A DNA stretch of 64,000 nt. Origin: an uncultured Gellertiella sp. (GTDB taxonomy: Bacteria > Pseudomonadota > Alphaproteobacteria > Rhizobiales > Rhizobiaceae). The notes under the pieces were generated by a model, which searched no databases, had not been told where the DNA came from, and saw nothing but the letters and a program-made list of their open reading frames with translations. Below, piece by piece: positions 1 through 64,000 of this stretch (the stretch's first letter is position 1; every line of letters starts with the position of its first letter). Made by a program: the position numbers and the translations under genes. Location: contig NZ_OY735139.1 in NCBI RefSeq assembly GCF_963457605.1, forward strand, positions 2,012,501-2,076,500, given 5' to 3'.

Positions 1-59
1 CGATTGCCCGCATCATTGCCAGCTTTGCCGATTCCTACTTGCATGAACAGGACCGATAA
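1..59 (+). CDS. 3' end of an upstream gene (partial, unidentified)
   Basis: The third forward frame is open from the window edge to a TAA at 57-59 and reads IARIIASFADSYLHEQDR. The amphipathic, helix-like composition suits a protein C-terminus, and the next gene starts 15 bases later, so the two may be cotranscribed. Nineteen codons are too few to assign a family. The other two frames give less protein-like peptides. Confidence 0.35.
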   Translation, partial: IARIIASFADSYLHEQDR

Positions 60-74
60 TGACAAGTTCGGGAC

Positions 75-1046
75 ATGAACCAGACCAGTGACCGACAGGT
101 GCAGGAGATCGGCTTCATTCTGCTGCCGGGCTTTGCGCTGATGTCCTATGCATCGGCGAGCGAACCGCTGCGGGCTGCCAATCTGATCGCCGGGCGCGAG
201 ATTTACCGGGTCTCGGCCTTTACGCCAGATGGAGGGGCGGGCGTGGCCTCTTCCGGCGCTCAGGTCCCGGCAGGACCGCTGCCCCGCCATGCCGGGTCGC
301 TGCATACGGTCTTTGTCTGTGCGGGCGGCGACCCCCGCTCCTGGAACGAGCCTTCGGTTCTCGCCACACTCCGGGTCCTGTCACGCGAGGGGGTGCGGAT
401 CGGCGGCATTTCCGGTGGCCCCTATCTGATGGCGGCGGCGGGCCTCTTGCGCGACCGGCATTTCACCATCCACTGGGAACATGCCCCGGCCCTGAAGGAG
501 GCGTTTCCCGAACTCGATCCCGAACCCGCCCGCTTCGTGCTGGATGGCAACCGCATCACCTGTGGTGGCGGCATTGCGCCGCTCGACATGATGCATGCGA
601 TGATAGCAGAGCGGCTCGGTGCCGATTTCGCCCGGCGGGTCAGCGACTGGTATCTGCATACCCAGGTTGGCGCCCCCGTCGCACCGCAACGCGCCTCGCT
701 TGCCGAACGCTACCAGATCCACCATCCCGTGCTGCTGAGCGTGCTGGAAAAGATGCAGACGACGCTGGAAATGCCGCTGTCGCGCGCTTCCATGGCCCGC
801 TTTGCCGGGATTACGCCGCGCCATCTCGACCGGCTGTTTGCCACCCATGCCCAGACGAGCTTTGCCGCCGAATACCGCCGCCTGCGGCTCGACCACGCCC
901 GGCGCTTGCTGAAGCAGAGTGCCCTGTCGATTTCCGAGATTGCGCTCTCCACCGGCTTTTCCAGCCCCGGCCATTTCTCCCGGCTCTATGCCCGCGCCTA
1001 TGGCCTGACCCCCAGGGCAGCCCGGCAAACCAACGCCTTTTCCTGA
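75..1046 (+). CDS. glxA: GlxA family transcriptional regulator (DJ-1/PfpI-like domain plus AraC HTH)
   Basis: This 323-residue protein joins an N-terminal DJ-1/PfpI-like domain (about residues 10-180) to a C-terminal AraC/XylS double helix-turn-helix (about 220-318, with the typical RRLRLDHARRLLKQSALSI and GFSSPGHFSR segments). Proteins of this architecture are cytoplasmic activators. The usual cysteine of the DJ-1 nucleophile elbow is replaced (GGISGGPYL), so a sensory rather than enzymatic domain is likely. It precedes the methylamine genes in the same direction with a 168-bp gap. In rhizobia the glxA name goes with the glxBCD genes that match mgsABC here, so it is the natural candidate regulator of the cassette. 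The effector is unknown. Confidence 0.88.
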   Translation: MNQTSDRQVQEIGFILLPGFALMSYASASEPLRAANLIAGREIYRVSAFTPDGGAGVASSGAQVPAGPLPRHAGSLHTVFVCAGGDPRSWNEPSVLATLRVLSREGVRIGGISGGPYLMAAAGLLRDRHFTIHWEHAPALKEAFPELDPEPARFVLDGNRITCGGGIAPLDMMHAMIAERLGADFARRVSDWYLHTQVGAPVAPQRASLAERYQIHHPVLLSVLEKMQTTLEMPLSRASMARFAGITPRHLDRLFATHAQTSFAAEYRRLRLDHARRLLKQSALSISEIALSTGFSSPGHFSRLYARAYGLTPRAARQTNAFS

Positions 1047-1214
1047 AACCGCATTTTCTTCCGTTTTTTCATATGTTTGGTTGGTGCAGGGAGGCAGCAC
1101 GGGCAAAACCCGCCCTGCTTACTTCTTGCCCACGAAGAATATTTATTTCTTGAAAGTTGACATTGGGAATGAACCTGATAACCGTTTTACCAGACGTCAA
1201 ACGGAGGTACGCCC

Positions 1215-2111
1215 ATGTGCGGAATTGTCGGTTTGTTTCTGAAGGACAAGAGTCTGGAGCCCAGACTTGGCGAGCTCCTGTCGGAAATGCTTGTGATCAT
1301 GACCGATCGCGGTCCGGATAGTGCCGGGATCGCGATTTATGGCGCGCCGGACAGGGGCCGGGCCAAGCTCACCATCCAGTCGCCCCATCCCGAAAAGGAT
1401 TTTGACGGGCTGAAGGCCGCCCTGAAGGCGGCCGGCGGCGACAGCCTCACCCTGCATGTCAAGGCAACCCATGCCGTGATCGGTGTCGACAGCGACAAGG
1501 CGGATGCGGTGCGCGCGGCGCTGACCGCCCTTCGCCCCGACATCCGGGTGATGAGCTCGGGCGACAGTGTCGAGATCTACAAGGAAGTCGGCCTGCCGCG
1601 GGATGTTGCCCATCGTTTCGACGTCATGCACATGTCCGGCACCCATGGCATCGGCCACACCCGCATGGCGACGGAAAGTGCGGTGACCACGCTCGGTGCG
1701 CATCCCTTCTCCACGGGCCCCGATCAGTGCCTGGTGCACAATGGCTCGCTGTCCAACCACAACAACCTGCGCCGCGAACTGAAGCGCGAGGGCATGACCT
1801 TCGAGACGGAAAACGACTCGGAGGTGGCGGCTGCCTATCTCACCGCCCAGATGGCGCATGGCAAGAATCTCGGCGAGGCCCTTCAGGGCGCGGTGGATGA
1901 TCTCGATGGCTTCTTCACCTTCGTGGTCGGCACCAAGTCCGGCTTCGGCGTGGTGCGCGATGCGATTGCCTGCAAGCCGGCCGTGATGGCGGAAACTGAT
2001 CAATATGTCGCCTTCGGCTCGGAATACCGGGCACTGGTCAACCTGCCCGGCATCGAGGATGCCCGCGTCTGGGAGCCGGAGCCGGCGACCGTCTATTTCT
2101 GGGAGCACTGA
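1215..2111 (+). CDS. mgsA: N-methylglutamate synthase subunit A (class II glutamine amidotransferase-like; GlxB-like)
   Basis: The protein has 298 residues and begins MCGIVG, the signature of class II (Ntn) glutamine amidotransferases in which Cys2 is the nucleophile. Later segments HTRMATES and CLVHNGSLSNH match the glutaminase fold of the glutamate synthase amidotransferase domain. N-methylglutamate synthase is a three-subunit relative of glutamate synthase that makes N-methylglutamate from methylamine and glutamate, or via gamma-glutamylmethylamide. It is read as that enzyme, rather than an orphan glutamate synthase-like protein, because mgsB, mgsC, gmaS, dmm and tmm follow directly. A GGAGG lies just upstream of the ATG, and mgsB starts one base after the stop. 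Confidence 0.87.
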   Translation: MCGIVGLFLKDKSLEPRLGELLSEMLVIMTDRGPDSAGIAIYGAPDRGRAKLTIQSPHPEKDFDGLKAALKAAGGDSLTLHVKATHAVIGVDSDKADAVRAALTALRPDIRVMSSGDSVEIYKEVGLPRDVAHRFDVMHMSGTHGIGHTRMATESAVTTLGAHPFSTGPDQCLVHNGSLSNHNNLRRELKREGMTFETENDSEVAAAYLTAQMAHGKNLGEALQGAVDDLDGFFTFVVGTKSGFGVVRDAIACKPAVMAETDQYVAFGSEYRALVNLPGIEDARVWEPEPATVYFWEH

Positions 2112-2112
2112 C

Positions 2113-2799
2113 ATGCCGACATTCGATCTCCAGCACAGCTCGCTGCGCGACCTGAACCAGGCCCTGCACCAGTTGCCGCCCGGCACCAACGAAACCCAGT
2201 TCGAAGTGCTCAATCCGAAGGGCAGCCATGCGGTTGCCGTCGGTATCGATGCGGTCGTCGATGTCACCGTGCGCGGCAGCGTCGGCTATTATTGCGGCGG
2301 CATGAATTCCGGGGCCGATATCACGGTGCACGGCTCCGCCGGTCCCGGTGTCGGGGAAAACATGATGTCGGGCACCATCACCATCAAGGGCGATGCCAGC
2401 CAGTATGCCGGGGCGACCGGTCGCGGCGGCCTGCTTGTCATCGAGGGCAATGCCTCCTCGCGCTGCGGCATCTCGATGAAGGGCATCAATATCGTCGTGA
2501 AGGGCTCCATCGGCCACATGTCGGCCTTCATGGCCCAATCCGGCAATCTCGTCGTGCTTGGGGATGCGGGCGAAGCGCTCGGCGATTCCCTCTATGAGGC
2601 CCGCCTCTTCGTGCGCGGCGCGGTGAAAAGCCTCGGGGCCGACTGCATCGAGAAGGAGATGCGCCCGAAACATCTCGAGATCCTGCAGAAGCTGCTCGAC
2701 CAGGCCGGCATCCGGGACGTCAAGCCGGAAGAGTTCAAGCGTTACGGTTCCGCCAGAAAACTCTACAATTTCAATATCGATAACGCGGAAGCCTACTGA
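2113..2799 (+). CDS. mgsB: N-methylglutamate synthase subunit B (GXGXG-motif protein; GlxC-like)
   Basis: From the ATG at 2113 the protein has 228 residues. It is made of the glycine-rich parallel beta-helix repeats seen in the C-terminal GXGXG domain of glutamate synthase (for example GSVGYYCGGMNSGADITVHG and the following turns, residues about 55-170). In glutamate synthase this domain is structural and holds the amidotransferase and synthase domains together. Here it is a separate subunit between mgsA and mgsC. The start is set by the mgsA stop one base upstream; a longer reading frame into mgsA exists but has no ribosome site. Confidence 0.86.
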   Translation: MPTFDLQHSSLRDLNQALHQLPPGTNETQFEVLNPKGSHAVAVGIDAVVDVTVRGSVGYYCGGMNSGADITVHGSAGPGVGENMMSGTITIKGDASQYAGATGRGGLLVIEGNASSRCGISMKGINIVVKGSIGHMSAFMAQSGNLVVLGDAGEALGDSLYEARLFVRGAVKSLGADCIEKEMRPKHLEILQKLLDQAGIRDVKPEEFKRYGSARKLYNFNIDNAEAY

Positions 2800-2809
2800 G
2801 GGGATCGCC

Positions 2810-4138
2810 ATGAGCTACCAGAATCCGCCCACCACACCGCGCAAATCCGCGACTTTCGATGACTATACGCTGTCGGAAATCCGGCGCGCGGCGATCACGG
2901 GCATCTATGACATCCGGGGTGGTGGCGCAAAGCGCAAGGTCCCGCATTTCGACGACCTCCTTTTCCTCGGCGCATCGATCTCGCGCTATCCGCTGGAAGG
3001 CTACCGCGAACGCTGCGATACCTCGGTGACGCTCGGCACCCGTTTTGCCAGGAAGCCGATCCAGCTCAAGATCCCGATCACCATTGCCGGCATGAGCTTC
3101 GGCTCGCTGTCCGGCCCGGCCAAGGAATCGCTTGGCCGCGGCGCAACGCTTGCCGGAACCTCGACCACGACGGGCGACGGCGGCATGACGGAAGAGGAGC
3201 GCGGCCACAGCCAGACGCTCGTCTACCAGTATCTGCCCTCCCGCTACGGCATGAACCCGCGCGACCTGCGCCGGGCCGATGCCATCGAGCTGGTGGTGGG
3301 ACAGGGGGCAAAGCCCGGCGGCGGCGGCATGCTGCTTGGCCAGAAGATTTCCGACCGGGTCGCCGAAATGCGCACCCTGCCGAAGGGCATCGACCAGCGC
3401 TCCGCCTGCCGCCATCCCGACTGGACCGGCCCGGACGATCTGGAAATCAAGATCATGGAGCTGCGCGAAATCACCGACTGGGAAAAGCCGATCTATGTGA
3501 AGGTTGGCGGCGCTCGGCCCTATTACGACACCGCCCTTGCGGTGAAGGCCGGTGCCGATGTCGTGGTGCTCGACGGCATGCAGGGCGGGACTGCCGCAAC
3601 CCAGGAAGTGTTCATCGAGAATGTCGGCCAGCCGACGCTTGCCTGCATCCGCCCAGCCGTCCAGGCGTTGCAGGATCTCGGCATGCATCGCAAGGTGCAG
3701 CTGATCGTCTCCGGTGGCATCCGCAATGGTGCCGATGTCGCCAAGGCGCTGGCGCTCGGGGCCGACGCGGTGTCGATCGGCACGGCAGCGCTCATCGCCA
3801 TTGGCGACAATGATCCGAAATGGGAAGAGGAATATCGCAAGCTCGGCACCACGGCCGGTGCCTATGACGACTGGCACGAGGGCAAGGACCCCGCCGGCAT
3901 CACCACCCAGGATGCCGAGCTGATGAAGCGGGTCGATCCCGTCACCGCCGGCCGCCGCCTTGCCAATTATCTCAAGGTGATGACGCTGGAATGCCAGACC
4001 ATCGCCCGGGCCTGCGGCAAGAACCATGTCCATAACCTTGAACCGGAAGACCTCTGCGCGCTGACCATAGAAGCAGCCGCAATGGCCCAGGTTCCACTCG
4101 CCGGCACCAGCTGGATCCCCGGCAAGGGAGGGTTCTGA
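2810..4138 (+). CDS. mgsC: N-methylglutamate synthase subunit C (FMN-binding glutamate synthase domain; GlxD-like)
   Basis: This 442-residue protein is the FMN-binding barrel of glutamate synthase as a free-standing subunit. Recognisable parts are the substrate-barrel segments PIKVKVGG-like (IYVKVGGARPYYDTALAVK, about residues 225-245), VVLDGMQGGTAATQE (about 250-265) and SIGTAALIAIG (about 320). A C-terminal cysteine group (CQTIARACG and EDLC) is typical of the iron-sulfur region in this family. It should catalyse the reductive condensation that yields N-methylglutamate. It follows mgsB by 10 bp with an AGGGG ribosome site, and gmaS follows after 91 bp. Confidence 0.88.
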   Translation: MSYQNPPTTPRKSATFDDYTLSEIRRAAITGIYDIRGGGAKRKVPHFDDLLFLGASISRYPLEGYRERCDTSVTLGTRFARKPIQLKIPITIAGMSFGSLSGPAKESLGRGATLAGTSTTTGDGGMTEEERGHSQTLVYQYLPSRYGMNPRDLRRADAIELVVGQGAKPGGGGMLLGQKISDRVAEMRTLPKGIDQRSACRHPDWTGPDDLEIKIMELREITDWEKPIYVKVGGARPYYDTALAVKAGADVVVLDGMQGGTAATQEVFIENVGQPTLACIRPAVQALQDLGMHRKVQLIVSGGIRNGADVAKALALGADAVSIGTAALIAIGDNDPKWEEEYRKLGTTAGAYDDWHEGKDPAGITTQDAELMKRVDPVTAGRRLANYLKVMTLECQTIARACGKNHVHNLEPEDLCALTIEAAAMAQVPLAGTSWIPGKGGF

Positions 4139-4229
4139 CCACAGCAAGTTTATCAGGCGGCTTTCAGGGAGAGGAAACCCTGGAAGCCGTTTCTCCATCC
4201 GACCAATTCTGCAGTTGAAAGGAACCAAA

Positions 4230-5537
4230 ATGTCAGGGGAACTCGCAGATTTTGCCAAGAAGAATGGAATAAAATACTTCATGATCAGCTACACGGACCT
4301 GTTTGGCGGACAACGCGCCAAGCTGGTTCCGGCGGAAGCGATCACCGGCATGCAGGAGGACGGCGCAGGCTTCGCGGGTTTTGCCACCTGGCTGGATCTG
4401 ACGCCTGCCCATCCCGATCTCTTCGCCATTCCGGATGCCTCCTCCGTGGTGCAGCTGCCATGGAAGCGCGACGTGGCCTGGGTGGCCGCCGATTGCGTGA
4501 TGGATGGCCAGCCGCTCGCCCAGGCGCCGCGCAACGTGCTGAAGAAGCTGATTGCCGAGGCCGCCGCCGAAGGCCTGCGCGTCAAGACCGGGGTCGAGGC
4601 CGAGTTCTTCCTGATCTCGCGCGACGGCACCCAGATTTCCGATGAATATGATACGGCGGAAAAGCCCTGCTACGACCAGCAGGCGGTGATGCGCCGCTAT
4701 GACGTGATCGCCGAGATCTGTGATTACATGCTGGAAATGGGCTGGAACCCCTACCAGAACGACCACGAGGACGCCAATGGCCAGTTCGAGATGAACTGGG
4801 AATATGACGATGCGCTGGCGACTGCCGACAAGCATTCCTTCTTCAAGTTCATGGTCAAATCCGTGGCCGAAAAGCACGGTCTGCGCGCCACCTTCATGCC
4901 GAAGCCGTTCAAGGGCCTGACCGGCAATGGCTGCCATGCGCATATTTCCGTCTGGGACCTTGCCGGCAAGGTCAATGCCTTCGCCGACAAGACGGCGGAT
5001 TTCGGCCTGTCGGCGCAGGGACGCAACTTCCTCGGCGGCATCATGAAACATGCCTCGGCACTGGCGGCGATCACCAATCCGACCGTCAATTCCTACAAGC
5101 GCATCAACGCGCCGCGCACGATTTCCGGCGCGACCTGGGCCCCTAATACCGTGACCTGGACCGGCAATAACCGCACCCACATGGTGCGCGTTCCCGGCCC
5201 TGGCCGCTTCGAGCTTCGCCTGCCCGATGGCGCGGTCAATCCCTACCTGCTGCAGGCGGTCATCATTGCCGCCGGTGTTGGCGGCATCCGCTCCAAGGCC
5301 GATCCGGGCCGCCACCACGATATCGACATGTACCAGCTCGGCCATACCGTCACCGACGCGCCGCGCCTGCCGCTGAACCTGCTCGATGCCTTGCGCTATT
5401 ATGATGAGGACGAGGGCCTGAAGGCTGCCCTCGGGGCCGATTTCTCCGCCGCCTACCTGAAGCTCAAGCACCGCGAATGGAATGCCTATGCCTCCCACTT
5501 CACCCAGTGGGAGCAGGATAACACGCTCGATATCTGA
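4230..5537 (+). CDS. gmaS: gamma-glutamylmethylamide synthetase (glutamine synthetase family)
   Basis: At 435 residues this is a glutamine synthetase fold enzyme. It shows the metal and glutamate site EAEFFLI (about residue 128), NPYQNDHEDANGQFEMNW (about 178-195), KPFKGLTGNGCHAHISVW (about 228-245), and the ATP/ammonium region with RVPGPGRFELRLPDGAVNPY. GMAS ligates methylamine to glutamate with ATP to make gamma-glutamylmethylamide, the first step of the N-methylglutamate pathway. Standing between mgsC and dmmD favours GMAS over a GSIII/GlnT ammonia ligase, which has similar sequence. The ATG at 4230 is preceded by AAAGGAACC; a TTG 15 bases earlier is less likely. Confidence 0.85.
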   Translation: MSGELADFAKKNGIKYFMISYTDLFGGQRAKLVPAEAITGMQEDGAGFAGFATWLDLTPAHPDLFAIPDASSVVQLPWKRDVAWVAADCVMDGQPLAQAPRNVLKKLIAEAAAEGLRVKTGVEAEFFLISRDGTQISDEYDTAEKPCYDQQAVMRRYDVIAEICDYMLEMGWNPYQNDHEDANGQFEMNWEYDDALATADKHSFFKFMVKSVAEKHGLRATFMPKPFKGLTGNGCHAHISVWDLAGKVNAFADKTADFGLSAQGRNFLGGIMKHASALAAITNPTVNSYKRINAPRTISGATWAPNTVTWTGNNRTHMVRVPGPGRFELRLPDGAVNPYLLQAVIIAAGVGGIRSKADPGRHHDIDMYQLGHTVTDAPRLPLNLLDALRYYDEDEGLKAALGADFSAAYLKLKHREWNAYASHFTQWEQDNTLDI

Positions 5538-5669
5538 CCTTCGTCAAGCGTCCTTGAGATCCCTGATTTTGATCCCGCGCGCCGGTGTGGAAACACTGGA
5601 CAGGGGAGAAAAATCAGGGCTAAATTCGGGAAACAAATATTCCATACAATAAAAATTGAGGGAACTTCC

Positions 5670-6803
5670 ATGGCTCTTAGCTGGCGTTTTTCCGCCCTTG
5701 CCGACCGGCACAGGGCGCTCGGTTCAAAGCTCGAGGACTGGAGCGGCATGGGAACCGCCTGGACCTATGACAAGGATATCTATGCCGAACATGTCGCGGT
5801 GCGCACCAGGGCGGGGCTGATGGATGTATCGGGCCTGAAAAAGGTCCACCTCGTCGGCCCGCATGCCATCGCCGTGCTCGACTACATCACCACCCGCGAT
5901 GTTTCCAAGCTCTATCCCGGCAAGTCGGTCTATGCCTGCATGCTGAATGACCGTGGCCATTTCACCGATGACTGCATCGTCTACCGCACCGGCCCGAACA
6001 GCTGGATGCTGGTACATGGCTCCGGCTCCGGCCATGAGGAAATCGTCCGCCAGGCCGCAGGCCGCAATTGCGCCGTGCTGTTTGACGACGACCTGCATGA
6101 CCTGTCGCTGCAGGGCCCCGTCGCCGTTGATTATCTGGCAAAGCACGTGCCGGGCATCCGCGACCTCAAATATTTCCACCACATGCAGACCTCGCTGTTC
6201 GGCGCACCGGTGATGATTTCGCGCACCGGCTATACCGGCGAGCGCGGCTATGAAATCTTCGTGCGCGGCCAGGATGCCGGCATGGTCTGGGACCGCATCC
6301 TTGACGAGGGCAAGGAGATGGGGATCATCCCGGTCTGCTTCTCGGTGCTCGACATGCTGCGGGTGGAAAGCTACCTGCTGTTCTATCCCTATGACAATTC
6401 GCAGATGTATCCCTTCGCCAATGAGCAGCCCGGCGACAGCCTGTGGGAACTCGGCCTCGACTTCACCGTCAGCCCCGGCAAGACCGGTTTCCGGGGTGCC
6501 GAGGAGCATACACGCCTCAAGGGCAAGGAACGCTTCAAGATCTTCGGCCTGCTGGTCGAGGCCGATGGCCCGACCGATCTCGGCGACGAGGTTTACCAGG
6601 GCGACCGCAAGGTCGGCGTCATCACCTGCCCGAGCTATTCAAAGCTGACCAGCCGCTCGATGGCGATTGCCCGTCTCGACGTCGATGTCGCCAGACAGGG
6701 CACGCCTCTGGAGGTGCGCGGCAAGTCGGTGAAGGCCAAGGCGATTGCCCATACGATCACTTTCGACGATCCGCAGAAGAAGAAGCGGACGGCGGTCGGC
6801 TAG
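5670..6803 (+). CDS. dmmD: GcvT-like tetrahydrofolate-dependent protein of the dimethylamine operon (DmmD)
   Basis: The protein has 377 residues and the aminomethyltransferase (GcvT) fold, with VDVSGLKKVHLVGPHA near residue 50 and the conserved ISRTGYTGERGYEIF near 185-200. Members of this family bind tetrahydrofolate and capture formaldehyde-level C1 units. In marine dmmDABC operons, DmmD is the matching GcvT-like partner of dimethylamine monooxygenase and is thought to pass the released formaldehyde to folate. A 132-bp gap separates it from gmaS, enough for a promoter. The ribosome site GAGGGAAC precedes the ATG. dmmA follows 12 bp downstream. Confidence 0.84.
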   Translation: MALSWRFSALADRHRALGSKLEDWSGMGTAWTYDKDIYAEHVAVRTRAGLMDVSGLKKVHLVGPHAIAVLDYITTRDVSKLYPGKSVYACMLNDRGHFTDDCIVYRTGPNSWMLVHGSGSGHEEIVRQAAGRNCAVLFDDDLHDLSLQGPVAVDYLAKHVPGIRDLKYFHHMQTSLFGAPVMISRTGYTGERGYEIFVRGQDAGMVWDRILDEGKEMGIIPVCFSVLDMLRVESYLLFYPYDNSQMYPFANEQPGDSLWELGLDFTVSPGKTGFRGAEEHTRLKGKERFKIFGLLVEADGPTDLGDEVYQGDRKVGVITCPSYSKLTSRSMAIARLDVDVARQGTPLEVRGKSVKAKAIAHTITFDDPQKKKRTAVG

Positions 6804-6815
6804 GGAGGGCGCGCC

Positions 6816-7421
6816 ATGCTGGTCCAGGGTATCAAGAGCCGTCCGGTCTATCATGGTATCGCCATCGATCCGCAGGCAAAGCGGCATGTCTTCGCCCTTC
6901 AGGGCGAAGGTGCCGATGCGCTGACGGAACAGGGTTCTGCCCTGACGCCGGAGATCCTCAACCGGTCCGAAATCCTCTTTGTCGCGGGCGCTGCCCGCGA
7001 CAGGGACTATCCGGGGATGCTGTCCGGCCTTGCCGCCGACGTCTTCTGGCAGGCGCCGACGGTGGAAACACTGCTGTTCCGGCTGGCGGGCTCGCTCGAC
7101 AAGGCCGACATGGGCACCCGCCTCTATATCGCCGGCACCGAAGGCTTCATCGGCAAGGCCATGCAGCTGGCGCTCGACCGGGGCATGGATTTCCTGTCGA
7201 TCCCGACCGAGCATCGCGGTTCGGAAGCCCGGCGGGTGCAATGCGTGCATTGCAAGGGCTTTACCGACAATGTCCGGGCGAGCCCGTTTGCCTGCAGCCA
7301 TTGCGGCCTGCCGCTTCTGGTCCGCGATCACTATTCACGACGGCTTGCCGCCTTTCAGGGCGTCAATGTGGATGCGGAGGAGCCGGGCACGGCCCCTGAG
7401 CCTGAGGAGCTGTTTCTGTGA
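6816..7421 (+). CDS. dmmA: dimethylamine monooxygenase small subunit (DmmA-like, C-terminal zinc ribbon)
   Basis: A 201-residue protein with no transmembrane segment. The C-terminal part has a four-cysteine ribbon (Cys143, Cys146, Cys160, Cys163: CVHC and CSHC) followed by RDHYSRRLAAFQGV, as in DmmA subunits. Dimethylamine monooxygenase oxidatively demethylates dimethylamine to methylamine and formaldehyde. DmmA is the small subunit, probably structural or an electron-transfer adaptor. It overlaps dmmB by four bases (GTGA), so the two are translationally coupled. The identification rests on the zinc ribbon together with the exact D-A-B-C gene order. Confidence 0.82.
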   Translation: MLVQGIKSRPVYHGIAIDPQAKRHVFALQGEGADALTEQGSALTPEILNRSEILFVAGAARDRDYPGMLSGLAADVFWQAPTVETLLFRLAGSLDKADMGTRLYIAGTEGFIGKAMQLALDRGMDFLSIPTEHRGSEARRVQCVHCKGFTDNVRASPFACSHCGLPLLVRDHYSRRLAAFQGVNVDAEEPGTAPEPEELFL

Positions 7422-8383
7422 CAATTCATACGGAACTTCCCGTCCGGGTCACGAAGGTCACGGCGGTCGGCGATGCGATCAAGCGTTTCCGGCTGGAACG
7501 TCTCGATGGCGGACCGATGCCGATCTTTTCCGGTGGTGCCCATGTGGTGGTGTCGATGGACGATCACGGCAAGCTGCGCCGCAACCCCTATTCGCTGATG
7601 TCGCATCCCGATGACACCAGTGGCTACGAGATCAGCGTGCTGCGGGTGCCGCAATCGCGCGGTGGCTCGCATTTCCTGCATGACCATGTCAGCGAGGGTC
7701 ATGAACTGACCGTCAGCCAGCCAGTCAACCTGTTTCCCGCCGACCGTCGCGGACGCAAGCACATCCTGTTTGCCGGCGGCATCGGCATCACGCCCTTCAT
7801 CGCGATGATGGCGCAATTTTCCCGCGAGAACGCCCATTTCGAACTGCATTACGCCATGCGCTCGCGCGCCCATGGTGCCTACTGGCAGCTTCTGCTCGAC
7901 ACTTACGGGCCTGACCGCATCAAGCTCTATTTCGATGACGAGAAGAACTTCATCCCGGCGGCCCGAATCTTCGCGCACCAGCCGCTCGGCACCCATTCCT
8001 ATGTCTGCGGCCCGCAGGGCATGATCGAATGGATCATGGCGACGGGTCGGGCGGAGGGCTGGCCGAAGGAAAACCTGCATTTCGAGCGGTTCCTCGCCCC
8101 GCCGCCGGGCAGGAGCTTCGATGTCACCCTGTCGCGGTCGATGAAGGTGGTGACCGTCGGCGAGCACCAGAGCATCCTGGAGGCGGCGGAAGCCGCCGGG
8201 ATCGACGCCCCCTACATGTGTCGGGGCGGGGCCTGCGGCCAGTGCGAGACCGGGGTTTCGGCCTGCGACGGCAGGCTCGTCCACAATGACATCTATCTGA
8301 CGGAAGAGGAAAAGGCGTCCGGCGCAAGGATCATGATCTGCGTTTCACGCTTCGAGGGCAAAAGTCTCGTCCTCGATCTCTAA
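7418..8383 (+). CDS. dmmB: dimethylamine monooxygenase reductase subunit (VanB/PDR-type ferredoxin reductase)
   Basis: This 321-residue protein is a phthalate-dioxygenase-reductase type electron-transfer chain. It has a flavin domain with RNPYSL (residues 55-60), a nicotinamide domain with GGIGITPF (120-127) and CGPQGM (197-202), and a C-terminal plant-type [2Fe-2S] domain with Cys268, Cys273, Cys276 and Cys308. It should pass electrons from NAD(P)H to the heme-containing oxygenase subunit DmmC. It starts with GTG inside the dmmA stop. The same fold serves many Rieske oxygenases, but none is present here. Confidence 0.88.
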   Translation: MTIHTELPVRVTKVTAVGDAIKRFRLERLDGGPMPIFSGGAHVVVSMDDHGKLRRNPYSLMSHPDDTSGYEISVLRVPQSRGGSHFLHDHVSEGHELTVSQPVNLFPADRRGRKHILFAGGIGITPFIAMMAQFSRENAHFELHYAMRSRAHGAYWQLLLDTYGPDRIKLYFDDEKNFIPAARIFAHQPLGTHSYVCGPQGMIEWIMATGRAEGWPKENLHFERFLAPPPGRSFDVTLSRSMKVVTVGEHQSILEAAEAAGIDAPYMCRGGACGQCETGVSACDGRLVHNDIYLTEEEKASGARIMICVSRFEGKSLVLDL

Positions 8384-8424
8384 GCCTGCTGCTTCCCGCA
8401 TATTCAGACGAAAGGACCCCGGCC

Positions 8425-9465
8425 ATGGCCATCGCGTTCAGAGACGAGACCTTCCGCAACGATTTCACTTATCGCAACAGTCCCGAAGGCATCCGGCGGT
8501 TTCCGTTTCCCTTCAGCGAAGACAATTACATGTACACGGTCAACATGGAGCCACATGTGCCGGGTCGGGCAGGCACGGTCTATGAAAACCTGATCGATGT
8601 CGACGAGCATTTCGTCTCCGAAATGCGCGACCGTGCGCTGGTGCTGAAGGAAGATCCGCTGCGCTACCAGGCGCTGCCCCACATGATGGCGGCGCAATGG
8701 GATGTGCTGGAACTGCTGATGGAGCAGCAGGCACTCGGCTATCCCGAACATTTCAGCCTGACGAAAAACGGCGACCAGTGGCGCTGGATCAACCGGCCGA
8801 TGGGGATCGACGATACCTTCACCTTCGGCGACGCCTCGACGCTGCCTTATGAGCCCTTCGAATACATCACCCGGCAGGCCCAGGGCGATTTCTGCATCGT
8901 CGACCAGCGCGACGGCAATCTGTGGATGGATGCCGGCATGGTGACGACCCAGGCCGACTGGTCGCTGGATTTCGATATTGGCATGAATTTCATGGAATGG
9001 CATGGGCCGGTGCCGCTCGCCCACCAGATCGGCGTGTTCGACCGGGCGCTGAAATTCCTCCTGAACCTGCAGCAGGGCAAGCCGACACGCCGGTTCAACT
9101 GGACGATGACCATCAATCCGCGCCTCGACACCAGCCCGGAAAACTACCCGAAATGGGGACCGGACCGGACCACCGTGACGCCGGAAAATGTCGGTGAGAA
9201 GGTGCATCTCAGGGTGGAATTGCAGACCCTCTGGCGGCTGCCGCGCTCGAATGCCATCCTGTTCGTCATTCGCTGCTACCTGATCAACATGCGAGATCTC
9301 GTGACCATTCCAAAATGGGGGCGGCGCTTCCACCGGGTGCTCAAGACCCTGCCGCCGGAACTTGTGGACTACAAGGGCTTGACGCGCTACCGCCCGACGA
9401 CCATCGAATACCTCTCTGCATTTGACGATGGCGCACCGACCAGCCCGGGGATTTTTCCGGACTGA
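8425..9465 (+). CDS. dmmC: dimethylamine monooxygenase heme subunit (DUF3445, heme-dependent oxidative N-demethylase family)
   Basis: The 346-residue sequence matches the heme-dependent oxidative N-demethylase family (formerly DUF3445). Typical segments are [17 protein letters not shown] near the N-terminus, the [11 protein letters not shown] region and the C-terminal [20 protein letters not shown] followed by IRCYLIN. In dmm operons this is the oxygen-activating subunit that demethylates dimethylamine. It is preceded by AAAGGACCC at good spacing and lies 41 bp after dmmB. tmm starts 47 bp downstream. The heme ligand cannot be assigned from sequence alone. Confidence 0.86.
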
Positions 9466-9512
9466 TGCCGCAGACAAAACAACTATACAGATTATATAAA
9501 GAGGGAGCCTCC

Positions 9513-10850
9513 ATGACCAGAGTTGCAGTTATCGGCGCAGGACCTTCAGGTCTTGCCATGCTTCGCGCCTTCCAGTCAGCAGCGCAAAAGGGGGCCGACA
9601 TTCCTGAAGTGGTCTGCTTCGAGAAGCAGTCGGACTGGGGCGGCCTGTGGAACTATACGTGGCGCACCGGCCTCGATGAATTCGGCGAGCCGGTGCATGG
9701 CAGCATGTACCGTTACCTCTGGTCGAACGGCCCGAAGGAAGGGCTGGAATTTGCCGACTACACATTCGAGGAGCATTTTGGCAAGCCGATTGCCTCCTTT
9801 CCGCCGCGCGCCGTGCTCTGGGACTATATCAAGGGACGGGTGGAAAAGGCCAATGTGCGCGGCTGGGTGCGTTTCAACTCGCCGATCCGCATGGTGCGCT
9901 ATGATGATGACACCGCAAAATTTACCGTAACCGCCCATGACCGCGTCAACGACCACATGTATGACGAGGAATTCGACTATGTCGTGGTCGCCTCCGGCCA
10001 TTTCTCGACACCACATGTCCCCTATTTCGAAGGGGCACACACCTTTGGCGGGCGCGTGCTGCATGCCCATGACTTCCGCGATGCGCTGGAATTCAAGGAC
10101 AAGGACGTGCTGATCGTCGGACGCAGCTATTCCGCCGAAGACATCGGTTCGCAATGCTGGAAATATGGGGCGAAATCGGTGACGACCTCCTACCGTTCGA
10201 AGCCGATGGGCTTCAAATGGCCGGAGCGCTTCGAGGAGCGGCCCCTGCTGACCCGGCTCGAGAACAAGACCGCCTATTTCAGGGACGGATCTTCAAAACA
10301 GGTCGATGCGCTGATCCTCTGCACCGGCTACCAGCACCATTTCCCCTTCCTGCCCGACGATCTCCGGCTGAAGACCGCCAACCGGCTGTGGAGTGACCAG
10401 CTCTACAAGGGCGTGATCTACGAGACCAATCCCAAGCTCTTCTACATCGGCATGCAGGACCAGTTCTATACGTTCAACATGTTCGACGTGCAGGCCTGGT
10501 ATACCCGCGACCTGATTCTCGGTCGCATCCAGATGCCGGGCATCGACGAATTGCAGGCCGATTTCGACCAATGGCGGGCCCGTGAGGAAACGCTGGAGAC
10601 GACGGAAGACATGATCTGGTTCCAGGGCGACTATGTCCAGCACCTGCTCGACCAGATCGACTATCCGCGCTTCGATATCGAGAACATCAACAAGACCTTC
10701 ATGGAATGGGAACATCACAAGGCCGAAGACATCATGGGCTTCCGCAACTATTCCCACCGCTCGCTGATGACAGGCACCATGTCGCCCAAGCATCATACGC
10801 CCTGGCTCGAAGAGCTTGATGATTCCATGGAAACCTATCTGCGCAATTGA
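9513..10850 (+). CDS. tmm: trimethylamine monooxygenase (flavin-containing monooxygenase, Tmm)
   Basis: From the ATG at 9513 (ribosome site GAGGGAG) the protein has 445 residues, the usual Tmm length. It shows the FAD-binding [11 protein letters not shown] (residues 7-17), the [14 protein letters not shown] stretch of bacterial FMOs, and the NADPH-binding GRSYSAED (about 194-201). Tmm oxidises trimethylamine to TMAO using NADPH and O2. It is the last gene of the dmm series and is followed by a strong terminator. A start 48 bases earlier is open but lacks a ribosome site. Sulfide or other amine oxidation is possible for FMOs, yet the neighbours favour trimethylamine. Confidence 0.9.
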
Positions 10851-10882
10851 GTGATTTCCGTTCCGCGCAATTTCCTGACAAA

Positions 10883-10916
10883 GACAAGGGCCGCCATCGT
10901 GCGGCCCTTGTCTTTG
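10883..10916 (+). terminator. Rho-independent terminator after tmm
   Basis: A perfect 12-bp inverted repeat (GACAAGGGCCGC and its complement) with a 6-nt loop lies 32 bp after the tmm stop and is followed by a short T run. It should end the dmm-tmm transcript before the phoX-like gene. Confidence 0.8.
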
Positions 10917-10943
10917 GCTCCTCGTTGCCCGAGTGCTCCGCTC

Positions 10944-10972
10944 CGGTCACAAACCTGTCACGGCGGTGTCAT
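10944..10972 (+). promoter_or_regulatory. Pho box (three direct repeats) upstream of phoX-like gene
   Basis: Three heptamers CGGTCAC, CTGTCAC and GTGTCAT start at 10944, 10955 and 10966, exactly 11 bp apart and separated by 4-bp spacers. This is the known PhoB binding layout (CTGTCAT repeats with 11-bp period). The last repeat ends 64 bp before the ATG of the phoX-like gene, a normal distance for a PhoB-activated promoter. Confidence 0.75.
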
Positions 10973-11036
10973 GGTCCGGACAAGCAGCGCTCCTATGGTG
11001 CCGCCCATGCCCGCCCTTTCAACGGAGGAGATCCCG

Positions 11037-12680
11037 ATGTTTCGCATGTTCCTGCTGGCCTCAAGCGCCTTGGTTCTCACGTCCACCATTGCCCGCGCCG
11101 ACGACGTGACGCTCACCGGCAGCATTTCGCTGACCGGCGTTGCCGCCGTTGCCCGTGCCGAAGACAAGCCGGCAGCAACGGTTCTCTCCCCGGAACTTCG
11201 CGCCACGCCGGTGGCCGAAGGCAAGATGAAGCTTGAAAACCCGACGGATGTCATCACCCATTACGGCTATGCCGGTGACGGCCCCCTCTCGCCTGCCGAT
11301 GGCGATGTGCAGTCGAAAACCCACATGGTCGAGGCAACCAAGACCGAGCCGGACAAGAACACCTATCTGAAGCTCGACGGCCAGAAGGGCGCGGATGCCA
11401 CTTACGATTACGGCAGCCATTTCCTCTTCCAGGGCCACGAGAGCGGCCCGACGACCAAAGACGGCAAGACACAAGGGGCGCTCACCCGCATCAATCTCGA
11501 TGCCGACGAGGCGCATCGCATCACCCTGATGGCGACAGCGACGAAATCGGGTGAGCCTCTGCCTGCCATCGACGGCTCTGCGTGGAATCCCTTTGCCCGG
11601 GTTCTGCTGCTCACCAGCGAGGAGGGCAACAAGGGTGGCGTCTGGCAGGCAGGCCTCGATTTCCCCGCGCAGGTGACGGATATTTCCGGCGTCACCGGCC
11701 GCGGTTCCTACGAGGGGGTTCAGCTCGCCAGCGACGGGTCGATCTGGCTGGTGGAAGATGCCGGCGGCAAGGGCGGCGACAAGACCAGCCATGCCAAGCA
11801 GCCGAATTCCTTCGTCTATCGCTTCGTGCCCTTTGATCCCGCAGACCTTCCCAAAGGCGGCAAACTGCAGGCCCTGCAGGTCACCGGCACGGATGGGGAG
11901 CCGATCCGCTTTCACGCAGGCGAGAACGACGCGGACATCCTGTCCGATGCAACCGCATCGCTCTACACCTATGGCAACGCCCTGAAGACAAGCTGGCTCA
12001 CGATCCACGATACGGCCAAGAACGGCATGGAACCGTTTGACGCCAATGCCGCTGCCAAGTCGGCGGGCGCCACGCCCTTCAAGCGCCCGGAAAACGGCCA
12101 GTTCCGCCCCGGCAACGGCTTCCGGGAATTCCTTTTCACCGTCACCGGTGACACCAGCATGAAGAGCGAAGCCGACGCGAACCACGGCGGTTTCGGCGGA
12201 TTGCTGAAAATCGCCCAGGACAGCCCTTCCGCCGACACCGGCACGCTGACGCTCGTCTATCAGGGCAATGCCGACCATACCGGCTTTGACAACCTGAGCT
12301 TCCTCACCGCCGATCAGCTCGCCGTGGTCGAGGATGCCGGTGCCAAGCTGCATGACCAGCGCAAGACCTTCGATTCCGCCTATGTGATTGATCTCAAGGC
12401 GGACTACGCCAAGGCAGACACGCCGGCACCGCTGCGCTTCATCGGCCAGGGCCGTGACGAAGCGGCGACCACCGATGCCCGGCTGGCCGCCATCGAGGAC
12501 AATGGCTTCCAGAATGACGACGACAACGAAATCACCGGCATCCATGTCTCGAATGGCGATGCCAGCGTCGAAGGCCTGATCGGCACCACGGCCCCCGCCG
12601 CCTTCACCGGGGGCTGGCGCAGCTTCTATACCCAGCAGCATGGCGACAACGTCACCTGGGAAGTAACGCCGGCAAAGTAA
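11037..12680 (+). CDS. PhoX-family (DUF839) secreted phosphatase
   Basis: The protein has 547 residues from the ATG at 11037, preceded by GGAGGAG. It starts with a Sec-type signal peptide (MFRMFLLASSALVLTSTIARA). The mature part has beta-propeller-like DUF839/PhoX features such as GSYEGVQLASDGSIWLVEDA, HFLFQGHESG and NHGGFGGLLKIAQD. PhoX proteins are calcium/iron-dependent phosphatases that release phosphate from organic esters in the periplasm. A Pho box upstream supports phosphate control. Substrate range and metal ligands cannot be fixed here, and some DUF839 proteins are not proven phosphatases. The gene is flanked by terminators and so is a monocistronic unit between tmm and tdm. Confidence 0.78.
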   Translation: MFRMFLLASSALVLTSTIARADDVTLTGSISLTGVAAVARAEDKPAATVLSPELRATPVAEGKMKLENPTDVITHYGYAGDGPLSPADGDVQSKTHMVEATKTEPDKNTYLKLDGQKGADATYDYGSHFLFQGHESGPTTKDGKTQGALTRINLDADEAHRITLMATATKSGEPLPAIDGSAWNPFARVLLLTSEEGNKGGVWQAGLDFPAQVTDISGVTGRGSYEGVQLASDGSIWLVEDAGGKGGDKTSHAKQPNSFVYRFVPFDPADLPKGGKLQALQVTGTDGEPIRFHAGENDADILSDATASLYTYGNALKTSWLTIHDTAKNGMEPFDANAAAKSAGATPFKRPENGQFRPGNGFREFLFTVTGDTSMKSEADANHGGFGGLLKIAQDSPSADTGTLTLVYQGNADHTGFDNLSFLTADQLAVVEDAGAKLHDQRKTFDSAYVIDLKADYAKADTPAPLRFIGQGRDEAATTDARLAAIEDNGFQNDDDNEITGIHVSNGDASVEGLIGTTAPAAFTGGWRSFYTQQHGDNVTWEVTPAK

Positions 12681-12704
12681 TGCAGGGATCACTGGTTGAC
12701 TGAA

Positions 12705-12738
12705 AGGCCCGCTTCATCCCTGAAGCGGGCCTCGTCTT
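12705..12738. terminator. Bidirectional terminator between phoX-like gene and tdm
   Basis: A perfect 12-bp stem (AGGCCCGCTTCA and complement at 12721-12732) with a TCCC loop sits between two convergent genes, with a T-rich 3' flank. It can serve both strands. Confidence 0.78.
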
Positions 12739-12758
12739 TCGGAACACCATGAGGCGGA

Positions 12759-15128
12759 TCAGCTGCGCGGACGGGTCTTTTGCGGATCATAGTGGGAGAG
12801 CGTCACCACTGTTGCCGGAATGCGCTTCTGGTGACCGTCGAGCTTGCCGATCTCGAGTGTCGTGCCCGGCGCGGCATAGAGCGGATCGACACGGGCGAGC
12901 GCGATGGATTTCTTCAGGATCGGCGAGCGCGTCGCGCTGGTCACCACCCCGATCTGGGCACGTCCGACATGCAGGCAATCGCCATGGCCGACCGCCTCGT
13001 TGCTGTCGATATCGAGGCCGACCATGATATGGCGCGGATGTTCCTTGCGGCGGATCAGCGCCTCGCGACCGATGAAATCATCGCTCTTCGACTTCAGCGG
13101 CACGGTAAAGCCGATGCCGGCTTCGAAGGGATCGGTCTGGTCGTTGAATTCGTAATCGGCAAAGATCAGGCCCGCCTCGATGCGCACCATGTCGAGAGCG
13201 GCAAGGCCCATCGGCTTCAGTCCGTATTTCTCGCCCGCCGTCCAGACCGCGTCGAACACGGCAGAGGCATCCTTTGGATGGCAGAAGATTTCGTAGCCGA
13301 GTTCGCCCGTGTAGCCGGTGCGCGACACCACCACCGGCGCGCCCTCGAAATGGCCGATCCGGCCGACGGCAAATCGGAACCATTCGAGCTCGCCGATGGC
13401 GGGCTGGGCAGGCGGCGTCCAGATGATCTCGCTGATCAGGTCACGGCTGTTCGGACCCTGAACGGCGATATTGTGCAGCTGGTCGGTGGAGGAGCGCACC
13501 CAGGCCTTGAACCCCATCTTTTCCGCCTGCTGGCGCAGCCAGATGCCGCTCGCATCATCGCCGCCGATCCAGCGGAAATTGTGCTCGCCGAGCCGGAACA
13601 CCGTGCCATCGTCGATCATGCCGCCATGCTCGTAGCACATCGCGGTATAGACGACGCCACCGGTCGAAAGCTTGCGCATGTCGCGCGTCACGCAATATTG
13701 CATCAGCGCTTCGGCGTCCGGTCCCGTCACCTCGAACTTGCGCAGCGGTGACAGGTCCATCACCACAGCCTTTTCGCGGCAGGCCCAGTATTCCTCGATG
13801 GGACCCTCGGCGGCAAAGGCATTCGGCAGCCAGTAGCCGCGATATTCCACCATGTTGCGGGTAAGGGCCGCAAAATGCGGATGAAACCCGGTTTCCTTGG
13901 TCAAATCGGCTTCAGCGTCTGGGGTCATCCGGTAGGCCATCGCTTTCTTGAATGTCTCTTTCGGAGAATAGGTTCGGACATGGATATCGGTCGGGTCCCA
14001 GCCATTGGCCGCGTCGATATCATCGGGGCAGGAGGACGACACACAGACAAGATCGGTGACCGCCCGCATCAGCACATAGTCGCCCGGCCGCGACCAGGGC
14101 TCGTCGAGATAGAGCTGATTGTGATCGTCGATCCGTGTATTGTAGAAGAAGTTCAGCGCTTCCCAGCCCTTGCGCGGCGTCACTCCATAGGGTGCCAGCG
14201 CGTGGTTGAAATTTTCCGTGCAATTGGCATGGCCGGGATAGCCCATGTCGTCATAGTAGCGGGAATTGCAGGCGGTGGCGAAGGCGTCGTGGCGGCCGAC
14301 CGTGTCCTGGACGATCTCCACCAGCGGTTCGAAATCCCGGTCGAAAGCCTTCGACGGCAGGCCCGGCTGCGGATAGCTGCGCCCGAGCAAGGTGCGGGTG
14401 ATGGTGGCATCGAGCGCCAGATCGACGCCCTTGTCGAGCTTGCGGGCCGAAAAGGCCTGGAAGTCCGTGCATTGCCGACCTTCGACATCGATGATCTGGA
14501 TATATTCCCCGGCGCGGACGAAATAGGCTTTTGCGGTCGCCGCCCGGACGCGGATATCCTCGACGGGATCGGCAAGCGGTTCCGGCAGCAACGTCTCATA
14601 GGCACGTTCGATCCGGTGGCGCTCGACCCGAAGCTCGAGCGGCGTCACCGTATTCTGGTTTTCCGGCGACATCGCCGGCCCCGGTGCCGCCACGATGACC
14701 AGCCCGTCAAGCGCGATGGTGAATTCCGCCCGTGAGCCGGGCGACGACGCCGGACCGAACAGGCCGATTGCCCCGGCCTCCGCGAGATCCGCACCCCGCC
14801 GCGAAAGGGCGGCAAGCGTTAGCCTGGCACTCGCCTCGCCCGAGCCGAGCACCGACTTCAGACCCGGCGCGGCGGTATCGAATGCGGCTCCAAGGCCTGC
14901 GGCGTTGAACCGGCCTGTGCCATCGATGAAGGAGAGTTCGGCGGGCTGGCCGCCTTCGGGGTCGATGAGCGAAATACGGTCGCCTGCGGAAACGCGGATC
15001 ACCGTCGAACCGCCGCCCCGGACCCGGTAACGCTCGTGTCCAGCCGTACCGGAGCGAAGGCCGGGTCTCAATATGGTGCTCGGTCTGGGTGGAGTGATCA
15101 GGGAAATGCTACGATCAAGGATCGGCAC
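12759..15128 (-). CDS. tdm: trimethylamine N-oxide demethylase/aldolase (Tdm; DUF1989 plus GcvT domains)
   Basis: Taking the GTG at 15128 (ribosome site AAGGAGAAAG) gives 789 residues. The N-terminal half is the DUF1989 type, with IIDVEGRQCTDFQAF and CVSSSCPDDIDAANGW whose cysteines are likely metal ligands. The C-terminal half (about residues 400-785) is a GcvT-like folate-binding domain with VVSRTGYTGELGYEIF. This two-domain layout is characteristic of Tdm, which cleaves TMAO to dimethylamine and formaldehyde and passes the C1 unit to tetrahydrofolate. It is convergent to tmm and supplies dimethylamine for DmmABC. A TTG 39 bases upstream is a poorer start. Confidence 0.88.
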   Translation of the reverse strand: MPILDRSISLITPPRPSTILRPGLRSGTAGHERYRVRGGGSTVIRVSAGDRISLIDPEGGQPAELSFIDGTGRFNAAGLGAAFDTAAPGLKSVLGSGEASARLTLAALSRRGADLAEAGAIGLFGPASSPGSRAEFTIALDGLVIVAAPGPAMSPENQNTVTPLELRVERHRIERAYETLLPEPLADPVEDIRVRAATAKAYFVRAGEYIQIIDVEGRQCTDFQAFSARKLDKGVDLALDATITRTLLGRSYPQPGLPSKAFDRDFEPLVEIVQDTVGRHDAFATACNSRYYDDMGYPGHANCTENFNHALAPYGVTPRKGWEALNFFYNTRIDDHNQLYLDEPWSRPGDYVLMRAVTDLVCVSSSCPDDIDAANGWDPTDIHVRTYSPKETFKKAMAYRMTPDAEADLTKETGFHPHFAALTRNMVEYRGYWLPNAFAAEGPIEEYWACREKAVVMDLSPLRKFEVTGPDAEALMQYCVTRDMRKLSTGGVVYTAMCYEHGGMIDDGTVFRLGEHNFRWIGGDDASGIWLRQQAEKMGFKAWVRSSTDQLHNIAVQGPNSRDLISEIIWTPPAQPAIGELEWFRFAVGRIGHFEGAPVVVSRTGYTGELGYEIFCHPKDASAVFDAVWTAGEKYGLKPMGLAALDMVRIEAGLIFADYEFNDQTDPFEAGIGFTVPLKSKSDDFIGREALIRRKEHPRHIMVGLDIDSNEAVGHGDCLHVGRAQIGVVTSATRSPILKKSIALARVDPLYAAPGTTLEIGKLDGHQKRIPATVVTLSHYDPQKTRPRS

Positions 15129-15399
15129 GTAACTTTCTCCTTCAATCGGGGCGGGTAACCCGTCCAAAGTTCCGGTCCATGCATATCGCAGGGCCTTGCC
15201 GAATGTAAAGTTGTTCTTGACTTAAAGGAAAACCAATTCACTATCGAGCAAGTTTTTGAGGCCTTCTTTTTCTCCGGCAAGCGGCATCGCTGAAAAGACC
15301 GCACCCGGCTACTGGCAGTCCAGACTGGATCCAGTCTGACGTAGAACAAAGGTGTGCGCCACAGGCGCAAAACAGAAACGGCATGGGGAGCTACAATCA

Positions 15400-17193
15400 A
15401 TGACAATTGCGACAGACACCGGAGGGAGCGCCGCTGACAGCGGCAACCTCCACCGCGCGCTGGACTGGAAGGGCGCGTTCTGGGTAGCGGCGGGCGTTCC
15501 GCCACTGGTCCTTTTCTCCATCGGCGGCATCGCCGGCACCACGGGCAAGCTCGCTTTCCTGGTGTGGATCATTTCGATGATCATGGGCTTCATGCAATCC
15601 TTCACCTATGCCGAAATTGCAGGCATGTTCGGCAACAAGTCCGGCGGGGCCTCGGTCTATGGCGCCACCGCGTGGCTGCGCTATTCGAAGTTCATTGCGC
15701 CGCTGTCGGTCTGGTGCAACTGGTTTGCCTGGTCTCCGGTTCTGTCGCTCGGCTGCGCGATTGCGGCGGGCTATATCCTCAATGCCCTTTTCCCGATCCC
15801 CGGCGCGGATTCTCCCGCCGTCATCGCCTGGGTTACGGCCCATGCAGCGGATCTGACCGCAGCAAGCCCGCAGGTTGCCGAATATATTACTGCCAATGCC
15901 GGCGCGACGCCGGATGCCGCCGTCCATGCCCTGCTGGCACAGGATGCGATTGCGGCGCTGACGCCCGGGATCCGCAATTTCTCGCTCGGCGGTTTCGACA
16001 TTCCCTTCCTCGCCCACGCAAGCTTCAATGCCACCTTCCTGATCGGTGGCATCCTGATGCTGATCATCTTCGCGATCCAGCATCGCGGCATTGCCGGAAC
16101 CGCTTCGGTGCAGAAGTGGCTGGCAATCATCGTGCTGCTGCCGCTCTTGATCATCGGTCTGGTGCCGATCTTCAACGGCTCGATCAGCATGGCAAATGTC
16201 ACCAACCTCGTTCCGCCGACAGCAGGCTATTCCGGTGTCGACGGCACCTGGAGCCGGGGCGGTTGGACGCTGTTCCTCGGTGGTCTCTATATCGCCGCCT
16301 GGTCGACCTACGGCTTTGAAACCGCCGTCTGCTACACCTCGGAACTGAAGGATCCGAAACGCGACACCTTCAAGGCGATCTTCTATTCCGGCCTGCTCTG
16401 CTGCCTGTTCTTCTTCCTCGTGCCCTTCGCCTTCCAGGGCGTTCTCGGCCAGGGGCCGGGCACCGGCATGCTGTCGCCTGGGATCGTCGATGGCACCGGC
16501 GTTGGCGTGGCGCTTGCCGGCCTGCTGAAGGCGGGCGCACTGGTCACCCAGATCCTCGTGGTGCTGATGATCCTTGCGCTGTTCCTTGCCATCATGACCG
16601 CCATGGCCGGCTCGTCGCGCACCCTCTACCAGGGGGCAAAGGACGGCTGGCTGCCGAAATATCTGGAGCATGTCAACGAACATGGCGCGCCGACCCGCGC
16701 GATGTGGACGGACTTCGTCTTCAACCTGATCCTGCTGGCCATCGCATCGGATGCGGGCGGTTATTTCTTCGTGCTGGCCGTTTCGAATGTCGGCTACATC
16801 ATCTTCAACTTCCTCAACCTCAATTCCGGCTGGATCCATCGCATCGATTCCGGCCATATCGAGCGCCCATGGAAGGCTCCGACCTGGGTGATTGGTCTCA
16901 ACACGATGCTGGCCTTCGTCAATGCCCTGTTCCTGGGAGCAGGTGCCAAGGTATGGGGCTATTCGAATGCCCTGCTCGTCGGCTTCGTCTTTGCCGCGAT
17001 GATCCTGCCGGTCTTTGCCTTCCGCCACTATGTGCGGGACGGCGGCAGGTTCCCGGCGGGCGCGATGGACGATCTCGGCCTCTCCGGCGTCGATCTCGGC
17101 GTCAGGAAGGCGGGCATCCTGCCCTATGTGACGCTGATTGCGGGGCTGGGCGTCGTGCTCTGGGCCAACTGGTTCTTCCAGTTGCCCGCCTGA
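15400..17193 (+). CDS. APC-superfamily amino acid/amine permease
   Basis: The ATG at 15400 follows GGGGAG and gives 597 residues with about twelve hydrophobic segments and the APC motif region GNKSGGASVYGATAWL. An unusually long loop (about residues 135-205) lies between early membrane helices. APC permeases import amino acids, polyamines or methylated amines. It is divergent from tdm across 271 bp, so a role in uptake of trimethylamine, TMAO or another methylated amine is plausible, but the substrate is not readable from sequence. A possible promoter in the gap has TTGACT near 15218. Confidence 0.8.
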   Translation: MTIATDTGGSAADSGNLHRALDWKGAFWVAAGVPPLVLFSIGGIAGTTGKLAFLVWIISMIMGFMQSFTYAEIAGMFGNKSGGASVYGATAWLRYSKFIAPLSVWCNWFAWSPVLSLGCAIAAGYILNALFPIPGADSPAVIAWVTAHAADLTAASPQVAEYITANAGATPDAAVHALLAQDAIAALTPGIRNFSLGGFDIPFLAHASFNATFLIGGILMLIIFAIQHRGIAGTASVQKWLAIIVLLPLLIIGLVPIFNGSISMANVTNLVPPTAGYSGVDGTWSRGGWTLFLGGLYIAAWSTYGFETAVCYTSELKDPKRDTFKAIFYSGLLCCLFFFLVPFAFQGVLGQGPGTGMLSPGIVDGTGVGVALAGLLKAGALVTQILVVLMILALFLAIMTAMAGSSRTLYQGAKDGWLPKYLEHVNEHGAPTRAMWTDFVFNLILLAIASDAGGYFFVLAVSNVGYIIFNFLNLNSGWIHRIDSGHIERPWKAPTWVIGLNTMLAFVNALFLGAGAKVWGYSNALLVGFVFAAMILPVFAFRHYVRDGGRFPAGAMDDLGLSGVDLGVRKAGILPYVTLIAGLGVVLWANWFFQLPA

Positions 17194-17216
17194 GGACGGA
17201 ACAATCCGGAAAGGGA

Positions 17217-17247
17217 GGGCGTGGATCGCGGGGTCCGCGCCCTTTTT
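17217..17247 (+). terminator. Rho-independent terminator after APC permease
   Basis: A 9-bp stem (GGGCGTGGA with TCCGCGCCC, one G-T pair) is followed directly by TTTTT, 24 bp after the permease stop. The next gene is convergent. Confidence 0.75.
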
Positions 17248-17264
17248 CCATTTCAGAGGCTGGC

Positions 17265-18185
17265 TCAGCCCGGCTCGGTGACGCTGCCAGCCTTGGAAAG
17301 CTTCAGCGCCCGCTCGCGCAGCACGATGAAGATGCCGGCGGCAACGATCAGCCCGGCACCGGCATAGACGGCCCGGTTCGGCACATCCCCGAAGAATACG
17401 AAGCCGAAGATCACTGCCCAGAACAGCAGCGTGTATTGCAGCGGCGCGAGCGTCGAGGCATCGGCAAGCTTCAGCGCCCGGTTGACCAGCACATGCGCCG
17501 ACATCGCCACGACACCGAGCAGGGCGAGGAGCGAGAGATCGCGGAAGGTCGGGGCGACCCACTGGAAGGGCGAAGAGACAAGGCCTGCCACCAGCGCGGC
17601 AATGATCTGCCAGAAGACCAGCGTTGTGTCCGGCGTTGCCCGCAGGCTGCGACCGGTGACGATGAAGGCGGCGAAGGTGAGCGGACCGACAATCGAGACG
17701 ATGGTGGCGGGACCGAGATCGCGGCCTGCCGGCTGGAGCGCAATCACCACGCCGACAAAGCCGGTGACGATGGCACTCCACCGCCGCCAGCCGACATGTT
17801 CGCCGAGCAGGAAGGGCGCCAGCGCTGCCACATAGATCGGGCAGGCGAGCCAGAAGGTCATGACGTCGGCCAGCGGATAGACCGAGACCGCGTAATAGAA
17901 GCAGAACACCTCGAAGGTGGAGAGGAACACCCGCAACAACTGCAACCAGGGCCGCTCCACCCGCAACACGGCGCCTGCCCCCTGCCGCCACAGAAAGGGT
18001 GCCAGAACAATCAGCGCGGCAATGCTGCGGATCAGCAGCACCTGCCCGACCGAATAGGTCGAGACCAGCATCTTGCCCATCGCATCATTCAGCGAAAACA
18101 TCAGCATTCCGAGCAGCATCAGCACGATGCCGGCAGGCGCGCCGCGGGAAAGCAGCCGCTGAACAAGGGCTGTCATGTCTTGCAT
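17265..18185 (-). CDS. DMT-superfamily (EamA) transporter
   Basis: From the ATG at 18185 this is a 306-residue integral membrane protein with ten predicted helices arranged as two EamA repeats (first about residues 15-150, second about 165-300). RhaT/RarD-like segments include PIYVAALAPFLLGEHVGWRRW and LVNRALKLADASTLAPLQYT. Such proteins usually export small metabolites, and the substrate cannot be told. It is divergent from the XRE-cupin regulator with about 200 bp between, so that regulator may control it. A start three codons later (MTALVQ) is also possible. Confidence 0.85.
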   Translation of the reverse strand: MQDMTALVQRLLSRGAPAGIVLMLLGMLMFSLNDAMGKMLVSTYSVGQVLLIRSIAALIVLAPFLWRQGAGAVLRVERPWLQLLRVFLSTFEVFCFYYAVSVYPLADVMTFWLACPIYVAALAPFLLGEHVGWRRWSAIVTGFVGVVIALQPAGRDLGPATIVSIVGPLTFAAFIVTGRSLRATPDTTLVFWQIIAALVAGLVSSPFQWVAPTFRDLSLLALLGVVAMSAHVLVNRALKLADASTLAPLQYTLLFWAVIFGFVFFGDVPNRAVYAGAGLIVAAGIFIVLRERALKLSKAGSVTEPG

Positions 18186-18392
18186 CTTTAAAAGCCCTGT
18201 CTTGCGAAAATGCCATTGGCGGCAGGATAGGTCCGCATGTTGCAGATTCGGCCCAAACGTGCCAGACGGCAAAAGGGATGCAAGGCAACTGACAGTCAAG
18301 GAATATTCTTGCCGGGCAAAAGACTTCTCTCCGGAGAATTTCCTTTGCGGAGAAATGTGGATAATATGGCGGAAACGAGCGCGGAGAAGGTT

Positions 18393-19088
18393 ATGGATGG
18401 TCCCGGCACTAAAAATTCGAGGGGTCCGGACAATTCCGCGTGGATTACCCAGTCGGCCTTCACCCAGAACCCGCATGCGGTGCGCGACCCCAAGGAGAAC
18501 AATCTCGAACAGGCCATCGGCCACGAGGTGCGCGCCTATCGCAAGAAGCTCGGCCTGACGGTTGCCGATCTCGCCTCCGCCTCGAATATCTCGCTCGGCA
18601 TGCTGTCGAAGATCGAGAATGGCAATATCTCACCCTCGCTTGGCACGCTCCAGTCTCTCTCGCGGGCTCTGGGTGTTCCGGTCACCGCGCTGTTCCGCCG
18701 CTATGAGGAGGCGCGCAGCGCCGTCTATGTGAAGGCCGGAACCGGGGTCGAAATCGAGCGTCGCGGCACCCGCGCCGGCCATCAGTACAAGCTGCTCGGC
18801 CATATCGGTGACAACTCGAGCGGGGTCACCGTCGAGCCCTACCTGATCGAGCTCAGCGCCGAATCCGACGTCTTCCCGACCTTCCAGCACGAGGGCATGG
18901 AATTTCTCTACATGCTCGAAGGCGAGGTGCAGTATCGGCACGGCAACCTGCTCTACACGCTGCAGCCGGGCGACAGCCTGTTTTTCAATGCGGACGCGCC
19001 GCACGGACCGGAGGTGCTGACGAGGCTGCCGATCCGTTTCCTGTCGATCATCAGCTATCCCAAGCGCAACAGCGAGGTGGAGAGTTGA
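18393..19088 (+). CDS. XRE family transcriptional regulator with cupin sensor domain
   Basis: The protein has an N-terminal XRE helix-turn-helix (VRAYRKKLGLTVADLASASN, followed by SLGMLSKIENGNISPSLGTL). A small cupin barrel follows (about residues 155-225: FQHEGMEFLYMLEGEVQYRHG and LQPGDSLFFNADAPHGPE). Cupin-XRE regulators sense small molecules such as amino acids, amines or sugars. The ATG at 18393 has GGAGAAGG at ideal distance, giving 231 residues; an ATG at 18366 is also open. It overlaps slyX and is divergent from the EamA transporter, its most likely target. Its cupin ligand is unknown. Confidence 0.85.
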   Translation: MDGPGTKNSRGPDNSAWITQSAFTQNPHAVRDPKENNLEQAIGHEVRAYRKKLGLTVADLASASNISLGMLSKIENGNISPSLGTLQSLSRALGVPVTALFRRYEEARSAVYVKAGTGVEIERRGTRAGHQYKLLGHIGDNSSGVTVEPYLIELSAESDVFPTFQHEGMEFLYMLEGEVQYRHGNLLYTLQPGDSLFFNADAPHGPEVLTRLPIRFLSIISYPKRNSEVES

Positions 19089-19315
19089 GCGGCGACGGAG
19101 ACATCAGGACGACAGCCGACAAGCGCCTCGTGGCGCTGGAGGAAACCGTTGCCCATCAGGGCCGGGTGATCGAGGAGCTTTCAGGCGAACTCACCGAACA
19201 GTGGAAAGTCGTCGAACAGCTGCGCGCCAAGCTCGACCGGCTGACCGAACGCTTTCTCAATCTTGAGGAGCAGACACTCGAAGCGCCCGCCAACACCCGC
19301 CCGCCGCATTATTGA
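19085..19315 (+). CDS. slyX: SlyX family protein
   Basis: A 76-residue coiled-coil protein (KRLVALEETVAHQGRVIEEL, then QLRAKLDRLTERF) that ends in the typical SlyX tail RPPHY. Its function is unknown in all bacteria that have it. It begins with TTG within the stop of the XRE-cupin gene (TTGA), so translation is coupled. Confidence 0.85.
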   Translation: MSGDGDIRTTADKRLVALEETVAHQGRVIEELSGELTEQWKVVEQLRAKLDRLTERFLNLEEQTLEAPANTRPPHY

Positions 19316-19342
19316 CGCGCACGGGTGGCGGGATACCTGCCT

Positions 19343-19522
19343 TCAATGCATGGGCTGGACATTCATCTGTTCTTCGGGGTCATAAAGCACGGCCTTGAGG
19401 GCTTCGACCAGGATTCTGGACAGTTCGGCAAAATCCATGTCAGACAGGTCGGATGGTCCGGCTTTCCTGTAGATCTCGGTCAGCCCGTTCAGTTCGATCA
19501 TTGAAAAACATTCTTCAAACAT
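19343..19522 (-). CDS. small acidic hypothetical protein (59 aa)
   Basis: A longer open frame exists upstream, but the ATG at 19522 has a near-perfect ribosome site (AAAGGAGACC, spacing 4-7), giving 59 residues beginning MFEECFSMIELNGLTEIYRK. It is acidic and helix-rich (DLSDMDFAELSRILVEALKA) with no signal peptide. I do not recognise a family. It is convergent to slyX and divergent from the SorC-type regulator, and its length suits a small regulatory or toxin/antitoxin-like peptide, though nothing shows that. Confidence 0.6.
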   Translation of the reverse strand: MFEECFSMIELNGLTEIYRKAGPSDLSDMDFAELSRILVEALKAVLYDPEEQMNVQPMH

Positions 19523-19682
19523 TCCGGTCTCCTTTATTTTAGATAAATCTTTATTATGCATGGATTGCGCAAGGCTTGCCTCTATTGGCGGATATCGGGA
19601 AACAGCCTGGCCTGACGGATTTGACAGACGCGCTGAAACTTGGCAGCACACAGATCAAGAAAACCGCCGGGGAGTGTTTGAC

Positions 19683-20636
19683 ATGGCGAGACGTTCGGAA
19701 GGCGTGGGACGGCTGGACGATGCGGCGCGGGCCGGGTGGATGTATTATGTTGCCGGACGGACTCAGGACGAGATCGCCGCTGCCATGGGCATCTCGCGGC
19801 AATCAGCACAACGGCTGGTGTCACTGGCCGTGGCAGAGCGGCTGATCAAAGTGCGTCTCGACCATCCGATTGCCGCCTGCCTGGAACTCGGCAATGCGCT
19901 GAAGCAGAAATACGACCTGCGCCAGGTGGAAATCGTTCCCAGCGATCCGCAATCCTCCTCGACAACGGTCGGGATTGCCGAGGCCTGTGCAGCCGACATC
20001 GAACGCTGGCTGCGCAAGCCCGAGCCCATCGTGCTGGCAATCGGCACCGGGCGGACGCTGAAAGCCGCAGTCGACCAGCTGCCGGTGATCGAATGCCCGC
20101 AGCACCGGATCGTCTCGCTGACCGGCAATATCGGCCCCGACGGTTCGGCGGCCTATTACAACGTCATCTTTTCCATGGCCGATGCGATCAAGGCCCGGCA
20201 TTTTCCGATGCCGCTGCCGGTTCTGGTCTCCTCGGCGGAAGAACGCGCCCTCCTTCACCAGCAGGCGCTGATGCGCTCGGCGCTGGAACTGGCCGCTGTC
20301 GCCGATGTCACCTTCGTCGGCGTCGGGGAGCTTGGAACAAACGCCCCGCTGTGCATCGACGGTTTCCTGGCCGCGCAGGCCATGCAGGCGCTGGTCGATT
20401 CCGGGGCCTGCGGCGAGATCTGCGGCTGGATCTTCGACGGGGACGGAAAGTTGCTCGACGAGCCCGTCAACGAGCGGGTGGCCTCGGTTCCGATTCCCTC
20501 GCGCCAGACATCCACAGTTGTCGGCGTTGCCAAGGGCACACGCAAGCACGCCGCCCTCAGGGGCGCGCTCAAGGGCCGGTTGATCAACAGCCTGATCACC
20601 GACGAGACCACGGCCGAATATTTGCTCAATAACTGA
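19683..20636 (+). CDS. SorC/DeoR-type sugar-binding transcriptional regulator
   Basis: The 317-residue protein has an N-terminal helix-turn-helix (YYVAGRTQDEIAAAMGISRQ and on, about residues 20-50). A large sugar-binding domain of the SorC type follows (about 60-315; IVLAIGTGRTLKAAV, VSLTGNIGPDGSAA, VGVGELG). SorC-type proteins bind phosphorylated sugars or polyols and regulate adjacent operons. It lies directly upstream of the smo polyol operon in the same direction and is its expected regulator. A 12-bp inverted repeat overlaps its stop codon. The ATG at 19683 is preceded by GGGGAG; a longer frame upstream has no good site. Confidence 0.87.
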   Translation: MARRSEGVGRLDDAARAGWMYYVAGRTQDEIAAAMGISRQSAQRLVSLAVAERLIKVRLDHPIAACLELGNALKQKYDLRQVEIVPSDPQSSSTTVGIAEACAADIERWLRKPEPIVLAIGTGRTLKAAVDQLPVIECPQHRIVSLTGNIGPDGSAAYYNVIFSMADAIKARHFPMPLPVLVSSAEERALLHQQALMRSALELAAVADVTFVGVGELGTNAPLCIDGFLAAQAMQALVDSGACGEICGWIFDGDGKLLDEPVNERVASVPIPSRQTSTVVGVAKGTRKHAALRGALKGRLINSLITDETTAEYLLNN

Positions 20637-20645
20637 GCAAATATT
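20617..20645 (+). promoter_or_regulatory. Perfect 12-bp inverted repeat, candidate operator of the smo operon
   Basis: AATATTTGCTCA (20617-20628), a 5-bp spacer, then TGAGCAAATATT (20634-20645) form a perfect dyad that spans the stop codon of the SorC-type regulator, 138 bp before smoE. It lacks a T tract and is AT-rich at its ends, so an operator is more likely than a terminator. A weaker half-site pair (TGAGC and GCTCA) occurs near 20740-20760. Confidence 0.5.
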
Positions 20646-20782
20646 TTTCCATTGTAATTCAATATCTTGATGCACGCCTTCGGCGGTGCAGCATAGATAT
20701 CGCGTTGACTTTCGTCCAGATAAATGAGTATTTGCCCTTGAGCCAAGCGAATGCTCATCTTAATCTCTTCTGGGAGGAAGAC

Positions 20783-22093
20783 ATGTCATTGAAGACCATG
20801 CTGCTCAGCGCCGTTGCGGCGCTGACCTTTTCAGGCATTGCCAATGCCGAAACCCTGACCATCGCCACTGTCAACAATGGCGACATGATCCGCATGCAGA
20901 AGCTGACGGATGATTTCACCGCCAAGAACCCCGACATCAAGCTGGAATGGGTGACACTCGAAGAGAACGTGCTGCGCCAGAAGGTGACGACCGATATCGC
21001 CACCAAGGGCGGCCAGTTCGACATCATGACCATCGGCACCTATGAAGTGCCGATCTGGGCCAAGCAGGGCTGGCTTTTGCCGCTCGACAATCTCGGCGCC
21101 GATTATGACGTCGACGACCTCCTGCCGGCGATCCGCTCCGGCCTCACCATGGACAACAAGCTCTATGCGGCTCCGTTCTATGGCGAAAGCTCGATGATCA
21201 TGTACCGCAAGGACCTGTTTGAAAAAGCCGGCCTGAAGATGCCCGATGCCCCGACCTGGGACTTCGTGGCCGATGCGGCCCGCAAGATTACCGACAAGGA
21301 CCATGAAGTCTACGGCGTCTGCCTGCGCGGCAAGGCCGGCTGGGGCGAGAACATGGCCTTCCTGACGGCGACGTCCAATGCCTTCGGCGCCCGCTGGTTC
21401 GACGAAAAGTGGAATCCGCAGTTCGACCAGCCGGAATGGAAGAACACCCTCGACTTCTACGTCAAGCTGATGAACGACGCTGGCCCTCCCGGCGCGTCCT
21501 CGAACGGCTTCAATGAAAACCTTGCCTTGTTCCAGACCGGCAAGTGCGGCATGTGGATCGATGCCACCGTCGCCGCCTCGTTCGTCACCAACCCGAAGGA
21601 CAGCACCGTTGCCGACAAGGTCGGTTTCGCTCTTGCTCCCGATACGGGCCTTGGCAAGCGCGGCAACTGGCTCTGGGCCTGGAACCTCGCCATCCCGGCA
21701 GGCACCCAGAAGGCGGAAGCTGCCGAGAAGTTCGTGTCCTGGGCAACCAGCAAGCACTATCTCGATCTCGTCGCCTCCAAGGAAGGCTGGGCAAACGTAC
21801 CTCCGGGCACGCGCACCTCGCTCTACAACAACCCGGACTACCAGAAAGCGGCTCCTTTCGCCAAGATGACGCTTGACTCGATCAATGCGGCCGATCCGAA
21901 GCACCCGACCGTCAAGCCGGTTCCCTATGTCGGCGTCCAGTTCGTCGCCATTCCCGAGTTCCAGGGCATCGGTACCGCCGTTGGCCAGCAGTTCTCGGCA
22001 GCGCTTGCCGGCCAGATCACCGTCGACCAGGCCCTTGCCGCAGCCCAGCAGCTGACGGTTCGCGAAATGACCAAGGCCGGCTACATCAAGTAG
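20783..22093 (+). CDS. smoE: sorbitol/mannitol ABC transporter substrate-binding protein
   Basis: The ATG at 20783 follows GGGAGGAAG and gives 436 residues with a Sec signal peptide (MSLKTMLLSAVAALTFSGIANA). The mature protein is a family 1 extracellular solute-binding protein (ETLTIATVNNGDMIRMQKLT; IMTIGTYEVPIWAKQGWLLP; YMVPxP-like VKPVPYVGVQ) close to SmoE proteins that bind sorbitol and mannitol in the periplasm. Permeases, ATPase and polyol dehydrogenases follow. The 296-bp gap before smoF contains a hairpin that probably lets smoE be expressed above the membrane components. Confidence 0.88.
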   Translation: MSLKTMLLSAVAALTFSGIANAETLTIATVNNGDMIRMQKLTDDFTAKNPDIKLEWVTLEENVLRQKVTTDIATKGGQFDIMTIGTYEVPIWAKQGWLLPLDNLGADYDVDDLLPAIRSGLTMDNKLYAAPFYGESSMIMYRKDLFEKAGLKMPDAPTWDFVADAARKITDKDHEVYGVCLRGKAGWGENMAFLTATSNAFGARWFDEKWNPQFDQPEWKNTLDFYVKLMNDAGPPGASSNGFNENLALFQTGKCGMWIDATVAASFVTNPKDSTVADKVGFALAPDTGLGKRGNWLWAWNLAIPAGTQKAEAAEKFVSWATSKHYLDLVASKEGWANVPPGTRTSLYNNPDYQKAAPFAKMTLDSINAADPKHPTVKPVPYVGVQFVAIPEFQGIGTAVGQQFSAALAGQITVDQALAAAQQLTVREMTKAGYIK

Positions 22094-22163
22094 CAGGCAA
22101 GGTCCTCCAGAGCTCCAGTGGCTCCCAAGGCTGGCCCGGATTCCCCTACAATCCGGTCCGGCG

Positions 22164-22193
22164 GGACCGTCGGCCAGAAATGACCGGCGGTCC
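22164..22193 (+). promoter_or_regulatory. Hairpin in smoE-smoF intergenic region
   Basis: GGACCGTCGG (22164-22173) pairs with CCGGCGGTCC (22184-22193) as a 10-bp stem with one G-T pair and a 10-nt loop. There is no T run. Such GC-rich hairpins after binding-protein genes usually stabilise the upstream mRNA or attenuate downstream transcription. Confidence 0.5.
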
Positions 22194-22389
22194 GGACATC
22201 CGGATCTCTGCGCCCACCTTCCCCCGGTTTTCGTCGCCTGACAGTCACGCGCGCAATCGAGGTGAAACGACCTGACAGGGTCACGACCTTCAGGCACATT
22301 CAGGGTCATCCATATTCCAGGGATGCTCCTTGTCCGCCGCAACCTCACGGGAGGTCCGGCAAGCCCTCTTTGAAGCGGGAATGATTTCC

Positions 22390-23262
22390 ATGGCAACGCT
22401 GCATACACGCAATCACGCCCGTCTGATGATGGCCCCGTCCGTTCTTCTGCTGCTTGGCTGGATGATCGTGCCGCTGGCGATGACCATCTACTTCTCCTTC
22501 CTGCGCTACAATCTGCTGATGCCCGGAACGGAAGAATTTACCGGCTTTCTGAACTACACATATTTTCTCACCGATTCCGCCTTCTTCACCGCGCTGCAAA
22601 ATACGCTGGTGCTGACCGGCGGCGTGCTGCTCATCACCATCTTCGGCGGCCTGGCGCTCGCCCTCCTGCTCGATCAGCCGATGTTCGGCCAGGGGATCGT
22701 GCGCATCCTGGTGATCGCGCCGTTCTTCGTCATGCCGACCGTCTCGGCGCTGGTGTGGAAGAACATGTTCCTGAACCCGGTCAACGGCTTGCTGGCGCAT
22801 CTCTGGCACGCCTTCGGGCTGCAGCCGGTGGACTGGCTGGCCTCCGCGCCGCTGTTTTCGATCATCATCATCGTCGCCTGGCAATGGCTGCCCTTTGCCA
22901 CGCTGATCATGCTGACAGCGCTCCAGTCGCTGGACGAGGAGCAGAAGGAAGCCGCCGAAATGGACGGGGCCGGTTTCGTTTCCCGCTTCCTCTATATCGT
23001 GCTGCCGCACATGGCCCGCTCGATCACGGTGGTGATCCTGATCCAGACCATCTTCCTGCTGTCGGTCTTTGCAGAAATCCTGGTCACCACCAATGGCGGC
23101 CCGGGCATCCAGACCACCAACATCACCTATCTGGTCTATGCACAGGCCCTGTTGCAGTTCGATATCGGCGGTGCCTCCGCCGGTGGCATCATCGCGGTCA
23201 TCCTCGCCAATATCGTCGCCTTCTTCCTGATGCGGATGATCGGCAAGAACCTGGAGGCCTGA
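22390..23262 (+). CDS. smoF: sorbitol/mannitol ABC transporter permease 1
   Basis: A 290-residue membrane protein with six helices and the binding-protein-dependent permease EAA loop (QKEAAEMDGAGFVSRFLYIV, about residues 197-216). It pairs with SmoG to form the channel of the polyol importer. MATLHTRNHARLMMAPS is the likely N-terminus. A TTG or ATG start slightly upstream remains possible because the frame is open. Confidence 0.87.
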   Translation: MATLHTRNHARLMMAPSVLLLLGWMIVPLAMTIYFSFLRYNLLMPGTEEFTGFLNYTYFLTDSAFFTALQNTLVLTGGVLLITIFGGLALALLLDQPMFGQGIVRILVIAPFFVMPTVSALVWKNMFLNPVNGLLAHLWHAFGLQPVDWLASAPLFSIIIIVAWQWLPFATLIMLTALQSLDEEQKEAAEMDGAGFVSRFLYIVLPHMARSITVVILIQTIFLLSVFAEILVTTNGGPGIQTTNITYLVYAQALLQFDIGGASAGGIIAVILANIVAFFLMRMIGKNLEA

Positions 23263-23265
23263 GAG

Positions 23266-24096
23266 ATGGCACGCAAGATTTCCACCCGCCGCAAGCTGAC
23301 CTTCACCGCGATTGCCTGGGCAATCGGCGTGCTGATCTTCTTCCCGATCCTCTGGACCTTCCTCACCAGCTTCAAGACCGAAGCCGAAGCCGTGGCCTCG
23401 CCGCCCAGCTTCCTGTTCTTCCACTGGACGACGGAAAACTATGCCGAGGTGCAAAGCCGGTCGGACTATTTCAAGCATTTCTCCAATTCCGTGGTGATCT
23501 CGCTCGGCTCGACCCTGCTAGGCCTCCTGATCGCCATTCCGGCCGCCTGGGCCATGGCCTTCTCGCCCACCAAACGCACCAAGGATGTGCTGATGTGGAT
23601 GCTGTCGACCAAGATGATGCCGCCGGTCGGTGCACTGATCCCGGTCTACCTGATCTTCCGCGATACCGGCCTTCTCGATACCCGTTCGGGCCTCGTGGTG
23701 ATCATGACGCTGATCAACCTGCCGATCATCGTCTGGATGCTCTACACCTATTTCCGCGAAATCCCGGGCGAGATCCTCGAAGCCGCCCGGATGGACGGGG
23801 CATCGCTCGCCAAGGAGCTTGTCTATGTGCTGGCCCCGATGGCCGTGCCCGGCATCGCCTCGACGGTGCTGCTGAACATCATCCTGTCATGGAACGAGGC
23901 TTTCTGGACGCTGAACCTGACGGCCTCGAAAGCCGCTCCGCTCACCACCTTCATCGCCTCCTATTCGAGCCCCGAAGGTCTCTTTTACGCCAAGCTTTCC
24001 GCCGCCTCGACCATGGCCATCGCCCCGGTCCTGATCCTCGGCTGGTTCTCGCAGAAACAACTCGTGCGCGGTCTGACCTTTGGCGCGGTTAAATAA
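23266..24096 (+). CDS. smoG: sorbitol/mannitol ABC transporter permease 2
   Basis: A 276-residue MalG-type inner membrane permease with six helices and the EAA motif [20 protein letters not shown] (about residues 168-187). It starts three bases after the smoF stop and is followed by smoK after 11 bp, so the four transporter genes form one operon with smoE. Confidence 0.88.
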
Positions 24097-24107
24097 GGAA
24101 AACGACA

Positions 24108-25106
24108 ATGGGCAGCATTTCTCTCCGGAACGTTTCGAAGGCCTTCGGCGACGCCGCCGTCATTCCGTCGATCGATCTCGATATCAACCAGGGCGAATTC
24201 GTGGTGTTCGTCGGCCCCTCCGGCTGTGGCAAGTCCACGCTGCTGCGGCTGATTGCAGGCCTTGAGGATGTGTCGGGCGGCCATATCGAAATCAACGGCG
24301 TCGATGCGACCGACCTGCCGCCAGCCCGGCGCGGCCTGGCGATGGTCTTCCAGTCCTATGCGCTCTATCCCCATATGAGCGTACGCTCCAACATCGCCTT
24401 CCCGCTGAAAATGGCCGGAATGGACAAGGCGGAGATCGACAAAAAGGTGCGCGACGCCGCCTCGGTCCTGAACCTGACCGACTATCTGGAGCGCAAGCCG
24501 CGACAATTGTCGGGCGGCCAGCGCCAACGGGTGGCGATCGGTCGGGCAATCGTCCGCCAGCCCTCTGCCTTCCTGTTCGACGAACCGCTGTCGAACCTTG
24601 ACGCGGCGCTTCGTGTCAACATGCGGCTGGAAATCAGCGAGCTGCACCAGCAGCTGAAGACCACGATGATCTATGTGACGCACGACCAGGTGGAAGCGAT
24701 GACAATGGCCGACAAGATCGTGGTGTTGAACAAGGGCCGCATCGAACAGGTCGGCTCGCCTCTCGACCTCTACCGCTCGCCCGCAAATCTCTTCGTCGCG
24801 GGCTTCATCGGCTCGCCGAAGATGAACCTTGTTTCAGGCGACTATGCCAAGGCGCTGGGGGCCACCACCATCGGCATCCGTCCCGAGCATCTCACGCTGT
24901 CGACCACCGAAGGCGACTGGAAGGGGACGGTGACGGTCGCCGAACATCTGGGCTCCGACACGTTCCTGCATATCCAGTTGCCCGGCACCGGCCAGATCAA
25001 TGCAAGGGTCGGAGGCGAAATGCCGGTGACCCATGGAGATACTGTCTACCTCACCCCGCAGCGTGAGCGTATCCACCGCTTCAATGACAAGGGACTGGCA
25101 CAATGA
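24108..25106 (+). CDS. smoK: sorbitol/mannitol ABC transporter ATP-binding protein
   Basis: This 332-residue protein is a MalK/UgpC-type ATPase. It has Walker [10 protein letters not shown] (residues 37-45), Q-loop [11 protein letters not shown], signature LSGGQRQR (about 134-141), Walker B and switch ([24 protein letters not shown]), and a C-terminal TOBE domain (about 235-330). It powers SmoFG. Its stop overlaps the start of smoS (ATGA), linking transport to the first dehydrogenase. Confidence 0.9.
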
Positions 25107-25879
25107 GCAGCCGCCTCCACGGAAAATCCGCCCTCATCACCGGTTCGGCACGCGGCATAGGCCGCGCCTTTGCCGAGGCCTATGTGCGCGAAGGGGCGAC
25201 CGTCGCCATCGCCGACATCAACCTTCAGCGTGCCACCGAGACCGCCACTGAAATCGGCCCGCAGGCCTATGCGGTCGAGATGGACGTCACCCGGCAGGCC
25301 TCCATCGACCAGGCGATCCGCACTGTCGAGGAAAAGACCGGCGGCATCGACATCCTCATCAACAATGCCGCATTGTTCGACCTGTCGCCGATCATCGAGA
25401 TCAGCCGGGAAAGCTATGAGCGGCTGTTTTCGATCAATGTCGCGGGATCGCTGTTTACCCTGCAGGCGGCGGCAAAATCGATGATATCACGCGGCAAGGG
25501 CGGCAAGATCATCAACATGGCAAGCCAGGCCGGACGGCGCGGCGAAGCGCTGGTTGCGGTCTATTGCGCCACCAAGGCCGCCGTCATCAGCCTCACCCAG
25601 TCCGCAGGCCTCGACCTGATCCGGCATGGCATCAATGTCAACGCGATTGCCCCCGGCGTCGTCGATGGCGAGCACTGGGACGGGGTCGACGCGCTCTTTG
25701 CCCGCTATGAAAACCGCCCGCGCGGCGAAAAGAAGAAGCTGGTCGGCGAGGCCGTGCCCTTCGGACGCATGGGCAAGGCGGAAGACCTGACCGGCATGGC
25801 AATTTTCCTCGCCTCGTCCGAAGCCGATTACATCGTCGCCCAGACATACAATGTCGATGGCGGCAACTGGATGAGCTGA
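25103..25879 (+). CDS. smoS: sorbitol dehydrogenase (L-iditol 2-dehydrogenase, SDR family)
   Basis: A 258-residue short-chain dehydrogenase with the cofactor motif [11 protein letters not shown] (residues 14-24), NNAA (about 88-91) and the catalytic YCATK (Tyr153, Lys157 region). SmoS oxidises sorbitol (and galactitol or L-iditol) to a ketose with NAD. It overlaps smoK by four bases and precedes mtlK by 27 bp, as expected for the rhizobial sorbitol-mannitol operon. Confidence 0.87.
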
Positions 25880-25906
25880 CGGGCGGCCACGCCGGAGAGG
25901 ACTACC

Positions 25907-27394
25907 ATGACCATACCCCTGTCGCTCGCCACGCTCGACCGGATCTCGGCGAAAGCCGAGGTGCCCGGCTACCGGCGCGAGCAGCTGAAACCGGGCATCC
26001 TGCATTTCGGCGTCGGCAATTTCCACCGGGCACATCAGGCGGTCTATCTCGACACGCTGTTCAATGCCGGGGGCGATCTCGACTGGGCGATCCTCGGAGC
26101 GGGCACCATGCCGTCCGATGCCGCCATGCGGGAAAAGCTCGGCCGCCAGGATTTTCTGACCACTGTCGTCGAGCAGGACGTCCATGTCATGGCGGCGCGG
26201 GTGACCGGCGTGATGACCGGCATCCTGCCGGTTGGCGATGCCGGGGCCATCGTTGCAGCCCTTGCCGATCCCGCCATCCGCATCGTCTCGATGACCATTA
26301 CCGAGGGCGGCTATTTCATCGATGCCGCCGGTGCCTTCAACCCCGCCCATCCGGCCATTGTCGCCGATGCCGCCAGTCCCGGATCGCCGAAGACCGTTTT
26401 CGGCCTGCTTCTCGCCGGGCTGAAACGCCGCCGCGCCGCAGGCACCCTCCCCTTCACGGTGATGAGTTGCGACAACATTCCGCACAATGGCAAGGTGGTC
26501 CGCAATGCCGTCACGGGACTTGCCGCCCTCATCGATCCCGAGCTTGCCCTGTGGGTCGGGGCAAATGTGGCCTTCCCGAATTCGATGGTCGACCGCATCA
26601 CGCCCGCGACCGGGCCGCGCGAGATTGCGGCCTTGCGTGACCAGTTCGGCATCGAGGACAACTGGCCGGTTTTCTGCGAGGAATTCAGCCAGTGGGTGAT
26701 GGAGGACACCTTCCCCGCCGGGCGTCCGGCGCTGGAAAAGGCCGGCGTCACCTTCGTGTCCGATGTCTCGCCCTTTGAACTGATGAAGATCCGCATCCTG
26801 AACGGTGGCCATGCGGCGATTGCCTATCCCGCCGCCCTGCTCGACATCCACTTCGTCCATGAGGCGATGGACCATCCGCTGATCCGCGCCTTCCTGGCAA
26901 AGCTCGAAAACGAGGAAATCATCCCTGTCGTGCCGCCGGTGCCGGATACCAGCCTCGGCGATTATTTCGCCCTGATCGAGCGGCGGTTTTCCAATCCGAG
27001 GATCGGCGACACCATTCCGCGCCTGGCGCAGGACGGCTCCAACCGGCAACCGAAATTCATCCTGCCGTCGACCGCCGACCGGCTGGCAAAGGGCGAGGGC
27101 ATTACCGGCCTGTCACTGGTTTCGGCCCTGTGGTGCCGCTATTTCGAGGGCACGAGTGACAGCGGCGCGACAATCACCTTCAACGACGTGCAATCAGACA
27201 GCCTGCACAGGGCGGCCCTGGCATCGCGGACCGATCCAATGGCGTTCCTGGTGCCGGACGAGATCTTCGGCGCTGTCAACCGGGATGAACGGTTCCGCAA
27301 GGCCTTTGCCCATGCCCTACACACCCTTCATCAACAGGGGACGGCAGCGACACTGAAGCTTTATCTTGACAACAAGCTGGGGCTTCCAGCCTGA
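25907..27394 (+). CDS. mtlK: mannitol 2-dehydrogenase (polyol dehydrogenase family)
   Basis: At 495 residues this is a long-chain mannitol dehydrogenase. It has the N-terminal cofactor region ILHFGVGNFHRAHQAVYLD (about residues 28-46), TITEGGYFID (about 131), SCDNIPHNGKVVRN (about 187-200) and the lysine-containing ELMKIRILNGGHAAIAY (about 287-303) that carries the catalytic site. It converts D-mannitol to D-fructose with NAD. The ribosome site is GGAGAGG. Arabitol is a common alternative substrate, which would fit the pentulose kinase two genes downstream. Confidence 0.88.
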   Translation: MTIPLSLATLDRISAKAEVPGYRREQLKPGILHFGVGNFHRAHQAVYLDTLFNAGGDLDWAILGAGTMPSDAAMREKLGRQDFLTTVVEQDVHVMAARVTGVMTGILPVGDAGAIVAALADPAIRIVSMTITEGGYFIDAAGAFNPAHPAIVADAASPGSPKTVFGLLLAGLKRRRAAGTLPFTVMSCDNIPHNGKVVRNAVTGLAALIDPELALWVGANVAFPNSMVDRITPATGPREIAALRDQFGIEDNWPVFCEEFSQWVMEDTFPAGRPALEKAGVTFVSDVSPFELMKIRILNGGHAAIAYPAALLDIHFVHEAMDHPLIRAFLAKLENEEIIPVVPPVPDTSLGDYFALIERRFSNPRIGDTIPRLAQDGSNRQPKFILPSTADRLAKGEGITGLSLVSALWCRYFEGTSDSGATITFNDVQSDSLHRAALASRTDPMAFLVPDEIFGAVNRDERFRKAFAHALHTLHQQGTAATLKLYLDNKLGLPA

Positions 27395-27425
27395 TGGATT
27401 GATTGACCATGACCCCGGGATCCAG

Positions 27426-28112
27426 ATGAACACCGACCCCTCGCTTGCGACCAACCGCCGCCTCGTGATCTTCGATTGCGACGGCGTGCTGGTCGACAGC
27501 GAGCCGGTGTCGATCCGGGTTCTGGTCGAGGCGATGAACCGGGCAGGTGCCGAGGTAACCGAGGCGGATGCCTACCGGCTGTTTCTCGGGCGCAGCCTTG
27601 CCGCGGTCACCGATTGCCTGAAGCAGCAATACGGGCTGGACGCCGATCCCGGCTTTCTCGACGCCATGCGCCGCGATCTCTACGGGCGCTTTCGAACCGA
27701 GTTGCAGCCGATCAGGGGCATATTGGAAACGCTCGACAGGCTGGCGCTGGCCCGCTGCGTGGCCTCCTCCAGCCAGATGGAGCGCATCCGCCTGTCGCTG
27801 ACCATCACCGGACTGATCGACCGGCTGGCACCGCATCTCTTTTCGGCCAGCATGGTGGAGAACGGCAAGCCCGCCCCCGATCTCTTCCTGCATGCTGCCG
27901 CCGCCATGGGTTTTTCACCGGGCCAGTGCATCGTCGTCGAGGACAGTCCGGCCGGCGTTCTCGCAGCCCAGGCAGCCGGCATGAAGGTGCTGCTCTTTAC
28001 CGGCGGCACCCATGCCCTGCAGGAGACCTACCGGGAGGAAATCCGCCAGGTCTCCCCAAATGCCACATTTGACGCGATGCCGGATTTGTTACACCTTGTC
28101 GATGAAGTTTGA
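27426..28112 (+). CDS. HAD-IA family hydrolase (sugar phosphatase-like)
   Basis: From the ATG at 27426 the protein has 228 residues with HAD motif I DCDGVLVDSE (nucleophile and acid aspartates near residues 18-20), motif II in ASSSQMERIRLSL, and motif IV in VVEDSPAGVLAAQAAGM. Small phosphatases of this type often clear sugar phosphates in polyol operons. Its frame is open to a TTG inside mtlK, but ATG 27426 gives the normal family N-terminus. Its substrate cannot be told. Confidence 0.82.
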   Translation: MNTDPSLATNRRLVIFDCDGVLVDSEPVSIRVLVEAMNRAGAEVTEADAYRLFLGRSLAAVTDCLKQQYGLDADPGFLDAMRRDLYGRFRTELQPIRGILETLDRLALARCVASSSQMERIRLSLTITGLIDRLAPHLFSASMVENGKPAPDLFLHAAAAMGFSPGQCIVVEDSPAGVLAAQAAGMKVLLFTGGTHALQETYREEIRQVSPNATFDAMPDLLHLVDEV

Positions 28113-28132
28113 CGGGGCAGGATCGGGTCGCA

Positions 28133-29716
28133 ATGCGGGATCACCTTGTGGCGGTGGATATCGGGACCGGGAGTGCCCGGGCGGGGATTTTCCACCGCGA
28201 TGGCACGCTGTTGGCCAAGGCGACCGTGCCGATCGCCATGCAGAACCCGTTTCCCAACCATGCCGAACATGACAGCGAAAATATCTGGGACGCGGTGACC
28301 GCCAGCGTTCGCGAGGCACGTGCCATGGCAGGCATTGCAATGGAGCGGATCGCCGCCATCGGCTTTGACGCCACCTGCTCGCTGGTGGTGCGCGGCCTCG
28401 GCGGCGAACAGCTGTCGGTCTCCACCACCGGGGAAAGCCGGTTTGACACGCTGGTCTGGATGGATCACCGTGCGCTTGCCGAAGCCGATGAACTGACCGA
28501 AACCCGCCATGCCGGGCTTGCCTCATGCGGCGGACGGATGTCGCCGGAAATGCAGATGCCCAAGCTGATGTGGCTGAAGCGCCATCTGCCCGGGACATGG
28601 GCAAAGGCCGGCGGCATCTATGATCTCAGTGACTACATGACCTTTCGGGCCACTGGTTCGCCTGCCCGGTCCTGCTCGACGCTGGCCTCGAAATGGACAT
28701 TCGATCCGCACCGTCACCCTGGCTGGAAACGCGACTTCCTGGCCCTTGCCGGGCTCGACGATCTGCATCAGCGCGCCGGCTTGCCGGAAGGGGCGATGCC
28801 GGTCGGGGCAAGCCTCGGGCCCCTCGCACCGGAAGCCGCCCTGGAACTTGGACTCGACACGTCCTGCGTGGTGGCACCCGGCATGGTCGACGCCTATGCC
28901 GGCGCGCTCGGGCTTCTCGGAGGTCATGCCGACGATCCCGACGAGCTGGAACGCCATGTGGCCCTCATCGCCGGGACCTCGAGCTGCATTGTCCGGCTGG
29001 CGCGAAAGGCCCTGCCGGCTGCGGGCTATTGGGGCCCCTATTGTGGCGTCTGCCTGCCGGATTTCTTTCTGATGGAAGGCGGACAGTCGGCTGCCGGTGC
29101 GGTTCTCGATCATATCGTGCTCATGCATGCCGCCGGTGGCAATCCCGAGCCGGAACGGCATGCAGGGATCATCAAGCGGATTCTGGAATTGCAGGCTGTG
29201 GAAGGCGAGACTTTTGGCCGGCCGCTGGATGTGCTGGCCGATTTTCACGGCAATCGCTCGCCGCTCGGCGATCCCCATGCCACCGGCACGATTGCCGGAC
29301 TGTCCCTTGATCGCAGCTTCGACGGGCTTTGCCGGCTCTACTGGCGCACCGCCGTCGGCATTGCCTGCGGCATCCGGCATATTCTCGCATCGCTGCCCCG
29401 GATGTCATCGCCACCGCATACGCTGCATATTGCCGGCGGACATGCGCGCAATCCGCTGCTGGTCTCCCTCTATGCCGACATGACCGGCTACCGGGTGCTG
29501 GTGCCGACGCTTGCCGATACCGTCCTTCTCGGCACCGCGATGAATGCCGCAGCCGCAGCCGGACTTTACCGTTCCGTTGCCGCTGCCGGCGTGGCGATGT
29601 GCAGTGACGGCATCGAACAAATGCCGGACCCGGACCGGCAGGCCTTTCATGAAAAGGATTACCAGCGCTTTCTGGTGATGATGCGCCATCGCGCCGAACT
29701 CAGCGCGATGCCCTGA
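28133..29716 (+). CDS. FGGY family pentulose kinase (D-ribulokinase/xylulokinase-like)
   Basis: A 527-residue FGGY kinase with the N-terminal phosphate-1 motif AVDIGTGSARAGIF, the substrate region TLVWMDHRALAEA, SxxSKW-like STLASKWTFDPHRHPGW, and the C-terminal HIAGGHARNPLLVSLYADMT adenosine region. It resembles the FGGY pentulose kinases of the D-ribulokinase group. In this operon it would phosphorylate the pentulose formed from arabitol or ribitol, or a related ketose. A TTG start overlapping the HAD stop (28109) is possible; ATG 28133 gives a normal N-terminus. Confidence 0.83.
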   Translation: MRDHLVAVDIGTGSARAGIFHRDGTLLAKATVPIAMQNPFPNHAEHDSENIWDAVTASVREARAMAGIAMERIAAIGFDATCSLVVRGLGGEQLSVSTTGESRFDTLVWMDHRALAEADELTETRHAGLASCGGRMSPEMQMPKLMWLKRHLPGTWAKAGGIYDLSDYMTFRATGSPARSCSTLASKWTFDPHRHPGWKRDFLALAGLDDLHQRAGLPEGAMPVGASLGPLAPEAALELGLDTSCVVAPGMVDAYAGALGLLGGHADDPDELERHVALIAGTSSCIVRLARKALPAAGYWGPYCGVCLPDFFLMEGGQSAAGAVLDHIVLMHAAGGNPEPERHAGIIKRILELQAVEGETFGRPLDVLADFHGNRSPLGDPHATGTIAGLSLDRSFDGLCRLYWRTAVGIACGIRHILASLPRMSSPPHTLHIAGGHARNPLLVSLYADMTGYRVLVPTLADTVLLGTAMNAAAAAGLYRSVAAAGVAMCSDGIEQMPDPDRQAFHEKDYQRFLVMMRHRAELSAMP

Positions 29717-29770
29717 CGATCTGGTCGCGCCTGCCCCTTGGCACGCGGCACCCGGCCGGACGTGCCGGGA

Positions 29771-31150
29771 TCATTCCGTCAGCAGCGGTTCCATGATGCT
29801 GTTGGCAATGCCCTGAAATGTGGATGCCAGCTGGCTCGAGGAGGCGACCGCGAAGGATTTCGACGGGTCGGAGGCGCAGGAGATCAGGCTCCTGGACGTC
29901 GTGGGGGAAATCGCGCCGACCGAAACGGTGAAGATCGTGATCCCCGCCGCCTTGGCATTGGTGCAGGTCGCCAGCATGGTGCTGGTTCCGGCAGCACCGA
30001 AGGTCGCGTCCGGGTCGGTGAAATCGCTGACATGCAACGGTACGGTCGAGCGCAGGGTATTGTCGCCATCGGTGAAGACGATCATGTATTTCTTCAGATC
30101 CGTCGACGGGGCGGCCGCCTCGGAATAGGGAGCCGCCGTTGACAATGTATTCCAGCCCCAGAGAATGCCTGCCGGAATGTAGGTTTCGTTTTGGGCGATC
30201 ATCGAGGAGATGGAGCGGCGCAGCGCTACGAAATTATTGGTCAGCGGCAAGATCTGAGAACCGCAGGAGGTGTTCATGATCCCCTGATATTTCTCGGAGG
30301 AGCCGCCATCCTGCGTATCGAAAGGAGCAGAACGGGAGCCGACGCAGCCACTCCAGGAATATTTGGTGGTGACATTGCCGCACGTGGTCACCGGATCGGC
30401 ATAGGTATAGCTTCTGCACTGTTCAATGTAGTAATTGTAGGGGACACCATCCGTATACCCAATCTGGCGGACCATGACGCAGCCGGATTTTGAAATGATC
30501 TGCCGTGTCGTGGTGCATATGCGTTGCGTGATGCTGTAATTGTTCATGACCGACAGCCAGGGCTTGGTGCGATTGGCCAATCCGACATTGACATAGTTCG
30601 AGAAGGGAACCAGCGAGAAGCGCGCATTCTGGTTCCTCGCGTTCTCAAAGACGGTCAGCAGGCCATTGGCCGCCGCCTTCAGGTCGGCAAGCTTCTGGCC
30701 CGCCATCGAGCCGGTATTGTCGAGCACCATGGCAATTTCGATCCTTGCGACAGACCCCTGTTGTGCCTCCGCCAGGATGTTGACGGAAAAGCCGTCGGGA
30801 TAGGCGATGGACCCGAGCGACAGGGGAACCTTCACACTGGCATCCAGCCTGATCTTGCGATCCGCAGAATAGGAGATTTCCCGGATCTGCACATTCTTTG
30901 CCAGGGTTGTTGGCACTTTGGCCCGAAAGTATTTCTCGGTTGCGGCATGGATGTCGGCAAAGGTCGACAGGTTGCTGGCAGCCGAGGCCAGAACCGCAGC
31001 ATCCGCCACCTGCTGGATTTCGGCCTTGGCGCTGATGGCCGCGTTGAGATCGATCGCCAGCCCCGTTGCCGCGATCAGGGGAAAGGCGACAATCGCGGTG
31101 ATGATGGCCAGATTGCCGGAGCGGTCCTGCAGGAAACGACAGATTTTCAT
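29771..31150 (-). CDS. TadE/TadG-like pilus assembly protein with von Willebrand A domain
   Basis: The protein has 459 residues. It starts with a TadE/G-type segment (FLQDRSGNLAIITAIVAFPL, a single N-terminal membrane helix about residues 15-38) and then a large extracytoplasmic part. That part has a vWA fold with a MIDAS-like VLDNTGSMAG (about 142-151) and YMIVFTDGDNT (about 355-365). Such proteins work with Tad/Flp pili or at the cell surface. No other tad gene is near, so it is an orphan. Several cysteines in the middle (CTTTRQ, CRSYTYADPVTTCG) may form disulfides. ATG 31150 has the ribosome site AGGGTGG. Confidence 0.83.
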   Translation of the reverse strand: MKICRFLQDRSGNLAIITAIVAFPLIAATGLAIDLNAAISAKAEIQQVADAAVLASAASNLSTFADIHAATEKYFRAKVPTTLAKNVQIREISYSADRKIRLDASVKVPLSLGSIAYPDGFSVNILAEAQQGSVARIEIAMVLDNTGSMAGQKLADLKAAANGLLTVFENARNQNARFSLVPFSNYVNVGLANRTKPWLSVMNNYSITQRICTTTRQIISKSGCVMVRQIGYTDGVPYNYYIEQCRSYTYADPVTTCGNVTTKYSWSGCVGSRSAPFDTQDGGSSEKYQGIMNTSCGSQILPLTNNFVALRRSISSMIAQNETYIPAGILWGWNTLSTAAPYSEAAAPSTDLKKYMIVFTDGDNTLRSTVPLHVSDFTDPDATFGAAGTSTMLATCTNAKAAGITIFTVSVGAISPTTSRSLISCASDPSKSFAVASSSQLASTFQGIANSIMEPLLTE

Positions 31151-31319
31151 AAGGGCCACCCTGATAGCTTTTCATTATAACTATTATGGCAATAATTATA
31201 TAATAATTAGTTATTCCATATCAACAGATCTTATTTAACAGATATTTTCGATACAGCCGGGCGACGTGTCCGGCCGCTCCATGCCAGAAGCTGTGTCACG
31301 CAATTCTGCGCTGCCGGCT

Positions 31320-31964
31320 TCAGATTTTCGCACCCCGCCGGAGGCCCTCCACCCAGCCATTGCAGATCCGGATGCCTTCTTCCGGTGAAAAGGTATGGGG
31401 GTTCAGGCACCAGGCGAGCCACAGCCCGTCCATCAGCGCGGTAAAGGAGACGGCGGTCAGCCGGGCATCGCCGATTTCGAAACCGTCGGCGGCGGCAAAA
31501 TCGAGGATCAACTGTTCCACGGTCTTCAGATAGGCGGAATATTCCGCCTGTTGCGACGAACTCATCCGGGGTGAATGCAGGATCAGCCCCCAGAATACCA
31601 CCCAGACGCCAAGCACATCCTTGTCGAACATCAGGGGCGAGAAGGAGACCGCGATGAAGGCCTTCAGCCTTTCGCGCGGGTCCGGCCCTGCCTGTTCCAC
31701 CGCGCCCATGATGCTGGCCAGCAGACCATCGGACATGATGTCGAAGGCATAGGCGACGAGTTCGTTGATCTCGCCGAAATGGTGGGTGATCAGTCCCTGT
31801 GTCACGCCGGCTTCCGCCGCGATCTGGCGCAGCGATACGCCGGCATTGCCATGCTTGACGATGCAGCGCAGTGCGGCTTCACCGAGCTGCCGGCGACGGT
31901 CCTCCGGGCTCTCCCGGCGAAACCGGGCGCGCGGACGAGCCGCCTGTTTTGTCTTCAGGGCCAC
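31320..31964 (-). CDS. BetI-like TetR family transcriptional repressor
   Basis: A 214-residue TetR protein with the N-terminal helix-turn-helix (VSLRQIAAEAGVTQGLITHH, about residues 43-62) and a BetI-like C-terminal domain (VFWGLILHSPRMSS, about 122-135; ALMDGLWLAWCL). BetI itself senses choline, and BetI-like proteins usually sense quaternary ammonium compounds. It starts with GTG preceded by AGGAGG at optimal distance. It is divergent from the TMADH-like operon, and a 16-bp palindrome lies between them, so it is expected to repress that operon until a methylated ligand appears. Confidence 0.86.
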   Translation of the reverse strand: MALKTKQAARPRARFRRESPEDRRRQLGEAALRCIVKHGNAGVSLRQIAAEAGVTQGLITHHFGEINELVAYAFDIMSDGLLASIMGAVEQAGPDPRERLKAFIAVSFSPLMFDKDVLGVWVVFWGLILHSPRMSSSQQAEYSAYLKTVEQLILDFAAADGFEIGDARLTAVSFTALMDGLWLAWCLNPHTFSPEEGIRICNGWVEGLRRGAKI

Positions 31965-32026
31965 GAAAGCCTCCTTGCTGACGGGGAAAGATCCTCATGG
32001 AGGCCTTTCTGAAATCATCCATCTAT

Positions 32027-32042
32027 ATGTTATTTATAACAT
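32027..32042. promoter_or_regulatory. Palindromic operator candidate for the BetI-like repressor
   Basis: ATGTTATTTATAACAT is a perfect palindrome (7-bp arms, 2-bp centre) in the AT-rich 192-bp space between the divergent TetR gene and the TMADH-like operon. Its size and symmetry suit a TetR dimer. It could control both promoters. Confidence 0.55.
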
Positions 32043-32156
32043 TTCAAGAGATATTATCCGATCCAATAATTTCTCTTGCATCCGGTTTTTTTCCTGCCTA
32101 ATCTTCAATCAACGAGAGGCCAAACACAAGGCTCCGGGGAACGAGGACAGGACACG

Positions 32157-34259
32157 ATGGGACGGGACAGCCGCTATGACATACTGTTTGAGCCGGTCCG
32201 CATCGGGCCGGTCACCGCACCCAACCGTTTCTATCAGGTTCCCCATGCGAGCGGCATGACCAATGCGCTGCCAAGGGTGCGCGCGGGCTTTCGCGAAATG
32301 AAGGCGGAAGGCGGCTGGGGGGTGATCTCGACGGGGGCCTGCTCGATCGATCCCACCTCCGACGATGCGCCGCTGCCCTTTGCAACGCTCTGGGACGCCA
32401 ATGACATCAAGGCCCATGCCCTGATGACCGAGGCGGTGCACCGGCACGGTGCGCTGGCGGCGGTCGAGCTGTGGCACGGTGGTGCCTCGGTGATGAACCG
32501 CGCCTCGCGCCTGCCGCCGATCTCGCCATCCGGCATTCCGTGGATGGCGACCCATGTGGGCTTCATGGGCAACATGCGTCCGCGCATCATGGACAAGGCG
32601 GATATCCGTGCCGTCCTCAAATGGCAGGCGGAGGCGGCCCGCAAGGCGCGCAGCGCCGGTTTCGACATCGTCTATGTCTATGCCGGCATGGGCTATCTCG
32701 GCTACGAATTCCTGTTGCCGGAATATAATCATCGCACCGACGAGTATGGCGGGTCGATTGCCAACCGGGTGCGCTTCGTGCGCGAGATGATCGAGGTGAC
32801 GAAGGACGCGGTCGGCAAGGATTGCGGCGTCGCCCTCAGGGTCAGCCTTGAGGAACTGCGCGGCCGGCCCGGCCAGAACCAGCCGTCGGAAGCTCATGAA
32901 CTGATCGAGCTGCTTTCCGATGTGCCCGACCTCTTCGACGTCAAGATGGATTCAAGCCCGACCGACTGTTCCGCCTCGCGCTTTACCGGCGAAGGCAGCC
33001 ACGAGCCCACCGTGGATTTCGTCAGGAGCCTGACCCGGAAACCGGTGGTCGGCGTCGGGCGCTTCACCTCGCCCGATACGATGGTGTCGCAGGTCCGCCG
33101 GGGCGTGCTCGACTTCATCGGAGCGGCGCGGCCTTCGATTGCCGATCCGTTCCTGCCGTTGAAGATCCGTGACGGGCGGGTGGACGAAATCCGGGAATGC
33201 ATCGGCTGCAATATCTGCATATCGAGCTGGCACGATGGCGTACCGGTCCGCTGCACCCAGAACCCGACCGCAGGCGAGGAATGGCGGCGCGGCTGGCACC
33301 CGGAAAAGGTCTCCGTCGCAAAGCTCCGCGAAAAGGTGCTGGTGGTTGGCGCCGGGCCTGCCGGACTGGAATGCGCCCTGACGCTTGCCCGTGCCGGACA
33401 TGAGGTGACGGTGGCCGATGCGGCGAAGAGCTTCGGCGGGCGGCTGGGCTTCGAACGCGGCCTTCCCGGCCTTGCCGCCTGGGGCCGGGTCGTCGACTAC
33501 CGGCTCGGTCGCCTGCGGGAAATGCCCGGGGTCTCGCTGTTCAGCGATAGCCGGATGGATGTCGACGCGATCCTGGAACTTGCCCCCGACCGGGTCATGC
33601 TGGCAACCGGCGCGCGCTGGACGACCATGCTCTATTCGGCAATGGAAATCCCGGTTGGCCATCTCGACCATCCCGCCGTCTTCACCCCCGACGACATCGC
33701 CGCCGGGCGGCTGCCGGAGGGGCCGACGCTGGTCTTCGATTTCGACAATTACTATTACGGCGGCGTTCTGTCCGAGCATCTCGCCCGGCAGGGCAATGCG
33801 GTCCACTATGTCACGCCGGCCGGCCATGCTTCGGCCTGGACGATCATGACCAACGAGCTGCCGCTGGTCGCCCGGGCGCTTGCCGGGCGTCAGATCCCGG
33901 TGACGACTCTGAGCCTCATCACCGGCTTCGACGGGCAACAGGCAACGCTGCGCCATATCTTTACCGGCGAGACCAGCACCCTGGCCTGCCGCTCGTTGCT
34001 GATCACCGGTCTCAGACTGCCGAATTCCGAACTTGCCGATGCGCTCGCCGCCCGGGAGGCGGACTGGCGCGCGGCGGGCATCAAATCCGTGCAGGTGATC
34101 GGAGACGCACTGTCGCCGGGGGCGATTGTCCATGCGGTCCATAGCGGCCATCTCCATGCCCGGGCGCTGGGCGAGCAGAGCCCCGCCCTGCCCTACCGGC
34201 GTGACACGCCGGTTGTCGACCAGATCGACGGCTTTCCCCTGACGCTGGCTGCGGAATAG
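32157..34259 (+). CDS. trimethylamine dehydrogenase-family flavoprotein (atypical active site), N-demethylase candidate
   Basis: The 700-residue protein follows the trimethylamine dehydrogenase (TMADH) layout: an N-terminal old-yellow-enzyme barrel (about 1-345), a [4Fe-4S] segment with Cys348, Cys351, Cys354 and Cys366, then an ADP-binding Rossmann part (VGAGPAG at 397-403). Many stretches track TMADH closely (RFYQVPH, SDD, IGAARPSIADPFLP-like, TAGEEWRRGWHPEK). The cysteine that tethers FMN in TMADH (Cys30) is alanine here (Ala31), Tyr60 is alanine (Ala61) and His172 is methionine (Met178). The bowl tryptophan after the cluster is kept (Trp358). It is therefore probably a demethylating dehydrogenase for a larger or different N-methyl substrate. 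ATG 32157 is the first likely start; the track upstream lacks a ribosome site. Confidence 0.82.
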   Translation: MGRDSRYDILFEPVRIGPVTAPNRFYQVPHASGMTNALPRVRAGFREMKAEGGWGVISTGACSIDPTSDDAPLPFATLWDANDIKAHALMTEAVHRHGALAAVELWHGGASVMNRASRLPPISPSGIPWMATHVGFMGNMRPRIMDKADIRAVLKWQAEAARKARSAGFDIVYVYAGMGYLGYEFLLPEYNHRTDEYGGSIANRVRFVREMIEVTKDAVGKDCGVALRVSLEELRGRPGQNQPSEAHELIELLSDVPDLFDVKMDSSPTDCSASRFTGEGSHEPTVDFVRSLTRKPVVGVGRFTSPDTMVSQVRRGVLDFIGAARPSIADPFLPLKIRDGRVDEIRECIGCNICISSWHDGVPVRCTQNPTAGEEWRRGWHPEKVSVAKLREKVLVVGAGPAGLECALTLARAGHEVTVADAAKSFGGRLGFERGLPGLAAWGRVVDYRLGRLREMPGVSLFSDSRMDVDAILELAPDRVMLATGARWTTMLYSAMEIPVGHLDHPAVFTPDDIAAGRLPEGPTLVFDFDNYYYGGVLSEHLARQGNAVHYVTPAGHASAWTIMTNELPLVARALAGRQIPVTTLSLITGFDGQQATLRHIFTGETSTLACRSLLITGLRLPNSELADALAAREADWRAAGIKSVQVIGDALSPGAIVHAVHSGHLHARALGEQSPALPYRRDTPVVDQIDGFPLTLAAE

Positions 34260-34271
34260 GAGGGGGAACAG

Positions 34272-36293
34272 ATGACAGTCCGAGATCCAGACACCTTCCC
34301 CCGCGAAATTGCCTGCCTTGATCCTGTCTTCATTCCGCTTGCCGACGGGACAAGGCTCGCAGCCACAATCTGGCTGCCAAAGGATGCGGGGGATGCGCCT
34401 GTCCCCGCCATTCTCGAGCTTATCCCCTACCGCCGTCGCGACGGGACGGTGTTTCGCGACATGAAGATGCATCCCTATATAGCCGGCCATGGATTTGCCT
34501 GCTGCCGGGTCGACATTCGCGGTTCCGGCGACAGCGAAGGCCTGCTTTCCGATGAATATACCGTGCAGGAACAGCAGGACGCCGTCGAGATCATCGCCTG
34601 GCTTGCCGCTCAAGACTGGTGCAGCGGCGCGGTCGGCATGACCGGCATTTCCTGGGGCGGGTTCAATGCTCTTCAGGTGGCAAGCCGAAGGCCGCCCGCC
34701 CTGAAGGCGGTCATCGCGCTCTGCTGCTCGGATGACCGCTATGCCGATGACGTGCATTATTTCGGCGGCGCGCTGCTGACGGAAGATGCGATGTGGTCCT
34801 CCTTCATCCTGGCGCTCGGGGCCCTGCCGCCCGATCCCCAGATCGTCGGCGAGCGCTGGCGGGCCATGTGGATGGAGCGGCTTGAGGCTGCCTCCTGCTG
34901 GTCTTCCACATGGATGAAACACCAGCGCCGCGATGCCTACTGGCAGCAGGGCTCGGTCTGCGAGGATTTTTCCGCGATCCGGATCCCGGTCTATGCGATT
35001 AGCGGCTGGGATGACACCTATACCAATGCCGTGCCCAGGCTGCTTGCCGGCCTTCCGGGTCCCGCCAGGGGACTGGTCGGACCATGGAGCCATGCCTATC
35101 CCTTTCTCGGCGCACCGGGCCCCGCCATCGGCTATCTGCAGGAGGCGATCCGCTGGTGGAAGCACTGGCTGCTCGGCGAAGACACCGGCATCATGGACGA
35201 ACCCGCCTATCAGGCCTGGATCAGCGATCCGCACCGGCCCGCCCCCTTTTATGCCGATCATCCCGGTCACTTCGTCGGCGAACCCGGCTGGCCGTCGCCA
35301 CATGTCGAGATGCGGAGCCTCTGGCTGAACGAAAGCGGCCTTGGCGACCGGCCGCGGCCCGGCAGCGCCCTGCCGGTCTCCTCGCCAGTGACGGCGGGGC
35401 GCGACTGCGGGCGTTATGGAGGCTATGGCGGCGAAGTGCCGGATATGGCCGTCGGCCAGCGCCGCGAAGACGGGCTCGGCCTCGCCTTCGACAGTACGCC
35501 GCTCACCGAAGACCTCGTCCTGCTCGGTGCGCCCGCTTTGTCGGTGACGCTGTCGAGCGACCGGCCACAGGCGATGCTGGTCGCGCGTCTCACCGAGGTC
35601 TGGCCGGACGGCACGTCAACGCTCCTCACCTGGGGCGCGCTCAACCTTGCCCATCGCGCCAGCCATGCCAAGCCGACACCGCTCAAGCCCGGTGAAAAGG
35701 TGGAAATCCGGCTCGAGCTGAACCATCTCGGGCGACGGATCGCGGCGGGCAACCGGGTGCGACTGGTGCTGGCCACCCAGCATTGGCCGATCCTCGTCCC
35801 ATTGCCGGAACTGCCCACCCTGTCGGTGGACACCGGCACGGGAACGCTGTCACTGCCGGTACGCGCACCCCGCGCCACCGACACGGATATCCGGTTTCCG
35901 CCCGCCGAAACCGCGCCGCCGGTGCCTTCGCAGGAGCTGGTGCCGGAATTTCACAACCGCGAAACGCTCGTCGACGGCGCCAGCGGGCGGCAGACCGTGA
36001 CGCTCACCAGCGATTTCGGCACCCAGCACCTGACCGACCGTGCCACCATTACCTCGGCCCGGGTCGTCGACCGGATGGAGATCGTCGAAGGCGATCCGCT
36101 CTCGGCCAGGGTCGTGACCGGCTGGACGCTTGGCTACAAGGCGGGAGACGCAGATGCGGAAGCCGTGTCGCGGGTGACCCTCAGCTGCGAGGCACGGCGA
36201 TTCCGCCTCGACTGGCAACTTGAGGTGCGCGACCGTGGCCAGCTCCTGTTTTCGAAGGAGGGGGGCGAATGGATCGACCGCGATCACCTTTGA
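34272..36293 (+). CDS. CocE/NonD family hydrolase (S15 X-Pro dipeptidyl-peptidase fold)
   Basis: The 673-residue protein has the alpha/beta-hydrolase core of CocE (nucleophile elbow GISWGG with Ser127, acid near Asp247/248 in SGWDDTYTN, base His274 in GPWSHAYPF). The C-terminal jelly-roll domain (about residues 400-660) is typical of cocaine esterase and X-Pro dipeptidyl peptidases. There is no signal peptide, so it acts in the cytoplasm. It starts 12 bp after the TMADH-like gene. In an operon with a peptide-type importer it may split an ester or amide conjugate after uptake and release the N-methylated moiety. Confidence 0.86.
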   Translation: MTVRDPDTFPREIACLDPVFIPLADGTRLAATIWLPKDAGDAPVPAILELIPYRRRDGTVFRDMKMHPYIAGHGFACCRVDIRGSGDSEGLLSDEYTVQEQQDAVEIIAWLAAQDWCSGAVGMTGISWGGFNALQVASRRPPALKAVIALCCSDDRYADDVHYFGGALLTEDAMWSSFILALGALPPDPQIVGERWRAMWMERLEAASCWSSTWMKHQRRDAYWQQGSVCEDFSAIRIPVYAISGWDDTYTNAVPRLLAGLPGPARGLVGPWSHAYPFLGAPGPAIGYLQEAIRWWKHWLLGEDTGIMDEPAYQAWISDPHRPAPFYADHPGHFVGEPGWPSPHVEMRSLWLNESGLGDRPRPGSALPVSSPVTAGRDCGRYGGYGGEVPDMAVGQRREDGLGLAFDSTPLTEDLVLLGAPALSVTLSSDRPQAMLVARLTEVWPDGTSTLLTWGALNLAHRASHAKPTPLKPGEKVEIRLELNHLGRRIAAGNRVRLVLATQHWPILVPLPELPTLSVDTGTGTLSLPVRAPRATDTDIRFPPAETAPPVPSQELVPEFHNRETLVDGASGRQTVTLTSDFGTQHLTDRATITSARVVDRMEIVEGDPLSARVVTGWTLGYKAGDADAEAVSRVTLSCEARRFRLDWQLEVRDRGQLLFSKEGGEWIDRDHL

Positions 36294-36339
36294 ACCCGAT
36301 AAGTGCGGTGCCCTACCGGGCAAGGCGGAGGGCGGACCC

Positions 36340-37284
36340 ATGACCTTCTACCTGCTGCGCCGCACGGCACTGGCCATCGTCATCCTGTTCGTCGTCGCCA
36401 ATCTGCTGTTCCTGATGATCCATCTGATCCCCGGCGATCCGACCGTGGTGGCACTCGGACCCCATTCGACGCCGGAGATGCGCGAGGCTTTCCGCCATCT
36501 GATGGGGCTCGACCGGCCGCTGATCGACCAGCTCGGACTCTATCTCGGACGGCTTGCGGTCGGCAATCTCGGTCTCGATGTCTGGAGCGGCCGCCCGGTG
36601 CTGGCGATGATCCTCGATGTCCTGCCCTTTACCGTGATGCTGGCGGTGGCAAGCTTTGTCTGGGCGGTGGCGCTTGGCATGCTGCTCGGCTGCCTTGCCG
36701 TCGTGCAGCACGGCAAGTGGGGCGACTGGCTGATCGGGCTGGTCTCGATTGCCTTCGTTGCCGTGCCCTCCTTCGTGGTGGCGCTCTATTCGCTGCTGGT
36801 CTTTGCCGTCAGCCTCAACTGGCTGCCCGCCATCGGTGCGGGCGAACCGGGCGACCTCTTCAGCCAGGCCCGCGCCCTGATCCTGCCCTCCTTTGCCATC
36901 GGGCTTGGCTGGGTCGGCTATGTCTCGCGGCTGGTACGCGCCGCGATGATCGAGGCGATGGGCGAGGACCATATCCGCACGCTTCGCGCCTATGGCGTGC
37001 CGCCTTCGGCCATCCTCTATCGCTACGCCCTGAAACAGGCGCTGCTGGCGGTGATATCGGTGCTCGCCATCGGCTTTGGCGGGCTGCTTTCCGGTTCGGT
37101 CTTTGCCGAAATCGTCTTCTCCCGTCCGGGGCTCGGCAAGCTCACTTATGATGCGGTGATCTCGCGCAACTTTCCCGTCGTCATGGGCACGGTGCTGGTC
37201 ACCTCGGCCCTCTATCTCCTCTGCATGATCCTTGCCGATCTGGTTTCCGCCTGGCTCGATCCCCGCATCAGGAGTGCCCTGTAG
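36340..37284 (+). CDS. Dpp/Opp-type ABC transporter permease (DppB-like)
   Basis: From ATG 36340 (ribosome site GGAGGGCGG) the protein has 314 residues with six membrane helices. The DppB N-terminus is visible (MTFYLLRRTALAIVILFVVA; LIPGDPTVVALG), and so is the permease loop VRAAMIEAMGEDHIRTLRAY (about 200-219). It belongs to the importer whose parts follow without gaps. Family members carry dipeptides, oligopeptides, nickel, glutathione or opines. Confidence 0.87.
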   Translation: MTFYLLRRTALAIVILFVVANLLFLMIHLIPGDPTVVALGPHSTPEMREAFRHLMGLDRPLIDQLGLYLGRLAVGNLGLDVWSGRPVLAMILDVLPFTVMLAVASFVWAVALGMLLGCLAVVQHGKWGDWLIGLVSIAFVAVPSFVVALYSLLVFAVSLNWLPAIGAGEPGDLFSQARALILPSFAIGLGWVGYVSRLVRAAMIEAMGEDHIRTLRAYGVPPSAILYRYALKQALLAVISVLAIGFGGLLSGSVFAEIVFSRPGLGKLTYDAVISRNFPVVMGTVLVTSALYLLCMILADLVSAWLDPRIRSAL

Positions 37285-38184
37285 ATGGCGATGACCACAA
37301 TGGCCGCAGACAGGCAGGACGAACCGGGACGGCTCGCAAAGGCGGGGCGGGTCGCGGCCCTGGTGGTGCTCTCGCCGCTTGGCGGCATCGGCACGCTGCT
37401 GGTGCTGCTGATCCTGGGGGTCACCACCTTCGCGCCGCTGCTTGCGCCCTATAATCCACTGGCGCTGAATGTCAGGGAGAGGCTGGCGGACCCGTCGCTT
37501 GCCCATCTGCTCGGCACCGACCAGCTTGGTCGCGACCTCTTCTCGAGGGTGCTGGTCGGCACCCGCACCGCCATGACGGTGGCCGGGTCGGCGCTGACCC
37601 TGTCGCTCGCCGCCGCCATGCCGCTCGGTTTGATCGCCGGCTATGGACCACGCTGGCTCGACAGCCTGATGATCCTCGTCTTCGACAGTTTCAGTTCGCT
37701 GCCGATGATCATGCTCGGCCTTGCCGTCGTGGTGCTGCTCGGACCCGGCATTTCCACCGTCATTCTGGTGATCGTGCTCTATTCGGTGCCAAGCTATGCG
37801 CGGCTGGTGCGCAGCCAGACACTGGGCCTGAAGGCACGGGATTTCATCCGCGCCGAACAGGCGATGGATGCCGGCACCGTCCGCATCCTGTTCCTGCATC
37901 TGCTGCCCAACGTGGCGGGGCCGCTGCTGATCCTCGCCTGTCTCGACATATCGACAGTCATCACGCTGGAAGCGGGCCTGTCCTTCCTCGGCCTCTGCGT
38001 CCGGCCGCAGATCCCGAGCTGGGGCAATATCCTTTCCGACGGTTTCGCCGTGATCCGCAATACCCCGGTGCCGGTGATTGCCGGTGGCGTGCCGCTGATC
38101 CTTGCCACCATCGGCTTTACCTTTTTCGGCGAGGCGCTGCGCGATGCGCTCGACCCGAAGTTGCGGCGGGAGCGCCAGCCATGA
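37285..38184 (+). CDS. Dpp/Opp-type ABC transporter permease (DppC-like)
   Basis: A 299-residue DppC-type permease (LLGTDQLGRDLFSRVLVGTR, about residues 74-93; VRSQTLGLKARDFIRAEQAM in the cytoplasmic loop, about 175-194; six helices). It begins at the base after the stop of the DppB-like gene and overlaps the next ATPase by four bases. Confidence 0.88.
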   Translation: MAMTTMAADRQDEPGRLAKAGRVAALVVLSPLGGIGTLLVLLILGVTTFAPLLAPYNPLALNVRERLADPSLAHLLGTDQLGRDLFSRVLVGTRTAMTVAGSALTLSLAAAMPLGLIAGYGPRWLDSLMILVFDSFSSLPMIMLGLAVVVLLGPGISTVILVIVLYSVPSYARLVRSQTLGLKARDFIRAEQAMDAGTVRILFLHLLPNVAGPLLILACLDISTVITLEAGLSFLGLCVRPQIPSWGNILSDGFAVIRNTPVPVIAGGVPLILATIGFTFFGEALRDALDPKLRRERQP

Positions 38185-39173
38185 GCAGCCCCCCCGACCG
38201 GCCCCATGAAACCGACACGCCCGCCGTCCTCGACATTTCAGGTCTTTCGGTGCGCTACGGCGGCATCATTCCGGCCGTCGACGCGGTCGATCTCCAGATC
38301 CGCCCCGGCGAAGTGATGGGAGTGATCGGCGAAAGCGGCTCCGGCAAATCCACGCTCGCCCATGCTATCCCCGGCCTGCTGCCAAAGGGAACGGTGGTGA
38401 CCGGCGAGCGCTTCCGGCTTACCGGCACGGACGTGCTGACGGCTGGCCCCGGTGCGCTGACCGAGCTGCGCGGTCCCGTGGCGGCGATGATCTTCCAGAA
38501 CCCGATGACCGCCTTCAGCCCGATCCACACGCTCGGACAGCAATTGCTGGACCTTCTCTGGCGGGATCGCACCGCCAGCAAGGCGGAAAAGCGGGCGCGG
38601 ATCATCGCCATGCTCGAACAGACCGGCATTCCCGATCCGGCGGCCAAGCTTTCCGCCTATCCCTTCCAGTTTTCAGGCGGCATGCTGCAAAGGGTGGCAA
38701 TCGCTGCCGCCCTGCTGATGCAGCCCGCGCTGTTGATCGCCGACGAACCCACCACCGCGCTTGATGTGACGATGGAGGCGCAGATCCTGCATCTGATGCG
38801 GGAGATGAAAGGCAAATTCGGCGTCTCGATCCTGATGATCTCCCACCATCTCGGCGTGATTGCCGAAATCTGCGACCGGGTGGCGGTGATGTATGCCGGA
38901 CGGATCGTCGAGGAAGGCCCTGTTGGCGCGATCTTCAGCGCACCACGCCACCCCTATACGCAGGCGCTGCTGGCCTGCGAGCCGGCGCTGATTGCCCCGG
39001 GCACCGGGCATCTGCCGGTGATAGCCGGGGATGTCCCCCGCCCCGGGGGCACCGGCTGCGGCTTTGCCAGCCGCTGCGGCAAGGCCGACGAGCTCTGCCG
39101 CACGCGCCTGCCGGACTGGTCGGCGGGAGCAGTGCCGCAGCATCGCAGCCGCTGCCACAGGAGTGCGGCATGA
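38181..39173 (+). CDS. Dpp/Opp-type ABC transporter ATP-binding protein (DppD-like)
   Basis: A 330-residue ATPase with Walker A GESGSGKST (about residues 50-58), signature region FSGGMLQRV (about 167-175), Walker B LLIADEPTTALD and the H-loop SHHLGVI. The C-terminus has the oligopeptide-type cysteine-containing end (GCGFASRCGKADELC). It overlaps both neighbours by four bases (ATGA). Confidence 0.88.
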   Translation: MSSPPDRPHETDTPAVLDISGLSVRYGGIIPAVDAVDLQIRPGEVMGVIGESGSGKSTLAHAIPGLLPKGTVVTGERFRLTGTDVLTAGPGALTELRGPVAAMIFQNPMTAFSPIHTLGQQLLDLLWRDRTASKAEKRARIIAMLEQTGIPDPAAKLSAYPFQFSGGMLQRVAIAAALLMQPALLIADEPTTALDVTMEAQILHLMREMKGKFGVSILMISHHLGVIAEICDRVAVMYAGRIVEEGPVGAIFSAPRHPYTQALLACEPALIAPGTGHLPVIAGDVPRPGGTGCGFASRCGKADELCRTRLPDWSAGAVPQHRSRCHRSAA

Positions 39174-40186
39174 GCGACACGCCCCTGATCGAGACAAGCA
39201 ACCTCACCGTCAGCCTGCCCGCACGGCGCAGCTTCCCGTCCTTCCGCCGCACCCCGCGCATCGACATCCTCTGCGGCGTGTCGCTGGCCATCCGTCCCGG
39301 CGAGATCGTCTGCATGGTTGGCGAAAGCGGTTCGGGCAAGACCACCTTCGGCCGGGCACTGCTTGGCCTTGTCACGCCCTCCTCCGGCTCCATCACCTTC
39401 GAAGGCACGCCCCTGCCCGGCTTTCAAAACCGGAATTTCCGCACCATCCGGCAGAAATCGGCACTGCTGTTTCAGGATCCCGTCTCCTCTTTCGATCCCC
39501 GCCAGCGGATCGGCTCGATCATCGCCGAGCCGCGCCGCATCCTGGGCGAGGGCAGCACCGGGCCGGAGGACATCGCAGCCCTTGCCCGGTCGGCGGGGCT
39601 TGGCCGACATTTTCTCTCCCGCTTTCCGCATGCGCTTTCGGGCGGCCAGGCGCGGCGGGCAGCCGTGGCCCGTGCCCTCTCGGGCCTGCCGAAACTGATC
39701 GTCGCCGACGAGCCGACGGCGGGCCTCGACGTTTCCGTCCAGGGCGGGGTGCTGAACCTGTTCAAGGATATCAGAGCTGAACATAACACTGCATTCCTGA
39801 TGATTACCCACAATCTCTCGGTCGCCCGGCATGTCGCCGACCGGATCGTCATTCTCTATCTCGGACGGGTGGTCGAAAGCGGCTTGCCGCGGGACATCTT
39901 CGCCGCCCCCCGCCACCCCTACAGTGCGGCGCTGATCAGCTCAGAGCCGGTGCCGGACCCCGGCCATCGCCGCAGCGAACCGCCGGTTCTGGGCGAGGTG
40001 CCGAGCCTGCTGCGCCGGCCTGCCGGTTGCGAATTCCACACCCGCTGCCGCCATGTGCGCGACCGTTGCCGGGTGGAAGCTCCTGAAATGACAAGCCTGT
40101 CGCCCACTCACCGGGTCGCCTGCCACTTTCCGCTGGCGGCACCACCAACCGACCATGACACCGATAGAGAAGCAATGCCGACCTGA
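39170..40186 (+). CDS. Dpp/Opp-type ABC transporter ATP-binding protein (DppF-like)
   Basis: A 338-residue ATPase with GESGSGKTT (about residues 50-58), LSGGQARR (about 156-163), IVADEPTAGLD, the H-loop THNLSVARH and the C-terminal CEFHTRCRHVRDRC of the oligopeptide family. It forms a heterodimer with the preceding ATPase. The substrate-binding protein gene follows after 24 bp. Confidence 0.88.
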   Translation: MSDTPLIETSNLTVSLPARRSFPSFRRTPRIDILCGVSLAIRPGEIVCMVGESGSGKTTFGRALLGLVTPSSGSITFEGTPLPGFQNRNFRTIRQKSALLFQDPVSSFDPRQRIGSIIAEPRRILGEGSTGPEDIAALARSAGLGRHFLSRFPHALSGGQARRAAVARALSGLPKLIVADEPTAGLDVSVQGGVLNLFKDIRAEHNTAFLMITHNLSVARHVADRIVILYLGRVVESGLPRDIFAAPRHPYSAALISSEPVPDPGHRRSEPPVLGEVPSLLRRPAGCEFHTRCRHVRDRCRVEAPEMTSLSPTHRVACHFPLAAPPTDHDTDREAMPT

Positions 40187-40210
40187 ACAGGAACAGAGGG
40201 AACCGCAGCC

Positions 40211-41773
40211 ATGACCAGAGCCGATAGCATGCTTGACAGACGACAGTTCATCCTCGCCGCCGCAGCCGGCCTGACGACGCTCGCGATGCGGCCTGGCCTT
40301 TCCTATGCGGTCGATGGCGATACGCTCGTGGTGCGCGGCGCCTCCGATATCCAGGTGCTGGACCCGGCCTTCCAGACTGGCCTGCTGGAGGAGGAAATCG
40401 GGCGCTGCCTGTTTGTCTCGCTGAACCGGCTGAACGATGTGCGCGAAGGCGTGTCCTGGAAACCCTATGCCGCCCGCAAGCTGGAACAGAAGTCCCCGAC
40501 CGAAATTGCCTTTGAACTGGAGGACTGGCTGGTCTGGAGCGGTGGCTTTGGCCCGGTAACGGCAGAAGATGTGAAATTTTCCTTCGAGCGGGTCGCCAAT
40601 CCCGCCAATGCCTCGGCCTGGGCCTATGCGTTCGAAGCCCTCGACAAGGTGGAAGTCACCGGCGAGCGCACCGGCATCCTCCACCTGAAAAACCCGTCAT
40701 CGCCAATCTGGGTGACGACCCTGCCCTATTACATGGGCCATATCGTCTGCAAGAAGGCCGTGGAGGCCGCAGGCGGCAAGTTTACCACCGAGGTCGCCGC
40801 TGCCGCGGGCCCGTACCTGATCGACAAATGGGTGCCGAAACAAAGCCTGTCGCTGAAACCCAATCCCGACTGGAAGGGCACGCCACCGACATTTCCAAAG
40901 ATCCGGTTTGAGGTGGTTACCGACGACGATTCCGCCGCGCTCGCCTACGAATCCAGAGCCGTCGACTATGCCAAGATCAGCCTGAACACGCTTGCCACCT
41001 ACAGGACCAGGCTGCCGGAAAAGAGCACCCTGATCGAAATGGATGGCAACCGGTTTGCCTGGCTGGCGATCAATCTCGGCAATCCGAAATTCAAGGACGA
41101 GAAGCTGCGCCGGGCGATCCAGTATGCGGTTGACGTCTCGCAGATCATGCAGGGCTCCTATTCCGGCCTGGCAAAACCGGCAACAGGCGTGGTGCCGCCC
41201 GCACTTGTCGGGCATCGCGACCAGATCCTCTATCCGGCAGATCCGGCAAAGGCCCAGTCCCTGCTCGACGAGGCCGGTATCTCCGGTGTCACCATCGAAC
41301 TTGCCGCACTCAACGACAAGACCAGCCAGCTGACCTGCCAGATCGTCCAGGCGCTGCTCGGTGCCGTCGGCATTACCGTCGACATCAAGACCTATGACGA
41401 AGGCGTCTACTGGACACTCGGCGACAAGACGGCAGGTGACGGCTGGAAGTCGCTGGAAATGGTGCTGATGAATTTTGCCGGTGGCGTCGACCCGTCCGAA
41501 AATCTGACCTGGTTCCGCCCGTCGCAGATCGGCGTCTACAACTGGTCGCAATTCGACAGCGCCGAATTCGAAACCCTCTATCAGCAGGGCATTGCCGAAA
41601 CCGATCAGGCCAAGCGTGGCGAGATCTACAAGAAGATGCAGGACCTGATGGAGGAATCCGGCGGCTTCGTCTTCCTCACCCATGAAACCTTTGCCGCCGT
41701 GGTGCGCGAAGGGCTGAAGCCCTGCATTCTGGCCGATGGCTACCTCGACATCACCCGCTTTACAAAGGCTTGA
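40211..41773 (+). CDS. family 5 extracellular solute-binding protein of the Dpp/Opp-type importer
   Basis: The 520-residue protein has an N-terminal export signal with a twin-arginine-like start (DRRQFILAAAAGLTTLAM), then an SBP_bac_5 fold. Family segments include LEDWLVWSGGFGPVTAEDVKFS-like (VTAEDVKFSFERV, about 117-129), APATGVVPP-like (ATGVVPPALVG) and LRRAIQYAVDVSQIM. It captures the substrate in the periplasm for the importer encoded just upstream. Its ligand could be a peptide or another bulky, charged compound. The last genes of the operon, this one and the MttB-like gene, are separated by 87 bp. Confidence 0.87.
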   Translation: MTRADSMLDRRQFILAAAAGLTTLAMRPGLSYAVDGDTLVVRGASDIQVLDPAFQTGLLEEEIGRCLFVSLNRLNDVREGVSWKPYAARKLEQKSPTEIAFELEDWLVWSGGFGPVTAEDVKFSFERVANPANASAWAYAFEALDKVEVTGERTGILHLKNPSSPIWVTTLPYYMGHIVCKKAVEAAGGKFTTEVAAAAGPYLIDKWVPKQSLSLKPNPDWKGTPPTFPKIRFEVVTDDDSAALAYESRAVDYAKISLNTLATYRTRLPEKSTLIEMDGNRFAWLAINLGNPKFKDEKLRRAIQYAVDVSQIMQGSYSGLAKPATGVVPPALVGHRDQILYPADPAKAQSLLDEAGISGVTIELAALNDKTSQLTCQIVQALLGAVGITVDIKTYDEGVYWTLGDKTAGDGWKSLEMVLMNFAGGVDPSENLTWFRPSQIGVYNWSQFDSAEFETLYQQGIAETDQAKRGEIYKKMQDLMEESGGFVFLTHETFAAVVREGLKPCILADGYLDITRFTKA

Positions 41774-41860
41774 GAACGGCTTCGGTGACCGGACCGCAGG
41801 CCGCGGTCACCGATGATCCGGGATGTCAGGCAAATGCGAAATGACATGGAAGGGACCAGG

Positions 41861-43396
41861 ATGGCGCGGAGCACAACAGGCCGACGCGAACGGCGGGCGG
41901 CAACAGGCACCGGCGTGCGCCAGATGCCGTTCGGCGCGGTGATCAACCGCTATCCGAAATTCGAAATCATCAGCCTCGACGAGGTGGAGGCGATCCATCT
42001 GTCATCGATGCGGCTGCTTGCCGAAACCGGCATGGAAATCATGCATGACGAAAGCCGGGCGATCCTGAAGCGCGCAGGCTGCGACGTGGACGAGGCCAGC
42101 CAGCGTGTTCGTTTCGATCCAGAAATGATTGCTGAGACGATCCGCACCGTGCCTTCCCGCTTCACGCTGCAGGCCCGCAATCCCGCCCGCAACCTGACGG
42201 TGGGCGATGGCAGCCTGATCTTCGCCTCGACCGGCGGGCCGGCCTTTGTCAGCGACATCGAACGCGGGCGGCGGGCGGGCACCCATGCCGACATGTGCAA
42301 CTATATAAAGGTCGTCCAGCAGCTGAATATCCTCCACCAGGAAGGCGGCTGCCCCTGCGAACCGACCGACCTGCCACCCGACAGTCGCCATCTCGACTTC
42401 TACCTGGCCGCCATCCGCCTGACCGACAAGAACTGGCAATGCTGGGCACTGGGCGGCTACCGGGTCGAGGATGCCATCGACATGCTGTCGATCACCTTGC
42501 AGCAAAGCCGCGAGGAGCTGCGCCGGAACCCGGCAACGCTCACCGTCATCAATTCCAACTCACCGCTGCGGCTCGATATTCCGATGGGCGAAGGGCTCTG
42601 TGCGATGGCGCGCGCCGGGCAGCCGCTGGCATTGACCCCCTTCACCCTGTCGGGGGCGATGAGCCCGGTGACCATCGCCGGGGCGCTGACCCAGCAGAAT
42701 GCCGAGGCTGTCGCCCTGATGGTCCTGACCCAGCTGGTGTCGCCGGGCGCACCGGTGCTCTATGGCGGCTTCACCTCGAATGTCGACATGCGCACCGGAT
42801 CACCAGCCTTCGGCACGCCGGAATATGCCAAGGCGCAGATCGCCTCCGGCCAGCTTGCCCGGCGCTATGGCGTGCCGTTCCGCTCGTCGAATGTCACCGC
42901 CTCCAATCTGGTCGATGCGCAGGCCGCCTATGAATCCGGCATGTCGCTGTGGAGCACGGTGCTTGGCAGCGTCGACCTGATCGAGCATGCGGCAGGCTGG
43001 CTGGAGGGCGGGCTCACCGCCTCCTTCGAAAAGCTGATCCTCGACGCGGAAATGCTGCAGATGATGCGCAGCTTCCTCGAACCCATCACCGTTGACGAGG
43101 AGACCATGGCCGTCTCGACAATCGGCGAGGTCGGACCCGGCGGGCATTTCTTCGGCACCGGTCACACGCTTTCCCGTTTCGAACATGCCTTCTACGAGCC
43201 GATGCTGTCGGACTGGCGCAATTTCGAAAACTGGTCGGACTCCGGCGGGCATTCGGCAACCATACGCGCCCACCGGATCTGGAAAGAATTGCTCGAGAAC
43301 TACACGCAACCGGCTCTCGACCCCGCCATAGACGAGGAACTGGACGCCTTCGTCGCCCGCCGCAAACAGGAAATTGCCGCAAGACCCTCCTCCTGA
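41861..43396 (+). CDS. MttB-family corrinoid methyltransferase homologue (non-pyrrolysine)
   Basis: From ATG 41861 (site GAAGGGACCAGG) the protein has 511 residues and the TIM-barrel sequence of the trimethylamine methyltransferase MttB superfamily (LLAETGMEIMHDESRAILK, about 40-58; FTLSGAMSPVTIAGALTQQN, about 264-283; LSDWRNFENWSDSG near the C-terminus). There is no in-frame amber codon, so it lacks pyrrolysine. Known non-pyrrolysine members demethylate quaternary amines such as glycine betaine onto a corrinoid protein. No corrinoid protein or activase is in the window. Starts at 41813 and 41834 are also open. The substrate is unknown. Confidence 0.84.
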   Translation: MARSTTGRRERRAATGTGVRQMPFGAVINRYPKFEIISLDEVEAIHLSSMRLLAETGMEIMHDESRAILKRAGCDVDEASQRVRFDPEMIAETIRTVPSRFTLQARNPARNLTVGDGSLIFASTGGPAFVSDIERGRRAGTHADMCNYIKVVQQLNILHQEGGCPCEPTDLPPDSRHLDFYLAAIRLTDKNWQCWALGGYRVEDAIDMLSITLQQSREELRRNPATLTVINSNSPLRLDIPMGEGLCAMARAGQPLALTPFTLSGAMSPVTIAGALTQQNAEAVALMVLTQLVSPGAPVLYGGFTSNVDMRTGSPAFGTPEYAKAQIASGQLARRYGVPFRSSNVTASNLVDAQAAYESGMSLWSTVLGSVDLIEHAAGWLEGGLTASFEKLILDAEMLQMMRSFLEPITVDEETMAVSTIGEVGPGGHFFGTGHTLSRFEHAFYEPMLSDWRNFENWSDSGGHSATIRAHRIWKELLENYTQPALDPAIDEELDAFVARRKQEIAARPSS

Positions 43397-43572
43397 AAAT
43401 GCCCGTGATTGAGGAAATAGCGACCTCGCGGGGCCGAAACCACAACAGCTGCCGCCTGCCCGTGCGTCTTTCACCCGTTGCCGCAGGAAAGGGGCCGCCT
43501 TGCTGGATGTCACCGGCCCTTTCGAACCGAACCAGCGGGCCGATCCGGTGCTGTAGTCACCTGCATTTTAGA

Positions 43573-43724
43573 GTTTGTCAGGGAAAACTCGCAAACGAAG
43601 TTTTGCGTTTGGAATCCGGTTTTCCCGCTCGAACTTGTTTGAGCGCTCAAACTCGTTTGAACGAAAAGACAAACGAAACCAATTTGCTCGGAGCCTGTCA
43701 GGTTCTATCTGAACCTGACAGGCT
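43573..43724. repeat. Palindromic MITE-like repeat, copy 1
   Basis: The unit begins GTTTGTCAGGGAAAAC and its first part ends GACAAAC at 43674, giving 7-bp terminal inverted repeats. A second part is a perfect hairpin, AGCCTGTCAGGTTC and its complement (43692-43705, 43711-43724). The same unit recurs at 45262-45397. This copy has an extra internal near-duplicate of about 20 bp. It codes for nothing. It lies directly before the ureC scrap. Confidence 0.75.
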
Positions 43725-43729
43725 GCAGG

Positions 43730-43819
43730 GCGGATCTGGTGGTGATGGGCGACAGCATTGCGGCGTTACCGGTGGGGAACCCCAATGCGTCGATGCCGAC
43801 GCCGATGGCGAGATTCTGA
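43730..43819 (+). pseudogene. ureC: ureC (urease alpha subunit) fossil fragment
   Basis: The frame GCG at 43730 to TGA at 43817 reads ADLVVMGDSIAALPVGNP followed by NASMPTPMARF. Urease alpha subunits carry a nearly identical stretch (a DLV..G..IA segment, then a G.PNASIPTP segment before the substrate-covering flap). With ureE, ureF and ureG next door, this is best read as the only surviving piece of ureC. The rest of the gene is gone. It begins within six bases of the repeat. Confidence 0.6.
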
Positions 43820-44014
43820 TCTGCGCCTGCTGACAGCCTGCCGATGAGCCGGCGCCATTTCCTGTTCTGGAGCAGTTTGCGATCTGGCTTGCCCCTTCTC
43901 CGGGTGGAATTTTTGCCTGGATCGAGGACTTCGCCGAAGGACATATCCTGATATAAGGTCGAGGCGAAGGCCGATGGAATTCGCGATAAATCAGTCCGCC
44001 CGAAGGATTGGCTG

Positions 44015-44063
44015 AAACCGGCGTTCCCCCGCGAACAATCTGTGTGCGGGGGAACCCCGGTTT
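44015..44063. repeat. Long hairpin upstream of ureE
   Basis: Arms 44015-44032 (AAACCGGCGTTCCCCCGC) and 44046-44063 are complementary except for one base, with a 13-nt loop. A smaller dyad, CCAATC A GATTGG, follows at about 44079-44092. No T run follows, so this may be an interspersed palindromic unit rather than a terminator. Confidence 0.55.
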
Positions 44064-44106
44064 GAGCCAACAGAATGATCCAATCAGATTGGAAACTGCT
44101 CTAGCC

Positions 44107-44673
44107 ATGCCCCAGAAAGCCATTACCTATCTCCGCGCCGCCAACGTGACCGGCACCCCGCAATTCAAGCTGACGCTCGATGCCCAGGACCGGCATATCC
44201 GCCGCAAGCGGATGACGCTGAATGACGGCACCGCCGTGCTGGTCGATCTGGAAAAGGCCGTGCAGCTTGCCGATGGCGATTGCCTGGTGCTGGAGGATGG
44301 CGCACTGGTCGAGATTCTCGCCGCCCATGAAAGCCTGCTTCAGATCACCGCCGCCTCGCCGCGGGCGCTGATGGCGCTTGCCTGGCATATCGGCAACCGC
44401 CATCTCGACGCGCAGATCGAGGAAAACCGAATCCTGATCCGGCCCGATCACGTGATCGCCCATATGCTGGAACATCAGGGGGCCGTGGTTGCCGAGATAC
44501 GTGAAAGCTTTACACCCGAGCCCGGGGCCTATCATCAGGAGATCGGTTTCGAGCATGATTATTCCCTGACCGAAAGCCATGGGCACCGGCATGAGCCCGG
44601 ACACCGGCACGCACCCGACAGGCCGCATCTCCACAACAACGATGCCGATGATGGGGGCGGGAATGACGATTGA
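44107..44673 (+). CDS. ureE: urease accessory protein UreE (nickel metallochaperone)
   Basis: At 188 residues this is a full-length UreE: LTLDAQDRHIRRKRMTLNDG (about residues 18-37), ALAWHIGNRHLDAQIEENRI (about 94-113), DHVIAHMLEHQGA, FTPEPGAYH, and a histidine-rich nickel-binding tail (HGHRHEPGHRHAPDRPHLH). UreE delivers nickel to the urease apoenzyme. It is the only intact gene of a urease locus in which ureC, ureF and ureG are fossils, so it is probably no longer used for urease unless another urease operon exists. ATG 44107 is the obvious start. Its stop overlaps the ureF start region. Confidence 0.85.
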   Translation: MPQKAITYLRAANVTGTPQFKLTLDAQDRHIRRKRMTLNDGTAVLVDLEKAVQLADGDCLVLEDGALVEILAAHESLLQITAASPRALMALAWHIGNRHLDAQIEENRILIRPDHVIAHMLEHQGAVVAEIRESFTPEPGAYHQEIGFEHDYSLTESHGHRHEPGHRHAPDRPHLHNNDADDGGGNDD

Positions 44674-45058
44674 GCCGGACCACCTGCTCCTGAATTTCCT
44701 GTCGCCCGCCTTTCCGACAGGCTCCTTTGCCTGATCGCACGGGCCGGAATGGGCGATTGCAGAAGGCGGGATCACCGATGCCGGGACCCTGTTCGACTGG
44801 ATCAGCGACCTCATCCGCCATGGTTCCGGCTGGAACGACGCCGTCCTGATCGCCAATTGCACCCCCGGGACCATGGTTGATATCAACCAGCTGGCGCTGG
44901 CCTCGTCGCCGGAGCGCTGGCAGGAAAGCGTGTCGCTTGGTGCCAGTTTTGCCGAAAGGGCGAGGGCAACGCTCGATGATCTCGGCGGTGCCTCCATCGG
45001 CAGCGACATCGCCGCGATGCGCCACGAATTCCAGCAACCGAGGATTTTTCCCAGATGA
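44663..45058 (+). pseudogene. ureF: ureF pseudogene (nonsense codon and internal deletion)
   Basis: One frame runs from ATG 44663 to TGA 45056-45058. It shows the UreF N-terminus (LLNFLSPAFPTGSFA, then SHGPEWAIAEGGITD) and C-terminus (GASIGSDIAAMRHEFQQPRI). A TGA at 44732-44734 replaces the tyrosine codon of the conserved FAYSHG. The total span of about 131 codons is some 90 short of a normal UreF, and the missing part lies between SLGASFAERARA and TLDDLGG. UreF, a GTPase-linked urease maturation factor, cannot be made from this. Confidence 0.8.
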
Positions 45059-45544
45059 TCCCCGACCGCCCTGCCGGCTCCAGCCATGGCCCTTGCGCAT
45101 CGGCATCGGTGGCCCTCCCGGCTCCGGCAAGACGACGCTGCCCGAGGAGCGGATCATCTGCGTCGAGACCTGCGGCTGCCCGCATACCGCGATCCGCGCG
45201 GATGCCTCGATCAATCTCGCCGCCACCTTTTCGCCCGATCTGGTCGATCTCTCGCTCTCGCGTTTGTCAGGGAAAACACGCAAACGAAGTTTTGTGTTTG
45301 GAATCCGGTTTTCCCGCGCAAACTTGTTTGCGCGAAAAGACAAACGAAAACAAAGGGAATTAGAGCCTGTCTGGTTCAGTATGAACCTGACAGGCTCTCT
45401 GTGATGGCGGATCTGGAGGTGATGGAGACAGACACGCAGAAAATGCGCGGCACCAGGCCCCATGTCTTCACCGACCTTCTCCGCCAGACAGGGCTTGATG
45501 AGGTGATTGCATTTCTGGAGAGGGAAGGCGGACTGAAGGGCTGA
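45055..45544 (+). pseudogene. ureG: ureG pseudogene (frameshifts, two deletions, repeat insertion)
   Basis: ATG 45055 overlaps the ureF stop as in intact operons. The P-loop IGIGGPPGSGKTTL appears in another frame (from about 45093), so there is an early frameshift. About 45 codons are missing before ERIICVETCGCPHTAIR, and about 20 more between INLAA and TFSPDL, where an NLAA-coding repeat would have flanked the lost piece. A MITE-like repeat then interrupts the gene at 45262-45397. The C-terminus resumes in a third frame (MADLEVMETDTQKMRG to GLDEVIAFLEREGG). The urease GTPase is lost. Confidence 0.82.
45262..45397. repeat. Palindromic MITE-like repeat, copy 2 (inside ureG)
   Basis: This copy aligns with 43573-43724 over almost its full length (GTTTGTCAGGGAAAAC, AAACGAAGTTTTG, GGAATCCGGTTTTCCC, AACTTGTTTG, GACAAACGAAA). 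The terminal dyad is CGTTTGTC with GACAAACG (ending 45346). The trailing hairpin GAGCCTGTC...GACAGGCTC is at 45363-45397. It disrupts the ureG reading frame. Confidence 0.78.
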
Positions 45545-45559
45545 TGCAGATCTCCGGCA

Positions 45560-46102
45560 TCAGGGCCGGGTTTCCAGCAGCTCTACCCGTGCGATTAGCG
45601 TGGTTTCCGCATCAAAACCCGCCTCCTTGTTGTGCTGCATCTGCTCGTCCGCCCATTGGCGCACCTGTCCGGCCAGCGCGTCGTCTTTCCGGCCGAGCAG
45701 AATCGAAAGCGTATAGGTGTTCTCACAGGCCCTGGTGCAGTTGAAATGCAGCACGCCCGCAGCCTTGATCCCGCCACTGTCGGACACGAAAACCGAACCG
45801 CGCTCCATGGCGCTCTGGTACCGGGACGCTGAAAAACGCCGCAGACCGGCGCTGACGACAACCGTGTCATCCGGTGCGCCGCCCAGCACCTCCTCGACCA
45901 CATCGGTCAGGGAATGTTTTTGGCCGAGCCAGCCCACCTTGCGCGACCCGAGAAAGCTCTGCAGCGCCGGCTTGAAACCTTTCGCCCGGATCAGGTCATT
46001 CATTGTCGCACAATTGGCGATGGACTTGAGTGCGCAAGCTCCGCCCGCCGCAGATGCCGAGGTGGCGAATAACGCGCCTGCAAGGAGGATGGCCAACCGC
46101 AT
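45560..46102 (-). CDS. secreted hypothetical protein (180 aa)
   Basis: ATG 46102 has GGGAGCGAC upstream. The 180-residue product starts with a clear Sec signal peptide (MRLAILLAGALFATSASA) and a cysteine-bearing mature part (CALKSIANC; FNCTRACENTYTL). It has no membrane segment after the signal, so it is periplasmic or released. I do not recognise a family. It is flanked by the ruined urease genes and by a third scrap of the repeat, and may be a recent arrival or a survivor of the original locus. Confidence 0.75.
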   Translation of the reverse strand: MRLAILLAGALFATSASAAGGACALKSIANCATMNDLIRAKGFKPALQSFLGSRKVGWLGQKHSLTDVVEEVLGGAPDDTVVVSAGLRRFSASRYQSAMERGSVFVSDSGGIKAAGVLHFNCTRACENTYTLSILLGRKDDALAGQVRQWADEQMQHNKEAGFDAETTLIARVELLETRP

Positions 46103-46490
46103 CTTGTCGCTCCCATGTTGGATCCTGCCGCGCGCGTCCGCAGCGGGGCAGGGCCTGGTTAATGAACCTGACAGACTCCAGTAACCGGGTCATGCATTCA
46201 TTCAAGGGGTTTTCGGCATCGGACCAATATTGGCCGGCAGCGGCGTGCAGGAATCAGGAGGGCGGGAGCCGTGATGGGGCACGAGCGCCGTCTCCCCGGG
46301 CAACTTGAGGGTACCGGCATAGGCGAATTGGCCGATGGCGAGCCCGGTCAAATCCTTCAGCTGCGGATTGCTCACGGCAGATTTTTCCGGGCAATTGTTT
46401 CAGCCATGGTATGTCTGACTCCCCAGCCTTTCGGTCTGCATGCGTGAATGGGTGTCGCTGACCATCTGTCTGTCAGGTGGCGGCCAGATG
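46103..46490. other. intergenic stretch with a repeat scrap and no recognised gene
   Basis: Apart from the short repeat scrap TGAACCTGACAGACTC at 46163-46177, which matches the end of the two MITE-like units, no feature is supported. A minus-strand frame (about 46205-46380, ending near NIGPMPKTP) has protein-like composition (SNPQLKDLTGLAIGQFAYAG) and may be the tail of a lost gene. It has no start or ribosome site. Confidence 0.4.
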
Positions 46491-46587
46491 CCTGCGGCGG
46501 CGACGAGAGGGGATGAAACTGGGGTGCCCGGACAACCGGACATTCCCGATTGGAAATGTAGTTCCATCAGGCATTCGCCGCGGCAGG
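46491..46587 (-). ncRNA. Y RNA-like noncoding RNA, copy C
   Basis: On the minus strand the terminal stem pairs 46576-46587 with 46491-46502 (12 bp, one mismatch). After a conserved internal loop, a second stem pairs 46560-46568 with 46512-46520 (9 bp, one G-U). The 5' arm reads GGCGAATGCC and then GGAACTAC; the 3' arm reads GTTTCATC and then CTCGTCGCC. Both arm motifs are shared with the two other copies upstream. The loop has two small hairpins. It is the third RNA downstream of the Ro60 gene on the same strand. This is a structural inference, not a database match. Confidence 0.6.
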
Positions 46588-46643
46588 ACATCGTGGAGCC
46601 CAGGACCGGCAAAGGACCGATCCGGAGCCGTGACATCAAGAAT

Positions 46644-46749
46644 CATGGCGACGAGGGGTCAAAGAAACCTTTCTCAACAGGAAGGCAGGTGCATGACCTG
46701 CCGGATCAGACCTGATTGAGACCGTGTAGTTCCTTTTGCATTCGCCATG
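46644..46749 (-). ncRNA. Y RNA-like noncoding RNA, copy B
   Basis: The terminal stem CATGGCG/CGCCATG pairs 46743-46749 with 46644-46650 (7 bp, perfect). The inner stem AAAGGAAC with GTTTCTTT pairs 46729-46736 with 46661-46668 (8 bp, one G-U). The arm motifs GGCGAATGC, GGAACTAC, GTTTC and CTCGTCGCC recur at the same places as in copies A and C. The loop holds GGCAGGT-CATGC-ACCTGCC, a perfect 7-bp hairpin, and a CTCAA/TTGAG pairing. Confidence 0.62.
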
Positions 46750-46757
46750 CCGTCTGT

Positions 46758-46886
46758 TCGTGACGACGAAAGTGGTGAAACGTCCCTGCTCTGTTTGGAG
46801 CTTCAGATTGCCAACAGGGCAATCCGGCGGGATTCGAACCCGCGACCATGGGATCCGGCTGTAGTTTCATCCGGCATTCGTCACGA
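46758..46886 (-). ncRNA. Y RNA-like noncoding RNA, copy A, with tRNA-like (YrlA-type) domain
   Basis: Reading the minus strand, the terminal stem TCGTGACG/CGTCACGA pairs 46879-46886 with 46758-46765 (8 bp, perfect). TGAAAC/GTTTCA pairs 46864-46869 with 46776-46781, plus GG/CC beyond a bulge. The enclosed part holds a classical T-arm (5-bp stem 46827-46831 with 46839-46843, loop TTCGAAT), then a 7-bp stem GATTGCC/GGCAATC closed by CTGTT, then a 4-bp GCTC/GAGC hairpin. It starts about 80 bp after the Ro60 stop on the same strand. Bacterial Y RNAs next to rsr genes are known to carry tRNA-like domains with T-loops. Confidence 0.72.
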
Positions 46887-46966
46887 TCCCGCACCGCTTT
46901 CGGCAGCGCGAAACTGAAAGTCATCTCGCTGGAGCATGTCAGGGCCATAGGTTTCCCTTACAAACT

Positions 46967-48532
46967 CTAAAGTGGCATCGCCTCGATCATTTTCACCCAG
47001 GCATCGCTGCCGTTGCGATTGGCCGCAAAATCCGCGATGATCTCGTAGACGGAATCCGAGAAGCCACCGATATTCAATATATCCTCCCGCGTCTGTGCCT
47101 GCGAGGTTTCGCCCGGCTGGATGTCGAGACAGACCAGCCGCGCCTGCGGATTGATCCGCTTGATTCGCGACCATTGGACCAGAACCGGCGTCGGCTGCCC
47201 CGGTGGCGCGGCGCCGACCCAGGATTGGTTGTCCGAAATGATCACCACCAGATCGACCTTCGCCCGCTCATCGGCAAGCAGCTTCAGCGGTGCCGCACAA
47301 TTTGTGCCGCCACCACCTACGGCTGCCAGCCGCTCCGCATTGGTCATCACCGAATCCTGCCTCCGAACGGTTACGTCCACCACCGCCCGCTCGAATGGCA
47401 GGATGCGCGCACCGGGGTTGCGCTGAAGGAACGAGGCCGACATCAGCGCGGCGACATCGATGCAGCGCACCGCAGTTGTGGCACCGGGCCGGAAGCCCGT
47501 TACCGGCAGACGCATGGAGCCCGAGACATCCGGGCAGAGTACGATAGTGCCGGCAACAGTCGGAATATTGGCAATCGCCCGTTCCATGGCCTCTTCCAGC
47601 GCCTCGCAGAGGACATTCGGCACCCGGCCCTCCACCATCTTCCACGCCATCATCAGTTGGTAGGGGAAGACCTTGCCCGACCTGATGTCTGCGGGCGATG
47701 CCAGCCTGTCGGCAAGCGTCGCTGTCAGTGCCTCATCCTTGAAGACACCATGCCGTTCAAAGGTGACGAGGTTCTGGCGCAGAATCTGGAAACTCGCTGT
47801 CCGGGCAATCGCCGCCCAATGCGAGGGTTCAAGCGGCAAGGACGTCAGCAACTGGAACGGCACATCAGGAGCGTCACCCTGCGGGTCGCGGCGAAAGGCT
47901 TCAAGCGCCTTCACCACCTCGGGCAGGGCCGCATGGTCATGGGGCTTGCCGACGATCCAGGCATAAAGCGCCCGCCTTTCCCCGGAATTCGGCTTCGGAT
48001 GTACCATGCGGATGACATCGGCAAGCGATGGCTGGTTGCCGACCGAGGCGCGCAGGATCTGCCCGACGCTGGCCTGTTCCAGCCAGGCCTGCACCAGCTT
48101 TTTCGGTCGCGTGCCGAGCGATTTGCGACCCGTCGCACCCGAGCGCATCACATGGACAAAGCCGCGCAGCATCTTGCCGCTTTTCACCACGCGCGGGAAA
48201 GCACGGGCAAAGATCTCGCTCTCAAGGCCGGAAAGGATTGCCAGCAGGACGACGGGCATATCCTTCATATGACCCTTTTCGGCGGCATGGATGGCAAGCC
48301 GGGCAAGAAAGTCCGGTTCCACCTCAAGGGCAAGTGCCTTCACCGCCTCAAGCTGCGCCGCGCCATCGGCATAATAGGTGCCGTTGAATGTGCCGGTAAC
48401 GGCATATTGCGCCAATGCTTCCCTGGGCGTCAGCCGATAGGCCGGTGCGCCCGCTCTGTTGCGGACATTTGCGCCGGGCAAAAGCTTGCCGAAATAGGTC
48501 CTGAAAATCGCTGTGTTCACCATGAGGAACAT
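46967..48532 (-). CDS. rsr: Ro60 orthologue (TROVE domain plus vWA domain), Rsr
   Basis: The 521-residue protein has an N-terminal HEAT-like TROVE domain (about residues 15-330; LTPREALAQYAVTGTFNGTY, AIHAAEKGHMKDMPVVLLAI, RALYAWIVGKPHD). A C-terminal von Willebrand A domain follows (about 345-510) with an intact MIDAS (CPDVSGSM, then GGGGTNCAAPL, and VIISDNQSW). Ro60 forms a ring that binds Y RNA on its surface and misfolded RNA ends in its centre. With Y RNA it can link to PNPase for RNA decay or sense RNA damage. Three Y RNA-like sequences follow it. No rtcB or rtcA is in the window. An alternative start is at 48523. Confidence 0.88.
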   Translation of the reverse strand: MFLMVNTAIFRTYFGKLLPGANVRNRAGAPAYRLTPREALAQYAVTGTFNGTYYADGAAQLEAVKALALEVEPDFLARLAIHAAEKGHMKDMPVVLLAILSGLESEIFARAFPRVVKSGKMLRGFVHVMRSGATGRKSLGTRPKKLVQAWLEQASVGQILRASVGNQPSLADVIRMVHPKPNSGERRALYAWIVGKPHDHAALPEVVKALEAFRRDPQGDAPDVPFQLLTSLPLEPSHWAAIARTASFQILRQNLVTFERHGVFKDEALTATLADRLASPADIRSGKVFPYQLMMAWKMVEGRVPNVLCEALEEAMERAIANIPTVAGTIVLCPDVSGSMRLPVTGFRPGATTAVRCIDVAALMSASFLQRNPGARILPFERAVVDVTVRRQDSVMTNAERLAAVGGGGTNCAAPLKLLADERAKVDLVVIISDNQSWVGAAPPGQPTPVLVQWSRIKRINPQARLVCLDIQPGETSQAQTREDILNIGGFSDSVYEIIADFAANRNGSDAWVKMIEAMPL

Positions 48533-48738
48533 CCACGGGCTGGGTTATTGTCCCCTGGTTTCAAAATGCGGGCCAGAACGGCCTTTCAGCGGGCCGCTGT
48601 TTTTCCTGCCATATCACGAATCTCTAAAATTAATATCGCAGCGATCCGGCTTTGACAATCGAAAAAGTCCAGCCGGATTGATCAAAGTCTACGTAAATCG
48701 GGAGCTCATCGCCGGGGCCCCTTTGCCAGCGGCGCTGC

Positions 48739-49110
48739 TCATTTTGACCGGATCCAGCCCGCCAGACCCGCTTCCGCCCGCTCCAGCGCGGCATGGTTGA
48801 GAAGCTTGCGCAACCGTGCGACGGTGACCGCGCGGCTGTGCGGCTGTGCGGATTGAAGCGGTCCTCCGCCCCACCACCGCGTTCGGGCATCGGGCATCGG
48901 GCATCGGGCATCGGGCATCGGGCAATCGTCCGGTCAGTGAGGCCAAGTGCAATATCAATCAGAACTTCATATTCGCTGTCGGCAAAGCCACGGGGATAGC
49001 TGAAGCGGCGCTGCTGGAGTCCCCGCACCACCCTGTCGATCACGCATTGGCCCTCGACGAAGATCGACCGCAAGGCCAGCCGCAACCGGCGGTCGGAGGC
49101 GGAAAAGTCC
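48739..49110 (-). pseudogene. LuxR-type helix-turn-helix regulator remnant
   Basis: On the minus strand a frame reads [17 protein letters not shown] and then DSEYEVLIDIALGLTDRTIA, which has the pattern of a LuxR helix-turn-helix (E.EVL..IA.GL.dr.IA). After a heptanucleotide repeat another frame reads AVTVARLRKLLNHAALERAE up to a stop at 48739, resembling the second half (TV..hLR.l...l...RaEA). No start is visible. The match is weak and by eye only. Confidence 0.35.
48884..48924. repeat. Heptanucleotide tandem repeat (CGGGCAT, nearly six copies)
   Basis: Five exact copies of CGGGCAT and a sixth incomplete one lie head to tail from 48884. Seven is not a multiple of three, so each unit gained or lost would shift the frame. 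It sits at the break in the LuxR-type remnant. Confidence 0.85.
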
Positions 49111-49588
49111 AGCTGTTCCCGCACCGGACGGCGCTCGGCAATGTCATGGAAGGGCTGGTGACGGTGCTGAAATGGGACCGGGCGCGCGCACGCGCCATGG
49201 AATTGCTCGACGAGGTCGGCATGGCCCACAAGGCCGGGGCCTGGCCCGCAACGCTTTCCGGCGGCCAGCAGCAGCGGGTGGCGATTGCCCGGGCGCTGCC
49301 CCCCTCGCCCCGGGTGCTGCTCTGCGACGAGCCGACCCCGGCGCTCGATCCGGAACTTGCCGAGGAAGTGGTGGAGGTATGGAGCAGGCTTGCGGGAGAA
49401 GGCACGACGATGATCATCGCCACCATGACCTCCGGCTCGCCCCACGCGTAGCCGACACCGTAATCTTTCTCGACAGCGGCAGCATTGTTGAAAGTGGCGC
49501 AGAAAAACAGATCTTTACCGCGCCCGTGCAAGACCGTACCCGCCGGTTCATCGCCTCCCTGAGCGCCACGGTCGATTGCGACATTTGA
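49110..49588 (+). pseudogene. amino-acid ABC transporter ATP-binding protein fossil
   Basis: The frame from about 49110 ([15 protein letters not shown]) carries the ABC signature [15 protein letters not shown] and Walker [19 protein letters not shown]. The sequence upstream lacks the Walker A half. One base is missing near 49424, turning the conserved ATHDLRLA into another frame, after which [17 protein letters not shown] continues to a stop at 49588. Several odd residues (PTPALD for PTSALD) support decay. The gene is dead; it resembles polar amino-acid importer ATPases. Confidence 0.75.
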
Positions 49589-49640
49589 CGCCAGGCGGAA
49601 GGCGGCTGCGCTCGGATATTCGGCTCTGGCAGGGATAAAA

Positions 49641-49730
49641 TGGCGGAGAAGGAGGGATTTGAACCCCCGATACCCTTGCGGGTATGCCGCATTTCGAGTG
49701 CGGTGCATTCAACCTCTCTGCCACTTCTCC
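49641..49730 (-). tRNA. tRNA-Ser (anticodon CGA)
   Basis: The minus strand folds as a class II tRNA: acceptor GGAGAAG with CTTCTCC, anticodon stem CCGCA/TGCGG with loop CTCGAAA (anticodon CGA, codon UCG), a long variable arm ATACCC/GGGTAT and a T-arm with loop TTCAAAT. The CCA end is encoded (49641-49643). It lies 52 bp beyond an ABC ATPase fossil, and tRNA-Ser genes are common integration sites. Confidence 0.92.
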
Positions 49731-49824
49731 GCATCAGGTTGGCGCCATTGAAGCGCGGGCGTTACATAGCGGCGAAAATCGGGGCTTGCAAGGCCTGTTC
49801 TTTGCTTTTCCTGAGCCTTTTGCC

Positions 49825-49853
49825 TTGACAGGACAGGTCCTCTCGCTTAATCC
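49825..49853 (+). promoter_or_regulatory. Probable sigma-70 promoter of rplU
   Basis: TTGACA (49825-49830), a 17-bp spacer and TAATCC (49848-49853) lie about 175 bp before rplU. The -35 is perfect and the spacing ideal; the -10 is moderate. Confidence 0.45.
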
Positions 49854-50028
49854 CGCTCGCAACGTGGCATGGGGTAATCCCCCTGTGGCGCACCGCCTTG
49901 CGTTTTCCAAATGCGGGCTTCACCGGCAGAACGGGGTTTTCCCCGGTTCCGTCATTCACTGGACTGGTAAAAAGACGGCCGCGGGGCCTGGTCCCGAAGA
50001 GCCGGTAACGGACATGAAAGGATAAAAA

Positions 50029-50343
50029 ATGTTCGCAGTCATCAAAACCGGCGGCAAGCAGTACCGCGTGGCAGCCAACGACGTGCTGACCATCGAAAAG
50101 CTTGAGGCAGACGCCGGCGCATCCATCGAATTCACCGAAATCCTCATGGTCGGCGTTGGTGCCGATGCAGCGATCGGCGCGCCCTTCGTGGCTGGTGCCA
50201 AGGTCATTGCCGAGGTAGTCGAGCATAACCGCGGCAAGAAGGTCATCGCCTTCAAGAAGCGTCGTCGCCAGAATTCCAAGCGCACCCGCGGTCATCGCCA
50301 GCACCACACGGTTGTTCGCATCACCGACATCGTGGCCGCTTAA
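50029..50343 (+). CDS. rplU: 50S ribosomal protein L21
   Basis: A 104-residue protein starting [14 protein letters not shown], with [20 protein letters not shown] in the middle and the basic [15 protein letters not shown] tail typical of L21, which binds 23S rRNA. The ribosome site is AAGGA. rpmA follows after 34 bp, the usual order, with obgE further down. Confidence 0.95.
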
Positions 50344-50377
50344 GTTCGCAACCAGAGCAAGTTAAAGGAGATATCCC

Positions 50378-50647
50378 ATGGCACACAAAAAAGCTGGCGG
50401 TTCTTCGCGCAACGGTCGCGATTCTGAATCCAAGCGCCTTGGCGTGAAGAAGTTCGGCGGCGAAGCCGTCATTCCGGGCAACATCATCGTGCGTCAGCGC
50501 GGCACCCAGTGGCATCCGGGCCAGAATGTTGGCCTCGGCAAGGACCACACGATTTTCGCTCTCACCACGGGCAATGTTGCCTACCGTACGAAGGCCAATG
50601 GCCGCGTTTACGTTTCGGTGATGCCGAAAGCGGAAGCAGCAGAATAA
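50378..50647 (+). CDS. rpmA: 50S ribosomal protein L27
   Basis: An 89-residue protein with the L27 start [20 protein letters not shown] and the conserved [20 protein letters not shown]. Its N-terminus reaches the peptidyl transferase centre. It starts MAHKK directly, without the cleaved extension seen in Firmicutes. The site AAAGGAGAT precedes it. Confidence 0.95.
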
Positions 50648-50718
50648 AGCCGGTAGCCTTGAAAAGCAGCCGGCGTCTCATCGACCCGGCTGACCCAGGC
50701 AACATGGTTCAGTCCTTG

Positions 50719-50760
50719 AAAAAGGGAGATGAGGCTAAGGCCCCGTCTCCCTTTTTCTTT
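50719..50760 (+). terminator. Rho-independent terminator after rpmA
   Basis: An 11-bp arm AAAAAGGGAGA (50719-50729) pairs with TCTCCCTTTTT (50746-50756), with GAGGC/GCCCC-like pairing inside, and ends in a T-rich tail. It stands 72 bp after rpmA. Confidence 0.8.
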
Positions 50761-50782
50761 GTCCCCAGAGGAGGATATGACC

Positions 50783-51412
50783 ATGCAGGACCTGATGTTG
50801 AAGGAGGGACCATCCAGGTCCCCGGAAGAGCGGCCAAGGCCGGAAAGGGCAAGCAGCGATTGCCCCGTCCTGTTGTCGGAACGGCTCGTCCTTCGTGCGC
50901 CCCACACCGATGACATTGACGCGATTGCCCATCTCGCCAATAACGCCAATGTTGCCACGATGGTATCGCGCATGCCGCATCCCTACACGGTCAACGACGC
51001 CGCCGATTTCGTGCGCCGGGCGAAAGAGGGCGTGATCGGCAAATGCGTCTATGCCATTACCCGCGGTGACAACGGCCATTTCCTCGGCTGCTGCGGCGTC
51101 GAGGCCGCCGATGAGCAGACTGTCGAGATCGGCTACTGGCTGGGCGAACCGTTCTGGAACCAGGGCTACATGACCGAGGCGGCGCAGGTGCTGATCGACA
51201 TGGTGTTTCGCACCCGCGATATCGCCCAGATCGATGCCCGCTGCCGGGTCACCAATATCGGCTCGCGCCGGGTCATCCAGAAATGCGGCTTCCAGTTTCA
51301 GGCAACCGGGATGGTCCCCTGCCAGGCGCTCGGCGCGACGGTGCCGGTCGAATGGTACCGGCTCGACCGCAAGACCTGGATTTCGCTGCGCAGCTGGGGA
51401 GGGGTCCGATGA
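50783..51412 (+). CDS. GNAT family N-acetyltransferase (RimJ/RimL type)
   Basis: About 209 residues with a RimJ/L-like GNAT fold: SERLVLRAPHTDDIDAIAHL (about 30-49), IGYWLGEPFWNQGYMTEAAQ (about 115-134, the acetyl-CoA region) and RCRVTNIGSRRVIQKCGFQF (about 155-174). Family members acetylate amines of small molecules or protein N-termini. The AGGAGG site fits ATG 50783 best (8 bp); ATG 50777 is two bases from it. The substrate is unknown. It often lies between rpmA and obgE in rhizobia. Confidence 0.83.
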   Translation: MQDLMLKEGPSRSPEERPRPERASSDCPVLLSERLVLRAPHTDDIDAIAHLANNANVATMVSRMPHPYTVNDAADFVRRAKEGVIGKCVYAITRGDNGHFLGCCGVEAADEQTVEIGYWLGEPFWNQGYMTEAAQVLIDMVFRTRDIAQIDARCRVTNIGSRRVIQKCGFQFQATGMVPCQALGATVPVEWYRLDRKTWISLRSWGGVR

Positions 51413-51631
51413 TCGTCGCCTTCCTGGCGCGAACCGGCGGAACTGGCGCGCTCCTGCGGACAGTCCCGACGCATTTGCCCTCCAGCAAAAGCAATTATGT
51501 CGCGGAATCGACTGGCAGAAGAGATCCGGCCAGCCGCGCAGCAGCATGGCAGGCCGGGAAAGGCGTGGTTGTGCCTTCCTTGCCGCGTCTTATCCGGAAC
51601 GGCATCCAGGCACGGATGCATTAGTCTTTGA

Positions 51632-52795
<1,164 letters not shown>

Positions 52796-52796
52796 G

Positions 52797-53972
52797 ATGA
52801 CGGCAAGCCGCAAAGCGCTGAACAGCCACCGGCGCATCGTGATCAAGATCGGCTCCGCCCTGCTGGTCGACCGCAAGACCGGGCTGAAATCCCGCTGGCT
52901 TGAAGCCATGTGCGCCGATATTGCTGCCCTGAAGGCGGACGGCATCGACGTGCTGGTCGTCTCATCCGGTGCCATCGCCCTTGGCCGATCGGTGCTGAAG
53001 CTGCCTTCCGGAGCACTGAAGCTGGAAGAGAGCCAGGCGGCTGCCGCCGTCGGCCAGATCGCGCTGGCGCGTGCCTGGTCGGAGAGCCTGTCGAAGCACG
53101 ATATTGTCGCCGGCCAGATCCTGCTGACGCTCGGTGACACCGAGGAGCGTCGCCGCTATCTCAATGCGCGCGAAACGCTGAACCAGTTGATGAAGATTGG
53201 CGCCGTCCCGATCATCAACGAAAACGACACCGTGGCGACCACCGAGATACGTTATGGCGACAATGACCGGCTGGCGGCCCGCGTCGCCACCATGGCCGGG
53301 GCCGACCTGCTGGTGCTGCTGTCGGATATCGACGGGCTTTATACCGCCCCGCCGCATCTCGACCCCGATGCCTGCTTCCTGGAGACCATCGCCGCCATCA
53401 CGCCCGAGATCGAGGCGATGGCGGGTGGTGCCGCATCGGAACTGTCGCGCGGCGGCATGCGCACCAAGATCGACGCCGGCAAGATTGCCACCTCCGCCGG
53501 TTGCGCGATGATCATCGCCTCCGGCAAGCCGGATCACCCCCTGAAGGCCGTTGAAGCGGGCGCGCGCTCCTCCTGGTTTGCCCCTTCGGGAACGCCGGTG
53601 ACGGCGCGCAAGACCTGGATTGCCGGACAATTGCAGCCGGCGGGCACGCTCGGTGTCGATGAGGGTGCCGAACGGGCCCTGCTGTCGGGCAAGAGCCTGC
53701 TTCCTGCGGGCGTGCGCAGCGTGACAGGCGACTTCTGCCGGGGCGATACGGTCTCGGTCACCGGGCCGGACGGGCGCGAAATCGCCCGTGGCCTGGTCGG
53801 CTACGATGCCGACGAGGCGCGGCTGATTCTTGGCCGGAAATCCGGAGAGATCGAAGCTGTCCTCGGCTATGCCGGGCGGGCGGCGATGATCCACCGGGAT
53901 GATCTTGTGATGACGGGCGCAAACGCGTCCGCTGCGCGCGGAACGGCGCGGGAGGTGTTGCGTGCTGGATAA
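52797..53972 (+). CDS. proB: glutamate 5-kinase
   Basis: A 391-residue amino-acid kinase with VIKIGSALL (about residues 15-23), VSSGAIALG (about 55-63), INENDTV and [15 protein letters not shown]-terminal PUA domain (about 280-370) is present, as in most proteobacterial ProB. It makes gamma-glutamyl phosphate, the first step of proline synthesis, usually under proline feedback. It overlaps proA by 11 bp. Confidence 0.95.
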
Positions 53973-55245
53973 GACCAAGGCGGAAACCGGTATTGCTGCG
54001 GTGATGCAGGAGATGGGGGCTGCGGCAAAGGCGGCAAGCCATGCGCTTTCCATCGCCTCGACGGAACAGAAGAACAAGGCGCTCACGGCCATGGCTTCGG
54101 CCATCGAGAGTGCCACGGCGGATATTCTTGCCGCCAATGCGGAGGATCTCGCCCGTGCCGTATCATCGGGCCTTGCCGCCTCCTTCATCGACCGGCTGAC
54201 CCTGACCGACAAGGGTAGCGGCGCGATTGCCGCAGGTATCCGGGCGATTGCGGCGCTGCCAGACCCTGTCGGCGCGGTGATTGCCGAATGGGACCGGCCG
54301 AACGGCCTGCATATCGAGCGGGTGCGCACCCCGCTTGGTGTCATCGGCGTGATCTACGAGAGCCGTCCCAATGTCACGGCGGATGCGGGCGCGCTCTGCC
54401 TCAAGTCCGGCAATGCGGTCATTCTGCGCGGCGGCTCGGATTCGCTTTCCTCGTCGCGGGCAATCCATGCCTGCCTGGTGGCGGGCCTGAAGGCTGCGGG
54501 ACTGCCTGAAGCCGCCATCCAGCTGGTGCCGGTTGCCGACCGCGCGGCTGTCGGCGCGATGCTGTCGGGTCTCGACCAGACCATCGATGTCATTGTGCCA
54601 CGCGGCGGCAAGAGCCTCGTTGCCCGGGTCCAGGCGGAAGCCCGGGTTCCGGTCTTTGCCCATCTCGAAGGCCTCTGCCACGTCTATGTCGATGCCTCCG
54701 CCGATCTGGACATGGCCAGACGCGTGGTGGTGAATTCCAAGATGCGCCGGACCGGCATCTGCGGCGCGGCGGAAACCCTGCTGATCGACAGCGGTGCCAT
54801 CGGCACCATGCTGGGGCCGATCCTCGACGCGCTGAAGGCGGCGGGCTGCGAGATCCGCGCCTCGGCCACCGTGCTGAAGATCGTGCCGGGCCTGATCGCG
54901 GCGGTGGAGGAAGACTGGCGCACCGAATATCTCGCCCCCGTCATTTCGGTCGCCGTGGTGGATGGCATCGGCGGCGCGATTTCCCATATCAACCGCTATT
55001 CCTCCCATCATACCGAGGCGGTGGTGGCAGAAGATCCTGGTGTCGTCGAGCGGTTCTTCACCGAAATCGACAGCGCCATCCTGCTCCACAATGCCTCCAC
55101 CCAGTTTGCCGACGGGGGCGAATTCGGCATGGGCGCGGAAATCGGCATTGCCACCGGCAAGATGCACGCGCGGGGGCCTGTCGGTGTCGAGCAACTGACC
55201 TCGTTCAAATACCGGGTGCGCGGCACCGGCCAGACCCGCGCCTGA
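53962..55245 (+). CDS. proA: gamma-glutamyl phosphate reductase
   Basis: A 427-residue aldehyde dehydrogenase superfamily enzyme with [17 protein letters not shown] (about 130-146), [12 protein letters not shown] (about 150-161) and the catalytic-cysteine region [14 protein letters not shown] (Cys near 268). It reduces gamma-glutamyl phosphate to the semialdehyde with NADPH. It starts with GTG behind GGGAGG inside the end of proB. Confidence 0.95.
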
Positions 55246-55250
55246 CCGCG

Positions 55251-55883
55251 ATGCGCGAGGAGGGGATCGCCAGACACTATCTAGCCTTGCCCCACACCGA
55301 AAAGGGCATGGTGATCGGCCTGTTCGGCGGTTCCTTCAATCCGCCGCATGCCGGTCACGCGCTGGTCTCGGAAATCGCGCTGCGCTCGCTGGCGCTCGAC
55401 CAGCTCTGGTGGATCGTGACCCCCGGCAATCCGCTGAAGAGCCGGAACGGCCTTGCGCCCCTTGCCCGCCGGATTGCCGACAGCGAAAAGCTGGCACGCG
55501 ATCCCCGCATAAGGGTGACCGCCTTTGAACTCGCCTTTGGTGACAGCCATACCGCACGCATCCTTTCGCGCCTGAAGGCTTTGAAGCCCGGCGTGCATTT
55601 CATCTGGATCATGGGCGCAGACAATCTCAAGGGCTTCCATCGCTGGCAGAACTGGCAGGCGATTGCCGCAACCTTTCCGATTGCCGTCATTGACCGGCCG
55701 GGGGCGACGCTGTCCTATCTGTCATCGAAAATGGCGCAACGCTTTCATCGCCACCGCCTCGATGAGCGCCACGCCCGGCAGCTCGGCCGGTTGCAACCAC
55801 CAGCCTGGACCTTCCTGCATGGACCCCGTTCGTCACTGAGCTCGACCGCGATCCGCGAAGGCGGCAAGCTTCGTACAAACTAG
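55251..55883 (+). CDS. nadD: nicotinate-nucleotide adenylyltransferase
   Basis: A 210-residue nucleotidyltransferase with FGGSFNPPHAGH (about 24-35), WWIVTPGNPLKS (about 54-65), WIMGADNLKGFHRWQNW (about 118-134) and the C-terminal SSTAIREG. It adenylates nicotinate mononucleotide in NAD synthesis. It starts five bases after proA; a second ATG at 55308 is a shorter alternative. Confidence 0.92.
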   Translation: MREEGIARHYLALPHTEKGMVIGLFGGSFNPPHAGHALVSEIALRSLALDQLWWIVTPGNPLKSRNGLAPLARRIADSEKLARDPRIRVTAFELAFGDSHTARILSRLKALKPGVHFIWIMGADNLKGFHRWQNWQAIAATFPIAVIDRPGATLSYLSSKMAQRFHRHRLDERHARQLGRLQPPAWTFLHGPRSSLSSTAIREGGKLRTN

Positions 55884-56095
55884 CCGCTTTATGATAACAT
55901 AGTGCAGCGATGTTATGAATAGCTTAAGGCACGATGCTCTGATGGCTTCGTGGCCTTGAAATCCAAAGGGGATGATGCCTATTTTAACCTGAGCCTCCGC
56001 CGCTGCTTCGGCGGTGCTGGTCGCGTTTCGAAGAAGACCGCGACCATCGGCTTGCACCTCGTGCCTCTGTCTGGTCGTAAAGGAAAGGAAAAACT

Positions 56096-56509
56096 CTGAC
56101 AACGGTACACGCCAAGGGAAAAGCGCTCCGCGCCAACCCGAAAAGCCCGGAACGTGGCGCTGATGCTGCCGCCCGAGCTTTCGAGCTGGTCCTCTCCAGT
56201 CTTGAGGACTCAAAAGCTGAAGACATCGTCACCATCAACATTGCCGGAAAGTCCGCGCTGGGCGACCATATGGTCGTCGCCTCCGGCCGGTCGAGCCGTC
56301 ATGTCTCGGCGATCTGCGAACACCTCTTGTCCGATCTCAAGGATGACGGGTTTGGCGGAGCCCGGGTCGAGGGCCTTGAGGCCGGCGACTGGGTGCTGAT
56401 TGACACCGGTGACATCATCATCCATGTGTTCCGCCCTGAAATCCGCGCCTTCTACAATCTGGAAAAGATGTGGGCCGCGCCGGATCTCGACGAGGAAACA
56501 CGGCACTGA
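56096..56509 (+). CDS. rsfS: ribosome silencing factor RsfS (apparent CTG start)
   Basis: The frame reads TTVHAKGKALR..., ERGADAAARAFELVLSSLED, TINIAGKSALGDHMVVASGR, GGDWVLID-like AGDWVLIDTGDIIIHVFRPE, and ends APDLDEETRH, a full RsfS (DUF143) that binds L14 and blocks subunit joining. An in-frame TAA lies at 56078. No ATG, GTG or TTG occurs between that stop and an internal ATG at 56270, which would delete the first 58 codons including conserved sequence. A CTG at 56096 stands seven bases after AAAGGAAAGGA, so it is the probable start, giving 137 residues. Confidence 0.83.
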   Translation: MTTVHAKGKALRANPKSPERGADAAARAFELVLSSLEDSKAEDIVTINIAGKSALGDHMVVASGRSSRHVSAICEHLLSDLKDDGFGGARVEGLEAGDWVLIDTGDIIIHVFRPEIRAFYNLEKMWAAPDLDEETRH

Positions 56510-56557
56510 CAGAGATTGCGTTGCCCTGAGGGCTGCGCCCTCCAGACAGGATGATGC

Positions 56558-57040
56558 ATGCGGATCACGCTCTTTGCAGTCGGGCGGCTGAAGGCCGGAC
56601 CGGAAAAGGATCTTGCGGGCCGCTATCTCGACCGGTTTATGAAGAGCGGACCAGCCATCGGGCTGGAATTTACCCGGATGATCGAGGTGCCGGAAAGCCG
56701 GTCCTCCAGTTCTGACCAGCGCAAGCGCGAAGAGGCGGCGCTGATTGAAAAGGCGCTGCCCGAGGCCTCGCTGCTGGTGCTTCTCGATGAGCGTGGCAAG
56801 GCTTTCGACAGCCAGACCTTCGCCGACACGCTCGGTGGCTGGCGCGACCAGGGCAGGCGCGACCTGATGCTGGTGATCGGCGGGGCCGACGGGCTCGACC
56901 CGGCGCTGCAGCAGCGGGCCGATCTGGTGCTGAACCTTGGCAAGATGACCTGGCCGCACCAGCTGGTGCGCATTCTGGTCGCCGAACAGCTTTACCGGGC
57001 CGTCACCATCCTCTCAGGCCATCCCTATCACCGGGCGTGA
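56558..57040 (+). CDS. rlmH: 23S rRNA (pseudouridine1915-N3)-methyltransferase RlmH
   Basis: A 160-residue SPOUT methyltransferase with MRITLFAVGRLKAGPEKDL at the start, LVLLDERGKAFDSQTFAD (about 72-89), LMLVIGGADGLDP (about 104-116) and the C-terminal LGKMTWPHQLVRILVAEQLY RAxxI knot. It methylates helix 69 of 23S rRNA. It follows rsfS by 48 bp, the common order. Confidence 0.94.
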   Translation: MRITLFAVGRLKAGPEKDLAGRYLDRFMKSGPAIGLEFTRMIEVPESRSSSSDQRKREEAALIEKALPEASLLVLLDERGKAFDSQTFADTLGGWRDQGRRDLMLVIGGADGLDPALQQRADLVLNLGKMTWPHQLVRILVAEQLYRAVTILSGHPYHRA

Positions 57041-57203
57041 AGCGACCGCATCTCCTTTGGCCTGTGGTCATCCTGCCGCAAGTTACAGATTGTTAAGTGG
57101 CCTTTTGACACAAATCAGCTTAACCCTTGATTCATGCTTTTGGCCCGGATCGCGAAAAGGTCCGGAAGACCGGTAAGGCACCGGGTGCTGTTTGGAATGT
57201 GGC

Positions 57204-58610
57204 ATGGCGGTTCTGCGAGGGATCAGGAAACATCAGCTGGGCTTGGCGATTGTCTTCGGGGCATCGGCTTTTGCTTGCGTTTTTCTGGGCGGAGGCGCGG
57301 GCTTTTCGCAAACGGTGACCGCGCCTGCGGTCGCCGGGCCTGCCGCCGAAGCCAATGCAGAGGAGGCCCTGCGCCAGCAACAGACCAGGACAAGGGCCGA
57401 ACTCGACGCACTCGCCAGATCCATGACGCTTTCCGACGAAAAGGTCCGCAGCCTCAAGGACACCATCAACGCCCTGCAGCAGACGACGACCGCGCTCCGC
57501 GCCAAGGTGATCGAATCCGCCACGCGCCGACGCCAGTTCGAAGACAGCATTGCCAGCGGAACCCGGAAGCTTGCCGATCTCGAAATCCGGCAGACCTCGA
57601 TCCGCCAGTCGCTGCATCAGCGGCGCGGCCTGTTGGCCGAGGTTCTGGCCGCGCTGCAGCGCATGGGCCGCAACCCGCCGCCCGCCCTTCTGGTGACGCC
57701 GGACGATGCGCTCGGCTCGGTGCGCAGCGCCATCCTGCTCGGGGCCGTGGTGCCCGGCATGCGCCACCAGACCGAAGCCCTGCTTGCCGATCTCAACGAT
57801 CTCGCCACGCTGCGCGCCGACATTCTCGCCGAAAAGTCGAAACTGACCGAAGACATGGCCAACCGGCTGGAGGAAGAGCGGCGGATGGATCTGCTGATTG
57901 CCCGCAATCAGGACCTGTCGTCGCAAAACACCGCCGATCTCGCGAGCGAGCAGAAAAAGGCCGAAGAGCTTGCGGCCCGCGCCCAGAGCATGGACGAGCT
58001 GATCGCCTCGCTCGAGAAGGACATTGCTTCCGCCCATTCGGCGGCAGAAGCCGCCCGGCAGGCCGAGGAGAAGCAGAACCGGCTGAGCGAGGCGGATCGC
58101 CAGAAGGCGAAGGACCAGGCGCTGGCCAATCCCGACCAGAACCGCATGGCTCCGGCCATTCCCTTCTCGGACCTGAAGAACCAGCTGGTCCTGCCGGTCA
58201 GCGGCGATCTGGTGCGCCATTTCGGCGATGATGACGGCACCGGCCATCCCGCCCGGGGCGTGACGGTTGCGGCCAGTTCCGGCGCTCTGGTCACCGCGCC
58301 TGCCGATGGCTATGTGGTCTTTGCCGGCCAGTTCCGCAGCTATGGCCAGATGATCATTCTCAACACCGGCGACGGCTTCCATGTGGTGCTGACCGGCATG
58401 GACCAGATCCGGACATCCCAGGGCAAATTCGTCTTCTCCGGCGAGCCGTTGGCAGTGATGGGTGAAAAAAGAGTGGCCAGCGCGACGGCATTGGCGCTAG
58501 AAACAGACCGCCCAACTCTTTACATTGAATTTCGCAAGGACGGCAAACCGGTTGATTCTCAACCCTGGTGGGCCACCAAAGACATCGGAAAGGCACACAA
58601 TGATACGTAG
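57204..58610 (+). CDS. envC: murein hydrolase activator EnvC-like protein (coiled coil plus LytM domain)
   Basis: About 468 residues: an N-terminal signal/anchor (LAIVFGASAFACVFLGGGAG), long coiled coils (about 50-170 and 230-310; EELAARAQSMDELIASLEKD) and a C-terminal LytM/M23 domain (about 345-460; GVTVAASSGALVTAPADGYV, YGQMIILNTGDGFHVVLTGM). The zinc ligands of active M23 enzymes are not complete, as in EnvC, which activates amidases rather than cutting itself. A TTG 12 bases earlier is possible. It overlaps ctpA by 11 bp. Confidence 0.86.
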   Translation: MAVLRGIRKHQLGLAIVFGASAFACVFLGGGAGFSQTVTAPAVAGPAAEANAEEALRQQQTRTRAELDALARSMTLSDEKVRSLKDTINALQQTTTALRAKVIESATRRRQFEDSIASGTRKLADLEIRQTSIRQSLHQRRGLLAEVLAALQRMGRNPPPALLVTPDDALGSVRSAILLGAVVPGMRHQTEALLADLNDLATLRADILAEKSKLTEDMANRLEEERRMDLLIARNQDLSSQNTADLASEQKKAEELAARAQSMDELIASLEKDIASAHSAAEAARQAEEKQNRLSEADRQKAKDQALANPDQNRMAPAIPFSDLKNQLVLPVSGDLVRHFGDDDGTGHPARGVTVAASSGALVTAPADGYVVFAGQFRSYGQMIILNTGDGFHVVLTGMDQIRTSQGKFVFSGEPLAVMGEKRVASATALALETDRPTLYIEFRKDGKPVDSQPWWATKDIGKAHNDT

Positions 58611-59922
58611 GGCTTCCCTGGTTCTCGTCGGCGCTTTGCTGGGCGCGACAGCCATGAGCGTGATCTATTCGGCCGGGGCGCCTGCGGAAGCAGCCGGAGC
58701 CTCCACCTATAAGGAGCTGTCGATCTTCGGGGACGTTTTCGAGCGTGTCAGGGCCCAGTATGTGACGCCGCCGAAGGAAGACAAGCTGATCGAAAACGCG
58801 ATCAACGGCATGTTGAGCTCGCTTGATCCGCATTCCAGCTACATGAATGCCAAGGATGCCGAGGACATGCGCGCCCAGACCAAGGGCGAGTTTGGCGGTC
58901 TCGGCATCGAGGTGACTGTCGACAATGATCTGGTCAAGGTCATCACGCCCATCGACGACACGCCCGCCGCACGGGCCGGCGTGCGCGCCGGTGACTATAT
59001 TTCCGAGATCGACGGCCAGTCGGTGCGCGGCATGAAGCTCGAGGACGCGGTCGACAAGATGCGCGGGGCGGTCAACACCCCGATCAAGCTGTCACTGCTG
59101 CGCAAGGGTTCGGCCAAGCCCATCGTGCTGACCATCGTGCGTGACATCATTCCCGTGCGCGCCGTGAAATTCCGTGTCGAGAACGATGTCGGCTATCTGC
59201 GCATCATTTCCTTCTCGGAAAAGACCTATGACGATCTGGAAAAGGCCATCGCCTCGATCAGGAAGCAGGTGCCGAGTGACAAGCTGAAGGGCTTCGTCCT
59301 CGACCTGCGCCTGAACCCCGGCGGCCTGCTCGACCAGGCGATCAATGTCTGCGATGCCTTCATGCAGCAGGGCGAAGTGGTCTCGACCCGTGGTCGCAAT
59401 CCGGAAGAAACCCGCCGCTTCAGCGCCGGTCCCGGCGACCTGATCGACGGCAAGCCGATTGTCGTGCTGATCAACGGTGGCTCGGCGTCGGCGTCGGAAA
59501 TCGTTGCCGGTGCGCTTCAGGACCAGCATCGCGCCACGATCCTCGGCACCCAGTCCTTCGGCAAGGGCTCGGTCCAGACGATCATCCCGCTCGGCGACAA
59601 TGGCCTTCTGCGCCTGACCACGGCGCTCTACTACACGCCGTCGGGCAATTCGATCCAGGGCACCGGCATCACCCCCGACATCAAGGTCGAGGAGCCCCTG
59701 CCGGAAGACCTGAAGGACAAGGTGACGACCGCAGGCGAATCCAGCCTGCCGGGCCATATCAAGGGCCAGAACGAGACCAATGCGGGCTCCGGTTCGTCGG
59801 CTTACGTGCCGCCGGAAGCCAAGGATGACGTGCAGCTGAACTATGCGCTCGACCTGCTGCGCGGCAAGAAGACCGATCCGGCCTTCCCTGCGGATACCAA
59901 GAAGGCCGAACTGACGAAGTAA
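58600..59922 (+). CDS. ctpA: carboxy-terminal processing protease (S41 family)
   Basis: A 440-residue S41 peptidase with a signal sequence (MIRRASLVLVGALLGATAMS), a PDZ domain (about 85-170; GLGIEVTVDNDLVKVITPID), and a catalytic domain with Ser in GGSASASEIVAGAL (about 300) and Lys in SFGKGSVQT (about 325). It degrades or processes periplasmic proteins, often peptidoglycan-enzyme regulators, which suits its fusion in an operon with envC. A start in envC 75 bases upstream is unlikely. Confidence 0.92.
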   Translation: MIRRASLVLVGALLGATAMSVIYSAGAPAEAAGASTYKELSIFGDVFERVRAQYVTPPKEDKLIENAINGMLSSLDPHSSYMNAKDAEDMRAQTKGEFGGLGIEVTVDNDLVKVITPIDDTPAARAGVRAGDYISEIDGQSVRGMKLEDAVDKMRGAVNTPIKLSLLRKGSAKPIVLTIVRDIIPVRAVKFRVENDVGYLRIISFSEKTYDDLEKAIASIRKQVPSDKLKGFVLDLRLNPGGLLDQAINVCDAFMQQGEVVSTRGRNPEETRRFSAGPGDLIDGKPIVVLINGGSASASEIVAGALQDQHRATILGTQSFGKGSVQTIIPLGDNGLLRLTTALYYTPSGNSIQGTGITPDIKVEEPLPEDLKDKVTTAGESSLPGHIKGQNETNAGSGSSAYVPPEAKDDVQLNYALDLLRGKKTDPAFPADTKKAELTK

Positions 59923-60058
59923 GAGACATCACGTATGGCGGCCGGCCGAAGCCTGCCGCCATACCCGTCCCGTCCCCGACGGGATGGACTGAAGCGGAGA
60001 ACGTCCACACCTTATGCCCTCTATCTGGGCGGAATGGTCCTGGACGGCGAGGATTGGC

Positions 60059-61285
60059 GTGGGAACAGATCTGAACACACCCCTTGGGCAAGATCGCAAG
60101 GTGAAGCCACAACGGCACCGCCTGCTGTCCGGTCGCGGCCTGCTCGCCTCGGGGGCGCTTTTTGGCCTTCTCGGCTTTTCCGCCTATGCGCTGCGCCCGG
60201 TTGATGGCCTTAAACAGGCTCCCTCACCCGAGATTACCGGCACCACTCCGGCCAAGCCTGCGGCTGGCATGGTGGACATCGGTACCGTGGCACCGCTGCC
60301 ATCGCAGGCCAGTGTTCTGAATGGCATGCAGAAGAGCAGCCCCCGTTCGGGTGCGAATGTGGTGCGCAGCCTGACCGATGACGGCGTTATGGTCACCAAA
60401 TACACGCCCGGCCAGCGAACCCAGAATGGCGCAGTGCTGCTGGATGCCACCAGCATTGGCCAGGATCCGCGCATGGCGACGATCCCGGTCGACGAACTTC
60501 TCGAAAAGAGCCCCTTCGGCCCGCTGCCCGTGGTCAGCGCCGACGGGTTGCGGCCTGTCGACCGCTATGCCCGCCCCTGGTCGGGGGCCCATGGCGTGCG
60601 GGTGGCGATTGTCGTCGGCGGCCTTGGCCTCAGCCAGACGGGAACCCAGGCGGCGATCCGGCAATTGCCGGAAGAAGTCACGCTTGCCTTTGCCTCGAGC
60701 GGCAACAGCCTGCAGCGCTGGATGCAGGAGGCGCGACGGTCCGGCCACGAGATCCTTTTGCAGGTACCCTTCGAGCCCTTCGATTATCCGGATAATGACC
60801 CGGGTGCCGACACGCTCCTGACTTCGCTTTCGGCGGAGAAGAACCTCGCCAGCCTGCACAAGGCGATGGGCAAGATCACCAACTATACCGGGATCATGAA
60901 CTATCTCGGCGGGCGTTATCTCTCAGATCAGAAGGCGATGGACCCCGTGATGAAGGACATTGCCGCGCGCGGGCTGCTGTTCCTTGACGATGGCACTTCG
61001 GCGCAATCGCTGGGTCCGCGCTATGGCAAGGCGCTCAACATGCCCTATTCGGTCGCCGATGTGCAACTGGACCAGCAGGTGGATGAGAAGGCCATTCTCG
61101 GCAAACTCGATGAACTCGAACGCATCGCCCGGCGCAATGGCTCGGCCATCGGCGTCGCATCCGCTTTCGATGAGAGTGTCGCCGCCATCTCGCAATGGAG
61201 CGAAGAGGCGACCATGCGCGGCATCGAGATCGTCGGTGTGTCCGCCATCGCCACCGACAATTCGACCGCGACGGCAGGCAACTGA
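60059..61285 (+). CDS. divergent polysaccharide deacetylase family protein
   Basis: GTG 60059 follows GAGGATT and gives 408 residues beginning [15 protein letters not shown] membrane helix ([18 protein letters not shown], about 28-46), a linker rich in Pro and Ala, and a divergent polysaccharide deacetylase domain follow (about 180-400; [66 protein letters not shown]). It probably acts on a periplasmic glycan, and the position next to envC-ctpA suggests a cell-wall role. Activity is unproven for this branch. Confidence 0.85.
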
Positions 61286-61317
61286 ACTCTTTTCCGACAG
61301 CAAGGACTGACCCCGCG

Positions 61318-61851
61318 ATGGCCCTATCAGAAAATGACTTGCCCTACCGCCCCTGTGTCGGCGTGATGGTTCTGAACCGCAACGGGCTGGTCTGGGTCGG
61401 TCGGCGCATTCCCGTCGGCAATTCCGAATATGACGGTTCGCCCGCACTCTGGCAGATGCCGCAGGGCGGTATCGACAAGGGCGAGGATCCGTTGGCCGCA
61501 GCCTGCCGCGAGCTCTACGAGGAGACCGGCATGAAGTCCGTGACGCTGCTCGGCAGTGCGCGGGACTGGATCAACTATGATCTGCCGCCGCAGCTGATCG
61601 GCATTGGTCTCAAGGGAAAATATCGCGGCCAGACCCAGCGCTGGTTTGCCTTTCGCTTCGAGGGCGATGAAAGCGAGATCGCCATCAACCCGCCGCCCGG
61701 TGGCCATTTGGCGGAATTCGATGCCTGGGACTGGAAGCCGATGCGCGAATTGCCGGACCTGATCGTGCCATTCAAGCGCGAGGTCTATCGCCAGGTGGTG
61801 GCGGAATTCGAGCCCTTGCTGGCTGTGACGGGCAACAGCACCCTTGCCTGA
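61318..61851 (+). CDS. rppH: RNA pyrophosphohydrolase RppH
   Basis: A 177-residue Nudix enzyme with the box in [22 protein letters not shown] (about residues 43-64, glutamates in the REL.EE part) and the RppH-specific [18 protein letters not shown] and [13 protein letters not shown] segments. It removes pyrophosphate from mRNA 5' ends to start decay. It follows the deacetylase gene by 32 bp and is convergent to dnaE2. Confidence 0.92.
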
Positions 61852-61869
61852 CGCCGGAGTCTGGCTGCG

Positions 61870-64000
61870 TCAATGAAAATTCCGCCCCTTGGGCATGACC
61901 TGCCTGATGTCGGCGACCAGTTCCGGCAGTTCGCGAAACAGCGCCTGCGCATCGCTGGTTCTTGCCTTTTTCACCCGGCTCTCTTCCACCGGCCGCTTCA
62001 CCTCGTCGGCCCGCGAAAGCGTGTTGTCCCACACCTGCGAACTTGCCCCGGCAAGCCCGCTTGCCCGGGAAAGGGTCATCAGCCAGGGCGTGCGGTCGAT
62101 GACCTCTGCGGCAATGACATGGATGACGCCGTCGGCCTTTTGCAGCCGTCCGCGCACCTCCACCAGCCGCGCCCCCAGCACAACCGGCCGGTAGACCGCA
62201 AAGACCTTCGGCCAGACAATGATATTGGCAACCCCCGTCTCGTCCTCGAGCGTCATGAAGATCACCCCCTTGGCCGAACCCGGTCGCTGGCGCACCAGCA
62301 CCAGACCCGCCACCTGGACCATGCGGCCGGAGGGCAGAGTGGCAAGGGCCGAGGCAGGCAGGACCTTTGCCGCCGTCAGCTCCTCGCGCAAAAACTGCAC
62401 GGGATGGGCATTGAGCGACAGGGACAGGCTGCGATAGTCCTGCACCACCGCTTCGCCTGCCGACATCGGCGGCGGCGAGAAGGCGGGCTCCTGCTGCAGG
62501 TCGGCGGTATCGCAAAAGGCAAACAGCGGCAGACTTTCCGCTGCCCCCCTTTCATCCAGCGCCCGCACCGCCCAGAGCGCCTCCCGTCTGGTGATGCGGA
62601 GCGCCGAGAAGGCATCCGCATCCGCCAGCCGCTCGATCACCGCCCGGCTGAGGCCGGAGCGCAGCCAGAGATCACGCACCGACGTGTAGCCCGCCTCGCG
62701 GGCGGCAACCAGCTGTGCCATATCCGCTTCCTTCAGGCCCTTGATCTGCCGGAAGCCGAGGCGAACGGCCTTACTGGTGCGAATGACGCCCGCCATCTCC
62801 CGGTGACGGGGGGCGATCCGGCGCGGATCGAAGTCCGTGTCCTCCAGCGTCGAATCCCAGAAGGAGGCGTTGACATCGACGGGCAGCACCTCGACGCCGT
62901 GATCCCTGGCATCGCGCACCAGCTGCGCCGGGGCATAAAAGCCCATCGGCTGCGAATTCAGGATCGCCGCGCAAAACACGTCGGGATACCAGGCCTTCAT
63001 CCAGCAGGAGGCATAGACCAGCAGCGCGAAGGAGGCGGCATGGCTTTCGGGAAAGCCGTATTCGCCAAAACCCTCGATCTGGCGGAAGCAGCGCTCGGCA
63101 AAATCCGCCTCGTAACCCCGCGCCACCATGCCGTCGATCATCTTCACCCGGAAGGAATGGATGGTGCCGACGCGGCGGAAGGTGGCCATGGCCCGGCGCA
63201 GCTGATCGGCCTCGACCGCGGTGAACCCCGCCGCGACGATGGCGATCTTCATCGCCTGTTCCTGAAACAGCGGCACACCCAGCGTGCGGTCCAGCACCTG
63301 CTTCAGCTCCTCCTTGGGATAGACCACCGCTTCCCGGTTCTGGCGGCGGCGCAGGTAGGGATGGACCATGTCGCCCTGGATCGGGCCGGGGCGGACGATC
63401 GCCACCTCGATGACGAGATCGTAGAACTTGCGTGGCTGAAGCCGGGGCAGCATGCTCATCTGCGCCCGGCTTTCGATCTGGAACACGCCAATCGTGTCGG
63501 CCCGCACGATCATGTCATAGACATTTTCCTGCTCCTTCGGCAGCGAGGCCAGCGAGTGGCGCTCGCCATAATGCAGCGCCAGCAGGTCGAAGCCGCGCCG
63601 GAGGCAGGAGAGCATGCCGAGCGCCAGAATGTCGATCTTGAGGATCCGGAGACTGTCGAGATCGTCCTTGTCCCACTCGACCATGGTGCGCCCCTCCATG
63701 GCGGTGTTCATGATCGGCACCACCTCGTCAAGCCGCGAGCGGGTGATGACGAAGCCGCCGACATGCTGGCCGAGATGGCGGGGAAATCCCATCAGCGTCG
63801 AGGCATAGGAGAGCACCCGCTGGGTGAGGGGATCGCTGACATCAAGCCCCGCAGCCTTTGCCTCCCGGTCGGAAAGATCCGCATTCGACCAGCCCCAGAC
63901 CGCCCCCGACAAAGCCGATTGCACATCTTCCGACAGGCCGAAGGCTTTCGCCACCTCCCGCCCGGCCATCCGGGCGCGATAGGTGGTGACGGAGGCGGCA
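61870..64000 (-). CDS. dnaE2: error-prone DNA polymerase DnaE2 (ImuC), 5' part beyond the window
   Basis: About 710 C-terminal residues are present and the frame runs open through the right edge. Visible features are the palm/finger C-family polymerase segments ([16 protein letters not shown]-like [40 protein letters not shown]), the [15 protein letters not shown] loop, a helix-hairpin-helix (about [14 protein letters not shown]) and an OB fold near the end ([20 protein letters not shown]). These C-terminal blocks match DnaE2 (ImuC) rather than DnaE1. It works with ImuA and ImuB in damage-induced mutagenesis; neither is in the window. Confidence 0.9.

Follow-up and report, generated by a model that had tools for sequence, protein, structure and literature searches.

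A predicted three-member Y RNA array behind the Ro60 gene of an uncultured Gellertiella species, and tRNA-like modules in the arrays of its relatives

Bacterial Y RNAs, their adjacency to the Ro60 gene (rsr) and the permuted tRNA layout of YrlA are already known. The second Y RNA of Salmonella, YrlB, is not known to have a tRNA domain. Chen (2014) reportedly found likely Y RNAs near Ro60 in over 250 species, with at least one per species carrying a tRNA-like domain; if so, several Y RNAs per genome were already known, and the locus described here would be an extreme case. According to two papers, Rsr of other bacteria binds the lower stem of the Y RNA, the Y RNA gates the Rsr ring and tethers PNPase, and DusA and TruB modify YrlA (PMC4726728, PMC8394870). 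Further sources describe the bacterial Y RNA as circularly permuted relative to tRNA (PMC11472068), give the Salmonella operon order as rsr-yrlBA-rtcBA (PMC7790460, PMC9879122), and state that Y RNA function had been studied only in Deinococcus (PMC7790460). A literature search, whose reach stopped short of the main primary papers on bacterial Y RNAs, returned nothing on rhizobial Y RNAs or on arrays of the present kind, and within the same reach a permuted tRNA together with Y RNA or Ro60 was not found; one paper on permuted noncoding RNAs did not name Y RNA.

The window analysed here is a 64,000-nt stretch of contig NZ_OY735139.1 of an uncultured Gellertiella sp. (assembly GCF_963457605.1). 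The genome carries a single rsr copy, and three units were located approximately 80 to 475 nt beyond its stop codon on the rsr strand (Table 1). A sequence-only reading had placed three segments with common arm motifs on this strand, and they were located as claimed, with the array beginning approximately 80 nt past the rsr stop. Its arm motifs, and its observation that the three closing stems differ in sequence yet pair, were also reproduced, the stem of copy 3 containing one mismatch. Taken in the broad sense of an RNA with an Rsr-type stem linked to rsr, the units agree with bacterial Y RNAs both in their adjacency to rsr and in the conserved closing stem with its bulge motif.

Table 1. Positions of the features discussed, numbered from the first nucleotide of the window
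Feature	Coordinates	Strand	Basis or remark
Y RNA copy 1 (YrlA-like, type A; ortholog of the first unit in relatives, diverged)	46756-46888	minus	R2, R1, Rfam YrlA below cut-off, full-length alignment with 26 relatives
T-arm of copy 1, T-loop intact (GCGGG TTCGAAT CCCGC)	46827-46843	minus	fold, alignment
Acceptor-like hairpin of copy 1, 9 bp, no CCA	46804-46826	minus	fold
D-stem of copy 1, loop shortened, without A14 and G18-G19	46788-46801	minus	alignment, fold
Y RNA copy 2	46641-46752	minus	R1, R2, fold; Rfam YrlA below cut-off
Y RNA copy 3	46493-46585	minus	R1, R2, fold
rsr, Ro60 ortholog, 521 aa, intact	46967-48532	minus	PF25045 vWA_Ro60, E 1.6e-19
ABC ATPase fragment beside rsr	48849-49451		partial PF00005
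tRNA-Ser (CGA) gene	49641-49730		1.1 kb upstream of rsr
Intact UreE gene and the stretch behind it	44008-45260		

Two covariance models were built from relatives, R1 from 26 type D rows (a unit type described below) and R2 from 26 rows of the relatives' first unit, and neither contained a row from the window. The covariance-model check that had been proposed, run with these rows, was positive, since both models matched all three copies in the window: copy 1 with 39.2 bits (E 2.9e-9) by R1 and 99.3 bits (E 3.3e-26) by R2, copy 2 with 34.1 bits (E 8.1e-8) and 33.2 bits (E 1.9e-7), and copy 3 with 30.5 bits (E 8.3e-7) and 37.5 bits (E 1.2e-8). Beyond the three copies, nothing convincing was seen in the window, where the next matches had E values of 0.31 (R1) and 0.11 (R2). 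Searching the 4.17-Mb genome with R2 produced 14 matches at E ≤ 1, headed by copy 1 (E 2.2e-24), copy 3 (E 7.7e-7) and copy 2 (E 1.2e-5). The 11 other matches started at E 0.0019, and eight of them were 36-nt partial matches; the best was such a partial match on a tRNA-Asn gene. Eight of these 11 places were examined, and seven coincided with tRNA genes (Asn, Met, Lys or Arg) while the eighth did not. The 5' arm pattern GRCGAATGC-N(3-10)-RAACTACA occurred three times in the 4.17-Mb genome, always in the array, and the reversed control did not occur at all. Fold stability against shuffles gave z values of -3.88, -3.19 and -3.90 for copies 1, 2 and 3, respectively. At the curated Rfam cut-offs no Y RNA was reported at the locus; the YrlA family (RF02553, cut-off 69 bits) matched copy 1 with 50.5 bits (E 2.5e-10) and copy 2 with 26.4 bits (E 0.0022), and did not match copy 3. 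Among other YrlA-like matches in the genome, L011, L013 and L014 lie on tRNA genes called by ARAGORN; a further one, L015, has no ARAGORN-called tRNA gene. The sequence-only interpretation of a Y RNA array of three is consistent with the linkage to rsr, the common Rsr-stem motifs, the differing paired stems and the independent models from relatives.

Conservation of the paired stems in related genomes, on which that interpretation had been staked, could be seen in copy 1, which aligned end to end with the type A units of 26 relatives and formed 34 of their 36 consensus pairs. Seven of the 36 pairs differ from the commonest pair of the relatives; five of these still pair, four of them through a two-sided change, and the two broken pairs are both in the helix before the T-arm. 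Three pairs of the acceptor-like hairpin are changed on both sides compared to the relatives. Measured against the tRNA domain of YrlA, copy 1 has the T-arm, the acceptor-like hairpin and the D-stem and has lost the D-loop G18-G19, A14 and U8; relative to the relatives, CCA is also gone and the T-loop is kept. The rule defining type A itself demanded U8, A14 and GG; in loci L016-L059, each of the 42 first units lying no more than 130 nt from rsr satisfied this rule, which thus excluded none of them. Judging from the alignment, the stems of copy 1 look to be under selection while the elbow contacts are gone.

Copy 2 consists of an Rsr-type stem (CATGGCGA/TCGCCATG) and an inner stem, and its closing stem is as in the second unit of the relatives. 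Where the relatives have a T-arm, it has a plain 7-bp hairpin with the loop CATGC (46684-46702), which also fits a terminator-like pattern. Copy 3 has a long closing stem, an inner stem and one hairpin; its closing and inner stems are as in type C, and neither T-loop nor D-loop is present. Copies 2 and 3 contain no tRNA-like module. From their position and outer stem, we infer that copies 2 and 3 are probably orthologs of the relatives' units. All three copies are Y RNA-like, as had been proposed, but they differ in kind: copy 1 is a YrlA ortholog that has diverged, and copies 2 and 3 lack the T-loop, the D-arm and the acceptor module.

A scan of named genomes confirmed at least 497 relatives, of which the best 80 were analysed as loci L016-L095; the results therefore apply to near relatives. 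In 462,880 nt downstream of rsr, a strict unit finder detected 191 units on the rsr strand compared to 2 on the opposite one, and the two control searches over 436,562 nt upstream of rsr gave 0 and 1. With a loose finder, 289 units were detected downstream on the rsr strand compared to 8, 7 and 7 in the controls. Within 1.8 kb, the loose finder counted no unit in 3 of the 80 loci (L071 and L072, which are cut off by contig ends, and L095), one unit in 4 loci, two in 7, three in 26, four in 20, five in 16 and six in 4; two coding-like units, L073 at 1713 and L061 at 792, were kept in the finder counts. Across the window and the 80 loci together, model R1 produced 346 matches with E ≤ 0.01, and among the 300 matches listed all those in the loci were on the rsr strand. 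By R1, L062 has seven units and L049 has six, with a seventh from the finder; the Y RNA model matches of L095 are upstream of rsr, not downstream. The sequence-only reading of an array of three was supported, but such an array is nothing out of the ordinary among these near relatives, where 26 of the 80 loci have three units by the loose finder and 40 have four to six.

A total of 280 units were sorted by rule into 106 of type A (T-arm, D-hairpin), 43 of type C, 26 of type D, 40 with a T-arm only, 17 of type E, 23 short units and 25 others; later R1 matches raise the type D count above 26. The rules required paired T-arms and D-stems (types A and D), U8, A14 and the D-loop GG (type A) and a paired anticodon-like stem (type D). 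The pairing of these helices, like the occurrence of these bases, is therefore partly built in. Helices outside the sorting rules were not required, except for most of the closing stem, which the finder demanded. Type E closes 16 arrays (L016-L025, L028-L030, L038, L043 and L044) and has a conserved hairpin without tRNA-like features (GGGCCGCATCGCGCC...); a 17th unit with this label, in L092, looks different.

Type A shows the YrlA layout of T-arm, acceptor and D-arm. The Rfam YrlA model reported 11 units at its cut-off in 9 of 10 loci, all typed A; at E ≤ 0.01, five of these loci yielded one type D unit (L028, 31.7 bits, below the cut-off) and no other type D unit. Across 26 aligned type A rows, two-sided change affects 13 of 36 pairs, including 5 of the 7 pairs of the acceptor stem, a helix outside the rules, and 0 of 500 shuffles reached any of five measures. 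As in tRNA, an N-CCA follows the 3' strand of the acceptor in 52 of 105 parsed units (chance approximately 1 in 64, the rows not being independent); among the aligned rows it was present in 22 of 26. A short hairpin of three pairs occupies the place expected for an anticodon arm; its strands read AGA/TCT in 12 rows and AGG/CCT in another 12, and its loop is 7 nt long in 23 of these 24. This mini anticodon arm is the weaker claim, because RNAalifold prefers a competing helix and shuffles match it on two of the five measures (386 and 500 of the 500 shuffles do so). As judged from the aligned rows, the N-CCA and the putative mini anticodon arm go beyond the Rfam YrlA consensus. The first unit of L033, L052, L058, L059 and L065 contains inserts of approximately 40-100 nt in the linker from CCA to the 5' acceptor strand.

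Type D units begin with GGTA-GAGC and finish with GTAGCTC-AG, which we take to be tRNA positions 18-25 placed first and 7-15 placed last. The stretch between these ends contains an anticodon-like hairpin, the sequence AGGTC, a T-arm and an acceptor-like hairpin that is capped. Across 26 rows, two-sided change was seen at 24 of 37 pairs; 96.3% of the cells pair compared to 35-52% when slid, and 0 of 500 shuffles reached any of the measures. In helices outside the rules, two-sided change affected 5 of the 8 inner-stem pairs and 4 of the 5 pairs in the acceptor-like hairpin. The layout was also assessed without a pairing rule, by taking units with the motif GTRG(Y)(K)CAR near the 3' end (108 of 280) and seeking its four-base complement within 18 nt after ACTACA. 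The complement was present in 30 of the 32 motif units that are not type A and in none of the 76 that are. In units without the motif, GAGC stands at that place in 3 of 152; GCGC alone is uninformative, being there in 25 of 152. The D-stem halves could be read by pattern in 56 of 70 type D units (GCTC/GAGC in 42, GCGC/GCGC in 12, and two others), and all of them pair; CCA follows the acceptor strand in 2 of the 56. Among the R1 matches listed, 69 had at least 76 bits, in 52 of the 80 loci, and the next match had 62.5 bits; two Verrucomicrobia records and one Scleromatobacter, presumably of the Betaproteobacteria, belong to this higher-scoring group of 69. No type D unit was found in the window.

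None of 270 unrotated units was called a tRNA by ARAGORN. After rotation at the acceptor linker, it called 63 of the 91 type A units that could be parsed and 14 of the 25 of type D, compared to 0 of 910 and 0 of 500 dinucleotide shuffles. Scanning all cuts and trims over the 231 units that were long enough gave 115 tRNA calls, and 0 of 231 for shuffles; by type, these were 85 of 99 for A, 16 of 25 for D, 8 of 34 for units with only a T-arm, 6 of 19 for others, 0 of 38 for C and 0 of 14 for E. Types C and E are therefore not permuted tRNAs by this test. In the same scan, 0 of 2 window copies were called, copy 3 being too short to enter. Among 45 type D model matches counted as outside the training rows (one overlaps a training row, and four loci were left out), 37 were called after rotation and 0 of 45 mononucleotide shuffles were. 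About half of the testable modules in the relatives are circularly permuted tRNAs. By eye, we take the last units of L045, L050, L051, L054, L058 and L069 and the second units of L049 and L059 to have a tRNA-Leu-like D-loop cut (GGTGGCGGAA ... GGTARACGC) or a Ser-like D-arm. Such Leu-like and Ser-like modules suggest repeated capture of different tRNAs.

The arrays of most relatives lie in the order rtcR / rsr - Y array - rtcB. By tblastn, 76 of the 80 loci have an oppositely oriented RtcR approximately 170-340 bp upstream of rsr, and 66 have RtcB after the array; the families were confirmed for L016 and L045. In L016 a gene for a DUF6946 protein (10014-10766) stands directly behind rtcB. The window genome has neither RtcR nor RtcB, and the profiles PF01139 and PF06956 gave 0 matches in it, while the controls matched in 9 and 1 of 14 named genomes. 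In the Rsr tree, the window protein groups with 19 relatives, from Rhizobium, Shinella, Pararhizobium and further Rhizobiales, in a 20-row set with support 99/96. Upstream RtcR and downstream RtcB are both present in 18 of these relatives; in the remaining one, L071, RtcR is present and the sequence stops behind rsr. Because the surrounding rows of the tree have both genes, their absence from the window genome looks like a loss. The idea that RtcB loss drove the loss of tRNA mimicry found no support, since nine loci without nearby RtcB all have type A units: L066, with neither RtcB nor RtcR within 6 kb, and L046, L048, L081, L082, L085, L086, L088 and L091, with no RtcB within 6 kb downstream, absence in all nine referring to the flank and not to the whole genome.

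Within the family sample rsr is sporadic, present in 9 of 199 genomes (window genome counted), and in the genus it is present in 1 of 5, the window genome. Compared with the other 79 aligned rows, window Rsr keeps 88 of 90 columns that are invariant there; it is changed at 62 of 361 columns that are invariant in 18 rows of its own tree set. Its end branch is 0.51, compared to 0.002-0.082 for 18 of the other 19 rows of the set and 0.28 for the truncated row L071, and owing to this length its exact place in the tree is unsure. L063, from a contig titled Mycobacterium sp., has an Rsr nearly identical to that of Inquilinus, and the title may be wrong.

The genes on both sides of the rsr locus appear broken. 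The ABC ATPase fragment has a GCATCGG tandem repeat near its start, and the reading frames after UreE presumably represent broken urease accessory genes, which we take to be UreF and UreG. An intergenic repeat pair of approximately 180 bp, 76% identical, was seen at 43573-43748 and 45262-45425. At the array, neither a sigma-70-like promoter nor, behind it, a terminator-like site was found. A strict sigma-54 pattern was present upstream of rsr in 6 of the 80 loci and missing in the window; the pattern is too insensitive to inform.

Four other explanations were weighed against these data. The locus may be a decaying remnant of an RNA-repair operon, in which rsr and the array have drifted without selection since the loss of rtcR and rtcB. 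RtcR and RtcB are indeed missing, the Rsr end branch is long with many set-invariant columns changed, copy 1 has lost its tRNA core and CCA, apparently broken genes flank the locus on both sides, and four of the five genomes of the genus have no rsr. This reading is a serious rival but an unlikely one, given the intact 521-aa frame and the universally invariant Rsr columns that are kept, and given closing stems that are paired in all three copies, with four two-sided compensations in copy 1. Structures that arose by chance as inverted repeats, or tRNA remnants or an attachment site, are scarcely credible. The tRNA-Ser gene upstream of rsr and the T-arm of copy 1 would suit them, and the strand and upstream controls in relatives, the genome-wide arm pattern and the R1 and R2 matches speak against them; the attachment-site idea was dropped, as the end of the tRNA-Ser gene has no repeat longer than 15 nt anywhere in the window.

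A main role of the RNAs as tRNA decoys, or as competitors for enzymes that process or cut tRNA, in line with the proposal for Salmonella YrlA, is very improbable. That competitor idea is stated in PMC7790460, and many of the relatives' modules were called tRNA after rotation; neither of the two testable window copies was, copies 2 and 3 have no T-loop, and copy 1 has no contacts between D-loop and T-loop. Similarly improbable is a structured 3' untranslated region that stabilises the rsr mRNA instead of separate RNAs. Such a region could be accommodated by an array immediately behind rsr, on the same strand and with no separate promoter seen, but every unit forms a closed structure and has an Rsr-type stem of its own, the number and order of units vary in the relatives, and homologous RNAs elsewhere are small RNAs bound by Rsr (PMC4726728).

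We consider it probable that rsr and the three Y RNA genes encode a small Ro RNP set, in a reduced and diverged array that most likely works without full tRNA mimicry, because the repair genes and most of the mimicry have been lost while the stems and Rsr are maintained. At the level of sequence, all three RNAs keep the motif and the paired stem of the known binding between bacterial Y RNA and Rsr, and differ in the modules beyond the stem. The Y RNAs may be read through from rsr or processed out of its transcript. Each would dock on the outside of the Rsr ring and gate it, and could show its own module to a partner, for example PNPase; one ring protein would thereby be fitted with interchangeable RNA adaptors. 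The three window RNAs would offer Rsr different modules, none of which mimics a tRNA in full. The genes for PNPase and TruB are present in the window genome. Extending PNPase tethering to copies 2 and 3 is a guess, because it was shown for RNAs with other modules. The window array is probably a reduced, diverged descendant: RtcR and RtcB are missing, copy 1 has lost its elbow contacts and its CCA, copies 2 and 3 do not resemble tRNA, and Rsr and the Rsr-binding stems are kept.

For the arrays in general, we incline to the reading that they are adaptor cassettes, in which whole tRNAs have been captured on an Rsr-docking stem by at least two permutations, types A and D. The type A cut would lie between the D-arm and the anticodon arm, with a mini anticodon arm plus a discriminator-CCA encoded at the junction; the type D cut would fall within the D-loop, between positions 15 and 18. 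In the window lineage, freed from RtcR and RtcB, the modules would no longer be tRNA mimics while docking was kept. One ring protein with up to seven RNAs carrying different modules makes the adaptor idea directly testable by keeping the stem constant and swapping the module. A second layout of tRNA permutation would mean that tRNA mimicry in Y RNAs is not bound to one architecture. The window can serve as a contrast case, where Rsr and the docking stems were kept after the loss of RtcB, RtcR and most of the mimicry, which lets the functions of mimicry and of docking be separated.

Comparison with described systems places the locus as follows. Like YrlA (RF02553), the window copies are linked to rsr and have the closing-stem motif and an inner stem in common with it, and copy 1 aligns over the whole length, including T-arm, acceptor hairpin and D-stem; unlike YrlA, no window copy reaches 69 bits, copy 1 is without the D-loop signature and copies 2 and 3 are without a tRNA-like domain. 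Salmonella YrlB and other Y RNAs without a tRNA domain resemble them as further Y RNAs of an rsr operon, by description rather than by sequence comparison. The RNA-repair operon with RtcR and RtcB has the same succession of rsr and Y RNAs, and the window genome differs in having neither RtcR nor RtcB. RYPER, the Rsr-Y RNA-PNPase complex of Deinococcus, has its putative counterparts here in Rsr, Y RNAs and a PNPase gene. The permuted tRNA-like fold of a bacterial Y RNA (PDB 6CU1) has the layout of type A in the relatives, whereas type D, absent from the window, is cut in the D-loop instead and was found in at least 52 of the 80 relatives' loci.
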